Shown: positions 1 through 64,000 of the stretch, piece after piece
Layout of the letters: each line of letters starts with the position of its first letter
Position numbering within the stretch: position 1 is the first letter of the stretch
Assembly: GCA_030248135.1 (NCBI GenBank)
Contig: JASANC010005158.1
Coordinates: 22,443-86,442 of the forward strand
Source of the DNA: Theristus sp. LFF4_11
Lineage: Eukaryota > Nematoda > Chromadorea > Monhysterida > Xyalidae
Reading direction: 5' to 3'
Length of the DNA stretch: 64,000 bases
Program-made: the position numbers and the translations under genes
Notes under the pieces: model-generated
What the model was told of the DNA's origin: nothing
Databases searched by the model: none
The model's input: the letters and a program-made list of their open reading frames with translations, nothing else

Positions 1-1401
1 CAGAAATCGTTTTCTTGCAACTTAGAACACGTTTTTCAGTCGGTAGGCCATGAGATGAACATGATATCTTGTTGATTGGCGTATGTTATAGGTCTACAAT
101 GGAGTTGTGCGATATATTGTTAAACAATTGGAGCGGAGATGTTGGTTAATACCACATCACACGACCGTTTTTCAGATACCCGATAACATGGCCACATGTT
201 AAAACTTGCGTGCTGAGCTAAGCTAACGTGTTAAACTTGCGTCTGTCAGTTGCCCGCAACGTGATCGCGAAATCATGGTACGTGTTTTCGATACGATGAT
301 TTGAAGAGTGGGCTCTCGCCATGTGGCAGATAGCATAGCTGGTTGAACCTGAAAGTAAGTGTCTTGGGGGGGGGGGGCGACCGGGTCGACAGGGGTTGCC
401 GACTTAGCTACAGCAAACAGGAATTTTTGAACACAGTCTAATTTTGGTAATTTTCTAAAGAGGAACAACTAAGAACGGTTCAATATTCAAGTACACGTCG
501 AAAATTGTCCTGTTTTACTGTTGAAAATGCAACTTTCCCTCTATGAAATGGACATAATTTCAATAAAACACGATTTTCGCTCTTATAGTTTTCCGGATCG
601 TTCTAAAAATAGTCTAGCTGAACTCAGCTCGACGAGACGCTTCGAACGAACCTAACTTGTAAAAAATTTTTTTATCGGCATGCTCATGCTCATGATCCAC
701 AACCGGTGGTAGTATCAAAGGAAATTTTTGTTGAACTTTCGAAAAATTGTGCCAAAAATGAGGTTTTCAGAGCATTCTCAGAGCAGTAGCGAAAGCGGGA
801 CCTTGGGTGAGGGGTGTTGTTTGCCAAATTTTAGAGGGGGGTGTCAGGTGCCTTCTCGGTGAGGGGGGGTGCACGGGCAGCAAATTTTCCCGTAAAACTA
901 CAAAGCTAAACCGGAGCTGGAGCTGATCCCTGATCCCAATGTTTCACCCCTTCAACAAAGCTGGCAATCAAGGCACTTTCACTTTGTTAAAAAGGCTTCA
1001 CTTAGGATTAGTAGGATTAGGTTTAGGAACCTACAACGACTTCATTGAAACCGAACTAAACAACAAAACAGACTGTAAACTTTGCTTTGGTTTAGTAATG
1101 TAGGCAAAGCAAATTTTCCTGAGGGGGTGCACTGGCAGAAAAATTTCGTGAGAGGGGTGCACGGGATCGCACGGGTAATACCAAATTTTTGCCTCAGAAA
1201 AACACAGAAATTCTTGTAAAATACAGAATATTTTGTGCAAACAAGCTGCTTGTTTGGTCAGAAACAACAAAATCTATGTAGGGACAGACACAAACGTCAA
1301 GAAAAATGCAAAAATTACGGTATTTTTGGAAAAAATTTAGATCAGATTGACCACCGTGAGGGGGGGGGGTGCGATCCCGTGTTTTCTCGCGGCGCGGGGC
1401 A

Positions 1402-1466
1402 GTAATTGCCCGTCTCCGCCGGAGTTTGTTTGGTACCTTCGGGTTTCCGGAACCGGCGCGCGTATA
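1402..1466. repeat. GC-rich dispersed repeat, copy A
   Basis: About 55 bases read as the reverse complement of 42176-42235, including GGTTCCGGAAACCCGAAGG and a CCGGCGGAGACGG block. The two copies differ by a 4-base insertion (AAACAAACTCC against AAACTCC). Both sit in gene-free DNA. Function unknown. Confidence 0.7.
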
Positions 1467-1532
1467 ATTAAAATAAAAAAAATAAAATAAATAAGAGGGG
1501 TGGGGGGAGTCTAGTACCCGTGTCGAGGTAAA

Positions 1533-1640
1533 GTGGGGGGAGGGGGTACACGGGTATCTGCCCGTGCACGGGCAGGATTTTCGGCTGAAGGGGCGGCGTG
1601 GACCCGCCCAGGCGCCCACCCTCCCGCACTTTCGCTACTG
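1533..1640. repeat. G-rich dispersed repeat with 18-bp palindrome, copy A
   Basis: Contains the perfect palindrome CTGCCCGTGCACGGGCAG next to a G-rich run. The same arrangement occurs in inverted orientation at 48365-48480, extending to the words AGGATTTTCGGCTGA and the edge CGCACTTTCGCTACT. A dispersed element of unknown class; the palindrome could form a hairpin. Confidence 0.65.
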
Positions 1641-1977
1641 TCTCCTCAGAGCATTTTCGATTTTTTTGAATCGGCATTTTGGTTGTACAGAGTGGTCCAA
1701 AAGCAGTGGGTACAACTTTGAATCGCTTGAATGGACCGTTTGAGCTGATAGGTATTTTAGTCGCTTACTTAGGAAGCTCAAACTTAGATCTCCACCAATT
1801 TTTAGTCTAAACGAAAGAACATTGCCCTTGTGCGGGAAACGAAACACGAAAGTAAAAAAAACGAATTTTTGCACTTTTAAAAAGAAGCGCCAGGACTAGG
1901 AGCTAGGGTTGTTAAAAAACAAAAATCGTCATTTTTGTGTGTTTTTTTAATTTTTTAAATTCAAAAATCAAAGTCAA

Positions 1978-2360
1978 TCAGGGAGTTCGAAGAACCACAT
2001 ATGATATGCAAGCGCCTCCCGAATGACTCCCGTATGGCGGAACTTTGCAGATTTTGTTTTGGTGACCTCATTTACCCCTTTTCCAAACCGCTACCATGCC
2101 TCTGCTTGTGTTTTGACCCCCAAAACGTCACTAATTATCCCCAGCTGAAGTGAAAACAAACATACCGGCTTGAAATTCGATCAGTTCTGATGATAACGCA
2201 ACGACAGGATACGAAACAACAACCAGACAACGTAGCGCTTGCAAACGGAGCAGCTCGGACGCTCAGAATTAAGACTGCGAAACGAATTGTCACCTTACAT
2301 ATCTGCATTGGAAATGGTAAGCCAAGCTTTGGGACGCTCAAAAACTTCATTGCAGAAGTT
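1978..2360 (+). repeat. Dispersed repeat family R, copy 1
   Basis: Recognised because the same approximately 350-base text recurs on the other strand at about 46510-46860 and 51900-52320. Landmarks are GGAGTTCGAAGAACCACAT, TTTTGGTGACCTCATTTAC and CGGACGCTCAGAATT. Copies differ by scattered substitutions. No protein is supported. An old non-autonomous element is likely. Confidence 0.75.
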
Positions 2361-2723
2361 GTTGAAACCTAGAATCAGTCGGTAAAACGGTCCAAAATCG
2401 ACTGCTGAAGGTTTTACGAGGTACCTAATATCAAAAAAAAATTGTTGAATTTTCAAAAATTTGTGCCAAAATTGATTAGTTGATTGCTGAACAATTAGCG
2501 AACCGAACCGATTGATCGATGGACCTGACCTCTCATGCACTGTGCGCGCGTATCTTGTTTCTGGGAACGGGATTCCATTGAAAATTGTTCAATTCCGTGC
2601 TGATTAGAGCAGACAATCATTAACGAATGCGGTTGTGTCGCCAAATGCAGTGCAGGCAGGTGGGCTGTTCACAGGTTTCCAGCAACCAGTTTTCAGATAC
2701 CAAATAAACTATTTACCAGCATA

Positions 2724-3175
2724 CCGTATTACCCCCATTAAACCCCCCCCCACCATTAATCCCCCCCCCCCACCAATAAACCCCCACCCCCCCGACCAGT
2801 TTCCAAATAATCCCCCCCCCACAAATAATCCCCCATGGGGGATTATTGGAGACCTGTTTGAAACACATACCCAGCGAATTCAGTGGCTGGTTGCAGTGAA
2901 AATGATGAAATTGTGCTACCAAAGGCCCCAAATGGGTGAGTTTATAGTAATTTCATTACAAAAGGCTGTTATAAAAGGAAATTTCTATGTAGAGTAGAAG
3001 TTTCTGCGACTTTCTTGCCTGCCATGCAAGGTATTTTTGCCATTTTTCAACAAACCCTAGAATTTTTTTGTAAATAAACCCCCCCCCCACAATAATCCCC
3101 CCCACCAATAAACCCCCCACCCCTAAAAGTCGCTGACGTATTAATCCCCCATGGGGTTTGTTGGGGGTAATACGG
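2724..3175. mobile_element. MITE with CCGTATTACC ends, copy 1
   Basis: A 452-base element starting CCGTATTACC and ending GGTAATACGG. Inside each end lie C-rich runs with AATAAACCCCC and AATCCCCC words around CCCATGGG palindromes. The roughly 200-base core is the reverse complement of the core of the element at 15508-15960. The flanks read ...ATA/element/TAC..., so a TA target duplication (Tc1/mariner style) is possible. No transposase is encoded: non-autonomous. Confidence 0.85.
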
Positions 3176-3873
3176 TACGTAACTGGTTAATCGGAGTTTC
3201 GATTGCGAATTTTTAATGAGGTACGTGTACGTGACACCAGCTCACTGATTGCTGCGCAATGAATGAATATCGCCATATCGAAATGAATGCAAATTTAGCA
3301 GTCTCAGAGTTCTACCCATTGCAGTCTGTGAGTTCCAAACTGTTGGGTTTTCACGTTTTGCTCGTGTTCTTGATTTTGGATATTTTTGTATTAGTTTGTT
3401 GAACGTCATGAAGAAGTCAACGTGTTTGTTCATGCATTTTCTGGTTGCTAGTGCACTTTCACAAATAATTTCTGGAGGAATTTGGCCGTCAGAAAATATC
3501 CGTTTGTCTGGTTCTCTTTGAAATTTCGCTCTAAAAACAGTCTTTAAAATTTCTCTAATTTTTCTGTTTATTTCTCTGTGATGCTGCCGTGCTTCACAAA
3601 ACCGTCTGTTTTCAGTGTACGAGCTCAAGATGCGTACGACGATGTTACAACAGGAGTATGCAAGTGATGCTTGTGCAATTAATGGTAAACATGTTGCCTG
3701 AAGTCAGGTATATCAAATGACTTTTTGAGGCAACTGGGCACATCGCACACATTTTCAGACGTCGTTCGTTTTGGCGGTCTCTGTGAAGATCAAAACACTC
3801 ATGGCATGAGATGGTATTGCAATCACCAGTGTCAACAAGTGCTACAGTTCTTAATATTTGAAATTTTCTAAGC

Positions 3874-6800
3874 ATGGTCCTGTGTTTTACGACATGTTTT
3901 TTTTGTTTTCAGGCATGTCCAAGGAGTCCCACGGTTCCGCCATCCACGTCTAAGTTTGTCTACATTGAATGCGCTTATTCGATGTTGAACGTGTTCTATG
4001 CGCTGTGTCTAGCACAGAGTGTGGACGCATTCGAAATGAAATGCATTTGCTACGACGAAGATGGCCAGAGGTCAGCGCTTTTTATCAGACGTTATTTGAA
4101 GATCATAATTTTACATCTAATAGTAGCTAAAAACCTACAAACGTTTTAGATGCGAACGACCAAAAAATCAGTTGCGTGATGTTGAAGAAGAGTTTCAGCT
4201 TTGGTGCACAGGTTTGCGTTGCTGAGAATGTTTATATACAAGTGTAAAAGCAAATCATGCATAGCGGTTTCTTCAAGTCTGAAAAAAATTGACTTCCTGT
4301 AGATCTGTGTCCGACTAACGATGCCAGCTGCAGTTTTCCACTGTTTCAAGAAAGCGCCTGGACGTTTGAACTGCAGCACACATTTCAAACTGTGCCAACG
4401 CCGGGAGTATGTGAAGCGCAATACGAAATGCTGCGTATGTGGTGATGATGTTCAGCCATGTTTTAAAATAATGTTGGGGGAGTTCGCTAACGCGCCTCCC
4501 ACGACAAATATGATTTGATTATTGGCATTTTGTTTGATACACATGGCATGGACATTCCAGTATCGAATGTCCAATTCGGTGGACTGTGCTCAAACGAACT
4601 GGTGCAAACCGATCCGGCACTTCATGCGATACGCACTGCTTGTGCCCAAAAATGTTGGCGCAAGGAAGCATTCGATTGTCAAGGCGACCACTTTGCGAAA
4701 CCGGTCGCTATCGGTTGTACGAAGCTCATGAAGCACAATGAAGAGCTGTCGAAACAAGACGTTACGATGCCTTCGCAAATCAAATTCACATGCCACTGTG
4801 CCTACGATAACTTTCAGTAATTGCAGTTTTTTCTTTTTGTCGAACATCATTACGTTGTTTCTTTTGCTTGGTTTTTAGATTGTGCGAAATCGCGGACAAC
4901 AATTTGGAGGACGTCGTAAGATTGGTGTCGAGTTCACCAGCCTGTGACGACGGTGGTGGGTGAGAGCGCCTTGTTGCAGTAAACAAAGTCAATCATACTG
5001 TACTCAAATGAAGTCAACCTTACTTGGTGATTCATACTGTAACACAATAATTGCTCAAATTCACCGTGCACTGCGCATTGTTGCAGCAACATCCGCTACG
5101 GCTGTACTGATTGTGACCGCAAACTTCAACCAGTGGCTGACGATTGAAACGATCGATGAACTGGCACCGCCGACCATAAGAATGACGCCATTATGGCTGC
5201 CTTGGTCCGTGCCAATGTGGACACCGCAAGTGTTGTATTTGGAGAACACAGCGCAGCTTCTGTTCATTGGTGACGTGCAAGATGTCATGGAACGTGACAA
5301 AGGTGGGCTTGTTAAAATGCACTTTTTGGGTGCGCATGCTGAAAAACCTCAATTGTTTGCAGTTATTGCAGTGTACAGCATGGCCTAATAAATAAAACAG
5401 TCCTTGTGTTCTCGATCAAGGCGGGGTCCATCGCAGACTTGGAGTTGTCTTTCCAGACAGATCATTTCCAATCGCCTGTGCAAAGGAGAAAGGATAAACA
5501 GAATAGCGCGAAGAATCAATTGATTAAAAAACAATAGTCCAATTTGACGCACAACTGAACGTATTTTTTCTGTCAAGCAAATTTCGCGCGCTACACGTAC
5601 TTGCACCCTGAAAAAAGCTGCCATGTTTACTCGGCCGTTCTGTAGCTTTTAGTTAGCTCTATTTCTGATCCGCACAAGTCACATTTTTGTACAGTCAGTA
5701 AAAAAATTGCACTTGCAAAAAATCGCAAAAATTCAAGTTTTTTTTTCTATTTGCGCACCGCGCCCTGAAAGTGACCTTTGGGATTATTGTGGTGGCTCAA
5801 TTCACAAACTCGAAGCGCTTTGATTAGTAGAATGTCTCCTATCCCGACAACATTTGATTATAGAGTTTTCAATCCCCCCAAATTTTGCCGGTCCCTCCTG
5901 TTGCGTGCAAACGATGGTAGCAAGGTGAGACGATTAGCTGTTTTGAATGTTTGCAACATTTCTGTGTACGCTGATTGTGTTGTTCAGGTGTGCAACTGTT
6001 CGATGCGGCCACGGGAGAATGGACGTACATTCAGCCATCGGAGTTGAACCGCTATCGATCGCAGGCGCTGTGGTTTGCAGAGCGCAGTGTGCTGCTGCTG
6101 TGTGGCTGTGTCACGCTGGCACACGCACGATGCAGCAACACATGCGACATGCTGCTCATTGATGACAACGCGTCCACCAACCAGTGGATGACCGTCGATG
6201 TGCCCATTGATGTTTGCCTCAGCAACAACGTCGCCGTCGCACATAACGTGAACAAAATGCTGTTTGTTGACTTTTTTCAAACGACAACACAACAGACATT
6301 AGTAACAATTTCCCGCAGTTTGCTACTATAAATCGCAGCAAATAAAATACGTTCATTGTTAGGGTGATGCGTATGTTATGGGCGGCATGTGTGCTGGCTG
6401 GCGATCGGCGCATCGGTGAGATTATGATGCCAGATTATGTTTGTTTGCAGAAATTGATTGACTGAATTAGTTAAGCGGCATTCATGAAACAATATTTAAT
6501 GACCGCGTAGCTATGTTTTATGTTTTAATACTGCTTCATGAATGCACCTAATGGAAAAACCCGTTCTGGACTGCGTCTTCTCAGAAACGAATATTTCCTT
6601 AGGTACAACTTTGCAACAAACCAGTGGACACGTGTTCCCGATTTGAACGAGCCTCGCATGGACGCAGCGGCCACGTCGGATGGCGAGTTCATCTATGTCT
6701 GTGGGGGTGTGTGTCGCTGAAAACAACTGGCTCTCAATAACTTTGATTCTTTTTCGGCTTTCTCCTTCTATTTTGCATTCGTTTGCAGGTCAAACAGGCT

Positions 6801-7230
6801 CCGGGTTGACCACAACATGCGAACGCTCGTCCAACCCAGATGCTGGATGGGAATACATGCCGGATATGCCAGGGCCTGCCAGATTCAACTTTCAACTGGT
6901 ATCAATTTTTGCAGCCAATCAATCTGTGCGCCTTATTTTCCAACGTTTATTGCGTTTGACCAAGAACACTTTAACGTGCAGGTGTCGGTTGGATTCAAGA
7001 AACTGCTGGCAATGGGCGGTCAACATGACGAGCGAGACTTTTGGTGTTACTTTTTCGGCTGCTCCATGCAGCTGGATCGGATCGACTATTTCGATGGCAA
7101 CTACTGGCAAGACTGGGATGTCCGTTTAAGAAACCCGACCAGTGCACTGGCTGCCGTTAGCATTCCGCTTACTCCAGACGTTCGACAACACTTTGAACAG
7201 TATCTCGAGGGTGAGTTTTATCGAGTATAG
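3874..7230 (+). CDS. Cysteine-rich protein with C-terminal kelch repeats
   Basis: Eleven exons are modelled: 3874-4070, 4150-4211, 4303-4434, 4561-4816, 4879-4959, 4980-5302, 5988-6247, 6363-6415, 6603-6706, 6789-6898 and 6982-7230 (608 aa); every junction keeps frame. Residues about 14-245 are cysteine-rich and match no family I know. From about 265 to the end come five to six kelch blades, seen as FDAATGEWTYI, AYVMGGM, YNFATNQWTRV, IYVCGGQTG, LLAMGG and IDYFDGNYW. Kelch blades form a beta-propeller, usually a binding platform. No BTB or BACK domain is visible, so this is not a typical cullin-3 adaptor. The start is uncertain: ATG 3874 gives a short hydrophobic Cys/Phe leader (MVLCFTTCFFCF) that may be a weak signal peptide, and a 5' exon could be missing. 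The end is also uncertain, because a GTGAGT lies just before the stop. Confidence 0.75.
5303..5987 (+). other. Long intron of the kelch gene with in-frame stop and poly(A) signal
   Basis: The GTGGGC donor at 5303 is followed in frame by 28 codons and a TAA at 5386-5388, with AATAAATAAA directly after it. If the donor is not used, transcription could end here and give a truncated protein of about 378 residues with little of the propeller. The spliced reading into 5988 (TTGTTCAG acceptor) restores a good kelch blade, so splicing is favoured as the main form. Confidence 0.5.
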
Positions 7231-7489
7231 ACGGCAAGCAAGCCCCATGGTGTGAAAGTGATGTTCAATTTTATTGTTTTCCTGAGTAGAAACTGGGCGC
7301 AAAACATGTTTAAAATCAGTTATTTTTTTACAACTGAGTGATGACTGATCAGTACACAAAAATTGCACCAAAAGTGCTTGCCCGTATAATACTGTTTAAC
7401 AATAATAACAAACAACAACAACAAACGATAACAACAAAACCAGCGAAACAAACCCCAAGCACCAGTTGCGAACGTTCCAACAGCTTTTT

Positions 7490-10400
7490 TTAGTCTCTCC
7501 TTCCACAGCAAATGAATCTGTCTTGCTTTTTACTGAACAAACAGCTGGTATGCGTGATGGAGGAGTTCAACAACGATGATTTTCGTCGTTGCTCGCATTT
7601 TTGAGCGGCGAAGGGGCTGCACGGCGATGGGTATGGATGCAGCGGCCGGTAGTCAGACTGGTTGGAGCAATCTGAAATCTTTGAACTCAGTTCAGAAAAG
7701 ATCGAATAGAAAGTATAACACACTCACCAGCAGCGTCACCGGTACTGGCATCGAATTCGGTGGCAGTTATGCTGTCTGATTTATTGTCACTGCTTTTACG
7801 CGCTTGACTCTTCTGTGAAAGCGTCGTGCAACAAATGAACTGATTGTCAGCGTTTGTATAGAGACAAGCCGAACTGGCTGGACACGCCTGCAATAGGTTG
7901 TTCAAAGTGTTGAAATGCACACTATCCAAGCGTTTCCTTAGTTTGTACAGTTGCATCGAATCCAACCTGTGGGGTGCCAAGCAGTGCACTAGGGCTGCAC
8001 GGTCGATAAGTGCCACGGTCGCCGTACAGTGGCAATAAGCCAGCCGGTTGTGGTGGACAGATGTCTGGTAGCAAAAGGACACAAATAGAAAATTAAGAAA
8101 AAACCTGGAAAAATCGAAACAGAAACTGACTTGGTTTGAGCTGGGTCGACGTCGCCCCACAACAGACGTATCTTCCGAGCACTTCCGCGTACTGACAAAA
8201 GTTGTTCTCACCACAGTCGGCGCCCGTTCCCGATGGGCTGCAGAAGCGATACAACTGGCCGGCGTCGCCACTGACTGGCTTCAGTTTGGGTGGACAAACT
8301 GCAATTTACCAACGGTGCACGTCTAACAGCAGTTTGCATTTACGAGGTTTATTACTGTAAAGTCTTGCATTTAAGGTTCCTCCCACTTATAAGACCCCCA
8401 CCCAAAAGTGGGCGGAGTGTCACATGGCGGGAAACAAAAAAAACTCAAAATTTTGACTTGGTCGAAATCCCGCTCCGTTTATAAGACCCGGAAGTCCTAA
8501 TCTTTGCTTTATAAGACCTCCTCCCGCTTATACGGTTGTCACACAAAATTCCGCTTTTTTCAGAAATTTTTGATTTTCAAATTTATATAAGGAGACCTTA
8601 TATGCAAGACTTTACGGTACTTGACCACGTTGTGACTGTCAACATGTTCTTGTTTCAAGTCTGGAAGCGTACAGTCAGTTGCGCAACCAGATTCCAATCA
8701 TCACCAACTGTCTTGTCGCTCAATCTGGCTGGCTTCTTCGCAGCAGAAGAAAGAGTTGGTTGAGCTGCTCGTTGAGTACCAGCAGAAGTAACCGGCCGGA
8801 CAAGAGCCAGGCAGGTTGGGCGTGCACTGTCGCGGCTGCAGCGTCACCGAGCTCACGAATGGGCGGCTGTTGGCAGGGCACAAAGCTGCACAAAATAATG
8901 CAGCACATAAAGCGACTAGTCATTCCTGTGCGGACGCACTTTCGCGTTCTATTTCAAAGCTGTCCTTCCGTGTCACCAACCTTTGTAATCATTCGGTGTT
9001 CCACAGCAAACGTTTTGTTCAAGCAGTTCACTATTCAAACAGCGATAGTCTGTAGGACAGCCGTTGCTGGCAGCCCCGACAGCGCCGATTCGAGTGCACG
9101 CTGTCAGTTGGCCGCCTTGTTGACTGAAGAACACCATCTCACCGCTCGGGCAGGCTAAAAAAAGCGCAGAAACACTGCATTCGTGTTTTTAAAAAAGGAT
9201 TTTTTTATTCCCAGTTTTTGCATTGACCGATATTATAACAATTGTATAACTGACCTGCCGAGAGACAGTAATTCTGGCACTGCGCTTTCGTCGGGAAATT
9301 GTTTCGATTGCCCGCACAGCCGTTGTATGTGAACTCCTCGCAGGTTTTCGAGTTGCCGTTGAAGAAGTACCGCGGTATGGTCGTGGCCGTGCAGCGTGTT
9401 CCGTAGTCTTTGTACTGACTGCACACGTATGCTGCAACGTTTCATTGTTTCTTCACGCTGTTCTGTTTTATTTTTTCGTCACCTTTGGGGAAGTGCACAA
9501 AGAGAAGCAAGTTGCATCTGGGCACACAGCCATCAGCGATGCACTGGCTGTCTTTATTGCGACGTGTAGCGTCAGCCAGCAGCCACCACCAAGCAACAGA
9601 TTGCACACGTACTTTTGGTGGGGCAGCAACGACTCTCGGCTCGAACGCCCATCTGCGTTTGGACGCTGATCGCCGTGCAGAAATGTGTCGCCGGGCACTG
9701 CTCGTCGCTGCTGCACGAATGGTCGACGCCGTTCGATTCCGTGTACGGACGACCTCCATCCGGACAGGCTGTGCGATGCAAGGAAACCATGTGATCCACA
9801 GGCTCATCGGTTTGTTATCTCACCCACCCGTGCCACGGTGCGGTGCAGTGCAACGTGGTGAATGTGTGGCCGTGTGCTGAAGATTTGCGCAAATCTAAAA
9901 AACCGCGTCCTGACCTCACGGCGGCAGATTCACCACGTTCCACCCGTACCGTCGCACACCGGTGGCCATCGCATAAACGAACTTACAACGGCGCTCTTTA
10001 CTTTTACGTGGCCCAACGCAAAATGAATGGCCCATCGCAAAATGAGTGGCCCATCGCAAAATGAATGGCCCATCGCAAAATGAGTGGCCCATCGCAAAAT
10101 GAATGGCCCGTCGCAAAATGAGTGGCCCATCGCAAAATGAGTAGGTTCCAAATCCTAAACCTAATCCTAATCATAAGCGAAGCCTTTTGGTTAAAGTGAA
10201 AATGTTGCTTGCAATGAGTCATTGTAGGTTCCTAATCCTAAACCTAAGCCAAGCCTTTTTGATAAGGTGAAATTGATCATTTTCACCTTATCAAAAAGGT
10301 TTGGCTTAGGATTAGGTTCAGGAACCTACGACTCATTGCAAGCAACATTTTTCACCTTATCCAAAAGGCTTGGCTTTGGATTAGGAACCTACAACGACTC

Positions 10401-13400
10401 ATTGCAAGCAACCTCAGATCAAAAATCACTTTTAAGAATGTATACAAATCGTTGGGCCATTCATTTTGTGTTGGGCCACATATTTTGTGTAGGGCCATTC
10501 ATTTTGCGATGGGCCATTCATTTTGCGATGGGCCATTCATTTTGTCTTGGGCCACGCATTAGTAAAGAGCGCCCTTACTGTACTCACCACCCATGGCGCA
10601 ATAATCGTTACAATCTGACTGTGTCGCGAAATTGTTGCTGTTCCCGTCGCAGCCTTTGTAATCAAACGTCTGGCATTTGCGAGTGGTCGAGTCGTAGTGC
10701 CACCGGGTCACTGTTGGGCCGCACTCCCGGCCGGCGTGGCTGTTTAGTGAGCAGGTGTACGCTGAAGAAACGCAAACACACCAAAGTTTAAGTTAATTTC
10801 AAGACGTTCGAGACGCAATTCAACTCATTTTTTGTTCAAAAGAGTTATAACAAACTTTTTCCACCAGTTTCAATGACGCCCGAACGAATCTATAACTGAA
10901 ACAACAAAAATGATAGTATTCACCCTGATTAGGGCAGCATCCGTACGTGTCGCCGTCGTAGAAGCAATAATAATTGGAGGGACACGGCGAAATGACGCCC
11001 GTCGATCCGCCGCACACGATGTAATTGGCGTTCGCGTCTGTCAGCGCTTTGCCTTGGATGCAGCGGGGTTCAACTGAAAAGCGTGAAATAAAAATACATA
11101 CTCATTATCGTGCTTTAGGACAGAAAAGGCAACGGAACGCACCTTTGACGTCCTTGCAGAACGACTGACAATCGTTGTATTCAGCGAAGTTGTTCGCATT
11201 GCCCTGACAGCCACTGTACGAGAACTCCTCGCAGTTGCCAGTGACCGCATTGAACCACCAGCGAGTGCTGAACGCACCACAGCTGCCGACCGACTGTGAC
11301 AGCTTGCAGACAAACTCTGGAGAAAATAGCTGCAGACATCATTACGCGAAAGCAATTCAATCGAATAGTCAGTCGGTGGGTGAATTGTGAATTGAATGGA
11401 AAACAACAGAAAACCAGTTCTAAACGCAACGCAGCTAACGTGGTCGTGGACAACAGAGGTTACTCTTGCACTGGTGCGTTGTCGGACAACGCCCGTCACT
11501 GCTGCACCGGACGTTCTGTACTCCAGTCGAGTCTTTCAGTGGCAGGCCCGCTTTGCAAACCGCTGCAGTAAAACTGAATGTAAATGAATTGAGGTCTAGT
11601 TGTAAAAAATGGAAAAACAAACGAACTAACTTCTCGAGCAATACAGTTCGCAGTCATTCTCGGACATGAAGTTGTTGAAGTTGCCAGCCTGTCCGTAGTA
11701 GGTAAATGGACGGCAACGACTGGCGGTGCGGTCGTAGTAGAAACGGGCGTACGTCTCCGAAGTGGCACCGCTCTTTTGACCCGGATCGTACTGCGTGATT
11801 GGGGCCAGCTCGAGAAAACGATACACAATGCCGCCCGCTTGTGAACAGATGTAATCTGCAACGGAGAAAATGCTATTGAAGAAAAGTCTCAAAACGTAAA
11901 CGTTGGTTAATAAAAAGGCGGCAGAAAAAACTATTGCACTAACCAACGGTAGGGCAACAGAAATTTCTGGTTCCAATTGCTTGACACTCATATTTGAGAC
12001 CACACGTTGTTGCAGAACCTGTGGATCCAGAATCACACGACTTTGGGCCAGCCATCATCAAGCCACTCTCTGTTGAAAGGCCAGGGTCTGCTTCGGCTGA
12101 ATAGTCCGGTCGACCTCGTTCACAAGCTGAAGAGATTGAACAGACGAAAAAAGTAACATTTTTTGTGAATCATAAACATTTATTTTTGAATGCAATTTCT
12201 TTAACTATTTGGCTTTGTAGTCTTGTTCCCCGCGCCCTTTCGCATGTTCACCTTGTGTGCAATAACTCTCGCAGTGTTCTTTCGTTTCAAAATTGTTGGC
12301 GTTTCCCTTTGCACCCCTGTAGTTGAACGTTTTGCATTCACCGGTGACCGTGTTGTGGTAGTAGCGTTGTATGGTTGCTCCACCCCCTTTCGGAAACTGT
12401 CCTTCTTCGTACGGCTGTGTGCAGGCAAACGCTGAAAGCGACGTTTATAAGCTTTTAAAATTACACAAAAAGGTAAGCAAAAAACCAATCAAGGATAACG
12501 TGAATTGTGATAATGACAACAGAAATTCAAAAGTTCAGTTTTATGCTAAAAATTATGCAACGGGCAATTTACCTAGATTTTAAAATTAAAAATTTCAAAG
12601 TTTTCCAACCGCGTGAAGGACAACAGAAGTTTGTCTGAACGTCCGAGCACTGTGCGTCCCGGCAGATGCAATCGTACGTGTACGGACAGCCGTAGCCGTT
12701 GGTCACGAGACAAAAGTTTTGCACGTTGCCGTCACTGTATTTCAACTTTGTCTCTTCACCGTTTATTGGGCAGCCGCCTGAAATTGAAAAAATGCTATCA
12801 TCACCTTTTTTAATGTTCGTAAGTTTACCGCATCAGCTTACGGTTGGGGAATTACCAGCTTGTCAAATATTAGCAGACACCGTTGAAACTCAGCAGAACT
12901 TGAGTAGAAATACATGTAGGCAATAACAACAAAAAGCCAACGCGATCCAAAACGAAGTGCGATGTTTGGATCAACGAACATAAATACCGTATTTTTTTAG
13001 CAAAGACAGAAACTACATAAAATTGATGTTCAGCGTTTTTACTGCTTGCACGCACCGTAATTGATGCAGACGAGTCCGTCGGGCGTGGGAAACGGGTCCT
13101 GGTTGTTCGCACATCGACACGTGCCACTGGAGCAGTAGGAGCCCGGCCAGACGGCGCTGCACTGGCGCTCCTCGGAACAGCCGGCTTCACCCGGGTTGAT
13201 CTCTGAATGAAGCGTTTGTTTATTTTTGGAAACGAAATGAAGCAACCCGGTCAGAATTTCATCAACTAAGGACAAAACGCGTTTAACTGCGCTTGAACCC
13301 ATCCATGCGCATAGTTTTTGCGCTTTTCACTGATTGCACTCAGCAACAATGTTGCATGTTCTGCGAACGGACTTCTCCAGCAGTATCCGTCGATGTCAAC

Positions 13401-13708
13401 GTAGCTCGTGAGACAGGCGCACCGTTTGTTGCTGGCGCAGTAGCTGCCGCTGCCACATTCCGTGCTCTCGCCACACTCGCGGCCGACCGTTTGCTGCTGC
13501 CCGTTGGAAATGCACGCCGCGTCCAGCAGCAGCAGCAACGTGAGACACACTGGAAACGCCACTGGCTTCGGTGGAGGAAACTGAAGGCATACACGTCGAG
13601 ACTGGTCGTTTTGGGCAAGACACCCGACTCACCGCTGCGGCACTGTCGGTTGAGTCGAAAGTCGCTGGCGGTTGTTTGGATCGTTTGGAGCAGAGTGACA
13701 GTGAACAT
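7490..13708 (-). CDS. Secreted multidomain EB / lustrin / Kunitz protein
   Basis: Nineteen exons are modelled: 13633-13708, 13373-13561, 13056-13202, 12610-12777, 12252-12431, 11944-12126, 11631-11855, 11440-11562, 11143-11316, 10924-11073, 10588-10761, 9613-9768, 9255-9431, 8981-9154, 8709-8885, 8131-8298, 7967-8064, 7728-7887 and 7490-7671 (about 1026 aa). Nearly all introns are phase 1, as expected for shuffled extracellular domains. Order: hydrophobic leader (TLLLLLDAACISNG), two EB-like Cys modules, five lustrin+Kunitz pairs, then five lustrin domains ending at TAA 7490. Lustrin units show CP...C....CP..Y.C...CCP; Kunitz units show F.Y.G..GN.NNF and a final C..YC. Such proteins are extracellular-matrix or protease-inhibitor-like molecules of nematodes. 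The first exon is the weakest part: the leader has no ATG of its own, so the 76-base exon carrying ATG 13708 is tentative. Confidence 0.88.
9990..10573. mobile_element. Foldback element with short tandem-repeat arms
   Basis: The ends are inverted: GGCGCTCTTTACT at the left and AGTAAAGAGCGCC at the right. The left arm holds about seven tandem copies of TGGCCCATCGCAAAATGA (18-19 bp). The right arm holds about five copies of the reverse complement. Towards the middle are inverted copies of TTAGGATTAGGTTCAGGAACC, and the centre (about 10255-10295) is a near-perfect palindrome around TTGATCA. It sits in the intron between the fourth Kunitz exon and the next lustrin exon, with its right end 14 bases from that exon's donor. 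No coding capacity. Confidence 0.8.
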
Positions 13709-14938
13709 CGCAGAATGAAAGAAACAATTTGCAACAACACGTGAAACTGCTGAAAACGAGTGCGTTTAGGCAATTGAAAGGCAAGTAAAAAATTAGTAAA
13801 CGACTCAGTAATGTCATCGCTGGATGGATGACCGTTGTACGTTTCGCAAGCATAATTTTGCTATCAAATAGTGTGGGTGTGTCCGGAACAGTGTAGGAGT
13901 CAACCAGTCAACCGATTTGCACTACTAACGACACTCAAATCGACAGCTTTTGCAACAACGCTTCAGCACCTGAATAAACTGGTCACAAACGCTGTCACAT
14001 GTCTGAACTTGCGCTTTTTGAAGTTTTCGCAGAACAAAAATTACATATGTACACTGTAGATACGTTGAATCAGTGACAGATTTACTGATCTGCAGTGTGC
14101 TACAGAAATCAGCAATGAAATTGCTACCGGTATATTTTGTGATGTGCATTGGTTAACAAACATCCGCACGTCACAGCCGTTTGCATTATCTCTGTGTGTC
14201 TTTTGCAGCTTACAATCGCCGCTACAAAGCGCTTTCATCATTCAGTAGCTGACGCATCAACTAGCAGGAAGTGTGTGTCTGTGTGCGCAAATACGGCCCG
14301 AACTTTTTTATGCGATAAATGAAAACAATTTTTGATTTTGCGCTGATTGACAATACGATTTCTTTGCTTTTGTAAACGTTTTGATTGTTTGTGAGAACTG
14401 TTTTTGTGCGCTGTTTTTTCGCGCATCTGGTCTGATGAAATTTTATGGAATCGACGTCGTCACCTCTTCAAATGACAAAAAGCCGCCTCATAAACTTCAA
14501 AACAAATGCACGTTTATTGTGATCGTTATTTAAAATTTCACACTTTAGAATTATCTGTAAACATCATATTATGGATCTGAAAGTAAGAATAAAAACACAC
14601 TGACTGGAAGACGCAATGGAAGAAGCTAGCCTTGAAAAACTGAGAATTCGACTGTTAGAATTAGCTGAGCACTTAGATTATCCAATCCTAGATTGTATAA
14701 AAATCGTTAACTGAGTGGTAGATTAATATGCTGACGTTGGATAACAACGCACATTTGGTGAAACTAACCTGAATGAAACTAATGATACAACAAGTATTGA
14801 AACAATCAAAAGCACCGAATTATGAGAAGTACGTGTCCATTAACATTGTATTGTACAACATAGTTGTTACAGCAGATTGCACAGTTTCAAATCAAAAAAC
14901 GCCAATCTTTGGAATACCCTGAAATCAGATCAATCAAT
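13709..14938. other. Intergenic, nothing recognised
   Basis: Lies between the 5' end of the Kunitz/lustrin gene and the 3' end of the membrane-protein gene, both on the minus strand. No conserved frame, RNA gene or repeat unit was seen. It should contain the promoter or 5' UTR of the Kunitz/lustrin gene. Confidence 0.5.
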
Positions 14939-15307
14939 TCACTCGGAATGCTGATGCTGGTCAGCGCCAGCCGCACGCGAGGTATCGTCAGAGTCTGACT
15001 CCAGCATCATCTGCTGCTCGTCATCGTGCTCTTCAATGTCATCATCATCCTCCCCAACTTCATTCTCATCGTTTTCACCGATCGGCATCTCATCAACGAA
15101 GCCTTCATCAATCAAATTGTCCCTGTTCTTATTCGCACCTCCAAATAAGCAATGCCAAGTGTCGTGCACAATTCTGAACACGACGAACAGCAGCAGCCAG
15201 AGAGCGGCCTCGAAAAGCCTTCCGATCACGTAGATCAACGGTAAAACAACGCACACAACGAACGCAATCAGATAGCCTGACGGCGTGTATTCGTAGCCGT
15301 CCAACAT
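14939..15307 (-). CDS. Small two-pass membrane protein with acidic tail
   Basis: A single exon of 122 aa starting at ATG 15307. After a short N-terminus come two hydrophobic stretches separated by a tiny polar turn (YLIAFVVCVVLPLIYVIG, then ALWLLLFVVFRIV), and then a cytosolic-type tail that is extremely rich in Asp and Glu with a Ser-Asp cluster. I do not recognise the family; a hairpin membrane protein is all the sequence supports. It starts only 27 bases after the stop codon of the C15orf61 homologue on the same strand, with an ATTACAG in that gap. It could therefore be the downstream gene of an operon-like pair or, less likely, an alternative 3' cistron. Confidence 0.6.
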   Translation of the reverse strand: MLDGYEYTPSGYLIAFVVCVVLPLIYVIGRLFEAALWLLLFVVFRIVHDTWHCLFGGANKNRDNLIDEGFVDEMPIGENDENEVGEDDDDIEEHDDEQQMMLESDSDDTSRAAGADQHQHSE

Positions 15308-15334
15308 TGTCACGTCTGATTCGGCTGTAATGAT

Positions 15335-16796
15335 TCACCAATTTTCGCGAATCAAAAAGTGCACACGGATTACAGTGGCGGGCGCAGCACGTTCGCTCAA
15401 GTGCAGCTGGTCAGTGTGTCGAATCAGTGCTCGTGCTACAGCACCGTAGACAAGGCACGGAATGCCTGCAACATGCTAATGTTCTGACAACAGATTTCCT
15501 TTATATTCCGTATTACCTCTAATAAACCCCCATGGGGGTTTATTTCTTCAGCGACTTCTGGGGGTGGGGGTTTATTTTTGGGGGGGGGCTTTATTTTTTT
15601 GGGGGGGGGTTTATTTGGAAACCATTTTTAGGAGTGAGCAAAATGGCAAAAATACCTTCCATGGCAGGAAGGAAGTCGCAGAAACTTCTACTCTACATAG
15701 AAATTTCCTTTTACAACAGCCTTTTGTAATGAAATTACCATTAACTCATCCATTTGGGGCCTTTGGTAGCACAATTTCATCATCTTCACTGCAACCAGCC
15801 ACTGAATTCGCTGGGTATGTGTTTCAAACAGGTTTCAATAATCCCCCATGGGGGATTATTTTTGGGGGGGGGATTATTTGGAAACTTGTCGAGGGGGTGG
15901 GGGTTTATTTTTGGGGGGGTTTAATTTTTTGGGGGGGGGGGTTTAATAGAGGTAATACGGTTGTTGCATTTGACTACCGTGTAGTACTGACTCAACGCAC
16001 GCCAGAAACTTGGTTTCATGTTGCCGCTGCAGTTCCAAAACTGCTGGAGGAGACGTGAGAGTCTTTCTTTGAGATACATACAAGACATTTGCTATCTTCA
16101 CTCGCCGCATCAAGCATGGCACAAATTTCCATTTCTACACATCTGCAATCGCATGCAAGTCGCAAAACGAAAGAAAAAAGATGACAACGATCGATTTTGT
16201 ATTTTGCTGTTGGACTTGTCAAACTACTCGTCACGCCCAGCTCCCGAGAACACACTCACCCAAGTTCACCAGTTTCAGCACGTTGAAGAATCCGTTCAAC
16301 AGTCGCAGGTCACACGGCGGCAGCAGAGTGCAGTGATACTTGATGTAAGGGTAGCAGCCGGTGCGCACGATCTGCACGAGTGTAGATTTTGAATGAACAG
16401 CCCTGGTGAACGCGCAATCAGCGGCACAGACGGTGGGGGGGGGTGTGGCGCCAGTCGCACCAGGCGGGCGCACCACGTTCGCTTGCAGCACGGTGACCAC
16501 CAGAACTTGTTGTTGTTGCGATGTCTTTATTATTACTTTATTACAAAACCGCGTTTCGCACCATCACCCCAGGCGACCAGCAAGCACACCTGGTAATTAC
16601 GATCGTGAACGGCCAGGTCGAAATTCGACCGTCCGAAGTGTTCGTCCTGCACCTGGCGGTATTCGAGAAAGAACGACGACCACGCGGGGAACTGGCGACT
16701 CTTCAAATATTCAGCGACCACTTGCGATGCGGTGGGGCGTGCACGGTACGCTGCACTGATGCCTCGAACGCAGTGGTAGATGGGGCGTAGCAACAT
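15335..16796 (-). CDS. C15orf61-like conserved protein
   Basis: Three exons: 16590-16796, 16260-16371 and 15335-15465, giving 149 aa (human C15orf61 is of similar length). Landmarks in order are PTASQVVAEYL, a Trp-Ser-Ser-Phe stretch, DEHFGRSNFD, VRTGCYPYIKYHC, NGFFNVLKLVNLG and, in the last exon, IPCLVYG and the C-terminal VIRVHFLIREN. These follow the human protein along its whole length, including RTGCxPxIKYHC. The molecular function of the family is not established. The last intron is occupied by MITE copy 2 (15508-15960), which separates the last exon by 794 bases. The stop is 27 bases from the next minus-strand start. Confidence 0.87.
15508..15960. mobile_element. MITE with CCGTATTACC ends, copy 2
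   Basis: Begins CCGTATTACC and ends GGTAATACGG. It carries G-rich runs (up to about 11 G) mixed with GGGTTTATT words near both ends, and a core matching 2850-3040 in inverse orientation (landmarks CACTGAATTCGCTGGGTATG and TACTCTACATAGAAATTTCC). It lies in the last intron of the C15orf61-like gene. Non-autonomous. Confidence 0.88.
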
Positions 16797-17690
16797 GAAA
16801 CGCAACTGCTACTGGGTTGCCACACCAACACTCATGTGAACATCGAGATCTGCGACAAACAACAAAACTGACTGGACATGATTTGTTTCAGATTTTTCTT
16901 GAAAATATTGTTACGGATTACAAACCCAACAGTTTGCTCAAAAGACCGATCGAGTTTTCATTTTATTTTTTATTTCTTTGTATTTTCTCATTTTCTTTTT
17001 TTCACGTATGAACATATTTTTCGGGAACAAACAAAGAATAAAGTGAAACGGTCACAGTAGCGATCGAAATGTACAATGCAGAATATGGTACATAAGTAGA
17101 AAAATACTGCGTCAAAAAGTTGTGTCTTGGAAAAGCACCCAACCCATGTGTAATGTGTGTACTTTGAAATATCTGCAAAATGGCAATATTGAAGCTTGCA
17201 TGAAACGTATTACGTTGTAATTGCTCAGATTGTTAAGAAAATGTGAATTAAGACAAAAACTTGAAGGCAACAGGCTGAAGCGCAATTCATACTTTAACCG
17301 TTTTTAGACACAATAAAATCTTACAAAAATTTCCGAATTCACATATCAACACAGTTTCTGAGCGTTCCACAAACAAAATGACAGCTAGAAAATCTTCAAA
17401 ATCAACTTTGCCGATAAATACAGACACTAAATAACTACTAATCACACGACGACGCATTCAGGTTATAATAAGATAAATGCGCTATCGTTATTTGAAATAT
17501 GCAAAACTTGAAGTGACTGGGGAGGGACGGTAGAACCATAAGTAAACTTGGTTATGAATTCGGTTCGGTTGATTGCATTTCAGTTTAGCGTTGCTAAAAT
17601 CAAAACAATACAGAAATAAATAACAAGCAGTGTAACACAACATAACATGACAACAAAGCTGGTGGTATTCGTCCGATGACAATGCAAGTT
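16797..17690. other. Intergenic between C15orf61-like and axin
   Basis: AT-rich with no supported coding frame. It must hold the axin 3' UTR and the promoter or 5' UTR of the C15orf61-like gene, both on the minus strand. No repeat family was recognised. Confidence 0.5.
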
Positions 17691-20600
17691 TCATGGTTCA
17701 TTTGGCACTATTCTGGCAATCAATTTTCCTTCGTACAATGGCAACTGTGCGTCATCGTCGTTGATTTCCATCTGTATGACACCATCAGACTCTGTGAATC
17801 CGCTGTCGATACACTTGAAGAAGTACCTGTGAACGCAGAACAATAACAATACGACAACGAACAATAATTGCAAGTTGTGCACACGTGAAACAGTATGCAC
17901 TTCAGGGAGGAAGCTAAACGCAGAGGTTACAATCCAGTTGAGAAACTGGCTTGGCTACGTAGTGCTGAATTACCCAACCAAGGTGTCACGCCAATCAGCG
18001 ACAACCCAGTGATGCACCCAAAACGGGCCGACCGACCGATAGGCAGGTTTCTTGGAGAGCTGTTTCAGGACGATCTGCTTGAACTGGCGCAGCGTGATCG
18101 TGCGCTCCATGAACGTCGACACGAGATAAGGCACATCGTCGTTCGGCAGGTAGTAGTAGATGGGCAGGTACTCCGTGGACGAGCACGCCACCGCTGCGGG
18201 CTTGCTGGCACCGGCCAGTGTTGGCTGTTTGCTCGGTGCTGCACCTGCTGCCGTCGTCACTCCACCGCCAATGTCCAACGAACGGCGTGCACGTCTTCTG
18301 AAACGATAAAATTGGAGAAAAAAATCAAAAAAAATCAGAAAACTGTAAAACGTGGCAATTGAACGTCTGGCACGTTGACTGGCTACACCGGCCTGGTTGG
18401 ACCAATCACAGAACACAGATTCAAAAGCAGCCAGTCAGTCTGCACGACTGTAAATGCAAAGTGGATGCGATCATTCGCCACTCACGGCAACGAATTGCTG
18501 TCGACTGTTTTCGCGGACGTTCGCTGCGTTTTGTGAGCGCCGGTGCGTGCGTGCGACACAGCCGGTGAGCCAGAGACGGCGAGCACTGGCGCCAGTCGCC
18601 TTGCTTGGTTGCGATCACCATCGAACGCAGCCGCTGCGCCGCTGACGGAGGACGACGCGCCGTGGTGCCGGCTGAAATGCAAACGACTGCAGTGCTCTCG
18701 AATCAACCGCGCTGCGTTCACGTTGTTCCCGGGCAGCATCACGTGCACACAGGGTGTGTCCCCTGCTCATATCAGTGATGTGCGCGCCTCTCAGAACGAA
18801 TGCAAAACGCCAGTTCCGTTGTTGCCGCTACTAGCCAGTAATCACAATGAAACTAGCTTCTCCAAGCTCACCCGTCGACGGCGGACGAAAAGAAGGCGCT
18901 GACTTGCGAGGCGCCACTGGAGCCGCCACTTTCGATGCCGCTGGTGTCCGACATGGTCATGCCTGAGCGGTGGTGCTGGTGGTAGCCGGCTGGCACTTTG
19001 CTGGCAGACGCTGCATGTGGCGCCTGCGAAGGGCACGCACTCGCCACTGGCATTGACGTTGACGTTGGCGTGCACGCGACCACGCGACGCTCCACTGCTG
19101 AAAACGAACACAACAATCAACAGGCAACTTTTGCATATGCCACTCTCGCTCTTACGACACAACGTGCAGCTCAGCCTCAACTCAATAGACACTAGGTGAT
19201 TTTCTCAACGTCAACGTTCTTATTTCTTTCGTGGCACGCTCCAATAACACTGTATGACCAGTCTGCCATTCGTAACACCGCTGGCGCAAGCGAACGCGTG
19301 CAACTCACGGCCAGCAGGCGTTTGAATGAGCATCGACGTGGGCGCCGGGTAGCTGGCGTCCATTCGAACGGCCGATGGCGGCTTGGCGCCAAATGGCATG
19401 CCGACCGGTGTGGTGCGTGACTTTGGCATGATGGTGCCCGGCAGTGAGCCAGTTGAGCTGGCCGCAGGCTGCTGGCATAAATGCGCCGCGTGCATGGCCA
19501 TTGGCGAGGCGACGTACGGCACTCGCAGCATCGGCACACGGCGGTCGGGCGAATGTGAGCCTGCAACAATGGCGACATTGGCGGTGCTGCGACTGCCAGA
19601 GGCAACACGATGCAAACTGTCACACAGAGTCGGCCAACATAAAGTGCACGTCTGACGGCAGCGCATCTGCTTACCGCATCACTGCGTGGTCAACACAGTG
19701 CACAATCTTCAGACGAACATTCAAACACGCCTAGAAATCTTGGCATGGGTTTTTCATGATTCCATTCCTTTCTGTTGATCAACTCGCTCTCAGCACCAAT
19801 CAACTTGCTCACATGCACCCCTACGCAGTCTGTCCTGTCGTGCACTGCTCAACACACCAGGCGATCTCTTTTTCACGTTCGCGACCAAGGCAGCCGGATG
19901 CGCAGACCAGGCAGGCGAGCGCACAGCGCCGGGCGACTGATTCTTGGAGTCATTCCAGCCGATCTTGCCCATGTGATCCTCGAGGATTGTGTCGTGGTCG
20001 TCGATCTCGACCGTCATCGCTGCCTCGGTCACCGCCACCGTCTCGGAGTAGTGACGACTGAAAATGCAGAAACAGATTAGCTTGCACATGAATAAGTTCA
20101 CTAATCCGTAAGCAGTGGCGTGCATTTTGTGAACCAACCCCCTTGTGGGTGGGCATAACACACTGTGTCAAATCAGTAAATACACTTCGAGCAATTAGCA
20201 TGAAATGCTACAATTACTGCAGTGAACTGGAAAACAAATGCATTTTGAATTTGACGTGCTGATTGGCTGCATCGAGCTGGTAAGGCGAATAAAAGCACCC
20301 ATCAATTGACTGCCTATGATTTACAGCAGTTTAAAAGCGCAGCAAAGCAACAATGTGCGAAACACAGCATGCGCACCTGAAATCCTCGACGGCTTTGCGC
20401 GGCGCCGCCGGATTGCTGAGGTCAGCCTGCGACAACTGCCTGATGCACTCGTTCAGTTTGTCTTCGTTGTCGCGTTCCAGTTTGATTTTGTTCAGTTTTT
20501 CACAGACGATGCGCACAAACTCGGCGCGCTGTGCCTCGTCGCCGTCGCCGCATTTTATGCTCGGCTTCGCCACGGTCGGACGCTCGGTACGCTGCAACAT

Positions 20601-23600
20601 GCGAACACAATCGTGTGCGTTTGCAGTCATTTCCATTCAGTACACTGATTCTAATTCGGCATGTTGATTGGCTGAAACGCGCTGGCATCCTAACACACAG
20701 AATTGGAAGCAAACCAAAGCAACTGACTGGCACAAAGCTCTCCCGCAGATTGGTCTCTCTGTTTGCTTTCAGCTGTTGATCTCTGCTGCTGCGTTCGCGG
20801 TGTTGCTCCTTGCGCGACGACGACAGATGATGATGATGATGATGTTGTTGTTGTTGACTAGGCTGGTGAGCTTGCTGGTGTTGTTGTTGACGGATACGGT
20901 CGGAGCTAACGTGAACAAACAGTGCTTCATTGAATAATGTGAAACTCAGACACCAAGACAAAGTTGCCACTGCGCCAACGTTTGCCATTGAATGCAAGTG
21001 ACTCACACAGAGCTGTGCGTGTCTGCCTCGCTGGACATGACCGACGAAGAGACAGCCGAGTCGCGCATCGACGGCGGCAGCTGCGGCACGTAGTTCGTGT
21101 GGTACGGATTCGGTGGGATGATCGGTCTGCAACGCACAACGCACAATGCACACACAAACCACCGACACGTCTTCCGCTAGTATCTCAACTCGTCTCAGCT
21201 TTTTTGTTGTTTCCTATTTTACAACCATAATTATTGAGTATTCAAATCATGTAGCCTGTTGTCGCTGTTGTTGTTTTCGTCTGCAGCACCAAACACCCCA
21301 AAATGCCATAAAACACGACGGCGCCTAACCGCGAGTAAAAATCAAATAAAAATTCGAAAAACTTTGCTCGCTGCGTTTGTCAGTTTGTCAGGTTGTGTTG
21401 TGTGTGAAAAACAACGACTGTGTTGTGAAATCGCGCAATAAAAATTGCTTGCGGCTGCATGCGCGCATTCAGTTTCGAAACGACACAATAAAAATGCTCG
21501 GCAGCACGGCACGCTGCAGTAGCAGACTCATAAAAATAGCGCCGTTAAAACTGCCGTTTCCGAGAGACAGTCGTAAACCAGGTGAACAATGCTGTAAAAA
21601 CTCTGCGGTCGACCATAATTAATGAACTTGAATAGCGATGGTTGGTGGCGGTTTATGGGCGATTTCGTGCCACACAGACACAAACAACAGCAGCGACAGC
21701 AAGCTCACGACGCTCACTGCGTTGCACTCACGCAGGCTGCCGGTGTGTCGCGGCACGTCGCTGCACCACGGTGGCGCTGAGATTGCTCGCAGTCAACGGA
21801 CACGGCTGTTGCTGTGACTGTTTGCTGCAGCCAGCGCCACTCACCGACGCTGTCGTCGTCGTCTGCAACGGAGCGCCATTGTTCTTCGCTGCACTCGTCT
21901 GTTTCAGTGTCGTTTTGTCAGTCGGTTGACTCGTGACCGATTTCGAAGCGATCGCGTTCGTGGTGGTGCCCGGCGTCTGTCGCGGCGGCAACGGCGGCGG
22001 CATCGACTTCTTTGTGGCAGTCGCCGAGAAGTCAGTCGATTGCGAAGTGGACGGCTCTTGCGAATCAGCAGCGTGCAGAAACGGAGTCGCGTTTTGATGA
22101 CTAGCAAAGTTGCTGTTCTGTTGTTGCTGTGCGGCCAGTGCGCGCTCCACTGCCAACAGCGTCAAACGTGTTTGACTGGCGTTTGTGTCGGAGGAATCGG
22201 CTTCCTCCTGCAGTGGCGGCAACGGACCTGGCTCGATGGAGGCACGCGCGCAGCCAGCCAGCTCCTCACCGTTGACGCTCGATGCTGACGACGAATGAGC
22301 GCTGTGCGGCCTGCAATGTTGCAATGCTACAGTTGGCTGCGTTCGCTGTGCCCGATCAGCCACACTGAAACGCATCTCTCTCTTGCTCTTTCTATCCATC
22401 GACAACAGCATCTTCTTTTTCGATAACTCGTGAAAAGCTGCCCAATTGTGCAATTCAAAACAGTTGCGAATCAGCTGCAGTGCTGTTTGTTGACTGGGTC
22501 GTCTTGCACTGCAGCACACTGAACACTTACGCACAAAAGCAAGCACCGACCTCGATGCGCCGGCAGCACTGGCCGAGTCGGCCGTGTTGGCGGCGTGCTG
22601 CTGTATGGCGGCCATGTACACGTCGGACTGGACGAACGCCGCGTGCTTCGTGTGCAGCGCCTGCAGCACCTGCGCGCGCGCCTCATCAAAGATCTGCCGT
22701 CGCAGCTGGTGCTTGTGGATGCTGTCGACGATGGCGTGACTGACTTGCGGCGCGATCCAGCGCAGTATGCCGGAGGTGTGCGCGGCGGCACCGCTCTGCT
22801 TGATGTAGTTGCGGTAGATGCCAAGGATCAGCTGCTTCGCCTTGCGCGCCTCCTCCGCCTTGCTCAGGTCGAGCCGTGCGAGCGCCTCGCACGCGAAATA
22901 GAACTCGGTCAGTGGTTGCGAGTGCTCCTGCTCCAGGAACTGGCTGAAGCACTGCAGACCTGCACAGTGGTGGCGTTTTGGCAACCAGCAAATCAAAAGC
23001 TCCCATCGAAACTCTATGGCTGTTTTTGTCTTTGACAGTGCAGTCAGTGCGACTAAATCGAAACAATGCAACTCATGCAGCAACGTACAGCACGTTTGTT
23101 CAAAGTTGTCACTTTTTTTGCACAACATAAAGCTTACGAAAGAAGGAAGACCATGTTAGGATTTACAAGAGAACATATTTAGCCACTAAAACGGTGTTTG
23201 ATAAGAACCAAACCAAATTCATTCTTCTTATTGTAGTTCAAAGTTTCGTATGCTCTGTATTTTGCGAAAAACGGACAGGTGTAAACAAAGATACCTTCAT
23301 AATCATTGAGCACATAGTGCAGGTCCTTTGCCCACCGCATACAGGGCGGTGTGGATCGCTCGGAGGAGCACGGCGACGCCTCGCCCGACTGCTCCAAGGT
23401 GATCGGTGCCTCTTCGGCGCCCTCGCGTGCAAACTCCGACAGCGAGCCGGTCTTGCTGGCCTGCGATGAGCCGATCGTTGATGAGTGCAGCGTCATGATG
23501 ACCGGCGGTGGACTGGCGCAATGTGAGTGTGACTGCTGCTGCAATGACGACCGCACTGCATTCACGTTGCTGCTGTTGCCAGCCGCGTAGCTGCTCAGCA

Positions 23601-23694
23601 CCGGCATGCTCGCGCTGCACTCCGGCTCCCGGTTGCCCAGTGGCTCCAGCATGCTCGCGCCGATGTCTGCAAAGTGCGTCCCGACTTTGCACAT
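17691..23694 (-). CDS. axin: Axin, Wnt pathway scaffold (RGS and DIX domains)
   Basis: Exons: 23295-23694, 21732-22959, 21007-21126, 20728-20905, 20377-20591, 19858-20057, 19309-19560, 18872-19097, 18486-18762, 18037-18297 and 17691-17826. Axin scaffolds APC, GSK3 and beta-catenin in the cytoplasmic destruction complex. The RGS domain spans the first two exons (RWAKDLHYVL joined to FSQFLEQEHSQPLTEFYFAC). Exons 3-4 carry NPYHTNYVPQ and ADTHSSV/SSDRIRQQQH, as in vertebrate axins. Exon 5 is a charged helix (GSK3-binding region). Exon 6 has the beta-catenin-type helix DTILEDHMGKI followed by QSPGAVRSP. The last two exons form the DIX domain (TEYLPIYYYLPNDDVPY, ITLRQFKQIVLKQLS, YRYFFKC, LPLYEGKLIARI). 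Phases fit at all junctions except 18872/18762, where a different donor or a microexon is needed. The large second exon may hide a small intron near 22.44-22.53 kb (GTAAGT present). ATG 23694 is the first in-frame Met. Confidence 0.93.
20838..20873 (-). repeat. Histidine/glutamine codon repeat in axin
   Basis: On the coding strand this part of the fourth axin exon is an in-frame run of CAA and CAT codons giving poly-Gln then poly-His, a low-complexity patch inside a conserved exon. It is probably length-polymorphic. Confidence 0.6.
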
Positions 23695-26600
23695 TTTCGA
23701 AACGTTGCGATCAAAGTTTGACAAAAGTTGAGTCAGTTTTCTGATCACTGATTGCTGAACACCGATCAGCCTGTGCCTGGTGATGATGAGATGATGGAAA
23801 TGTTTCACAGAGGCCGTGCGACCAAAAAAAAACGAGAGCCGCCTCTGTGCGAGAAACGAGCAAAAAAGACTAGCTGACTGGTGGGAAAAGCACGGCTGGA
23901 GCGTTTATGCGCGTTTTCGACTTGGAATCGCAATAAGGGGGTTGAAAACGCAAAAAAGAGCCAAAAACGGTCGGTAAAATTGTGTTTCTGTGTGTGGGGC
24001 TGGCTGGCAGGGCTGCAGAGAAAAATGGATGGATGGATATTTTGTGCGAGAGACAGAGACAGAGCAGGGCAGTAGTAAAAACGAGCGCAGCCAAAGCAAT
24101 ACGCACATACAGAGAGACACAGGCACATAAAAATGCATAAAATATACGACGGCAACGATATTGTAGTGAATGTGTGTGTGTTGGAGCCAAAATCAACCGC
24201 GCTGCACGTACACAATGCACACACAGACACATTTCAATGTGCATTCATCAGCGGTCGCTTGGGCAAAAACACAAGCAGACAGATGCCCGGGCGGCCCGTG
24301 CGCTTTCGTCTTTTTTTCACGGCCGCTTGCGCCAAAAACTACCATCTCGATCGACGTTGAGACTTTTGGGAAAAAAACATCAGAAACTTTTGTGCGCATG
24401 CGTTGCAGAAATGCAACATTGTAACATATTGATCTTCCAACGGCGTAGTAACAGGTTTAGCGGGGAGCTTGCAGCGAAACCGGAAAACGACACTTGCGGT
24501 GTAATTTTCAGAATTATTGTCGTCGCGGTCACCTTTTTTCTTTTTTAATGGATGAATGGTGTTTGGCAGGTTTGAACTGAAAAAGTAATGACAGCAAAAA
24601 CACCGCTACAAACAAAACAACTGTGGCTGTTTGTCTATTCATGGCTGGTATAGGTAGCATTCAGCTTTTGCCATCCACGTGTACACAGCACAGGTTCTGA
24701 TCTTCAAAATGCTTCCATTTTCCAAAGCATTTCAAACAAGCAGCGCTTTTGAAACCAACACAAGTCTAAGTTACAATTTCTGTTTCAGTTACAACTCATG
24801 AAAGTTCATCAAAAACAGCGTTCTTCAACCACAGACGTACAAAATCATTCTCGCAGTTTTGTCTCCGCTGGGAATTTGTCGATTCTTATCATCAAGAAAA
24901 TCAACCATACTAAAGTTTAATCAAAGACAATTGAAGATGATTTACACCCACAGTCACTTAACTGATCATTTTGCAACAGTTTCCAAAACACCCGTGATTT
25001 TGTCGACCCCAGAGATGCCAAATAGCACTTTTTAACGCGATCCCTGCTTTAAAAAACCTTTGCAACCAGTAAAAACAAAAAGCGTTAAAAAGATGCACAG
25101 AATATTTTTCGTTGAATTTCGGTGAATATCACACATAAATAAATGGCAGCTTTTGACGCAACCACCAACGAGCGGCTGTCATTTCGGCCCCATTTCTCTG
25201 CGCTCTACAGTTTTCCTCGTCAGCGCCAAAAAAGCGCGCAATGAGAAATGAGAATTATCGGAAACACATCACGCAATGCCAATAAAGCGTGCACACAGCG
25301 CACCATATCGTGCCTTTTGCAATCAGCAACGGTAGCGTGGAAAACATTGATGTTTGTTTGCAAAACAAGGCAACCGGGGAATGGCAAACAGTGAAGCGCG
25401 CCAACTGAACGACCGCTTTTGAAAAATATTCTCAGCTTCTTAGATTTTGCACCGGTTGAACAATGAAAGCCAACGTTTCGAAAGCACAAACGCGGTTCGG
25501 AGCTGACCGTGGGCGGTGCCGTTGGCGAGTGTGAAAATCACATCGGAGGACGTTGGGCGTGGCACGGCCGTGGTCATGCTCAGCGGCCGCACTTGTTACC
25601 GGCTGCACGCAACACGATTAGCTCATTTCAAACGCGTTCATAAGCGGCTGTTGTGTTGTTGCTGACGATTTGCCCTCATGTTTCGGCGGTTCATAAAATT
25701 CTGCTTGGTGTTGTTATATCTGCCGTTTTCTGAAAATTGAAAAGAAAAGCGCTTAGACATTGTTGGATGACAGATAACACACGCTGTAACAAGCGCGATT
25801 TACTTGGACAAGACAATTGTTAAAGAGAAACAATTTATAAGTAAAAATCACCAATTTAAAATGAAAAAGGTGTTGTAATTCAATTTTCTCAATCACAACC
25901 GACCAAAAGCAATTTCTTCTGTGTCGGCGAACAATAAAGAGAAAATGAGTGCGCGGAAAAGAGAAAATTTACTCGCGAAAAACTGCTTCCAGTCGAAAAG
26001 CCATCTGAAAAAGCAGGCATCAGAAGTGTGTAGCGGCAAAGAGCAAAGCAAAGCAACACGCGGCCAATATGTACAGGACAGGCAGCAATAATAATTCGCT
26101 CTCTCACTTATAATCATCACCATGATACTAATATTAACAACCAACCACATTTTATGTAATAAGATATCTGTGGTGTGTGTCGGTCGGTTCAAAAACAAGA
26201 GAAAAAGAAACGCAAGAAAGACGAGAGAGAGAGGCGCATATAAAAATTTCAAAAAACGTCATCCGTCGTGTGGCGACACAAGAACACAAACATACAAGAG
26301 AAAGAGAGAGAGATGTAGACAACAAACAAGCGTTTTTGACGTAGGGGGCAACAGCGCCTTCAAAGACGCAAAACCGCACGACAAAAAGCGGGCCAGCACG
26401 GCACAGCAGCAGCGCTGGCGCACACACACCATTTGCAATTGCCTTGCCTTTGCCTCTGTCGTGAAAGACGATCGTCACTGGTGAAAACGTCACAAGTCCA
26501 ATGTTGTCATGTTTGATGGTGCATGCACAATCAAAGCATGCGTCATCACACCGTGAATGCTGTTGACCGTTATAATGAGTTTAGCGTTAATTGGTCAATA

Positions 26601-28001
26601 TTTTTCAAATTCAAATTCAAATCAGAGTGCGACCACGGAGTTGCTGTTTGAACAAAAGTGACTTGTGGCGGGTTGTCGACACCAACCGAGTAACACACAC
26701 GCACACACAGATCAACATCAAATGCACAGGCGCATTGCTGCAGAGAGACATAAAATGCACCATTACCATGTAGCGAGAGAGCGGCCAAAGAGACGGAACG
26801 ATCGTCAAAATGTGAATGAATACGAATAAATGACGAAACAAGCGAACGAACATACAGCACACACACGGCCAATGTGCGCTCTTTGATGTGTGCCGCCCAC
26901 AGTGCGTTTGATGTGATGCCGCCTTATGGGCGCAAACGTGCAATGAAATAAGCGAGCAAACTAACATCACACGCACCGCACACCGCCAACAAAAGTACTA
27001 AAATTATACTCAATTTTCGACGTCGTTTCGTGCGAAATCGTGAAACGATCGCTAGAAAGGAGCGCGAGCGTATATGGGCACGCGGGCAGCAACGCAGGCT
27101 TTGGCGGCGTAATGCATGTTCAGTCGTGACAGGGCGGCACAGACGACGCCACAACGCATGATGACGATGTTGATGGAGAGACCGCATTGATCGCGTTTCA
27201 TGCGATCATTCACACACACAACTTGCCTGTGTGTACGCACGGCACACACGAGGCAGCCAAATGCAAACGGACCAGTCGTTTCCAATTTCGTTTCGACCGC
27301 TCAAACGCGCCTCCGGGCCTACTCTCTCTTGTGTTGTTCCGCGTTTCGCCTGCGTGTGTACACATGCTTCCGGGATTGATGGCACAGTTAAATAGAGCGC
27401 TGTTCCTATCCAATGATATTCGACAAGAAAATTTGTTACAAAAAACAGTGTAACATTTTCGGTCGATGAAAGTACAATATGAGACGGACAAGCTCACTCG
27501 GTGAGACACTCTGTTGTCATTCACACCAATTATTGACACAAACTCTCTTTTGCCGATTCATTGTCCTTCACACTTCATGTTCGTTAAGTTCAAAAACAAG
27601 CCTCCGTATTGAGTAAACACGAAAGAACAAGTTTGTGAATAATATCATCAAAGAGCGACTGAACTATATAGGGCGACCGTATTAGTGGTCGGCCACCCAG
27701 ATGGCGTTCGCACATACGTCCCAACACACAACAAAACGCTACACCGAATTGATTGCCCACTGCCCATTGTATTCAGTGCAAATAACAGCACAAAAAACAA
27801 TTGATATCCTTTTTCAATCACACAACAGAACTAGAAAAAATGTAACAACGAAAGACACTATGATACAACAGAAAAAATCGTATTTTTGGAAAAAGTCCAA
27901 ACTGTTCAGACTTTTCTACCTAAAAAAAGTCCATCGCTTGTAACACTAACAATTATAAATGTATCATCAAAAACCACATAACAATCACAAAACTTGACGC
28001 G
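23695..28001. other. Large intergenic region upstream of axin
   Basis: About 4.3 kb without a frame that shows domains or splice logic. It is rich in CACACA and GAGA stretches (for example 24205-24235, 26281-26313 and 26693-26712). It would contain the axin promoter and possibly 5' noncoding exons, and the 3' UTR of the domain-array gene. No RNA gene was identified. Confidence 0.5.
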
Positions 28002-31000
28002 TTATTCGTTCGGCTCGACTTTGATTGGAATGATTGCATTGGTCTGCGTTGACGAATCCGATGGCAACGAAGTGTCTATTGGCTCTGGTGAGACGCCAAT
28101 CATTGGTGAGCCTGTGCGAGTCGTTTCGTTCGTGTCGATCATGACGTTCTGGAACGTGCGGCTCTGGTTGTCACAATCGGATGCGAAGCTCTCCGTCGAC
28201 CACGACCGCTCAAACAGATCGTTCACGTTCAACGGCACTTTCACATCGGCCGTGTCCGTCTCGTTTTGCGTCTGTCGCTCCAGGAATTCTTCTGAAATGC
28301 TTTGATCGAAGTGAACACCATCTTTTTCTCAAAAAGAATGAATGAATGAAGCAAAATGAATTTAAAAACGAAACTTAAAACGAACTAGCTAATAAGTCGA
28401 GCAGCGGATCAGGCGTCGGTGTCGGTGTGACGGCGTTGCCCGAATCCTGTTGGCAGAAATGCGCGTTCGCCAACGGATCGATCATGTGCAGTCCGTTTTG
28501 CACGCGTGCTGTCGGTACTGAGATTTTGGAAGAAAAAGAGATCACTGCTTGCTTGAGACACACGCAAGGCAAAAACGACACGCCATTTTACAACTGATGT
28601 TCCAGAACTACACATCAGCAAAAGAGCCAAACAAGAGAGCGTAACTATGATGGATTTATTCGAACGTGTCGCACCGAAATGACGTCGTTTCCTGTTCGTC
28701 ATGTACAGCACCAGAATTTCAGTTACGCAAAAGGGTCAGCCAAACTGAAAGTCCGGGTTCTTGTGCCCGACAAGTGCATGCTTTGAGCACATGATCTGAT
28801 TTCGATAAGACAGGTTCGAAAACATGAAGTGTACTGAGGCAGAGACCAGGTCGCTTGTGGAGGGCGGCCAGATTGCGCCGATGACACGGCTCACAGCGGT
28901 AGTACTCGGTGCCGCAGCTAGCCGAGCCAACGTGATTGTAGTAGTAGGCACGAGCGGCGTGCTGCACGCGCAGCTGGGCGTGGCGTCGGCCGTGACGCTG
29001 CTCGAGCACTGCGGCCACCGGTGTCCAGCCAGTGCAGCCGGCTGTCGCCTCCACCACCAACACGTCTGCGTCCGTGCAAAAGTGCTCACGCTGCAGCGGA
29101 TTCACCAGGTGCACGCCGTCGCGAACGCGTGCCCACGGAACTGCAAACAATCACCAACAGCTGGCTTATTTCACAGCAATCATAGATCAACTGACCGTTC
29201 GTTGATGTCGCTGAGTGGAACAAAAGAGCACGTTGCATGCCACACTGATGGATTGGCGGCATTTGGACGCTTTCGCTCATTGAAGGTTTGTAATTAGTGA
29301 GTAAGCTCATGCTACTTGGACGAAGACTGACACACAGGCTCACTGGACTGCACGTTCTGTGTAGAATGACATCACCCAATGTCGATCAGTCTGTCGATCT
29401 CAGTGCCACCCAAACAATCAGCATCGCAACCAAACTGAAGCACGCTCCCACCAGGTCGTTTCTCCATAGCAGCACGATTCATGCGATTGCAGCCGCGACA
29501 CGCGAATCGCAAGGCACCGTCCGCCTCGGCGTAGCAGAACGCGTACAGGTAGCTGCGTTGTTGGTGGTCGACACGCAGCAGAGGATGCTGGCGACCTGGC
29601 CGGTACTGCAGTTGTGCTGGCGTGGGCGTCCAGCCGGGCGCATCAGGCATGCACTCATCCTGCGCTGAACAGTCGGCCTCATGCTGACAGAAATGCTCAC
29701 GAGCGAGCGGATCGATCATGTGCATGCCCTCGTACACACGGGCACACGGAACTGCAAACATGCAGCACAGTTGCAATAACAGAAATCGCAGTCACGTTAA
29801 CACCGTTTGCAAATAAGAGTGGGGGGCCCTAGGAACATTCCGTGATACATGGAAAAGTTTTTAAACCAAGGGTGCAGGGACATTCTACTAATCAAGGCGC
29901 TTCAGGTTTACCCCCTGAGTACCCCCTGATTATGCCTATAAAGGTCGTTTTTAGGGTGCGGAAGTTGAAAAACCCTCGATTTTTTGCGATTTTTCGCAAA
30001 GTGTACCTTTTTAGCCCTACCGTATCTCGTAGTTGCACAGTTTCTGGAACCTCACACAGTATTCACGTGAAAGATCTTGCGGAGTTCTTTAAGGCCCTGT
30101 ATCAATGAGCCCTTGCAAGGGGGGTCCCTGAGGCGCTACGACGCTAGTTAAAATTACTTTTTTTTAAAAATTACGCTATTTTTTTAAAACATTTTTTTTG
30201 AGCTCATAAACACAATTTTTCGATTTTCATTTTTGGTTCTACAGGGGGGTTTTCGGGGTCGCTGAATTCGAATCTGATCTTAGATTTTTGCCCCGGGCAT
30301 TTTTTTGCCTTAAAATTGGGCAAAAACACATTTTTTTGCGTTTTCCAGTGTTTTTTGATTTTAATTTTCAATTTTAAGTGCGGATTTTTTTAACAAAGCT
30401 GTTTTACAACAGCCTTACAACCGCTGTATCGGAATCAGTTTTGATATTTTGCAACTGACCATTTGCCCACCCAAAAAATGGGTAAAAAGTTGATTTTTTT
30501 TGCTTTTTGCACACGTTTTCGTTTTACAGTGAAAAAATCAAGTTAGAAACAACTTGTAATTTTAATTTTTAATTCTACATGGAGGGTTTCGGGGTCGCTA
30601 AATTCGAATTTGACCTTAGATTTTTGTCCCGGGCCTTTTTTTGCTTTAAAAGTTGGGCAAAAACACTTTTTATGCGTTTTCCAGTGGTTTTTTGTTTTAA
30701 TTTTTAATTTTAAATGCGGATTTTTTTAACAAAGCTGTTTTACAACAACCACACAACAGCTGTATCTGAATCTGTTTTGATATTTTGCAACTGACCACTT
30801 GTCCATTTAAAAAATGGGTAAAAAGTTGATTTTTTTGCTTTTTGCACATGTTTTCGTTTCACAATGAAAAAAATCAAGTTAGAAACAACTTGTAATTTTA
30901 ATTTTTAGTTTTCCAGGGAGGTTTTCAAGATTGCTGAATTTGAATCTGACCTTAGATTTTTGCCCCGGGCATTTTTATTGTTTTAAAAATAGGGCAAAAA

Positions 31001-34000
31001 CACATTTTTATGCGTTTTCCAGTGGTTTTTTGTTTTAATTTTTAGTTTTAAATGTAGAGTTGTTTAAAAAACAGTTTCATAACAGCCTTACAACCGCTGT
31101 ATCTGAATCAGTTTTGATATTTTGCAACTGACCACTTGCCCACCCAAAAAATGGGTAAAAAGTTGATTTTTTTGCTTTTTGCACACGTTTTCGTTTCACA
31201 GTGAAAAAATCAAGTTAGAAACAACTTGTAATTTTAATTTTTAGTTCTCCAGGGGGTTTTCAAGATCGCTGAATTTGAATCTGACCTTAGATTTTTGTCC
31301 CGGGCTTTTTTATTGCTCTAAAAATAGGGCAAAACACATTTTTGTGCGTTTTCCAGTGGTTTTTTGTTTTAATTTTTAGTTTTAAATGTAGAGTTAATTA
31401 AAAAACAATTTCATAACAGCCTTACAACCGCTGTATCTGAATCAGTTTTGATATTTTGCAACTGACCACTTGCCCACCCAAAAAATGGGTAAAAAGTTGG
31501 GGTTTTTTGCTTTTTGCACACTATTTCGTTTCACAGTAAAAAAATCAGTTTAGAAACAATTTGTAATTTTAATTTTTAGTTCTACAGAGGGGTATTCGGA
31601 GTCGCTGAATTCGAATCTGACTTTAGATTTTTGCCCCGGGCATTTTTTTGCTCTAAAAATTGGGCAAAACCACTGGAAAACGCATAAAAATGTGTTTTTG
31701 CCCCATTTTTAAAGCAATAAAAATGCCCGGGGCAAAAATCTAAAATCAGATTTGAATTCAGCAATCTTGAAAACCTCCCTGGAAAACTAAAAATTAAAAT
31801 TACAAGTTGTTTCTAATTTGATTTTTCATTGTGAAACGAAAACGTGTGCAAAAAGCAAAAAAATCAACTTTTTACCCATTTTTTAAATGGACAAGTGGTC
31901 AGTTGCAAAATATCAAAACAGATTCAGATACAGCGGTTGTGTGGCTGTTGTAAAACAGCTTTGTTAAAAAAAATCCGCATTTAAAATTAAAAATTAAAAC
32001 AAAAAACCACTGGAAAACGCATAAAAAAGTGTTTTTGCCCAACTTTTAAAGCAAAAAAAGGCCCGGGACAAAAATCTAAGGTCAAATTCGAATTTAGCGA
32101 CCCCGAAACCCTCCATGTAGAATTAAAAATTTAAATTACAAGTTGTTTCTAACTTGATTTTTTCACTGTGAAACGAAAACGTGTGCAAAAAGCAAAAAAA
32201 TCAATTTTTACCCATTTTTTTGGGTGGGCAAGTGGTCAGTTGCAAAATATCAAAACTGATTTCAATACAGCGGTCGTAAGGCTGTTGTAAAACAGTTTTG
32301 TTAAAAAAATCCGCACTTAAAATTAAAAATTAAAACCAAAAAACACTGGAAAACGCAAAAAAATGTGTTTTTGCCCAATTTTAGGGCAAAAAAATGACCG
32401 GGGCAAAAATCTAAGATTAGATTCGAATTCAGCGACCCCGAAAACCCCCCTGTAGAACCAAAAATGAAAATCGAAAAGTTGTATTTATGAGCTCAAAAAA
32501 ATGTTTAAAAAAAATAGCGTAATTTTTAAAAAAAGTAATTTTAACTAGCGTCGTAGCGCCTCAGGGACCCCCCTTGCAAGGGCTCATTGATACAGGGCCT
32601 TAAAGAACTCCGCAAGATCTTTCACGTGAATACTGTGTGAGGTTCCAGAAACTGTGCAACTACGAGATACGGTAGGGCTAAAAAGGTACACTTTGCGAAA
32701 AATCGCAAAAAATCGAGGGTTTTTCAACTTCCGCACCCTAAAAACGACCTTTATAGGCATAATCAGGGGGTACTCAGGGGGTAAACCTGAAGCGCCTTGA
32801 TTAGTAGAATGTCCCTGCACCCTTGGTTTGAAAACTTTCCCATGTAGCGCTAGACCCCCCCACTCTTATTTGCAAACGGTGTTAACGTGCTGGTCAAATC
32901 AGATTATATGCAGTCGAGTCGAGTCGAACTGTAAAACTAAAACCATTGGCAATTTAGGCAATCTGGAAACTGGAATACCATGGTATGCTGATTGGCTTCA
33001 TCGAGATGGTTGACCAATCAGTGAGCCCGGTTCAAAAATGGCCAATCAGTTGATTGCCCATGATTTTCAAAGCTCCGCGCCGAATCAAGCATCTTACCAA
33101 GCCGCTTCTCTTGCAGCGTGCGATTTAGCCGATTACACGCACGACATCGAAACAACAAAGCGCCGCTGGACTGAATGCAGAACGCGTAGACATAGCTGCG
33201 GTCACCGTCGTCAACACGCACATGCGGGTATTGACAGCCGGCTCGTTGGATCAACGTTGCCCTCGTTGGCGTCCAACTGTGCTGCATGCTGCTGCCAGCG
33301 GTTGGTTCGGCCACGGTGCGCTCTCTGATTTCAGTGGTGCCACCACAGAAATGCTCACGTGCGAGCGGATCGATCATGTGCATGCCGTCGCTGACGCGTG
33401 CCCACGGAACTGCATTGAGTGGAACGAGTCGACTGTGAAACACGTGGAAACTGCTGCCGTCACCATGTGACATCACGATGACATGTGACTTTGGAACCAG
33501 AAAAGTTTTAGCGCATGGCTGACTGTGTGTGATTCTGCTTTCTCTTGGTAATCTGTGAGATCTATTTTGCGTAAAAAACGTTTTTTGGCAACTTGGAGGG
33601 CACCAGCGGTGTGCGTCAACGACAACAGCGTTTCACGCAACACCACTGCCCAAACCAACCAGGTCGTTTGTGCTTCTGTGTGCGATTGATGCGATCACAC
33701 TTCCTGCATCTGAAGCACATCGCGCCAGCGGCATCGTTGCTGTAGGCGTACACATACGTCTGCTGAGCATCGTGCACTCGCAGGTACGGATGCAGCAGAT
33801 TGGCACGGTGCACCAGGTCAGCAGGCACTGGAGTCCACGAATCGACCTCGGCCACTGGCGACTCGTGCCGGGCGTCGGCAACGGCTGGCGGCTGAGGCTG
33901 CTCGCAGACGTGCGCACGCGCCAACGGATCGATCATGTGCTTGCCGTTCAGCACACGCGCCCACGGTGCTGCAACAACACAACGTGTGCTTTTGTTGGGC

Positions 34001-37000
34001 ATCCCGAATTCACAGCTCAGTTGGTTGTATCACATTTGACCGACCAATCAGTGCATCAGACAAATGATGCAATCCATGAACTCAGGTTGCGCACAAATGA
34101 TGCAATCCATGAACTCAGGTTGCGCACAAATGATGCAATCCATGAACCCAGGTTGCGCACAAATGATGCAATCCATGAACTCAGGTTGCGCACAAATGAT
34201 GCAATCCATGAACTCAGTTGCGCACAAATGATGCAATCCATGAACTCAGTTGCGCACAAATGATGCAATCCATGAACTCAGGTTGCGCACAAATGATGCA
34301 ATCCATGAACTCAGTTGCGCACAAATGATCCAATCCATGAACTCAGTTGCGCACAGATCTGCGCGGCGCCTCACCGAGCGTTTTATCGCCAGTTTCCTTG
34401 ATTTTGCGTGCGCACGGTTCACAGCGGAAATAGGCGGAGCCAAACTTTTCGCAGTTCCAGCGGTACGTGTGCTCGCGACGGCCGTCGACTACGCGCACGT
34501 GCGGCCGCCGGCGTCTGTCGCTGTAGACCAGCTCGGCTGCGGTCGGCTTCCACGGCTGCATCCGGCACTTTGCGGCACGCAGTCGCTGTCTGCTCAGCGG
34601 CGTGCAGAAGTGCGCCCGCGCCAACGGGTCGATCGTGTGCAGACCGTTGGCGACGCGCGCAAAAGGCACTGCAAACCGTTAGACTAGCCGATCAGAAAAG
34701 TGTGGAACACTATCTCACTTGATTTAGTTACACGATGAAAATCGTTTTGCCACCAACGAACCGGGCCGTTTCTCAGTGGTCTTGTTGTTCAGGTTGTCGC
34801 AGGCCCTGCACCGGAAGCTCGTGTATCCGCTGGTGGCGCAGTTGTACGCGTACACGTAGCTGTGCTCGCCGTCGTCGACACGCACATGCGGATGCCGCAG
34901 GCCTGCCCGTTGCACGACGGTCGCCTCGCGCGGCGTCCAGTCGGCTTGCGGCACAACGTTGAATCGTGAACGCGACGCTTTCGGCGAACAGAAATGCGGC
35001 CGTGCGAGTGGGTCGATCATGTGCAGGCCGTTGTGCACGCGAGCCGTCGGCACTGCAACGTACGATGGGCAGTTGCAAATGTGCAGTGGTGCTGACAAAA
35101 CAGCACAGAGTCACACAATGGTTGGATTGTCTGTTGAGTCGAATGCACCAATGCAAACCCTTCCAAAGTGAACATTGCCCATAGCAACAGTGACCAGGCT
35201 TCTTGTCGGCGGCAGCGAGCGTCCGATTGTGCCAGTCGCACGCCTTGCACCGAAAGCTGAGCACGCCGTTGCTCTCGGCGCTGTACGAGTACGTGTAGCT
35301 GCGGTGGTCGTGCACGAGCAGCACGTGCGGATGCAGCATGCCCTCGCGATGCACCAGCGTCGCCGGCGTCGGCGTCCAGCCGGGTGTCTCGAGCAGCAGC
35401 GACGTTCGTCGTTGCGAGGCCTCGGCGGCACCGCCGCACATGTGCGCGCACGCCAACGGGTCCACGAGGTGCTCGCCGTGCTGGACACGCGCCGTCGGAA
35501 CTGACACAATTGCGCACGCCTCAGTGACACTTATACTGTCGCATTAAATCATCGGTAACGGTAACTCTTTGGTCAGCTTGGCTTGGGAAGCTTGAATTAG
35601 ATTCACTGACTGGTTCTAACCTGCCAATCAGCATGCACGAATGAAACGCACAAGACCTCTATGCTTTACATTTTGAAAGGGCGCAAATATGCGAAAGTGC
35701 GATTGCATTGACATTGCATTAATTCATCCAGTATGTTCATGAACATTTGAAAATCCATTTCGTTTTTGAGCTTCCATTCTCTGGTGCTCAAATCTCAAGA
35801 AGCCACGCGTACTCGGCTGTTTCTTGTCGTCCGGAGCAGCGCGATTCAGGCGCGCACACGCACGACACTTGAACGTCATGCAGCCGTTGGCGTCATGACT
35901 GAACGCGTAGTCGTACGTGCGATCGCCAGCGGGCACCAGCAGCCGTGGGTGCATGCTGCCTGCGCGGTACACCAGCTGTGCCGGCGTGCGTTCATAGCTG
36001 GCAACACCGCCAATCCGCTCGTGCTGCAGCATCGCGTTCGTGTGAGCCGGCTCGCAAATGTGCGCCCGTGCCAGCGGATCGATCATGTTCAGTCCATTCG
36101 ACACGCGCGCCCATGGAACTGAAATCAAACTTGTGCCTTTCAACTTGAAACTTGAGTCGCAACTTTCAAATTGTAAACTTTTCTCTAATATGAAGGTTAA
36201 AACTGCACTGCCATAACGCAATGTATTTTCTCAAGCGCTCATTCTTACCAACAATCTTCTCGCCGGTGGCTCTACTCCTGCGAGCACAGTGCTCACAACG
36301 GAAGTACGTCGACCCAAAGCGTTCGCAGGCCCATCTGTACATGTACGTGCGTTCGCCGTGTTGCACTCGCAGCTGCGGCCGTCTGTGCCCCTCAACCTGA
36401 ACCAGTACCGCCTCGGTCGGTTTCCATTTCTTTTGCAGGCCGAAATGCTTCTTGCGATGCGCTTTGTGACTGCAGAAATGCGGCCGAGCCAGCGGATCGA
36501 TGGTGTGCATGCCGTTTGCCACACGAGCCGTCGGCACTGAAAGCAGCACAAACTCTGAAGGGATGTTTAGTTTTCATGAGGATTTCTGGCATCTTTTTGA
36601 AAATCATTTTTCACTGATTGCCTGATACCTATGCGACAGTGTGGTTGTGGAAGTAACGGTGGTGACTTTGTCGCCATGGTAGAGTAAGGACTACGGAGGT
36701 TGGCGCTGCCGCCGATGCACCTTTCCTTTCATCATCCAGCGGCACATTTCATCACACCGTCGCACGGGTGTGCTGCCTTCTCCTACTTGAATTGCCCAGT
36801 CGACCAATCACCCAATCAAGCTACCTAATCGTTTCTCCACCGCTGCCGCATTCAGCCGACTGCACTCGCGACACTGAAACGTCGAATATCCACAAGCGTC
36901 GTTCGTGTGCTTGTAGACGTACGTGCGCTGCTCAGCATCCTCAACGAGCAGCTGCGGGTGGCGACAGCCGTCGCGTTGCCTGATGATCGCCTTCACCGGC

Positions 37001-40000
37001 GTCCAGTCGCTCGGCGGTCGAAACAGACCGGGGCGTTGCGACTCGCTCGCACAGAAGTGCGCCTCCGACAACGGATCGATCATGTGCATGCCGTCCTTGA
37101 CGCGCGCCCACGGCACTGCAACGCACAGCAGCGGCGTGACAAAACTGCACTTACAAGCTCTGCAGCATTTACACACGTTCCCGATTGAGAGCACTCATGA
37201 AAGCGCAGACCGGGTCGCTTCTGCTCGGCGACGCGATTCAGCCGCGCACAGGCGCTGCACCGGAACGTCATGAAGCCGAACGCCTCGTGGCTGAAGCCGT
37301 AGTTGTACGTGCGCTCGTTGTGCGTGACGCGTAGCGTTGGGTGCTGGCGATTCGGGCGATACTGCAGTATGGCCGCTGTGGGCGTCCAGTCGGGTGGCGG
37401 CTCAAACGAGTGTCTGCCCGTGTTGCTCGTCTCGTCCGAGCAGAAATGCGCACGAGCCAACGGATCGATCATGTGCAGGCCGTTGCGCACGCGTGCCACC
37501 GGGACTGACAAGTAACAATATTGGATTGTTGCCTTTTTCAGGAGTTCTGCCACTGTGTTTCTTCCGTTTTTTGGTTGAAAACGTGCCCGAAAACACGACT
37601 CACTGGGGCGTTTCTGTTCGGCAGCGCGGTTGGCACGTGCACAGGCGCGACACTTGAACGTCAAATATCCGTTGGCGTCGTGCGTGTAGTAGTAGGCGTA
37701 GGTGCGCTCGCCCGCGTGCACGCGCAGCGTTGCGTTCAGACAGCCACTGCGGAACTCCAGGTCAGCCGGCGTCGGCGTCCACCCGGGCGTCTCGAACTCA
37801 ACCAAGCCGGATCGAGCCGCGTTTTTGACGCTCTCACAAAAGTGCTGCCGGCCGAGCGGATCGATCAGATGCTTGCCCTTGTAGACGTGCGCCCATGGAA
37901 CTGCAAGAAAGCATCACTGAAAAAAACACCGGAATCAGGTTGCGAAACGTGAAGCAGTCACTCCAGCAGACGTACTCGGCCGTTTGTCGCCCTTGCGATA
38001 CTGAGTGTAACAGGAGTTGCACCGAAAATACATGCAGCCCTTCAGTTTAGTGACGTAGGTGTAGTAATAGGTGCGCTCGGGTGTATCGACACGCAGCTGC
38101 GGGTGCAGACGATTGTTCTTGTGCAACAGCATTGCTTCCGTTGGCTTCCAGTTCGACTGAGCGGTGTTCCGTTTGAATTTGAGCTGAAATTTACACTTTA
38201 TAGCTTATAGAATGAAGTTGTTGGAAGTTTGTTGCGCAATAAAACAACCGCGCACTCTTCCTAATTTGCCGTCGACTCGTTTCGGCTTGCAGAAATGCGG
38301 TCGCTCGAATGGATCAGTGGTGTGCACACCGTTCAGTACACGAGTCATTGGCACTGAAACAGGGAAGGCAATGAAAGAAGCGAATACAGACAAGTAAATG
38401 ATAAAAAACAAACAAATTAGTCAGCTGGAAATTGTAATCATCAAGCGGATGCGGAGGACTGAATTGAAATAATAGATTTAAAACCCATAACCGGTCGCAG
38501 GCAGACAGACCAGGTCTCTTTTTCTCCGCCCTGACGTTGAGTTGTTTGCACGCAGAGCACGAGAAGCTTTTCGATCCGTCCGCGTTCAGCGCGAGCGTCT
38601 TGTTGCACGCCTGCACCGAGTACAAATAGACGCGCTGGCCGTCGCAGACACGCACACGCGCGTGCAGCCACTGCTCACGTCTGATGATGTGCGCGCGCGC
38701 GCCAACGCTGCTCACTGGCGGCAGCTGCAATCACTGCTCTGCATGTTGCACGTTCGCTAGTGTTGTCGCTGCGCTGCCAATCAGCTATGATCTTTGATTT
38801 TGGTCCCGAGACTCAATGTAAGCAGTTTCATGCATGACGCGGGAATTCAAAATTGGTAAAGTGATCCGAGTCCCCTTAATAAGGCCGGCTCACTTTGGCT
38901 ATTCTGAATGACCACATGAAGAATGAAACCCGGTTTCCTTTCACGTTTACGTCGCATTGAGTCGCAGGACTTAAAGAAAAGATAATAGTGGTACGCACAC
39001 GTGCCAGGACTGTTTTCTCTTTTTCTAATAAGGAAAACGGTGGTGCATGTTCTCCCGTCAACCATGAACTCGCCTCTTCCTTTGGCTCATCTTCTGCTTC
39101 ATCCGCATCAACATTGTCTTCCACGTCTATTGCCGATATGGCAGCCAGCGAATTGTGGTTGTTCAAAAGTTTCGTCAGAAAGTCTGGCTCTTGTGCCTGT
39201 GCGTCCGCCATCGATGGGGATGCGTGCTCAGCAGCTGTGCTTGCGAAATCGGCTTGTGTGCACACGTGCGAGCCGGCAAGTGGGTCGTTCACGATCACGC
39301 CGTCTCGCACTACTGCTCGGGGCACTGAACACAAAGAAAACTTGCAACTGCAACAAAGCAGTCAAAAACAATCAAGCGAGTAATGCTGAAAAACAGACAT
39401 CCATCGAAGTGAGGCTATTCAAATGCTATCAAACAACCAGTAAGCCAGTTCTCAAGCGCAGTAAAGAACAAAACAAAAAACCATGGGAACTCTCACCAAC
39501 CAATTCGCGTCGTTGTATATCGTTCATTAACGTGCACACAATGCGAACACTCGTAAATGGTGTAGTTTTGCTGTTCGTTTACGCCAGTGTTGCGGTACGA
39601 GTAGACACGCGCACAGTCACTGACGAACAGCACTGGCTGCTTCTCATTCTCAGAGGCGCCCGTTATCGCCTAAAACGCGCTTTCATTAAGTTTTGGTGGA
39701 AAGCTGAGACGGGTGCGCTGGCTTCCGTAGTGAAGTAATATGGGGCACTGGTCCGGCACACCAGAGACGTCGGTTCGAATCCCACCAGAGGTTCAAAAAA
39801 AACCGATTCCCATCTCTTTCGATGATAGAACACCACAAACGATAGATCTATTATGATCTTTTATTTTGGTCCCGCCACTCAATGCGCCCATAGATGGGTA
39901 AACAGTTGCATGCAGGACGCGGGAATTCAAAATAGGTGAAGTGATCCGTGTCCCCTACATACAGCCGAGTCACTTAGGCGACTTTGATTTGCCACATAAA

Positions 40001-41943
40001 GATTGAAACTAGTTTTCTTTTCACATCTGCACACCTATTCAGTCGCGGAACTTAAAAATTGATATTAAATCTTTCGGCGTTGAAAGCGACTCTGCAAGAA
40101 AAATGTTTAAAAAAATCAAAAGAGATACGAACCCGAGATCCGCGCGTTGTGCGCGCGAGCCGGTTTGTCTCATTGACGCCTCGTGCAATCGCAGACTGAG
40201 AGGCGCCCGCTCGATCCAGCGGCTCAACAACGACACTGATGTCCCCGAAAGAGGGCGACACAACGTCCACCTCGGAACCTTCAGAGCCAAATTCGGATGC
40301 CTCCAACTCAAAACCACCGGACGCATCGAACACTGGCAAACTCTGACCGTCATCATGCAACACCGTGCAACTGTTCGCGACTTGTTTGCTCGGTTTCGTC
40401 TTTTTGACCGCTGGTTGTTCATGTTGCTGCGATGTGCTTGGCTCACCATTGTCCAACGCCCGTTTTCTGACGGCCTCTGTCGAAACGTTGTCACTGGTAT
40501 TGATTGCAAAGTGCTCTTCAAACAAATTTCGAATCAACGGCGAATTTTGTTGGTCCACCAGATGTGTTGTGTCGTGGTCGGGTGGAAGCGAAACTGGAAA
40601 CGGTTCTGGCTGAAAAAACAAAACAGACGACGTGCAACGGATAACAAAAAGGATTAATAATTATATAATAGTGTATAATTGCAACAAAAACGTGTAATTG
40701 TGTAATTGCATGGCATTGTATGGGCTATATAAACTGTGATGAGTGCTCAGTCTGTTTTTATTGCTGTCGTAATCATCCGAATCGTCCTAATCAGCGTTTA
40801 TCTTAATAAAAACCCTTTCTATAATTTTTCTATAGTTGAGTTTTTCTTTTTTACCTCAGTCGTCACCACAAATGACAGTCGATCAGGTTGCAGCTCTCTG
40901 ATTGGTTGACAGGCACCGACCTCGGCAGTGATTGGTGGAAACAGCAGAGTGGCATTGCCCGTTGTTGCGCTGTCGTCTTGAAGTGCACTGGTGCTCGCAG
41001 CACTCGTGGATGAATTGGAAAACTGAAAACAAACAATTGAGAAACGAACAGTTTCAAAGAAATCACTTCGGTAATTTGAATGTGCCCACAAAATTCCAAA
41101 ACTGTGTTCAAATTCGCGCTACCGGTTCACTGGGCGTGACCGAGTCTGGCGTTCTGGCCGGGGTCAACTGCTGCAACAGACGATCCAATTCCAGCTCTTT
41201 CGATTCGATGCCGCGGAATACCATCTGAGAAAGAAACTACGGTTCAGCGGTAATTTATTTGGTCTCGAGAGTCATACGCGCGCTCCAGCCAATCAGCGTG
41301 CTGGATTGTGAACGAAAGCGTATGATCACGTTCCAACCCTTTTTGCTTGGACATTCGTATTTGCATTTTTCGTGACCGTATTTGAGATTGCGTCTGTTTT
41401 GCTTTTCCGTAACTAAAGTTGCTTGTACGTTAAAATGAAGAATCTGCAACATTGAAAACATCAGAAAAGCAGCGCCGACCAGCCGCATGTGGTCGCCAGC
41501 GAAATCGCGATGGGCCGATCTGATGTGCATGTTCAGCTGGCGTTGACTGCTGGTGGCCATGCGACATTGTTTGCATCTGTACGGGGTGTAGTCCAAGTGG
41601 TCGGTGGACACGTGGTCACGGAGGTCGTCCAGGGACTGCAACATTCAAAGCAACAACTCAGCTGGCGTCCCGTGTTTCTCTCTCGAACTGTTGTCTACTG
41701 ACACTCGGGCTTAAAAATCACACCAGCAGACACATCAGATGCGGTGCGCTTGCGTATGCGCGTACATGGGTGAACAAGCGCATACCAGTGCGCAGGTATC
41801 CACTGACACCGGACACCCTCAACAACAGTACCACATTAACGCAAAAAACTAGAACCATGTGAACTCTCAACACAAACCTCAAAATGCTCGTCAGCACATT
41901 CTGGGTAGCCTGAATCAATGAACGGACACGCAAACTGCGACAT
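28002..41943 (-). CDS. Giant C2H2-finger protein with novel tandem Cys/His domain array
   Basis: Twenty-four exons keep frame throughout (about 1976 aa). N-terminal block: 41878-41943, 41480-41635, 41123-41224, 40855-41022 and 40178-40609. Array: 39501-39669 (C-half), 39001-39324 + 38511-38714 (split copy), 38256-38353 + 37976-38183 (split copy), then single-exon copies 37604-37900, 37211-37504, 36825-37115, 36249-36536, 35813-36118, 35195-35500, 34762-35052, 34375-34668, 33660-33968, 33098-33409, 29452-29751 and 28847-29140, then 28386-28517 (N-half). Tail: 28002-28291. The N-terminus has a C2H2-like finger and a canonical one (YRCKQC...H-x4-H), then a Ser/Asp/Glu-rich linker with KKTKPSK. 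The repeat consensus is VP-x-ARV-x-NG-x-H-x-IDPLAR-x-H-x-C, W-TP-x-x-A, HP-x-LRV, RTY-x-Y, F-RC-x-AC-x-RLNR, EKRP. I do not recognise the domain. A nuclear, DNA- or chromatin-associated role is inferred from the fingers and the C-terminal IKVE SUMO motif. The first array junction (40178/39669) is the least certain. Confidence 0.8.
29793..32889. mobile_element. 3.1-kb foldback transposon with tandemly repeated arms
   Basis: The ends are inverted: CACGTTAACACCG at the left and CGGTGTTAACGTG at the right. They continue inwards as an inverted repeat (for example 29880-30110 against 32580-32820, nearly identical). The arms consist of about 330-base units repeated head to tail (about five in the left arm, about three in the right), each with CCCGGGCATTTTT, TTTTCCAGTGGTTTTTTG, GGGTAAAAAGTTGATTTTT and CAAGTTAGAAACAACTTGT. 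The turn is near 31675, so the arms are unequal. The same 78-residue frame appears in both ends only because they are inverted copies; no gene is claimed. It lies in the intron between array exons 33098 and 29751. Confidence 0.9.
33098..37900 (-). repeat. Core of the domain array: ten consecutive one-exon copies
   Basis: Ten exons of 288-312 bases follow one another with introns of about 95 to 965 bases. All start after AG with two bases completing a Val (Ala once) codon and all end one base into a codon, so any exon can be lost or gained without shifting frame. Each encodes one domain of 95-103 residues. H-x-C (HFC, HIC, HMC, HVC) and C-x2-C are invariant in every copy, spaced about 55-70 residues apart, the pattern of a single zinc site. 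Trp in [GD]-W-x-P (Trp missing in the 36118 copy), the H/R-P-x-[LV]-[RL]-V strand and a Tyr/Thr-x-Tyr strand are near-invariant. Confidence 0.85.
34061..34357. repeat. 32-33 bp minisatellite, nine copies
   Basis: The unit is CAAATGATGCAATCCATGAAC followed by TCAGGTTGCGCA, repeated nine times with small length variants (GG or G). It fills the intron between array exons 34375 and 33968, starting about 18 bases beyond the GTGAGG donor. Frames read through it are repetitive and not coding. Confidence 0.92.
38783..38976. repeat. Dispersed repeat T, copy 1
   Basis: Matches 39849-40060 in the same orientation. Landmarks are ATGATCTTTGATTTTGGTCCCG, GACGCGGGAATTCAAAAT, AAGTGATCCGAGTCCCC and GTCGCAGGACTTAAA. 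It lies in the intron that splits the first complete domain copy of the array gene (between 39001 and 38714). Function unknown; possibly two solo ends of one element. Confidence 0.75.
39748..39792 (+). other. tRNA-like 3' half (anticodon arm plus T arm)
   Basis: CTGGT-CCGGCAC-ACCAG forms a 5-bp stem with a 7-base loop. Four bases later, GTCGG-TTCGAAT-CCCAC forms a T arm with the B-box GGTTCGAATCC. No matching D arm or 5' acceptor strand was found upstream, and U33 of the anticodon loop is replaced by C. It is therefore not called a tRNA gene; a tRNA-derived SINE fragment or pseudogene fits better. It sits beside dispersed repeat T copy 2, inside an intron of the array gene. Confidence 0.35.
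39849..40060. repeat. Dispersed repeat T, copy 2
   Basis: Second copy of the family described at 38783-38976. It is slightly longer because of an insertion containing GCCCATAGATGGGTAAAC. Same orientation, about 1.07 kb away, in the intron before the first array exon. Confidence 0.75.
40640..40830 (+). mobile_element. Solo-LTR-like fragment
   Basis: Shares with the terminal repeat at 46908-47048 the ordered words TGTAATT, GGCTAT(A/G)TAA(A/G)CTGTGATGA, GTCTGTTTTTATT(G/A)(C/T)TGTCGT and TCGTCCTAAT(C/A)AGC. No internal region or second copy lies next to it, so it reads as a solo LTR. It occupies the intron between array-gene exons 40855 and 40609. Confidence 0.6.
41480..41943 (-). CDS. Exons 1-2 of the array gene: paired C2H2-type fingers
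   Basis: Exon 1 starts MSQFACPF at ATG 41943. Across the exon 1/2 junction runs C-x9-C-x13-H-x4-H (ending LRDHVSTDH), a variant first finger. It is followed by a canonical second finger, YRCKQC with C-x2-C-x12-H-x4-H, ending MHIRSAH. The linker between them is short (LDYTP). Splitting of the first finger by a phase 0 intron, with the fold restored on joining, supports the splice. Both fingers could bind nucleic acid or protein; the sequence does not tell which. Confidence 0.75.
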
Positions 41944-43180
41944 CGGGAACGTTTCTCTGCTGAAATTATGTGCCAAAATAACGCACTTTTCCCAGTTTTT
42001 TTGTTATTTGGCTGAATCGACCGCTGAAATCTGAAGCACAAGGCATATGATAAACCGAACAGGAGCAAACTTGAAAAACATGTTAAATAACACGAATCCG
42101 TTTGATAGTCGATCATCAGGAACCGAGTAAAAAGTTGTTAAAAAGTCAACATCATGTTTTCATTTTTTTTTTCATTTGTACGCGCGCCGGTTCCGGAAAC
42201 CCGAAGGTACCAAACTCCGGCGGAGACGGAGACGAAAAAAAAAATGTTTTCATTTGATCACTCAAATCGAAACACGATGGAAGAAAAAGGGAATATGAGA
42301 AAGTGCAATACACAAAACAGAGCCGCTTCCAATTCAACCTCACAAAAACGCTATGACAAAGAATAATATGCAGAACAACATGACAGTCAGCGATCCGTCA
42401 TGAAAATGAGACAGACAAACACCAGAAAAACAAAGACTTGAAAAGCCTGTTTTTGCCTGCTACAAAAACTAAGGTAAGTATAAATATAAAGAAAACAAAA
42501 AATAAAATACCAACCGGTCAAAATAAAGAAAATAAAACCAAAACCAAAAAAACTAAAATCAAATAACACTGATAACCAACTACATTCGACGCTGAAAGAC
42601 TCAATATAGAACATTCAAATGCGAAGCAGAATGGAAAACGCAAAAACATAAAAACACCAACAGCAACAATACAAACGCACACAGGCACACAGAGAGCGAA
42701 GATAAAACCAGTGAACGAAACGAATGGGTAAACGATCAATACAGGCAGCACAGCACATACACTCAGACGATAGTACGGGCAAGGCAGACACAGAACAAAA
42801 CAACAACGCACACAGCGTCCACACAAGAAATACGTGCAAATAGAACAACTCTTTTCACGTCGTCGTAGACAAGCCAACACATAATGCACGCGCCACACAT
42901 ACAATCCTGACCAACACAAACTCCATTTCAGTGGAGAACAAAAACTAACAAAAACACGAGCGATTTGTAAAACAAATATAACAGTCGAATGCAATACAAA
43001 ATCACTGCACGTCAATTTATTCACTGCATGTGAGTTTTGAACTGAAAAAAATCTAAAAATGCAACAAAAACACAGAAGAAATGAAGAAGTTCTGAATGAA
43101 AATGGCATTTTGAACTTCCCCATGAACAACCAAGAATATTGTAGCGTAGAATGACCGTAAACATTTTCAATCACTGGTCG
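41944..43180. other. Upstream of the array gene, no gene seen
   Basis: Contains the likely 5' UTR and promoter of the domain-array gene, then AT-rich DNA. At 42176-42235 lies GC-rich repeat copy B (inverted relative of 1402-1466). No supported coding frame. Confidence 0.5.
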
Positions 43181-43188
43181 TTCGCATC

Positions 43189-44335
43189 TGGGTTTTTTTT
43201 GCAGAAAAACGTCGGTTTTTTGCAGAAATTTTGGACCGTTTGCAGAAATTTTTTAGTAAATTTCTGCAAATTGCAGAAACAGATTTGCATACAAACTTTG
43301 GTTCTGCAATATTCATTTTGTGCTCAGCGCTTAACTGAGGTTTCACGCCATCATGGAAGAAATTTCAAATAGTTTTTTTTGTCAAAAACAGCTGTTTCGG
43401 CGGTTGCTGTAGCGCAATGATTGGCGTTTTGTTTTGCCTTCGTGAAGAAAATCGGAGTATTTCAAATTCGAAAAATAAAACAGAAATTCAATTATTATTA
43501 TTGTTTGTTGATCATTATTGATTCAATTATTGTTTGCTGTTAGGCTTTCTGTTTGGAATTAGAATGAAGTGATCCATCATCCACACAACAGAAGATACAA
43601 AAATAAGACATTGGCGGAGGTACGGTGCGCAAGTTTGTCGTCGAGCTTGTCGAGAATCTCAGCAATCAATTCGAAGACACGCACAACGTTCTCAAGGCTG
43701 CCAAAATATTCTGCCGTCTAAGATAGATGGATCTGAACAGCTGCTGGTGTACGGAAATGCCGATCTGCTGTATCTGCACCAGTTTTATTCATCAATTTTG
43801 CCGGGCAAGGGCAGTATCGCTGATGAATGGAAACGATTCAAATGCGAACGAATTCAGTTCCCTGGTCCGAGTATAACTGCAGGCAAGCATGCAGTATCTG
43901 GGGATGAAAACAAAGAGGCGATACAAAATCAAACCGAACAAAGTGAACTGCACCTTTGAGAACGTCGAACCGACCGAAGCCATCGCTTTGATTGCGGAAT
44001 TTGAGCTATGAGGGTTTTCAATTGATATTGTGTTGTTGTTAGGTTGAATGATTTGAAACGAATGATTGGTGATTTGTTCGGTTTGGCAATCTGGTTCGGT
44101 TTTGGTGTTTTTTCTGAATTTTTGAAAAATTTGCGGTAAGACGATGCAATTGGCAATTGCAATTCTGAGCATCGTTAAGAAATGATGCTCAGAACGAAAA
44201 AAATGACATTAAACAAGCACAAAAACCATTTTCGTCATGTTTTTTGAAATTTGCAGAAACCAAATTTTATTTGCAGAAATTTTTTACGAAATTTCTGCAA
44301 ATTGCAGAACCGACTTTTTGAAAAAAAAACCTAGG
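43189..44335 (+). mobile_element. Decayed hAT transposon with 8-bp target duplication
   Basis: The element is flanked on both sides by TTCGCATC (43181-43188 and 44336-44343), the 8-bp duplication typical of hAT elements. The ends are inverted (TGGGTTTTTTTTGCAG against AAAAAAAAACCTAGG) and each carries a TTGCAGAAATTTTTTA/AAATTTCTGCAAATTGC palindrome. Inside, broken frames at about 43625-43900 read like a transposase C-terminus (LLVYGNADLLYLH, SIADEWKRFK), reminiscent of the C-terminal part of hAT-type proteins such as ZNF862. Stops and frameshifts make it non-functional. Confidence 0.7.
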
Positions 44336-44689
44336 TTCGCATCACCTGAGAAGTAAGAACACACTTCTCTCCTCAACCATGATTGCCTGATTCAACGGTG
44401 TGCTCTGTGACATCACGTTGTCACACTGACTGCACATTCAATTTCGAGCTAGTTTTCACGCCTCTTTCGTCTGATGTTCATTCTGTTGACTCCATGGTGT
44501 TGGTTTGATCTGTGAATGTTTTTTAAACTTGGCAAACAATTGTTCACACTTCACAAGAAGCAAATGGAATATTCGACTGTTTTACAGCGAAACCATTGGA
44601 ATGTACAAACAGAATAAACCAAATACCAATGTGGCACCCCAGGATTTGATGTTTATTCCGAGGTTGGCGACACGAACGAAGATTCTGGA

Positions 44690-44731
44690 ATCATGTGCAG
44701 GCCGTTTCGAACATGTGCCAATGGCACTGCA
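44690..44731 (-). pseudogene. Orphan N-terminal fragment of the array domain
   Basis: After a TTCCATTGCAG acceptor-like sequence, the minus strand reads VPLAHVRNGLHMI in the same register as the array exons, then the similarity stops before the expected DPLARxHxC. It lies about 2.7 kb upstream of the array gene start. It looks like a fragment left by duplication or transposition of an array exon. Confidence 0.6.
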
Positions 44732-45032
44732 ATGGAAAACAGCAGAGGTGCATGGGAGCCATTATCATGTCTGTATCTAGTAGGTAGCCAAGCCGGCCAA
44801 AAAAGGGTAACCTGGTAGGTGATTTTAACTGTTTGTGTGATCGTTGAAGAACGTTTTTGCAGCGTTTTTTCATAACCCACGCCCATCAGACTCTTCGGTC
44901 AACGTTTTAATTTATTCACCACGACAATAAAACAAAACAACACATTGTCTTGCTTTGCTACTAGGTAGGAAATTAAAAAATGTGTGGTTGACAATGTTGC
45001 GCGAAGCGCAATTTTTTTGCAAATTGCTGTTT

Positions 45033-46463
45033 TCATGTTTTTAAAATTGTTTCATGAAAAATGACCGCTCCAAATTTGGGGTAACCTGGTAGATGATTTT
45101 TTGTTTTGCTTTTTGGCACTACTAAACATAAGATCCCACCACCTCGAGTCCCCGAAATTCGATCTAACCGAAACACTTGGAAATCTTTACTTAAATTTTT
45201 ACTTAAAATTGCGTCAGACGCTGTTGAGTCAAGCCACGTTTCCACAAAGATGTATACCATTGTCGATTTGCCATCCATATCAGTCAACCACTCCAAAGCC
45301 TCTCGTCTACCCGAAGAAAGTAATGACCTTGCGTTACAGAAATAGAAAGACAATTTTTCAATTTCACTTCCCAGAAACGGTCTGTTTCCATTCACGCCAA
45401 CAAGAGAGCCGCGGACCTAACCCTGCCCATCGGGGATTGGACAGTGTTGTGACACTGTGACAGTGATTGTGACAGTTCGCGATCCATCTTGTCAGTGAGA
45501 CCGATATCGAAGGGGAAAGAATAGAACTGCATGCGCCAACCGGATCCAGAACTGTTGGGCACCCTCTCGTAGATAGCGTGCGCATCAGTCCCTGATCCCC
45601 TCAGTACAAACGTCCTACCCCTCCCCCTGAACCGCTCACGAACATGATGGAGCACGTCTCTAGCACGAAAGTTAATCACCCGCTGAACATGGGTCAAATC
45701 CGCTCGAACGAAGCACTTAGTTGATTGCTGTGATCGTCCTGCGTTCAGCGCCGCTGCAGCGTCCTTGCCCATCAACAGCTCTTTTGTGCGCCCCTCATCA
45801 TCAATCAACACCTTTAGCGGACGAGGTCGAGTGCGGCGACCACCAGAACGCGTCGCGTCAGCAAAGGTGGTTACGAAACCCATCCATAAACATTCGCGCA
45901 CCGCCGTCGGCGCTCCGCCCAGCTGCGCCACCAAAGCTCTGACCGCCGCCAGTTCCGGTTTTAGTTCCGGGTCGCCCCGACTTGCCTAGTTGCTGTGAAC
46001 GGCGACTGCTCTTCTTGCAGATTCTCAATGACGCAATTGTTTTTCTTCAGCTGCTGCTGCGTCACTTCATCCTGCGTCGCAAAGTCGCGGCGAGCCGCTT
46101 GGTCGATATTGAAGAATTCTTGAGTGTCAGGGGCAGCGCAGCCAAATGCGCCGGTGGCCGGCCGTACGAAGGGTCGATTGTAGATTCGTCCGGAGTTTTG
46201 CCCGAGTTCTGTTGCCACTCTTTCAGTTCCCGAAGCAAAGTCGCATTCTCTTCACGCTGCTGCTTCATTTCCTCAAGTAGTTTCGTTACGACCTCAACCA
46301 GCCGCAACAAAGTTTGATTCACATTTGCAGATTCAGACTCCGGTTTTTTGTTTTCAGAATTTTTATTCGGCATTATTTTGGATTGTTTTGTCGTTTTCGA
46401 ATTATCTGGACTGAATGCCACTGCAGGCGCTCGTTTTCGCTCCGATTTTCGCGTTGACGACAT
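45033..46463 (-). mobile_element. LINE retrotransposon fragment: ORF1 and start of the endonuclease
   Basis: Reading down from 46463 there is a basic, lysine-rich start (MSSTRKSERKR) and a coiled coil (residues about 45-95), frame open to 46062. A second frame (45934-45392) has PLKVLIDDEGRTKELLMGK and an Arg-rich DVLHHVRERFRGRGRTF block, like the C-terminal half of LINE ORF1 proteins. A third frame (45395-45105) starts an AP-endonuclease domain: FYFCNARSLLS, IFVETWLD, FRLDR, GGGILCLV, as in CR1/Jockey-type elements. The similarity ends near 45105; no reverse transcriptase follows. Frameshifts separate the parts, so it is dead. Confidence 0.75.
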
Positions 46464-46511
46464 GCGCTATCCGACAAATCTGGAATAGATGAGGCACCGC
46501 AAAGCCGGGCC

Positions 46512-46858
46512 TCAAGTTTATGGGTAAAAACTTGGCAATCTAAGCTCTGAGCGTCCGAGCTGCTTCGTTTGCAAGCGCTGCGTTGTCTGGTTGCTGTTTC
46601 GTGTCGTGTCGTCGCGACATCATCAGAATTGCTCGAATTTCAAGCCCGTATGTTTGTTTTCACTTTAGCTGGAAACAATTAGTGACGTTTTGGAGGTCAA
46701 AACACAAGAAGAGGCATGGTAACGGTTTAGAAAAGGGGTAAATGAGGTCACCAAAACAAAATCTGCAAAGTTTCGCGGCAACTTCCGCCATACGCGAGTC
46801 ATTCGGGAGGTGCCTGCATATCATATGTGGTTCTTCGAACTCCCTGATTGATTTAGCA
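46512..46858 (-). repeat. Dispersed repeat family R, copy 2
   Basis: Inverted relative of 1978-2360, with the same landmarks on the minus strand (GGAGTTCGAAGAACCACAT, TTTTGGTGACCTCATTTAC, CGGACGCTCAGA). It directly abuts the 5' side of the LINE fragment and the start of the LTR element. Confidence 0.75.
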
Positions 46859-46907
46859 CAACTTTGATTCTTGAAATTAAAAAAAATTAAAATTTTTTTT
46901 TTAAAGT

Positions 46908-47620
46908 TGAGAACAACGATAACTGTAATTACATGTAATTATATTGGCTATGTAAGCTGTGATGATCTGTGATCAATGTTGGGTCTGTTTTTATTATTGT
47001 CGTTGTCGTGTCGTCCTAATAAGCAAACCCAAAATAAACTACGTAACAACTGGCGCCCAACGTTTGGCTCGCACCTATTATCATCAATCATCAAAACAAA
47101 AATCAACAGAAATCAATCAGCAACCACAAAAATCATTGGCGGAAAAAAATGGCAAGGAAAAACGCCAGCAGTTTGCTGAGCAGCAGAGATTGCACGGGCG
47201 ATGAGGGAGGCGTCGACGGACAAGCTTCACGTGCTTCCGGCCGAACGTGCGCCGAGGATTGAGCCGTGGTGTGATAGGCCGCAGTGCCGTTAAAAGCCGT
47301 TAAAACGTTAAAACGCAATGAAAATTTCAAAACAAATCATTTTTAATCAGCCAAATGAAAGACGTTAAAACGCAATAAATTTCAAATCAACAAACCAATT
47401 TTAATCAGCAAATCAAAATAAAGTGATAAATCATATCCAATCAAACTACGTGATAAATTATTTTCAATTGTTGGGGAGAAGTTGGGAACAACGATAACTG
47501 TAATTACATGTAATTATATTGGCTATATAAGCTGTGATTATAAGCGGTTGGATCTGGATGTTTTTGTTTGTTGCTGTGCAATTTATTATTGTGCAACTTG
47601 ATGCAGCTGAACGGTGCAAA
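46908..47620 (+). mobile_element. Miniature LTR retrotransposon (TRIM-like)
   Basis: The first terminal repeat, 46908-47048, runs TG...CA. Two bases later TGGCGCCCAACG (47051-47062) is a classic lysine-tRNA-type primer binding site. About 400 bases of non-coding interior end in the purine tract GGGGAGAAG at about 47473-47481, immediately followed by a second copy of the repeat start (GGGAACAACGATAACTG through GGCTATATAAGCTGTGAT). The two starts agree over about 60 bases and then diverge, so the 3' boundary is approximate. No gag or pol is encoded. Confidence 0.65.
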
Positions 47621-48364
47621 ATTAGCTTTTCGGTGTACTTTCTCGTCTTTCTGCGTCATTGTTTCAGTGTCATTGTTGTGATTTTGCTCTGAATTTTTGT
47701 GATGTGGTGAAATGAATGGAAAGTGAAGAGAAAATACAAAGAGAAAAACAAATGAACGTCAACCTGAGCTAAACCAGACAGTAAATGCTCAAATCGTGCA
47801 ATTCAATCTATTTGTTCTTGGCTTAAACAGGCATAAAAGAATCGTAATGAGTTTTAGGTTTATTTTCATACGTCATTTTTGCACCCAAAATAGGCACCAT
47901 TTTAGTGAAAAGGTTTGGTAAAAACAGTTTTTCATTTTAAAAACCGGTTTTATTTCCGATGCCACCTCTCTTTTCGATGCCACTTCACATTTTGGGTCCG
48001 CTTTCAGTTTGTTGCACCACAGTGATTGATGCATGAAACCCTTGGTTGGCTCCAGCTGAGTAACCTTCTTCAATCTTCAATGGTTTGGTAGTTTCTACCA
48101 TAAAATTGAACACCTTATTCAAAATTTGGATTACGAAAATCATACACACAGGTGCTCAGCAGAACGAGGACTTTATTTGAGCCACCGATCAACCACAATG
48201 CTGCAACAAATTTTGAGCGGACCAACAGTTTGAAAGAGTAGAGTGCCACCGCCACCTCAATCTCAACTGGAAAGTTGCCTGGCAATACCTGACTTTTTGT
48301 TTGTCAATGCTGTACTGATGGCCACCGACACCGACGACGTCTCACTCAAGAATTGAGGATGCTA
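47621..48364. other. Gene-free AT-rich DNA
   Basis: No coding frame, repeat unit or RNA gene could be supported between the LTR element and the G-rich repeat. Confidence 0.5.
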
Positions 48365-48480
48365 TTTCCCAGTAGCGAAAGTGCGGGGGGGGGGGGGGGG
48401 CGGCCCACCCCCCCCCCCTCAGCCGAAAATCCTGCCCGTGCACGGGCAGATACCCGTGTACCCCCCCTCCCCCCCTTTAC
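48365..48480. repeat. G-rich dispersed repeat with 18-bp palindrome, copy B
   Basis: Inverted relative of 1533-1640. It carries CTGCCCGTGCACGGGCAG, a run of about 17 G on one side and C-rich runs on the other. Quadruplex-prone. Confidence 0.65.
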
Positions 48481-48635
48481 CCGTAATGCTTCTTTATTCA
48501 AAACGCACGCGCACGGGCATCGGCATCGCACCTGCACTTTCCAATGAGCATGCAGCACACGCACTGCACCCACTTTTTTCACGCTCACCGTCCCCGTTCG
48601 ATCAGTACTTGGATCTAAACACTCAAAATAATCTT

Positions 48636-50345
48636 TGACGAGCGACTGCGAAAGATGTAACAAAACCGTCTCTGAAAAAAGTTAGTTTTTTAATTGGGTC
48701 GAAATGGTATTTACCATTCATTTTCACTTTGCAAAATGTTTGGGTCATGTTGGGGTAAACTGGTAAAAAGAAGCAATGACTGCAAAACGAATATATAAAC
48801 GTCACTTTTTTTGTTTTTTCCATTCATTTTCACTTTAGAAAAAAGGCTTGGGTTATGTTAGGGTAACCGGGTAAAAGAAGCATTAGGTTTTTAAAACGGG
48901 TATTTTTTAATGAAAAAAACGTTAATTTTTATATTTTTTATTCAATCTTACTTAACTTACAAAAAGGCTTGACTTAGGTTAGGGTGAACGGGTAAAAGTA
49001 GCAAAATAATAAACTTCGCATTTTCACTTTACAAAAAAGGCTTGGCTTAGGTCAACGGGTAAAAAAGCATTAGCCTTTTAAAACGGGTAAATGAAAAAAA
49101 CGATTATTAAATTTACAAAGTGTCTGTGCGTGCGTGTGTGTGTGGCACTTTTTTGCAATTTGAATTGGCGCCCATTTTTGCTACTTAAGAAAACTCCATC
49201 TCAATTTCCTTAACCTATTTTTTATTAACACCAGTTGAGATTGTTTTCTCAAAACGTCGCTTTTCATAGCTGCAGTCATCATGATACTCTTTGGTCAACA
49301 GAGACAGTTCAGCGCAGCATAGGTAAATGGAAGCGTGGCTGATCAAAACTTGATGATCGACTGGGAAAGATGTAACAAAACCGTCTTTGAAAAAAGTTTG
49401 AACTTTTTTTGTTCTTAAAAATCGGGTTGCAAAACGCACATCGACATCGGCATTGCAAGTTGCACTTTGGGTTCAAAACAAGTAAATTTCATTGAAATTG
49501 ATACTCCATGTTTCATTTTCAAATTGATACTCCGTGGTTATGAGCGATAATTTCAACGTAACGCACGATGGGCAACTGGCAATTTTTGCTGCTCAAAACT
49601 TGACGAGCGACTGCGAAAGATGTAACAAAACTGTCTCTGAAAAAAGTTAGTTTTTTAATTGGGTCGAAATGGTATTTACCATTTATTTTCACTTTGCAAC
49701 ATGTTTGGGTCATGTTGGGGTGAACGGGTAAAAAGAACCAAAACTGCAAAACGAAATTATAAACGTCACTTTTTTGTTTCTTCTATGCATGTTCACTTTA
49801 AAAAAAGGCTTGGCTTATGTTAGGGTCACCGGGTAAAAGAAGCATTAGCTTTTTAAAACGGGTATTTTTTATGAAAAAACGTTGATTTTTATATTTTTTA
49901 TTCAATCTTACTTAACTTACAAAAAGGCTTGACTTAGGTTAGGGTGAACGGGTAAAAATAGCAAAATCATTAACTTCGCATTTTCACTTTGCAAAAAAGG
50001 CTTGGCTTAGGTAAACGGGTAAAAGAAGCATTAGCTTTTTAAATCGGGTAATTGTAAAAATCGTTAATTTTTATGTTTTTTATTCAATCTTACTTTACAT
50101 ACAAAAAGGCTTGACTTAGGTTAGGGTGAACGGGTAAAAAATGGCAGAATCATAAACTTCGCATTTTCACTTTACAAAAAAGGCTTGGCTTAGGTAAACG
50201 GGTAAAAAAGCATTAGCTTTTTAAAACGGGTAAATTAAAAAACGTTAGTTTTTATATTTTTTTATTCAATTTTACTTCACTTACAAAAAGGCTTGCCTTC
50301 GGTTAGGGTGAACGGGTAAAAATAGCAAAATCATAAACTTCGCAT
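48636..50345. repeat. Complex tandem repeat region
   Basis: Two interleaved units alternate. One starts GCGACTGCGAAAGATGTAAC and runs through GGGTCGAAATGGTATTTACC (copies near 48640 and 49605; a partial one near 49358). The other is built on TTCACTTTACAAAAAAGGCTT plus GGCTTAGG, CGGGTAAAA, AGCATTAGCTTTTTAAAACGGG (copies near 48830, 48960, 49020, 49795, 49920, 49980, 50105, 50160, 50285). The whole block from 48640 is largely repeated from 49605. No protein is supported. Confidence 0.85.
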
Positions 50346-52838
50346 TTTTTTATTTATTTAAATACATTAAAAAATATTGTATTGTAGGCGACTTCACGGC
50401 AGCACAAGGTAAATTTTCTTCAGGGTTATTATTCAGTAAACGTTACTGTTTTTTTCTTTCTAAGTCAATGCCACTTCACCAAAAAGGCTTGGCATTGATT
50501 AAGCCACATACGCTCGGGTCAATAGGCTAGTTATGTAACAAAGCAACAAGCACTCAACTCAATTCAGAAACTGGGACTTTGTGAGAATTTGTTTTTGACA
50601 TTGAAAATTTTGAATTACAAAACATAGACAAAACGAAACCAGGTAGATTAACAAAAATCCTCAGTAACACCGCCCCGGCTTGACATAAAAACAGAAAAAT
50701 AAATTAATTCCGATAGTTTTGAATGAAATTGAGCATTTAATTGATAACAGCGCGTCGGATCCGTCAAAACTGAAGCCCCGTTTTTTTCAGGAAAACCACA
50801 AATAAAAAAGCAGACTTCAGAGAGCTGTTTTTTGGCTTCATAATCTCTGGCTTTCAATTGTGGTAAAAGCTGCAAAACAACTTTCATATTTGTGAACTGT
50901 TCTGATGAAGCCGTTCAAAACATTTCCTACCTGAAAATGCAAGTTTTTTTGCCATCTTTACTTTGGTCAGTAATGTCACTAACATTTCAATTCTATCTTT
51001 ATTCAACGCAAATCAATTGCGACAAACAAACTAAAAATACTGCCCAAAAGACGACATGACAGCCGAAATAAAACACTAAAATGAAAAAGAAAACTCGAAT
51101 CATTACAGCTCTCACAAAAACCGATCAAATATCACAATCAAACAGTTTTTTCATGATTTGTTGTGCAAAAATTTCAATTGAAAAATCCGATCACATAAAG
51201 CACAGCAACAATTTGAACTCAAATCATTGGTCTCGGACGTATTCTCTGACGTCTGTTATTGTTTTACGAGTTTTTCAGTTTTGTTTGTTTTTGGATTTTA
51301 AAGTTTCAAAACAAAATTTTAACAATCAATTTCAAACATTTGCAAGCATACGAACAAACAATTGCTGAGCAAAAATTGACCCAGTATCAAAGAGCAGCAG
51401 CAAATTTCAATTTTCTATAGTTTTTACCAGCTCAATTGAATCAACGAATATCTGAAGGAACGCACACGCAGACTCAAACAAAGCAGCTGATACTGACAGC
51501 AGTGCATCAGTCGCCAGCTCGAAATTTCAGCCACGTCGCGTTTGCGTCCCACTTTCACCGCAGTCGTGGTTCACATTCCTGAAAAATTTCGTCATTCAGC
51601 TTAACAAAGTCACAAGTATGGAACGAAAACATAAAAAATGCACTATCCGTCAGCATTTCCAGCGGCCATTAGGTCGAAACGAACAACACACGACGTCATG
51701 ATGATCATATGATTGATCGCCTCGCGGCTCGCCTGTATCTGCGAACGAATACGACTAGGGTTGTCTGACAAAAATCAAAATTAAAAAAAAAACAAAAAAA
51801 AACAAAAATACCGATTTAAAATCAAAAAAAATTCCCTTCCTTCTCTGAAAACTTCACAATTTTTTTTTGAAATTGTCTTGTAAAACCGTCAGCAGTCGAT
51901 TTTGGACCGTTTTACTGCCTGATTTTAGGCTTGAACAACTTTTGAACTGAAATTTTTTAACGACGCAAAACTTGGTTTAATAATTCCGATGCAGGCAAGG
52001 ACACAATTCGTCTCACATTGTGAATTCTGAGCGTCCGAGCTGCACTTTCTGCAAGCGCTACGTTGTCTGGTAGCTGTTTCGTGTCGTGTCATGGCGACGT
52101 CATCAGAATTGATCAAATTTCAAGCCGGTATGTTTGCTTTCACTTGAGCTGGGGACAATTAGTGATATTTTGGGGTCAAAATACAAGAAGAGGCATGGTA
52201 ACAATTTGGAAAAGACGTAAATGAGGTCACCAAAACAAAATCTGGAAAGTTCCGCCAAACGGGAGTAATTCGGGAGGCGCTTGCACATCAAATGTGATTC
52301 TTCGGACTCCCTGATTGATTCAGCTCGACTTTGATTTTAAAAAAATTCCTCAAAATAACGATTTTTAAAATTTTCAACAACCCTAAATACGACACGTGGT
52401 GACGTCGACATCGACATCAAAATTAGACAGGCGGGCGGGACGGACATTAAAATAGGGCATCACTCAATGAACGTTTATGAACGAAAGAACAAAAGTTAAA
52501 AATGAATTTTGTTTGATGATGTCAATTCAATTTCAATCAATCGAGTTTGGTCAATTTTGGCTTTGAATTCAATCGACGTCGAAATAAAAAACTGTCGTCC
52601 GTCCCTCCGTCCCGTCCCCGTCCGTCACGAGTCCACGACCCTACCTTCTTTGTCTTCTCTCTGAAGTCACCCTACCCGTTTCAATCTCCAATCCCGTCGC
52701 CATCGTCATTCAGTCCATTCTCCGTTTCCAACGGTAGTTGAGCGATCACAAAGTCCACTGACATTTGTTTTGTTCAGTTCTGTTTCTGCGTCTGTCCAAA
52801 TCAAAATTCCTGTTTGGTTCTTTGTCTTTCAGCTGAAA
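50346..52838. other. Gene-free stretch with one dispersed repeat
   Basis: Contains family R copy 3 at about 51900-52320 (minus strand). Frames such as the one at 50648-50887 lack domains and splice context. Nothing else recognised. Confidence 0.5.
51900..52320 (-). repeat. Dispersed repeat family R, copy 3
   Basis: Inverted relative of 1978-2360, with CTGAGCGTCCGAGCTGC, GCGCTACGTTGTCTGGT and AATGAGGTCACCAAAAC on the plus strand. Confidence 0.75.
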
Positions 52839-52839
52839 T

Positions 52840-53470
52840 GTTTGCCGACAATTGCAAATCAAGCAAACTGCAAAAACAATTATTCAAAAGCGCGGTTTAT
52901 TTTACGCTTTTTGAATAAAGTAGGCAAACCGTGTCAGTCATGGTACAGTGACACCCCCCAGGCGTGGGCCATGGGCATGGGGGGTGCACCATTGTAGAAA
53001 ATTTTCTGCGGGGGTGCACACCCCCCACCCCACCCATGAGATTTTTTCGCTTAAATTTTGAAGGAAAAACGCTAAATTTTGCTGCAAAATCTTTAAAATT
53101 ACAATGCAGAATATCAAGTAATCATATATTCAGCTTATATCATGGACTTTAAAGACAAAAAATCATGATTTTTGAGCAAAAATTCATGATTTTTGGGTGG
53201 TCCGAGAAAATTTTTGGGGGTGTCACTGTTACTTAGGTCCATCTATGGGGGGGTGGGTGGGGGGGGGTAGCAAATTTCGAGGGGGGGGGGGGTGTGGATG
53301 GTCCAGTGTCAGGTTTTGGGGGGTGGGTGTCGCGTGTCCCCCACCCCCCCCCCCCACGCAGAGGTCTGGTTTGCCTACTTTATTCAAAAAGCGCAAAATA
53401 AAACGCGCTTTTAAAAACGTTTTAGAAAAATATTTGCATTTGCTTGATTTGCAATTGTTAGCGAACATTT
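52840..53470. mobile_element. Inverted-repeat element with G-rich interior
   Basis: The left arm (about 52840-52932: TTGCCGACAATTGCAAATC, GCGGTTTATTTTACGC, TTTGAATAAAGTAGGCAAACC) is the inverse of the right arm (about 53365-53470: GGTTTGCCTACTTTATTCAAA, GCAAATAAA-type block, GATTTGCAATTGTTAGCGAAC). The interior carries long G and C runs around 53240-53360 and GTGCACACCCCCC words. No transposase, so a non-autonomous element is inferred. Confidence 0.75.
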
Positions 53471-53837
53471 TACCCGAAAGAAAAAGAACTATCGCTACAC
53501 AAATGGAGAAGTTGACTAAGGATGACGACGGCGACGGGGAATGAAATGGGTTACAACACGGGTAGGGACAGGGAGGGTTCAGTCACAGAGAAAAGGAGAG
53601 AGTAAGTGATGGACAAACGACTATTTTTTTTAATTTGATCGAATTTGATCATTTGATTTGATTGGTCATGAATTTAATCAAAATTGACGAAACTCGAGCT
53701 CGACTCAACTGATAAAAATTGAATAATCAATCAAGCAAAACTCATTGATAGCTTTCGTTGTTTCGGAAAAAGCGATTGTGTAATCAATCGAATGATGCGT
53801 TTAGTTCCTGTACAATCCTGATGTGGACGCTATCACG

Positions 53838-54603
53838 TACAGTCTATCACGCTAATATATGCAACTCGCTGATTGGTCGGCTCCTCACGCTCCGCACCCT
53901 GGGAACGGGATTCAGAAAAAATCATGTTTTTCATTGTTCAACGGTTTGTTTTCATTTATTTCATGCCGAAAAAACATTCTAAATAAAAACCTACCAAATT
54001 CCAAAAATTTGCATTGGTCACAATGTCAAAAAAATGTCTTTTTTTGGTTGATTGACTGCGACGACGTCGTCTATGGTTTTTGGTTTAGTTTTTGCCTTTT
54101 GGCATGAAAAGAGCGTGCCGCCGCTGGCCGCTACTGTGTGTCCGAAGCACAGAGAAGAAGAACGCAGCAGGTGACAGTATTTATTGACAATGTGAACAAT
54201 CTTTGAACAACAATGAATGGACATGGCGCACCCAATGAATCAATTGTTAAAAGCGGGATGAAAACTGTCGAAATCGTTGGAAGCAAGTTTTGTTATTTTG
54301 TTTGTTTGTTTTAAATTTGTTTTGAACACGCAGCAGCGGCCAGCGGTACGTTTGAAAGCAAAAATTCTCGACGACGTCGTCGCCGTCAATCAACCAAAAA
54401 AACTTCAGTTTACTAATTTTTTACCAATTCAAACGTTTGGAATTTTGTAGTTTTTTATTTAGAATGTTTTTTCGGCATGAAATAAATGAAAACAAACCGT
54501 TGAACAATGAAAAACATGATTTTTTCTGAATCCCGTTCCCAGGGTGCGGAGCGTAAGGAGCCGACCAATCAGCGAGTTGCATATATTAGCGTGATAGACT
54601 GTA
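53838..54603. mobile_element. Palindromic foldback element, about 150-bp arms
   Basis: Ends TACAGTCTATCACGC and GCGTGATAGACTGTA. The arms match for about 150 bases (ATATGCAACTCGCTGATTGG, CCCTGGGAACGGGATTCAG, GTTCAACGGTTTGTTTTCA). Further in, GACGACGTCGTC and GGCCAGCGG/CCGCTGGCC also pair, so most of the element can fold on itself. No coding frame. Confidence 0.85.
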
Positions 54604-55525
54604 TGTGGTGATTGGTGAAGCATCATTTTGCAGAAGCTTTTGTGGCAAGGGTCAAGTGAAATACGATGAAGACAAGGTGACTGCTAAACTAAGTGCATAT
54701 GCAGACTGACTGAGGTTGTTTGCAAAGGGCAACTGATGAAATGTTATTTTTCGAACGCAATCCGCTGCCGGTTTCACTTTGCAGTTCTGCAAATCTCGCC
54801 CCCTAATCGGGGTCAGCTATCCGGTCTCCTTGCAACCGTCCCTGCCCGCTCCCCACACCTACACGGTCACTGTCCAGTCTTTGTTTTGAATTTATTGAAT
54901 TGAACGTGCTACCCTGGAAACCAATAAAAGCGAAATTAGTTTGATTTGAAACAAAAAAAATTGGGTACCATTGGGTGGCAAAAATAGCAAATTAGGTCGG
55001 TTCTATTCCCGAAAACAGCATTTTACGCCGCTCAAAATCACGAATTTTGATGTATTTCTTATTTTGAGTTCAACAAGATGCCAAGTTCTGGAAAGTTTAG
55101 GAGCTGGGAAGCATTCGGTTTTTTATGGTTTTGAAACGGTTTTAAAACGGAAAAGAAACCGTTTTTTTACCAACCCTAACGGTACTGCTTTGGTGCTGTC
55201 TGAACTTTGGAGGAATTGCCCGCAGCCTGCGCACGGCAGGAGCAGGAGGGGCGCCCAAAAATTGTCGAATCAACAACAAGAATTGTTTTATGTTCTCCAT
55301 TTTAGTTCAGTGGAAAATCAAAATTCTGAAACAAATTCAAAACATTGTTTTACAACTATAGCTTGTGTCTTTGTTGGGTAAAAACATGGGCAAGGCAAAC
55401 CTTGCCCATTACCAGTGTCAACTGCATGGTGATTGTTTGTTTCACTTATTTTTGAATAATTTTTGTCATCATCTTACTCACCATGTTTTTGCAGCTGATA
55501 CTGCGTGTTCAATAAAAGTTGAAGT
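54604..55525. other. Upstream region of USP3, no gene seen
   Basis: No supported coding frame or RNA. It should contain the USP3 promoter and 5' UTR. Confidence 0.5.
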
Positions 55526-58500
55526 ATGAATTGTGCGCATATTGCGTATTCGGTTCGAATTTCGCGGCTCGACATTGATCTGGTGAAAAAGCGAGTGTCG
55601 AGAGCTGGCACAGTCACCGCCGCCGCCGCTCACAACGCACATCACCACGCAAACAACAACTCAACCCAAGTTGGCTCAACTGGCGCTTGCGTGCGAGCTC
55701 AACGGAACGGATTTTCGAAAAGTCCGTCTAGCTCTGCCAGCGCGAACTCGTCACATTCTGGCCATTGCTTTGACAATGCCGGTGGCCAAAATGACTCCAA
55801 CAGTACGGGTAATTGGAACTGTGTTGGTGAGTGAGCAGTGTTTTCGAAAGTGAGCATTTGATTCGTGACAGCTTTGTCACATCATCTTTTGGACACTTTC
55901 AGAATGTGGCACATCATTAAGTCCGTGGCTGTGCTTGTATTGCGGTTTGATCCACTGCGGGCGGTAAGTATTCTTGCTTTTTTGGGTTTTCCGTCTCATT
56001 CTTTTTGGATTCGTTTCCAAAAAGTTTGTTCATTTCAGTTACGTGAACCAGGATGGTTTAAAACACTACTATTACTTTCGTGAGCATGGCGTCTGCATGG
56101 ATTGTCACAATTATTCAGTGTTTTGGTTCGTATTTTTGGTTGCACAGTTCTGCAGCTGAAAAAAATCTGTGGTTTTGGATACACGCTTTTTGCAGTTATT
56201 CATGCGATGATTTCATTTGTAACGACACGGATGACAAAAAGCTTGATTCGATTCGCCGTTCACTTCAATACTATAACGATTTGCGGTGCGGTATTTTGTT
56301 TTTTTATCAAAAAATTCAATTGTTGACAAATTGCTGTTGAAAAGTCACATTTTGTGGCTATGGAATTGTTTCATTTATCTAGTTGGTCCGATCACAATTA
56401 TCACACTCCCCCATGGACGTCGCCACCACCAACAGTCTCGATCACAAACGATCAATCGGTAATCTACTGCTGCAAAAGTGCATTTTTTTATTTGTGCGCG
56501 GTGAAAGCGATTTGCAAAAACTGCTTGGTGTGAAGCGCATTCAGACGGAGCATTTTGCCAGTAAGCTGCTTGGGTGACATTGTGCAGCACCAGCGTCAAT
56601 TTCTTTTCAGGACGATCCCGGTGAGCCACCACTGCTGTCGCCGATGCTGCAGACGGACGCGAACGAACTGACGCAGTCGCAGCAGCACACCAAATCGCCC
56701 TCCACTTCGCCGTGTAACTTGTTTGCATTATTGTGTTTTCCATTGTTTCGGTCCGAGTCGTTCGTTTTCGTTACTTTCGTTACTTATACATCATACTTTT
56801 GCTTAGCAGAAATAATTTTTGCTCTCTGATTCATTTGTTGCTGACATGCAGTATTGCAGTTCGAGTGTTTGTTCCGTTTGCAGTCCACAGCAGCACACCG
56901 CCAATGCCAACGCGATCATACTCCAATCCGGTGGTGGCGACGAACAGTGTTGCCAGTGGCACCGCAATAAAGACGATTCGTATTCGCCCGGTCGGCGGCA
57001 GCGGCGTGGTGCAGTCGAGCTCAACGGTGCCACGAGAGTGCAGCAACAGACAGCCGACGACGACGCTGCTGCTGAGCACGCCGCAGCACCTGCGACACCA
57101 GCAGCACAACTACGCCGCCTACAGACGGCTGCCCCCACGCACGCACCCTGCGCGTTCGCTGCTGCTCGTTGGCGACAAACGGCCGTCAGCTGGAGGCAAT
57201 GGGCGCCAAATGGACAGTGCTGCTGCGAAGCGTGCTGCGGTGCCAGGTGGCCGTCAGCACTCGTACCAGCTGACGGGCGTGCCTCTGAGTGCTGCTCACA
57301 CGCCACTCAGCTTTGTCAGTCGAAACGCGCAGTCGACACAGCGAACCATCACTGCTGGTTGGTGGCTGGTGCACTTGTGTCATCAGCTCACATTGCAACA
57401 TGATTCACAGCGTTGCCTACTTATTCGAACGTATCTCACCGAAATGACATCATCTGCTCTGAAACATGCTCGACAGACCGCACTTTTAGTGTGGCCAAAA
57501 TTCTGGTGCCTGTGCGTTTTTGAAGCAAACGGCGTCATTTCCGTTTAGCACGCTCGAATAAGGCGTTCTATATATTATTGACTTTATTCTGTGCAAACGT
57601 TAAAGAATTCATTTCAGGCTGCGCCCGATTGAGCACGTCAACAGGTGCTGCTGCATGCACCGGCGGCGAGCAGTCTGCGGATGTGGCGTTTGCTGCCGAC
57701 AGTGGCGGCAGCAGTGCCAGCAACAACAGCACACTCTCAAACGTCACAACCACACAGCACTCACCGGCGTCGCAGTCACCGCAGTCCTTGGCAAGTGACA
57801 CGACAAAACTGCAGTTCGCAATGTCGACGCCGCCGCCAGAGCCAGCGAACAACGAAGAACAGCGACCAGGGGTGAACATTGAGCTGCTTGCGTCGACTGG
57901 GCAGGCCAGTGCCAGTGCTCTCTTAGCGGTCGATCACAGCACAGACGAGTTTTATTCAGCCGATGAATTGGTGAAACGAGCGAAGCTGCCACACGTTTGT
58001 TCATTTGCATATTTTTTCTATTGTTGCAGATTTTGTCAATCTTAATTTCAACTGAACGTTTCATTAGTTTACTTTCAGCAGTTTTCACAGTTGCCTGTTC
58101 ACCACCGAGTGCTGTTTTTATTGCAGGCTGCGTCGTGCAGCGAGCTGTCGTGTCACACAGGTCTGCGTGGCCTGCGCAACCTGGGCAACACCTGCTTCAT
58201 GAATGCTGTGCTGCAGAGTTTGAAGTGCGTTTTTATACGGTTGCACGTCTTGACGATTCGGTTGCTTCAATTACGAAATGAATTTCAGCAACATCGAGAC
58301 ATTCTGCTACTATTTCCACCAGCTGCCGCAGATTGAGCCACCGAAAAACGGTGGCCACAACGCTACGGTCAGCCGATACAACACTCGCCGCAGTGGACCG
58401 TCGGAAGCGTGCGTTTGGTTCTCTGACTCACATTCGCAGATTTCAATTTGTTGCATTGCTGATTATAATTGGCGTAATTCACTTATTCTCGTCAGTGATT

Positions 58501-60185
58501 GTCTATCTGCTTCAGATTCCTAACGGAAGAACTCCGCAAAACGTTGGTCGCCCTGAGTCAGTCTGGCTCTGCGATCGCCATCTCACCAGACTCGTTGTTT
58601 CAAGTCGTCTGGAAGCTGGTGCCGCGTTTTCGGTAATCCACACCACTGTTATCATTTGTCCATGAATGGACTTGTTTTGTGTGACTGAAACCGGAGATTT
58701 ATCGATGTAGATGTCATTGTTTTTGCTTATTCAGTGGCTTCCAACAACAAGACGCACACGAATTCCTGCGTTGCATCCTCGATCGGTTGCACTCTGAGCT
58801 GCGTTTCGTGCTGCCGACAGCGAGCGTCAACAAGAAGCACCAGCAACAGTTCAACGGCGGCAGCGTCGTGAGCGCCATCTTCGAGGGCATACTGCAGTCG
58901 CGCGTCACCTGCCTCGACTGCGCCACGGTCTCCACGAAAAAGGACCCGTTCTTGGGTGCGTGCGCCGTGCACGCTTGCGCACGTTCACTTCATTCTTTCG
59001 CTTTTTTGTTGTTTTGCTCATTTTTGAAGAAATTCTTTCAGATTTATCTTTGGATATCCCGGTGACGAAGAAAGGCGAAAGCGTGCAATTGGCCGGTTGG
59101 TTTGTGTCCGTTTTACGAAAAGTCTTCGGCCAACAGCCAAGCATCTAAGCGACTAAGCATTCTACGCGACGCCACTTTCAGATTGCTTGAATCGGTTCTT
59201 TGCCAAGGAAGAGCTGGACCGCTCTGAACAGTACCACTGCAACCGATGCCAGTGTCGCCAGCCATCCACAAAGCAGTTCTTCATTGCGCACATACCTGAT
59301 GTAAACGCTTGCGCTTGTTCTTTACTCTCCAGCAGATTGTCAGTTCAGGTTTTAGATGAAATCGAAGTTAAAAAGCACTGGACAACAGTGACAGTTCGGT
59401 GGTATCGGTTTGATTCAGTCTGTTGGCAATTGCAACGTTACGCAAATGCAGCATGTCGGACACTGTGACGCCACTGTGTCTGTTGCATTGCAGGTGCTGT
59501 GTTTGCACCTGAAGCGCTTTCGCTGGGGCCACTGCAATCGCTCCAAGCTCGACCATTATGTGCACTTCCCATTGGACGGCCTCGACCTGCGTGCGTTCGT
59601 GGTGCCGGCCGCTGCTGCAAACGCCAAGCAAAGCGCCAGTTCGCACGTGCAAACACGCAGCACTCGCAAACAACAGCAGCAACAGCAGCATCTCTATGAT
59701 CTCGCTGCGATCGTCGTGCACCACGGCTCTGGGTTCGTTTCGTACTGTGCATTTATGTGCACACATCCGACAGAAATGACGTCATTTCTTTTGAAAAAAC
59801 ATTCGCTGGTCATGAAAAAGCGCCGGTCTTTCAGTGTTGTCAATCAGTTACTTTAAAAAGCGTGCTGGGATCAAGCCAGCTGAATGTCTGGCGCTTGTGT
59901 GGGACCAACAAATGTTTTTGAAGCGAACTCGGACGCTTGAATAAACAGGCCATACATCACTGATTCGAGTTCTTGCTGATTGGCCCGTTTTGTATCTAAG
60001 TGTGTGTCGATGCAGTGGCTGTGTTTGTTGTGTTCAGCGTCAGCAGCGGCCACTACACGGCGTTTGCGTTGCACAAGCGCTGCTGGTACCACTTCAATGA
60101 CACCACCGTGCGCCTCAGCACCCAGCAAACTGTGGCCAATCAGCGCGCTTATATCCTCTTCTACATCCGCAGGAAATCACCGTAA
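55526..60185 (+). CDS. USP3: Ubiquitin carboxyl-terminal hydrolase 3 (ZnF-UBP + USP)
   Basis: Seventeen exons: 55526-55826, 55903-55963, 56039-56125, 56196-56290, 56383-56458, 56545-56560, 56611-56711, 56852-57357, 57618-57970, 58127-58224, 58289-58408, 58516-58632, 58735-58955, 59042-59095, 59182-59300, 59494-59732 and 60038-60185 (903 aa; human USP3 about 520). USP3 removes ubiquitin from histones in the nucleus. The N-terminal ZnF-UBP is complete once spliced: [44 protein letters not shown]. The catalytic domain has the Cys box [14 protein letters not shown], the QQQDAHEF box, zinc knuckles CLDC and [15 protein letters not shown], and the His/Asp boxes SSGHYTAF and HFNDTT. The order, and the DPFLDLSLDIP and NIETFC stretches, single out USP3. 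The linker between the two domains is about 400 residues longer than in human, Ser/Thr/Gln-rich and low complexity. Exons 56196-56611, including a 16-base microexon, are the least certain. Confidence 0.94.
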
Positions 60186-60361
60186 ACTCAGCAAAAGTAA
60201 AACTGAAATGTCACGTGAAATGAATTTGTGCTCATTCAAAACATATTGTTAGTGTTACAATGATTCCAAGCTTTCTTTCTTTTTCTGTTTTGAACACGAA
60301 CTTTGTTTGAGCTCCTCTTGTGCCACATGCCGTTTGTTTTTCGGACTGTATTTCGTATGTG

Positions 60362-60395
<34 letters not shown>

Positions 60396-61467
60396 TGGTC
60401 TTCGTTTTTTGTGATGGTTTATTTTTTGTTTTCTTCAGCCTAGAGCCGTCTTTCACAGCAACCACCGTTGTCTGTCTCTTTCTCTCTGTTTTTATCTGTC
60501 TGTCCACTCCAGAAACTCGACTTATTTGTCTTTTCGTTTAGTATTTTATTTCATCATTTTCGTCGAGCTGCGTCCGTGAACGCAAGTAGTGTTCAAGAAG
60601 TGTGTCGTCAAAATCGACAGCGACCGCTGATAGACTGCGTGCTGTTTGTTTTAACAACCCATTCTGTTCTCGATTCGTTGTTGAACCGATTACGAAGAAC
60701 AAAACTCAAATGATAGGCACCGTGTTTTATTATCTGATTTGTAAAGAATCGTGTTTCTGTCGGTTACTGTCTGCTTCACGGGTTCATTGTGTATTCGTTT
60801 TGCAGAATGAATAACGGAGAAATAATAGTTCAGAATTCAGATCTTGATTGCTTTTGTTCTTTTGTTTTTCGGTGAGGAAAAAGTTGGTTTTAGGGTTCTT
60901 AAATGTTTTATCAAGCGAAGCGGCACTCTTTTTGCATACAAAATTCGATTTTGTATTTGATGATATTTCATCTGGTGGTAACAGAAATCATCAAAAAGTT
61001 CCGTAAATGTTACTTTCTTTTTTCGTTCAATTCTCGCCACTGTCACGTTGTTGCTCAACTGAACAATTCACGCTTTTTTGTTTGCACAAGTTTTATTTTA
61101 ACTTCAATTTCGTTCTTGTTTGTAAGATAATGGGTACACGGACTGTGTTATTCTGGAATAAAATTTCAGTGTTTTTTTTTGGAAACTCGATGTTGATTAT
61201 TGCAAGTCATGAGCAGCCGTAACTGATCGGCTTCATCAGTACCTGTGCCGTGCCAGTATGCTTTGTCGTTTGTGTCCAGTGCGACGGTGTGCTGGCACGT
61301 GGTGCATCTGTCGTGCAATGCGTAGTGTGTGCCAGCACGGATGCACGTCGTTGCAGTGCCACCGTGGCACGCGTGTGCTTTGCGTGATCAGTTGTTTTCG
61401 CGAGCACAGGCTTCGCGATCGTCACACCACCGCGTACGTGTCTGTCTGCGCGTGCGCGACATGAGCT
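60186..61467. other. USP3 3' region and VPS25 upstream region
   Basis: A (CA)n microsatellite lies at 60367-60393. The rest is T-rich, apart from a GC-rich island at 61225-61455 with no convincing frame on either strand. No gene supported. Confidence 0.5.
60367..60393. repeat. (CA)n microsatellite
   Basis: About thirteen perfect AC dinucleotides downstream of the USP3 stop. Confidence 0.95.
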
Positions 61468-62582
61468 ATGAGCTTCAAATGGCCGTGGCAGTATGAGTTT
61501 CCGCCGTTTTTCACGTCAGTTGGTTTTCGCTTTGAAATTGTATTCAGCGATTTTTTGCTAACATTTTCAAGAAATTGTTTCTGTCAAGAATATAGGTAGT
61601 AAAAATAACTTTGCTTTCAGGTTGCAGCCGAATTTGTCGACGCGTGAGAAGCAGTTGGACGCGTGGGCGTCTTTAGTGTTGGACTTTTGTCAGCATAATC
61701 GAATTTACACGTCCGATCTCACGGAACTGCAGCAATCCGAGTTGTTCTGCAACACACGCATAAATCGTTCGTCTAATCTTGTTTCGGTTGGAGACACCGA
61801 TTTCTGCACGGGCCGTCCCATTTGTGCCTCTGATGTTGCCGGGCCAACATGCAGGGATCCGCCCGATTTGTCGTCCGTGCTTTGTTTTAAATTTTTTTTC
61901 GATTGCAGGTCAGCTGAATCAGGAAGCAGTCAGAGCCGTTTTTGACGTGTTGGACCGAAGACGTTCGTTTCATGCTTTTTTATTTGCCCCATAGTAGTCA
62001 GTCATGCAAAAAAGAAACTCAGATGAGCATGCATTTTAGGACACGTGGATTGGCTCGACAAGAATCACACCCGTTGTCACATTTACTGGCGACGACCGGA
62101 GGAGTGGGCAAAACTGATATACGACTGGGTCAGTGGGGTTGGAAATGAATGAAAAATGGCAACTTGTTGACAAAGCAGCGGTTGAGTGAGCTGGTTTGTT
62201 GTATTTCGTTTGCACTCGCACACAGGTGGTCAGCAACGGCCTGTTGAACTCTGTCTGCACGCTGTACGAACTGACGCACGGCGACGACACTGCCAACGAA
62301 CGTGCGTCCGCTTGAGCCATTCGCTGTTTATTGATGCGATTGTGATCTCGCTCAACTCAGCCATTGTTTTGCTTTCATTACGGCCGTGCAACACCGTGGC
62401 TGGTGCGCGGTGATCGGATCAACGTTGTTCACGATTGCCGTTGCCGCATGTTGTTGTGTGTTGCAGCATTCCATGGTCTCGACAAGGAGGTCCTGTTGAA
62501 ATCACTGCAGCACCTTGAACAGCAGAAACGAGCAGAGTTGATCACAGTCGGCGGCAACGAGGGCGTGAAATTCTTCCAGTGA
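61468..62582 (+). CDS. VPS25: VPS25, ESCRT-II subunit
   Basis: Six exons: 61468-61514, 61621-61766, 61909-61962, 62040-62128, 62226-62301 and 62467-62582, giving 175 aa, one residue from the human length. VPS25 is the two-winged-helix subunit of ESCRT-II that recruits ESCRT-III to endosomes for sorting of ubiquitinated cargo. Landmarks in order: FKWPWQYEFPPFFT (the PPF-type motif that contacts the other ESCRT-II subunits), REKQLDAWASLVLDFC, HVDWLDKNHT, YWRRPEEWAKLIYDW, CTLYELTHGDDT, FHGLDKEVLLKSLQ, AELITVGGNEGVKFF at the C-terminus. The second of two nearby ATGs (61468) is used; the first (61461) is out of frame. The stop is 117 bases before the TRMT61A start on the same strand. Confidence 0.97.
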
Positions 62583-62699
62583 AACGCAACGTCCAAAAAA
62601 ACATAATCATTGTCCAGTGTCGCTGAACAACACCCGTGTCATTAAAACACTTGTTGATTGAAAACAAAACAAAATCCGGATTGAGCAAAGCACACGGCA
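62583..62699 (+). promoter_or_regulatory. Very short VPS25-TRMT61A intergenic gap
   Basis: Only 117 bases separate the two coding regions. There is no room for a full terminator-promoter pair. A TTGTCCAG that could act as an (outron) splice acceptor lies at about 62609-62616. This fits, but does not prove, an operon with trans-splicing. Confidence 0.35.
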
Positions 62700-63910
62700 A
62701 TGAGCGCCGAAGAGGCTGAGCAGCCGGCTGAGTGTGACGAGGAGGCAGCGCGGCAGGCGCAGGCAGGGCTGCTTGCGAGCGCGCGTGACGTCATCGACGA
62801 GGGCGACGCCGTGCTCGTGTACGTGTCGTTCGGCCACATGTACCCGATCGTGGTGCGTCGCGGCATGACGCTGACCATGCGCTACGGGGCACTCCGGCAC
62901 GAGTTCATCATCGGGCGGCCGTACGGCAGTCGCGTGCAGGCCACGGCCGGCTACGTGCGCGTGCTGCGTGCCACGGCCGACCTGTGCACGCGCTCGATGC
63001 CGCACCGCACGCAGATCGTGTACACGCCGGACGCCGCCTACGTGCTCGCCGCGTTGGAGTTGACCGTCGGCAGCGTCGTGCTCGAGTCCGGCACCGGCAG
63101 TGGCTCCGTGACGCTGGCGCTCGCCGCTGCAGTCGCACCCAGCGGCCATGTGCACACGTTCGATGTGCATGCGCAGCGTGCACACGCCGTCGCCACACAG
63201 CTGCAGCAACACGCCATGGCACAGGTGTGCGCACGTCGCAGCACTCGAACGCACACACGACTCGAGCAAACTAAGCAAACTGCCTGTATTCGTTGCACTG
63301 CAACCTCGCAGCGTAGCATTGCAGTGTGTTGCACGTGCAACGTTGTATGGCTGAAATGTTTCACGCGCTCTCTCGTGCACAGTTTGTGACGACGCACGTT
63401 GGCGATGTGTGTGCGAGCGGCTTTGCCGGCGTGCGCAGTGACAGCGTGGACGCGGTGTTCTTGGACGTGCCGCGTCCGTGGGAGGCGCTGCCGTGGGCGC
63501 TGTCCGTGCTGCGGCGTGACCGTGCCACGCGTGTCTGCACGTTCTCCCCGTGCATCGAGCAGGTGTCACGGAGTACGATGGCGATGCGACAGCTCGGTTT
63601 CGTTCAGCTGAGCACCGTCGAGATTGTGCCACGTCACTATAAAGTCAGTCGACAGGCGACGCAACATTGGTGGCCGACGGACGACAGAAAACGGCAGCAG
63701 AACTGTGCTGGCGCTGCTGAGGACGACGGCAACGAGCAGCTCGTGTGTTTCCCGTGGCCCGTGCAGCAGCCGACGCACACCGGCTATCTGGAGTGCGGCC
63801 ACGTTGCTGCCGCGCCACTGACGCCCCACTTCTCCGTCCTCTTTTACGGTCGTACACACCACCGTTCACGTGACGCTCCTTTCAGACATACCCCATTTAG
63901 GTCTTCATAA
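62700..63910 (+). CDS. TRMT61A: tRNA (adenine-58-N1) methyltransferase catalytic subunit
   Basis: Two exons, 62700-63224 and 63383-63910 (350 aa). With TRMT6 this subunit methylates A58 in the T loop of tRNAs using S-adenosylmethionine. Seen: GDAVLVYVSFGHMYPI, RTQIVYTPDAAYV, the SAM-binding motif ESGTGSGSVTLALA (GTGSGS at residues 131-136), the catalytic-site motif LDVPRPWEALPWA, TFSPCIEQVSRS and RHYKVSRQATQHWW. All follow TRMT61A in order. The C-terminal tail after FSVLFYGR is family-atypical, Arg/His-rich and without clear homology. GC content is visibly higher than in the surrounding genes, especially in exon 1. Confidence 0.96.
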
Positions 63911-64000
63911 GTTGTTTTCAGTTTTGTTTTTGATTATCCGGTTAACGTTTGCACCCTACTCTACGGTTTTCTAACTGTTGTATTCCTGTTTATCGAACTG

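Follow-up and report, generated by a model that had tools for sequence, protein, structure and literature searches.

On the minus strand of the window (the whole 64,000-nucleotide stretch of Theristus sp. DNA analyzed here), the exons of a predicted gene encode 15 tandem RYYR-CCHC (PF23674) domains, each divided between two adjoining exons. As read from the sequence, each exon is a circularly shifted slice, and a domain is made up of the latter half of one exon joined to the opening half of the exon that follows. We consider it fairly probable that these 15 split domains form one protein that holds one zinc ion per domain, has a predicted FLYWCH-like fold, and acts as a multivalent nuclear DNA-binding factor.

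Layout of the array

Half-unit profiles, built from the array's own copies, locate 15 front halves and 15 back halves on the minus strand of the window, strictly alternating from 39651 to 28444 (Table 1). A front half typically reads W-x-P..A..L..LRV..R-x-Y-x-Y..G..F-x-C-x2-C..KRP, and a back half typically reads V-P-x-A-R-V-x-N-G-x-H-x-I-D-P-L..H-x-C. The initial annotation had described about 16 copies of a 95- to 103-residue unit, mostly one per exon, with phase 1-1 introns and invariant C-x2-C and H-x-C. In the exon register this description holds: there are 14 complete copies and one half copy at each end of the array, with positions and order upheld by the profiles, and 12 of the 14 complete copies lie in single exons of 95 to 103 amino acids. 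The remaining two each occupy two exons (39324-38512 and 38353-37977). All 12 single-exon copies consist of a back half, then a linker, then a front half, and all 12 are in phase 1-1, with AG before the start, GT after the end, the last two bases of a codon at the start, and the first base of a codon at the end. Their donors are G/GT in 10 cases and A/GT in 2 (37604 and 35813). C-x2-C and H-x-C are invariant in 12 of 12 exon units, and C44, C47, H79, and C81 are invariant in 17 aligned re-registered domains; this one likely four-ligand set agrees with the single zinc site per domain suggested in the initial annotation.

We predict that these exons make up a single gene and yield one transcript. 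The frame of the last copy meets a stop at 28375, and the terminal IKVE motif described earlier, which is present at 28328-28002, would belong to the gene only if a donor just upstream of that stop is used. Where two C2H2 fingers had been annotated, one is whole (PF00096, 20.0 bits, below the 25.2-bit cut-off of that profile), but only the H-x4-H tail of the other is visible by eye.

Table 1. Coordinates in the window of the split domains and of candidate exons at either end
Feature	Position	Strand	Evidence
Domain 1 front half (L..RVYSY..YECSHC)	39501..39651	-	Half-profile match 39651-39520, E 1e-6; donor G/GT by eye; 5' end of the exon tentative; joined with the domain 1 back half, PF23674 34.4 bits
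Domain 1 back half (VPRAVV..DPLAGSHVC) and long acidic linker	39001..39324	-	Half-profile; PF23674; 3' end putative
Domain 2 front half	38512..38703	-	Half-profile; joined domain 2, PF23674 17.3 bits
Domain 2 back half (VPMTRV..DPFERPHFC)	38249..38353	-	Half-profile; PF23674; exon 3' end putative
Domain 3 front half	37976..38183	-	Half-profile; spliced domain 3, PF23674 28.9 bits
Exon running from the back half of domain 3 through a linker to the front half of domain 4	37604..37900	-	Half-profiles, splice borders
Exon running from the back half of domain 4 through a linker to the front half of domain 5	37211..37504	-	Half-profiles, splice borders
Exon running from the back half of domain 5 through a linker to the front half of domain 6	36825..37115	-	Half-profiles, splice borders
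Exon running from the back half of domain 6 through a linker to the front half of domain 7	36249..36536	-	Half-profiles, splice borders
Exon running from the back half of domain 7 through a linker to the front half of domain 8	35813..36118	-	Half-profiles, splice borders
Exon running from the back half of domain 8 through a linker to the front half of domain 9	35195..35500	-	Half-profiles, splice borders
Exon running from the back half of domain 9 through a linker to the front half of domain 10	34762..35052	-	Half-profiles, splice borders
Exon running from the back half of domain 10 through a linker to the front half of domain 11	34375..34668	-	Half-profiles, splice borders
Exon running from the back half of domain 11 through a linker to the front half of domain 12	33660..33968	-	Half-profiles, splice borders
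Exon running from the back half of domain 12 through a linker to the front half of domain 13	33098..33409	-	Half-profiles, splice borders
Exon running from the back half of domain 13 through a linker to the front half of domain 14	29452..29751	-	Half-profiles, splice borders
Exon running from the back half of domain 14 through a linker to the front half of domain 15	28847..29140	-	Half-profiles, splice borders
Domain 15 back half (VPTARVQNGLHMIDPLANAHFC), then in-frame stop	28375..28517	-	Half-profile, sequence
Possible last exon, acidic tail ending IKVEPNE	28002..28328	-	Open frame; membership inferred from phase-1 acceptor TTTCAG/AAGAAT; no Pfam match
Possible upstream exon, basic KKTKPSK stretch	40133..40610	-	Open frame; limits approximate, membership putative; no Pfam match
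Possible upstream exon, one whole C2H2 finger and tail of another	41480..41640	-	PF00096 20.0 bits, below its 25.2-bit cut-off; limits approximate, membership putative

Register of the domain

The front half, intron, and back half join without gaps and in steady lengths (58 to 61 and 22 amino acids; 13 domains), whereas the stretch from back half to front half inside an exon varies, in the manner of a linker, from 15 to 23 amino acids (12 linkers, leaving out the 11 amino acids of domain 3, which are clipped by the exon start, and the linkers of domains 1 and 2). The array opens with a front half and closes with a back half, and therefore the re-registered array consists of 15 whole domains with no orphans. 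When an uninterrupted paralog was used to search the same 159-Mb genome, 12 of 12 matches crossed the join in one frame without a stop, although such a query favors uninterrupted copies, and the 12 include the query itself and two positions (C1529:2211 and C2210:26319) that look like one place on two contigs. Based on the steady joins compared with the variable linkers, the ends of the array, and the paralogs that cross the join, we favor the re-registered cut; the same observations contradict the earlier treatment of the exon as the domain unit.

Further RYYR-CCHC-like genes, an expansion in this genome, are found on C1529, C3346, C3631, C2452, and C2783, several of them multicopy, with and without an intradomain intron. 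In the C2452 paralogs the intron is at the same point as in the array (two G/GT donors and four acceptors are visible), and in those on C3346, C3631, and C1529 it lies a few codons further on.

Identity of the domain

All 15 joined domains match PF23674, with scores of 13.6 to 34.4 bits. The best is domain 1, which unites the leading half copy of the exon register with the beginning of the copy after it. The curated cut-off of 27 bits, which is set for a whole protein, is exceeded singly by 2 of the 15. Spliced together, domains 3 to 15 score 155.1 bits (E = 4.4e-46), above the cut-off, and the match falls into 13 stretches, as many as there are domains. Of the 12 units cut in the exon register, 8 match (12.2 to 17.4 bits), and these matches break off at profile position 51 to 56, which is the exon end. 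Two points speak against the assignment: in single domains the best stretch ends at profile position 66 to 72 of 79, despite the invariant H-x-C of the 17 aligned domains, and 13 of the 15 single copies fall below the cut-off. Given these low single scores, the array appears to represent a divergent branch of PF23674.

The ligand order in the 17 aligned domains is C, C, H, C, as RYYR-CCHC requires; we take the CCHC in the name to be these four ligands. The copies also have an R-x-Y-x-Y-like strand, which may correspond to the RYYR motif. The array thus resembles RYYR-CCHC in its profile match, its C-C-H-C order, and the order of its halves, which is that of the uninterrupted paralogs. It may differ in its 15 tandem copies, each in two exons. 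The initial annotation had called the domain unrecognized, a label that it staked on the lack of a strong Pfam hit, and the strong PF23674 match of the spliced stretch refutes it.

No WRKY or GCM profile matches the 15 joined domains or the spliced stretch at E values up to 10. A whole-array search of a 5.8-billion-protein set scored 7996 candidates, none with an E value up to 10. A PDB sequence search with one domain gave zero matches, a PDB search with the array profile gave nothing convincing (best E, 0.95, ribosomal), and NCBIfam on three exon units gave one unrelated line (E = 0.05). In the collection of papers searched, none mentions "RYYR-CCHC" or "PF23674," and those containing "RYYR" apparently concern other subjects. 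RYYR-CCHC is catalogued in Pfam, and hence the domain itself is already known, but it is apparently unstudied. What looks new is a 15-copy array in which the exons, as units, do not coincide with the domains.

Comparison with FLYWCH and mod(mdg4)

The predicted fold consists of strands and a short helix from C-x2-C onward, following a FLYWCH-like path. FLYWCH surfaced only in a second look at the domain 4 model with VIA-align; Foldseek with that model gave zero matches with E under 2.5. The FLYWCH profile, PF04500, has no match up to E 10 in the 15 domains or the spliced stretch (a negative limited by HMMER filters, which drop most matches above an E value of about 0.1), and it finds 9 other places in the same genome. 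This sets the array apart from the PF04500 family (human FLYWCH1, Mod(mdg4), and C. elegans PEB-1 and FLH-1 to FLH-3). Profile-profile comparison of RYYR-CCHC with six FLYWCH copies of the same genome gave a probability of 4.6% over 12 columns. These six aligned copies have C-x5-C or C-x7-C and H-x-H, whereas the array has C-x2-C and H-x-C, which bears out the earlier remark that the ligand layout is unlike that of FLYWCH. The likeness to FLYWCH/WRKY-type fingers that had been suggested alongside it may hold for FLYWCH in the predicted fold, but not as a FLYWCH sequence match or a WRKY profile match.

Insect mod(mdg4) likewise has tandemly duplicated exons carrying FLYWCH domains, and its 3' exons give alternative C termini via trans-splicing (PMC4667647). 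In contrast, the exons of the array would join in series, with each domain cut in half.

Introns and genome context

The intron that splits domain 13 contains a foldback element (29846-32846) with 324-nucleotide outer arms that are 99% complementary and, between the arms, 336-bp satellite units in both orientations. In the intron that splits domain 11, a 33-bp unit is repeated about nine times (34060-34355). By eye, a similar stretch of about 40 bases or more occurs twice on the minus strand, near 39950 and near 38870 (..acacggatcactt.. and ..actcggatcactt..), and a tRNA-like stretch lies near 39780; together they may represent a SINE within the 5' introns. At 44689-44727 (minus strand), 5 kb upstream of the array, lies a lone truncated back half (VPLAHVRNGLHMI) preceded by ttgcag, which resembles an acceptor; it is either a relic or an unrecognized exon. 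The neighbors are an RGS-domain gene (21728-23155, minus strand; PF00615, 48.2 bits) and a tRNA methyltransferase gene of the GCD14/TRM61 type (62685-63910, plus strand; PF08704, 105.9 bits). The nematode telomere repeat, TTAGGC, gave 8669 exact, partly overlapping four-unit matches in the genome and 0 in the reversed control, which fits a nematode. The canonical SL1 leader was not found at up to two mismatches; a search for the SL1 family covered 50 of 43697 candidates.

Proposed function and alternatives

In the model that we favor, each domain would hold one zinc ion through C-x2-C and H-x-C, and the spliced protein would be a multivalent nuclear DNA-binding factor. Each of 13 domains has a positive net charge (+3 to +10). 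In the same 13 domains, Y28 and Y30 of the strand are kept, and positions 29, 31, 33, and 34 vary (entropy, 2.5 to 2.8 bits); an exposed strand with varying side chains in a FLYWCH-like finger could read DNA. DNA binding by C. elegans PEB-1 requires its FLYWCH motif, according to the title of a study cited in PMC6600431. If they belong to the gene, the C2H2-like finger, the basic stretch, and the terminal IKVE segment would be in keeping with a protein of the nucleus. The model agrees with the nuclear role, at DNA or chromatin, that the initial annotation had suggested.

The same domains might instead make the array a protein-protein scaffold rather than a DNA binder, which would be consistent with the long acidic linker after the domain 1 back half and with the binding of FLYWCH1 to beta-catenin (PMC6600431, which calls the role of FLYWCH unclear). 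However, the positive net charge of each of the 13 domains, together with the probable C2H2 finger and basic stretch upstream, argues against this, and we regard a scaffold as unlikely. Much less credible is that each exon folds alone, as a circularly permuted domain made from its own back and front halves. A single-exon model is confident (pLDDT, 86.0; pTM, 0.75), the back half supplying one strand (2-6) and the front half the rest (45-82), but the evidence for the re-registered cut makes this reading highly improbable.

Whether the array is a working gene can be judged from a second contig, C942, which matches 34215-43030 in pieces at 97.5 to 99.5% identity and is taken as the other haplotype. 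In 12 ungapped exons there are 11 synonymous and 9 nonsynonymous changes, a dN/dS of about 0.25; the test against an absence of constraint gave P = 0.002. The C942 copy of one further exon (34668-34375), which lies close to the end of that contig, shows a gap of one base. This gap, the foldback element and satellite inside one intron, and the truncated stray copy at 44727-44689 are what a decaying array might show. In contrast, the frames of all 30 half-domains of the window are open, and this, with the low dN/dS, leaves decay extremely improbable.

We propose, as the simplest account, that the array expanded through tandem duplications of one exon flanked by copies of a single intradomain intron. 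Each exon duplication would add one whole finger with the frame unshifted, although no single exon encodes a finger. Front-half and back-half distances are correlated at r = 0.27 (P = 0.068) within the same exon and at r = -0.05 (P = 0.58) within the same domain (13 exons), a pattern that leans to exon-wise duplication but is not significant. A bolder idea, which we hold to be very unlikely, is that the exons are interchangeable half-finger cassettes and that skipping or choosing among them builds hybrid fingers of new specificity, and thus many DNA-reading proteins from one gene. Exon interchange, which the initial annotation had raised, is compatible with the intron phases: because the introns are phase 1-1 and each exon carries a back half and a front half, hybrid fingers would keep frame and fold.

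The array offers, as a natural series, 15 copies of a Pfam domain on which we found no paper in the collection searched, and FLYWCH is proposed as its fold relative. It also shows how, when an intron lies inside a repeated domain, equating exon with domain conceals the family. Should splicing indeed mix the half-fingers, it would lead directly to combinatorial recognition of DNA.
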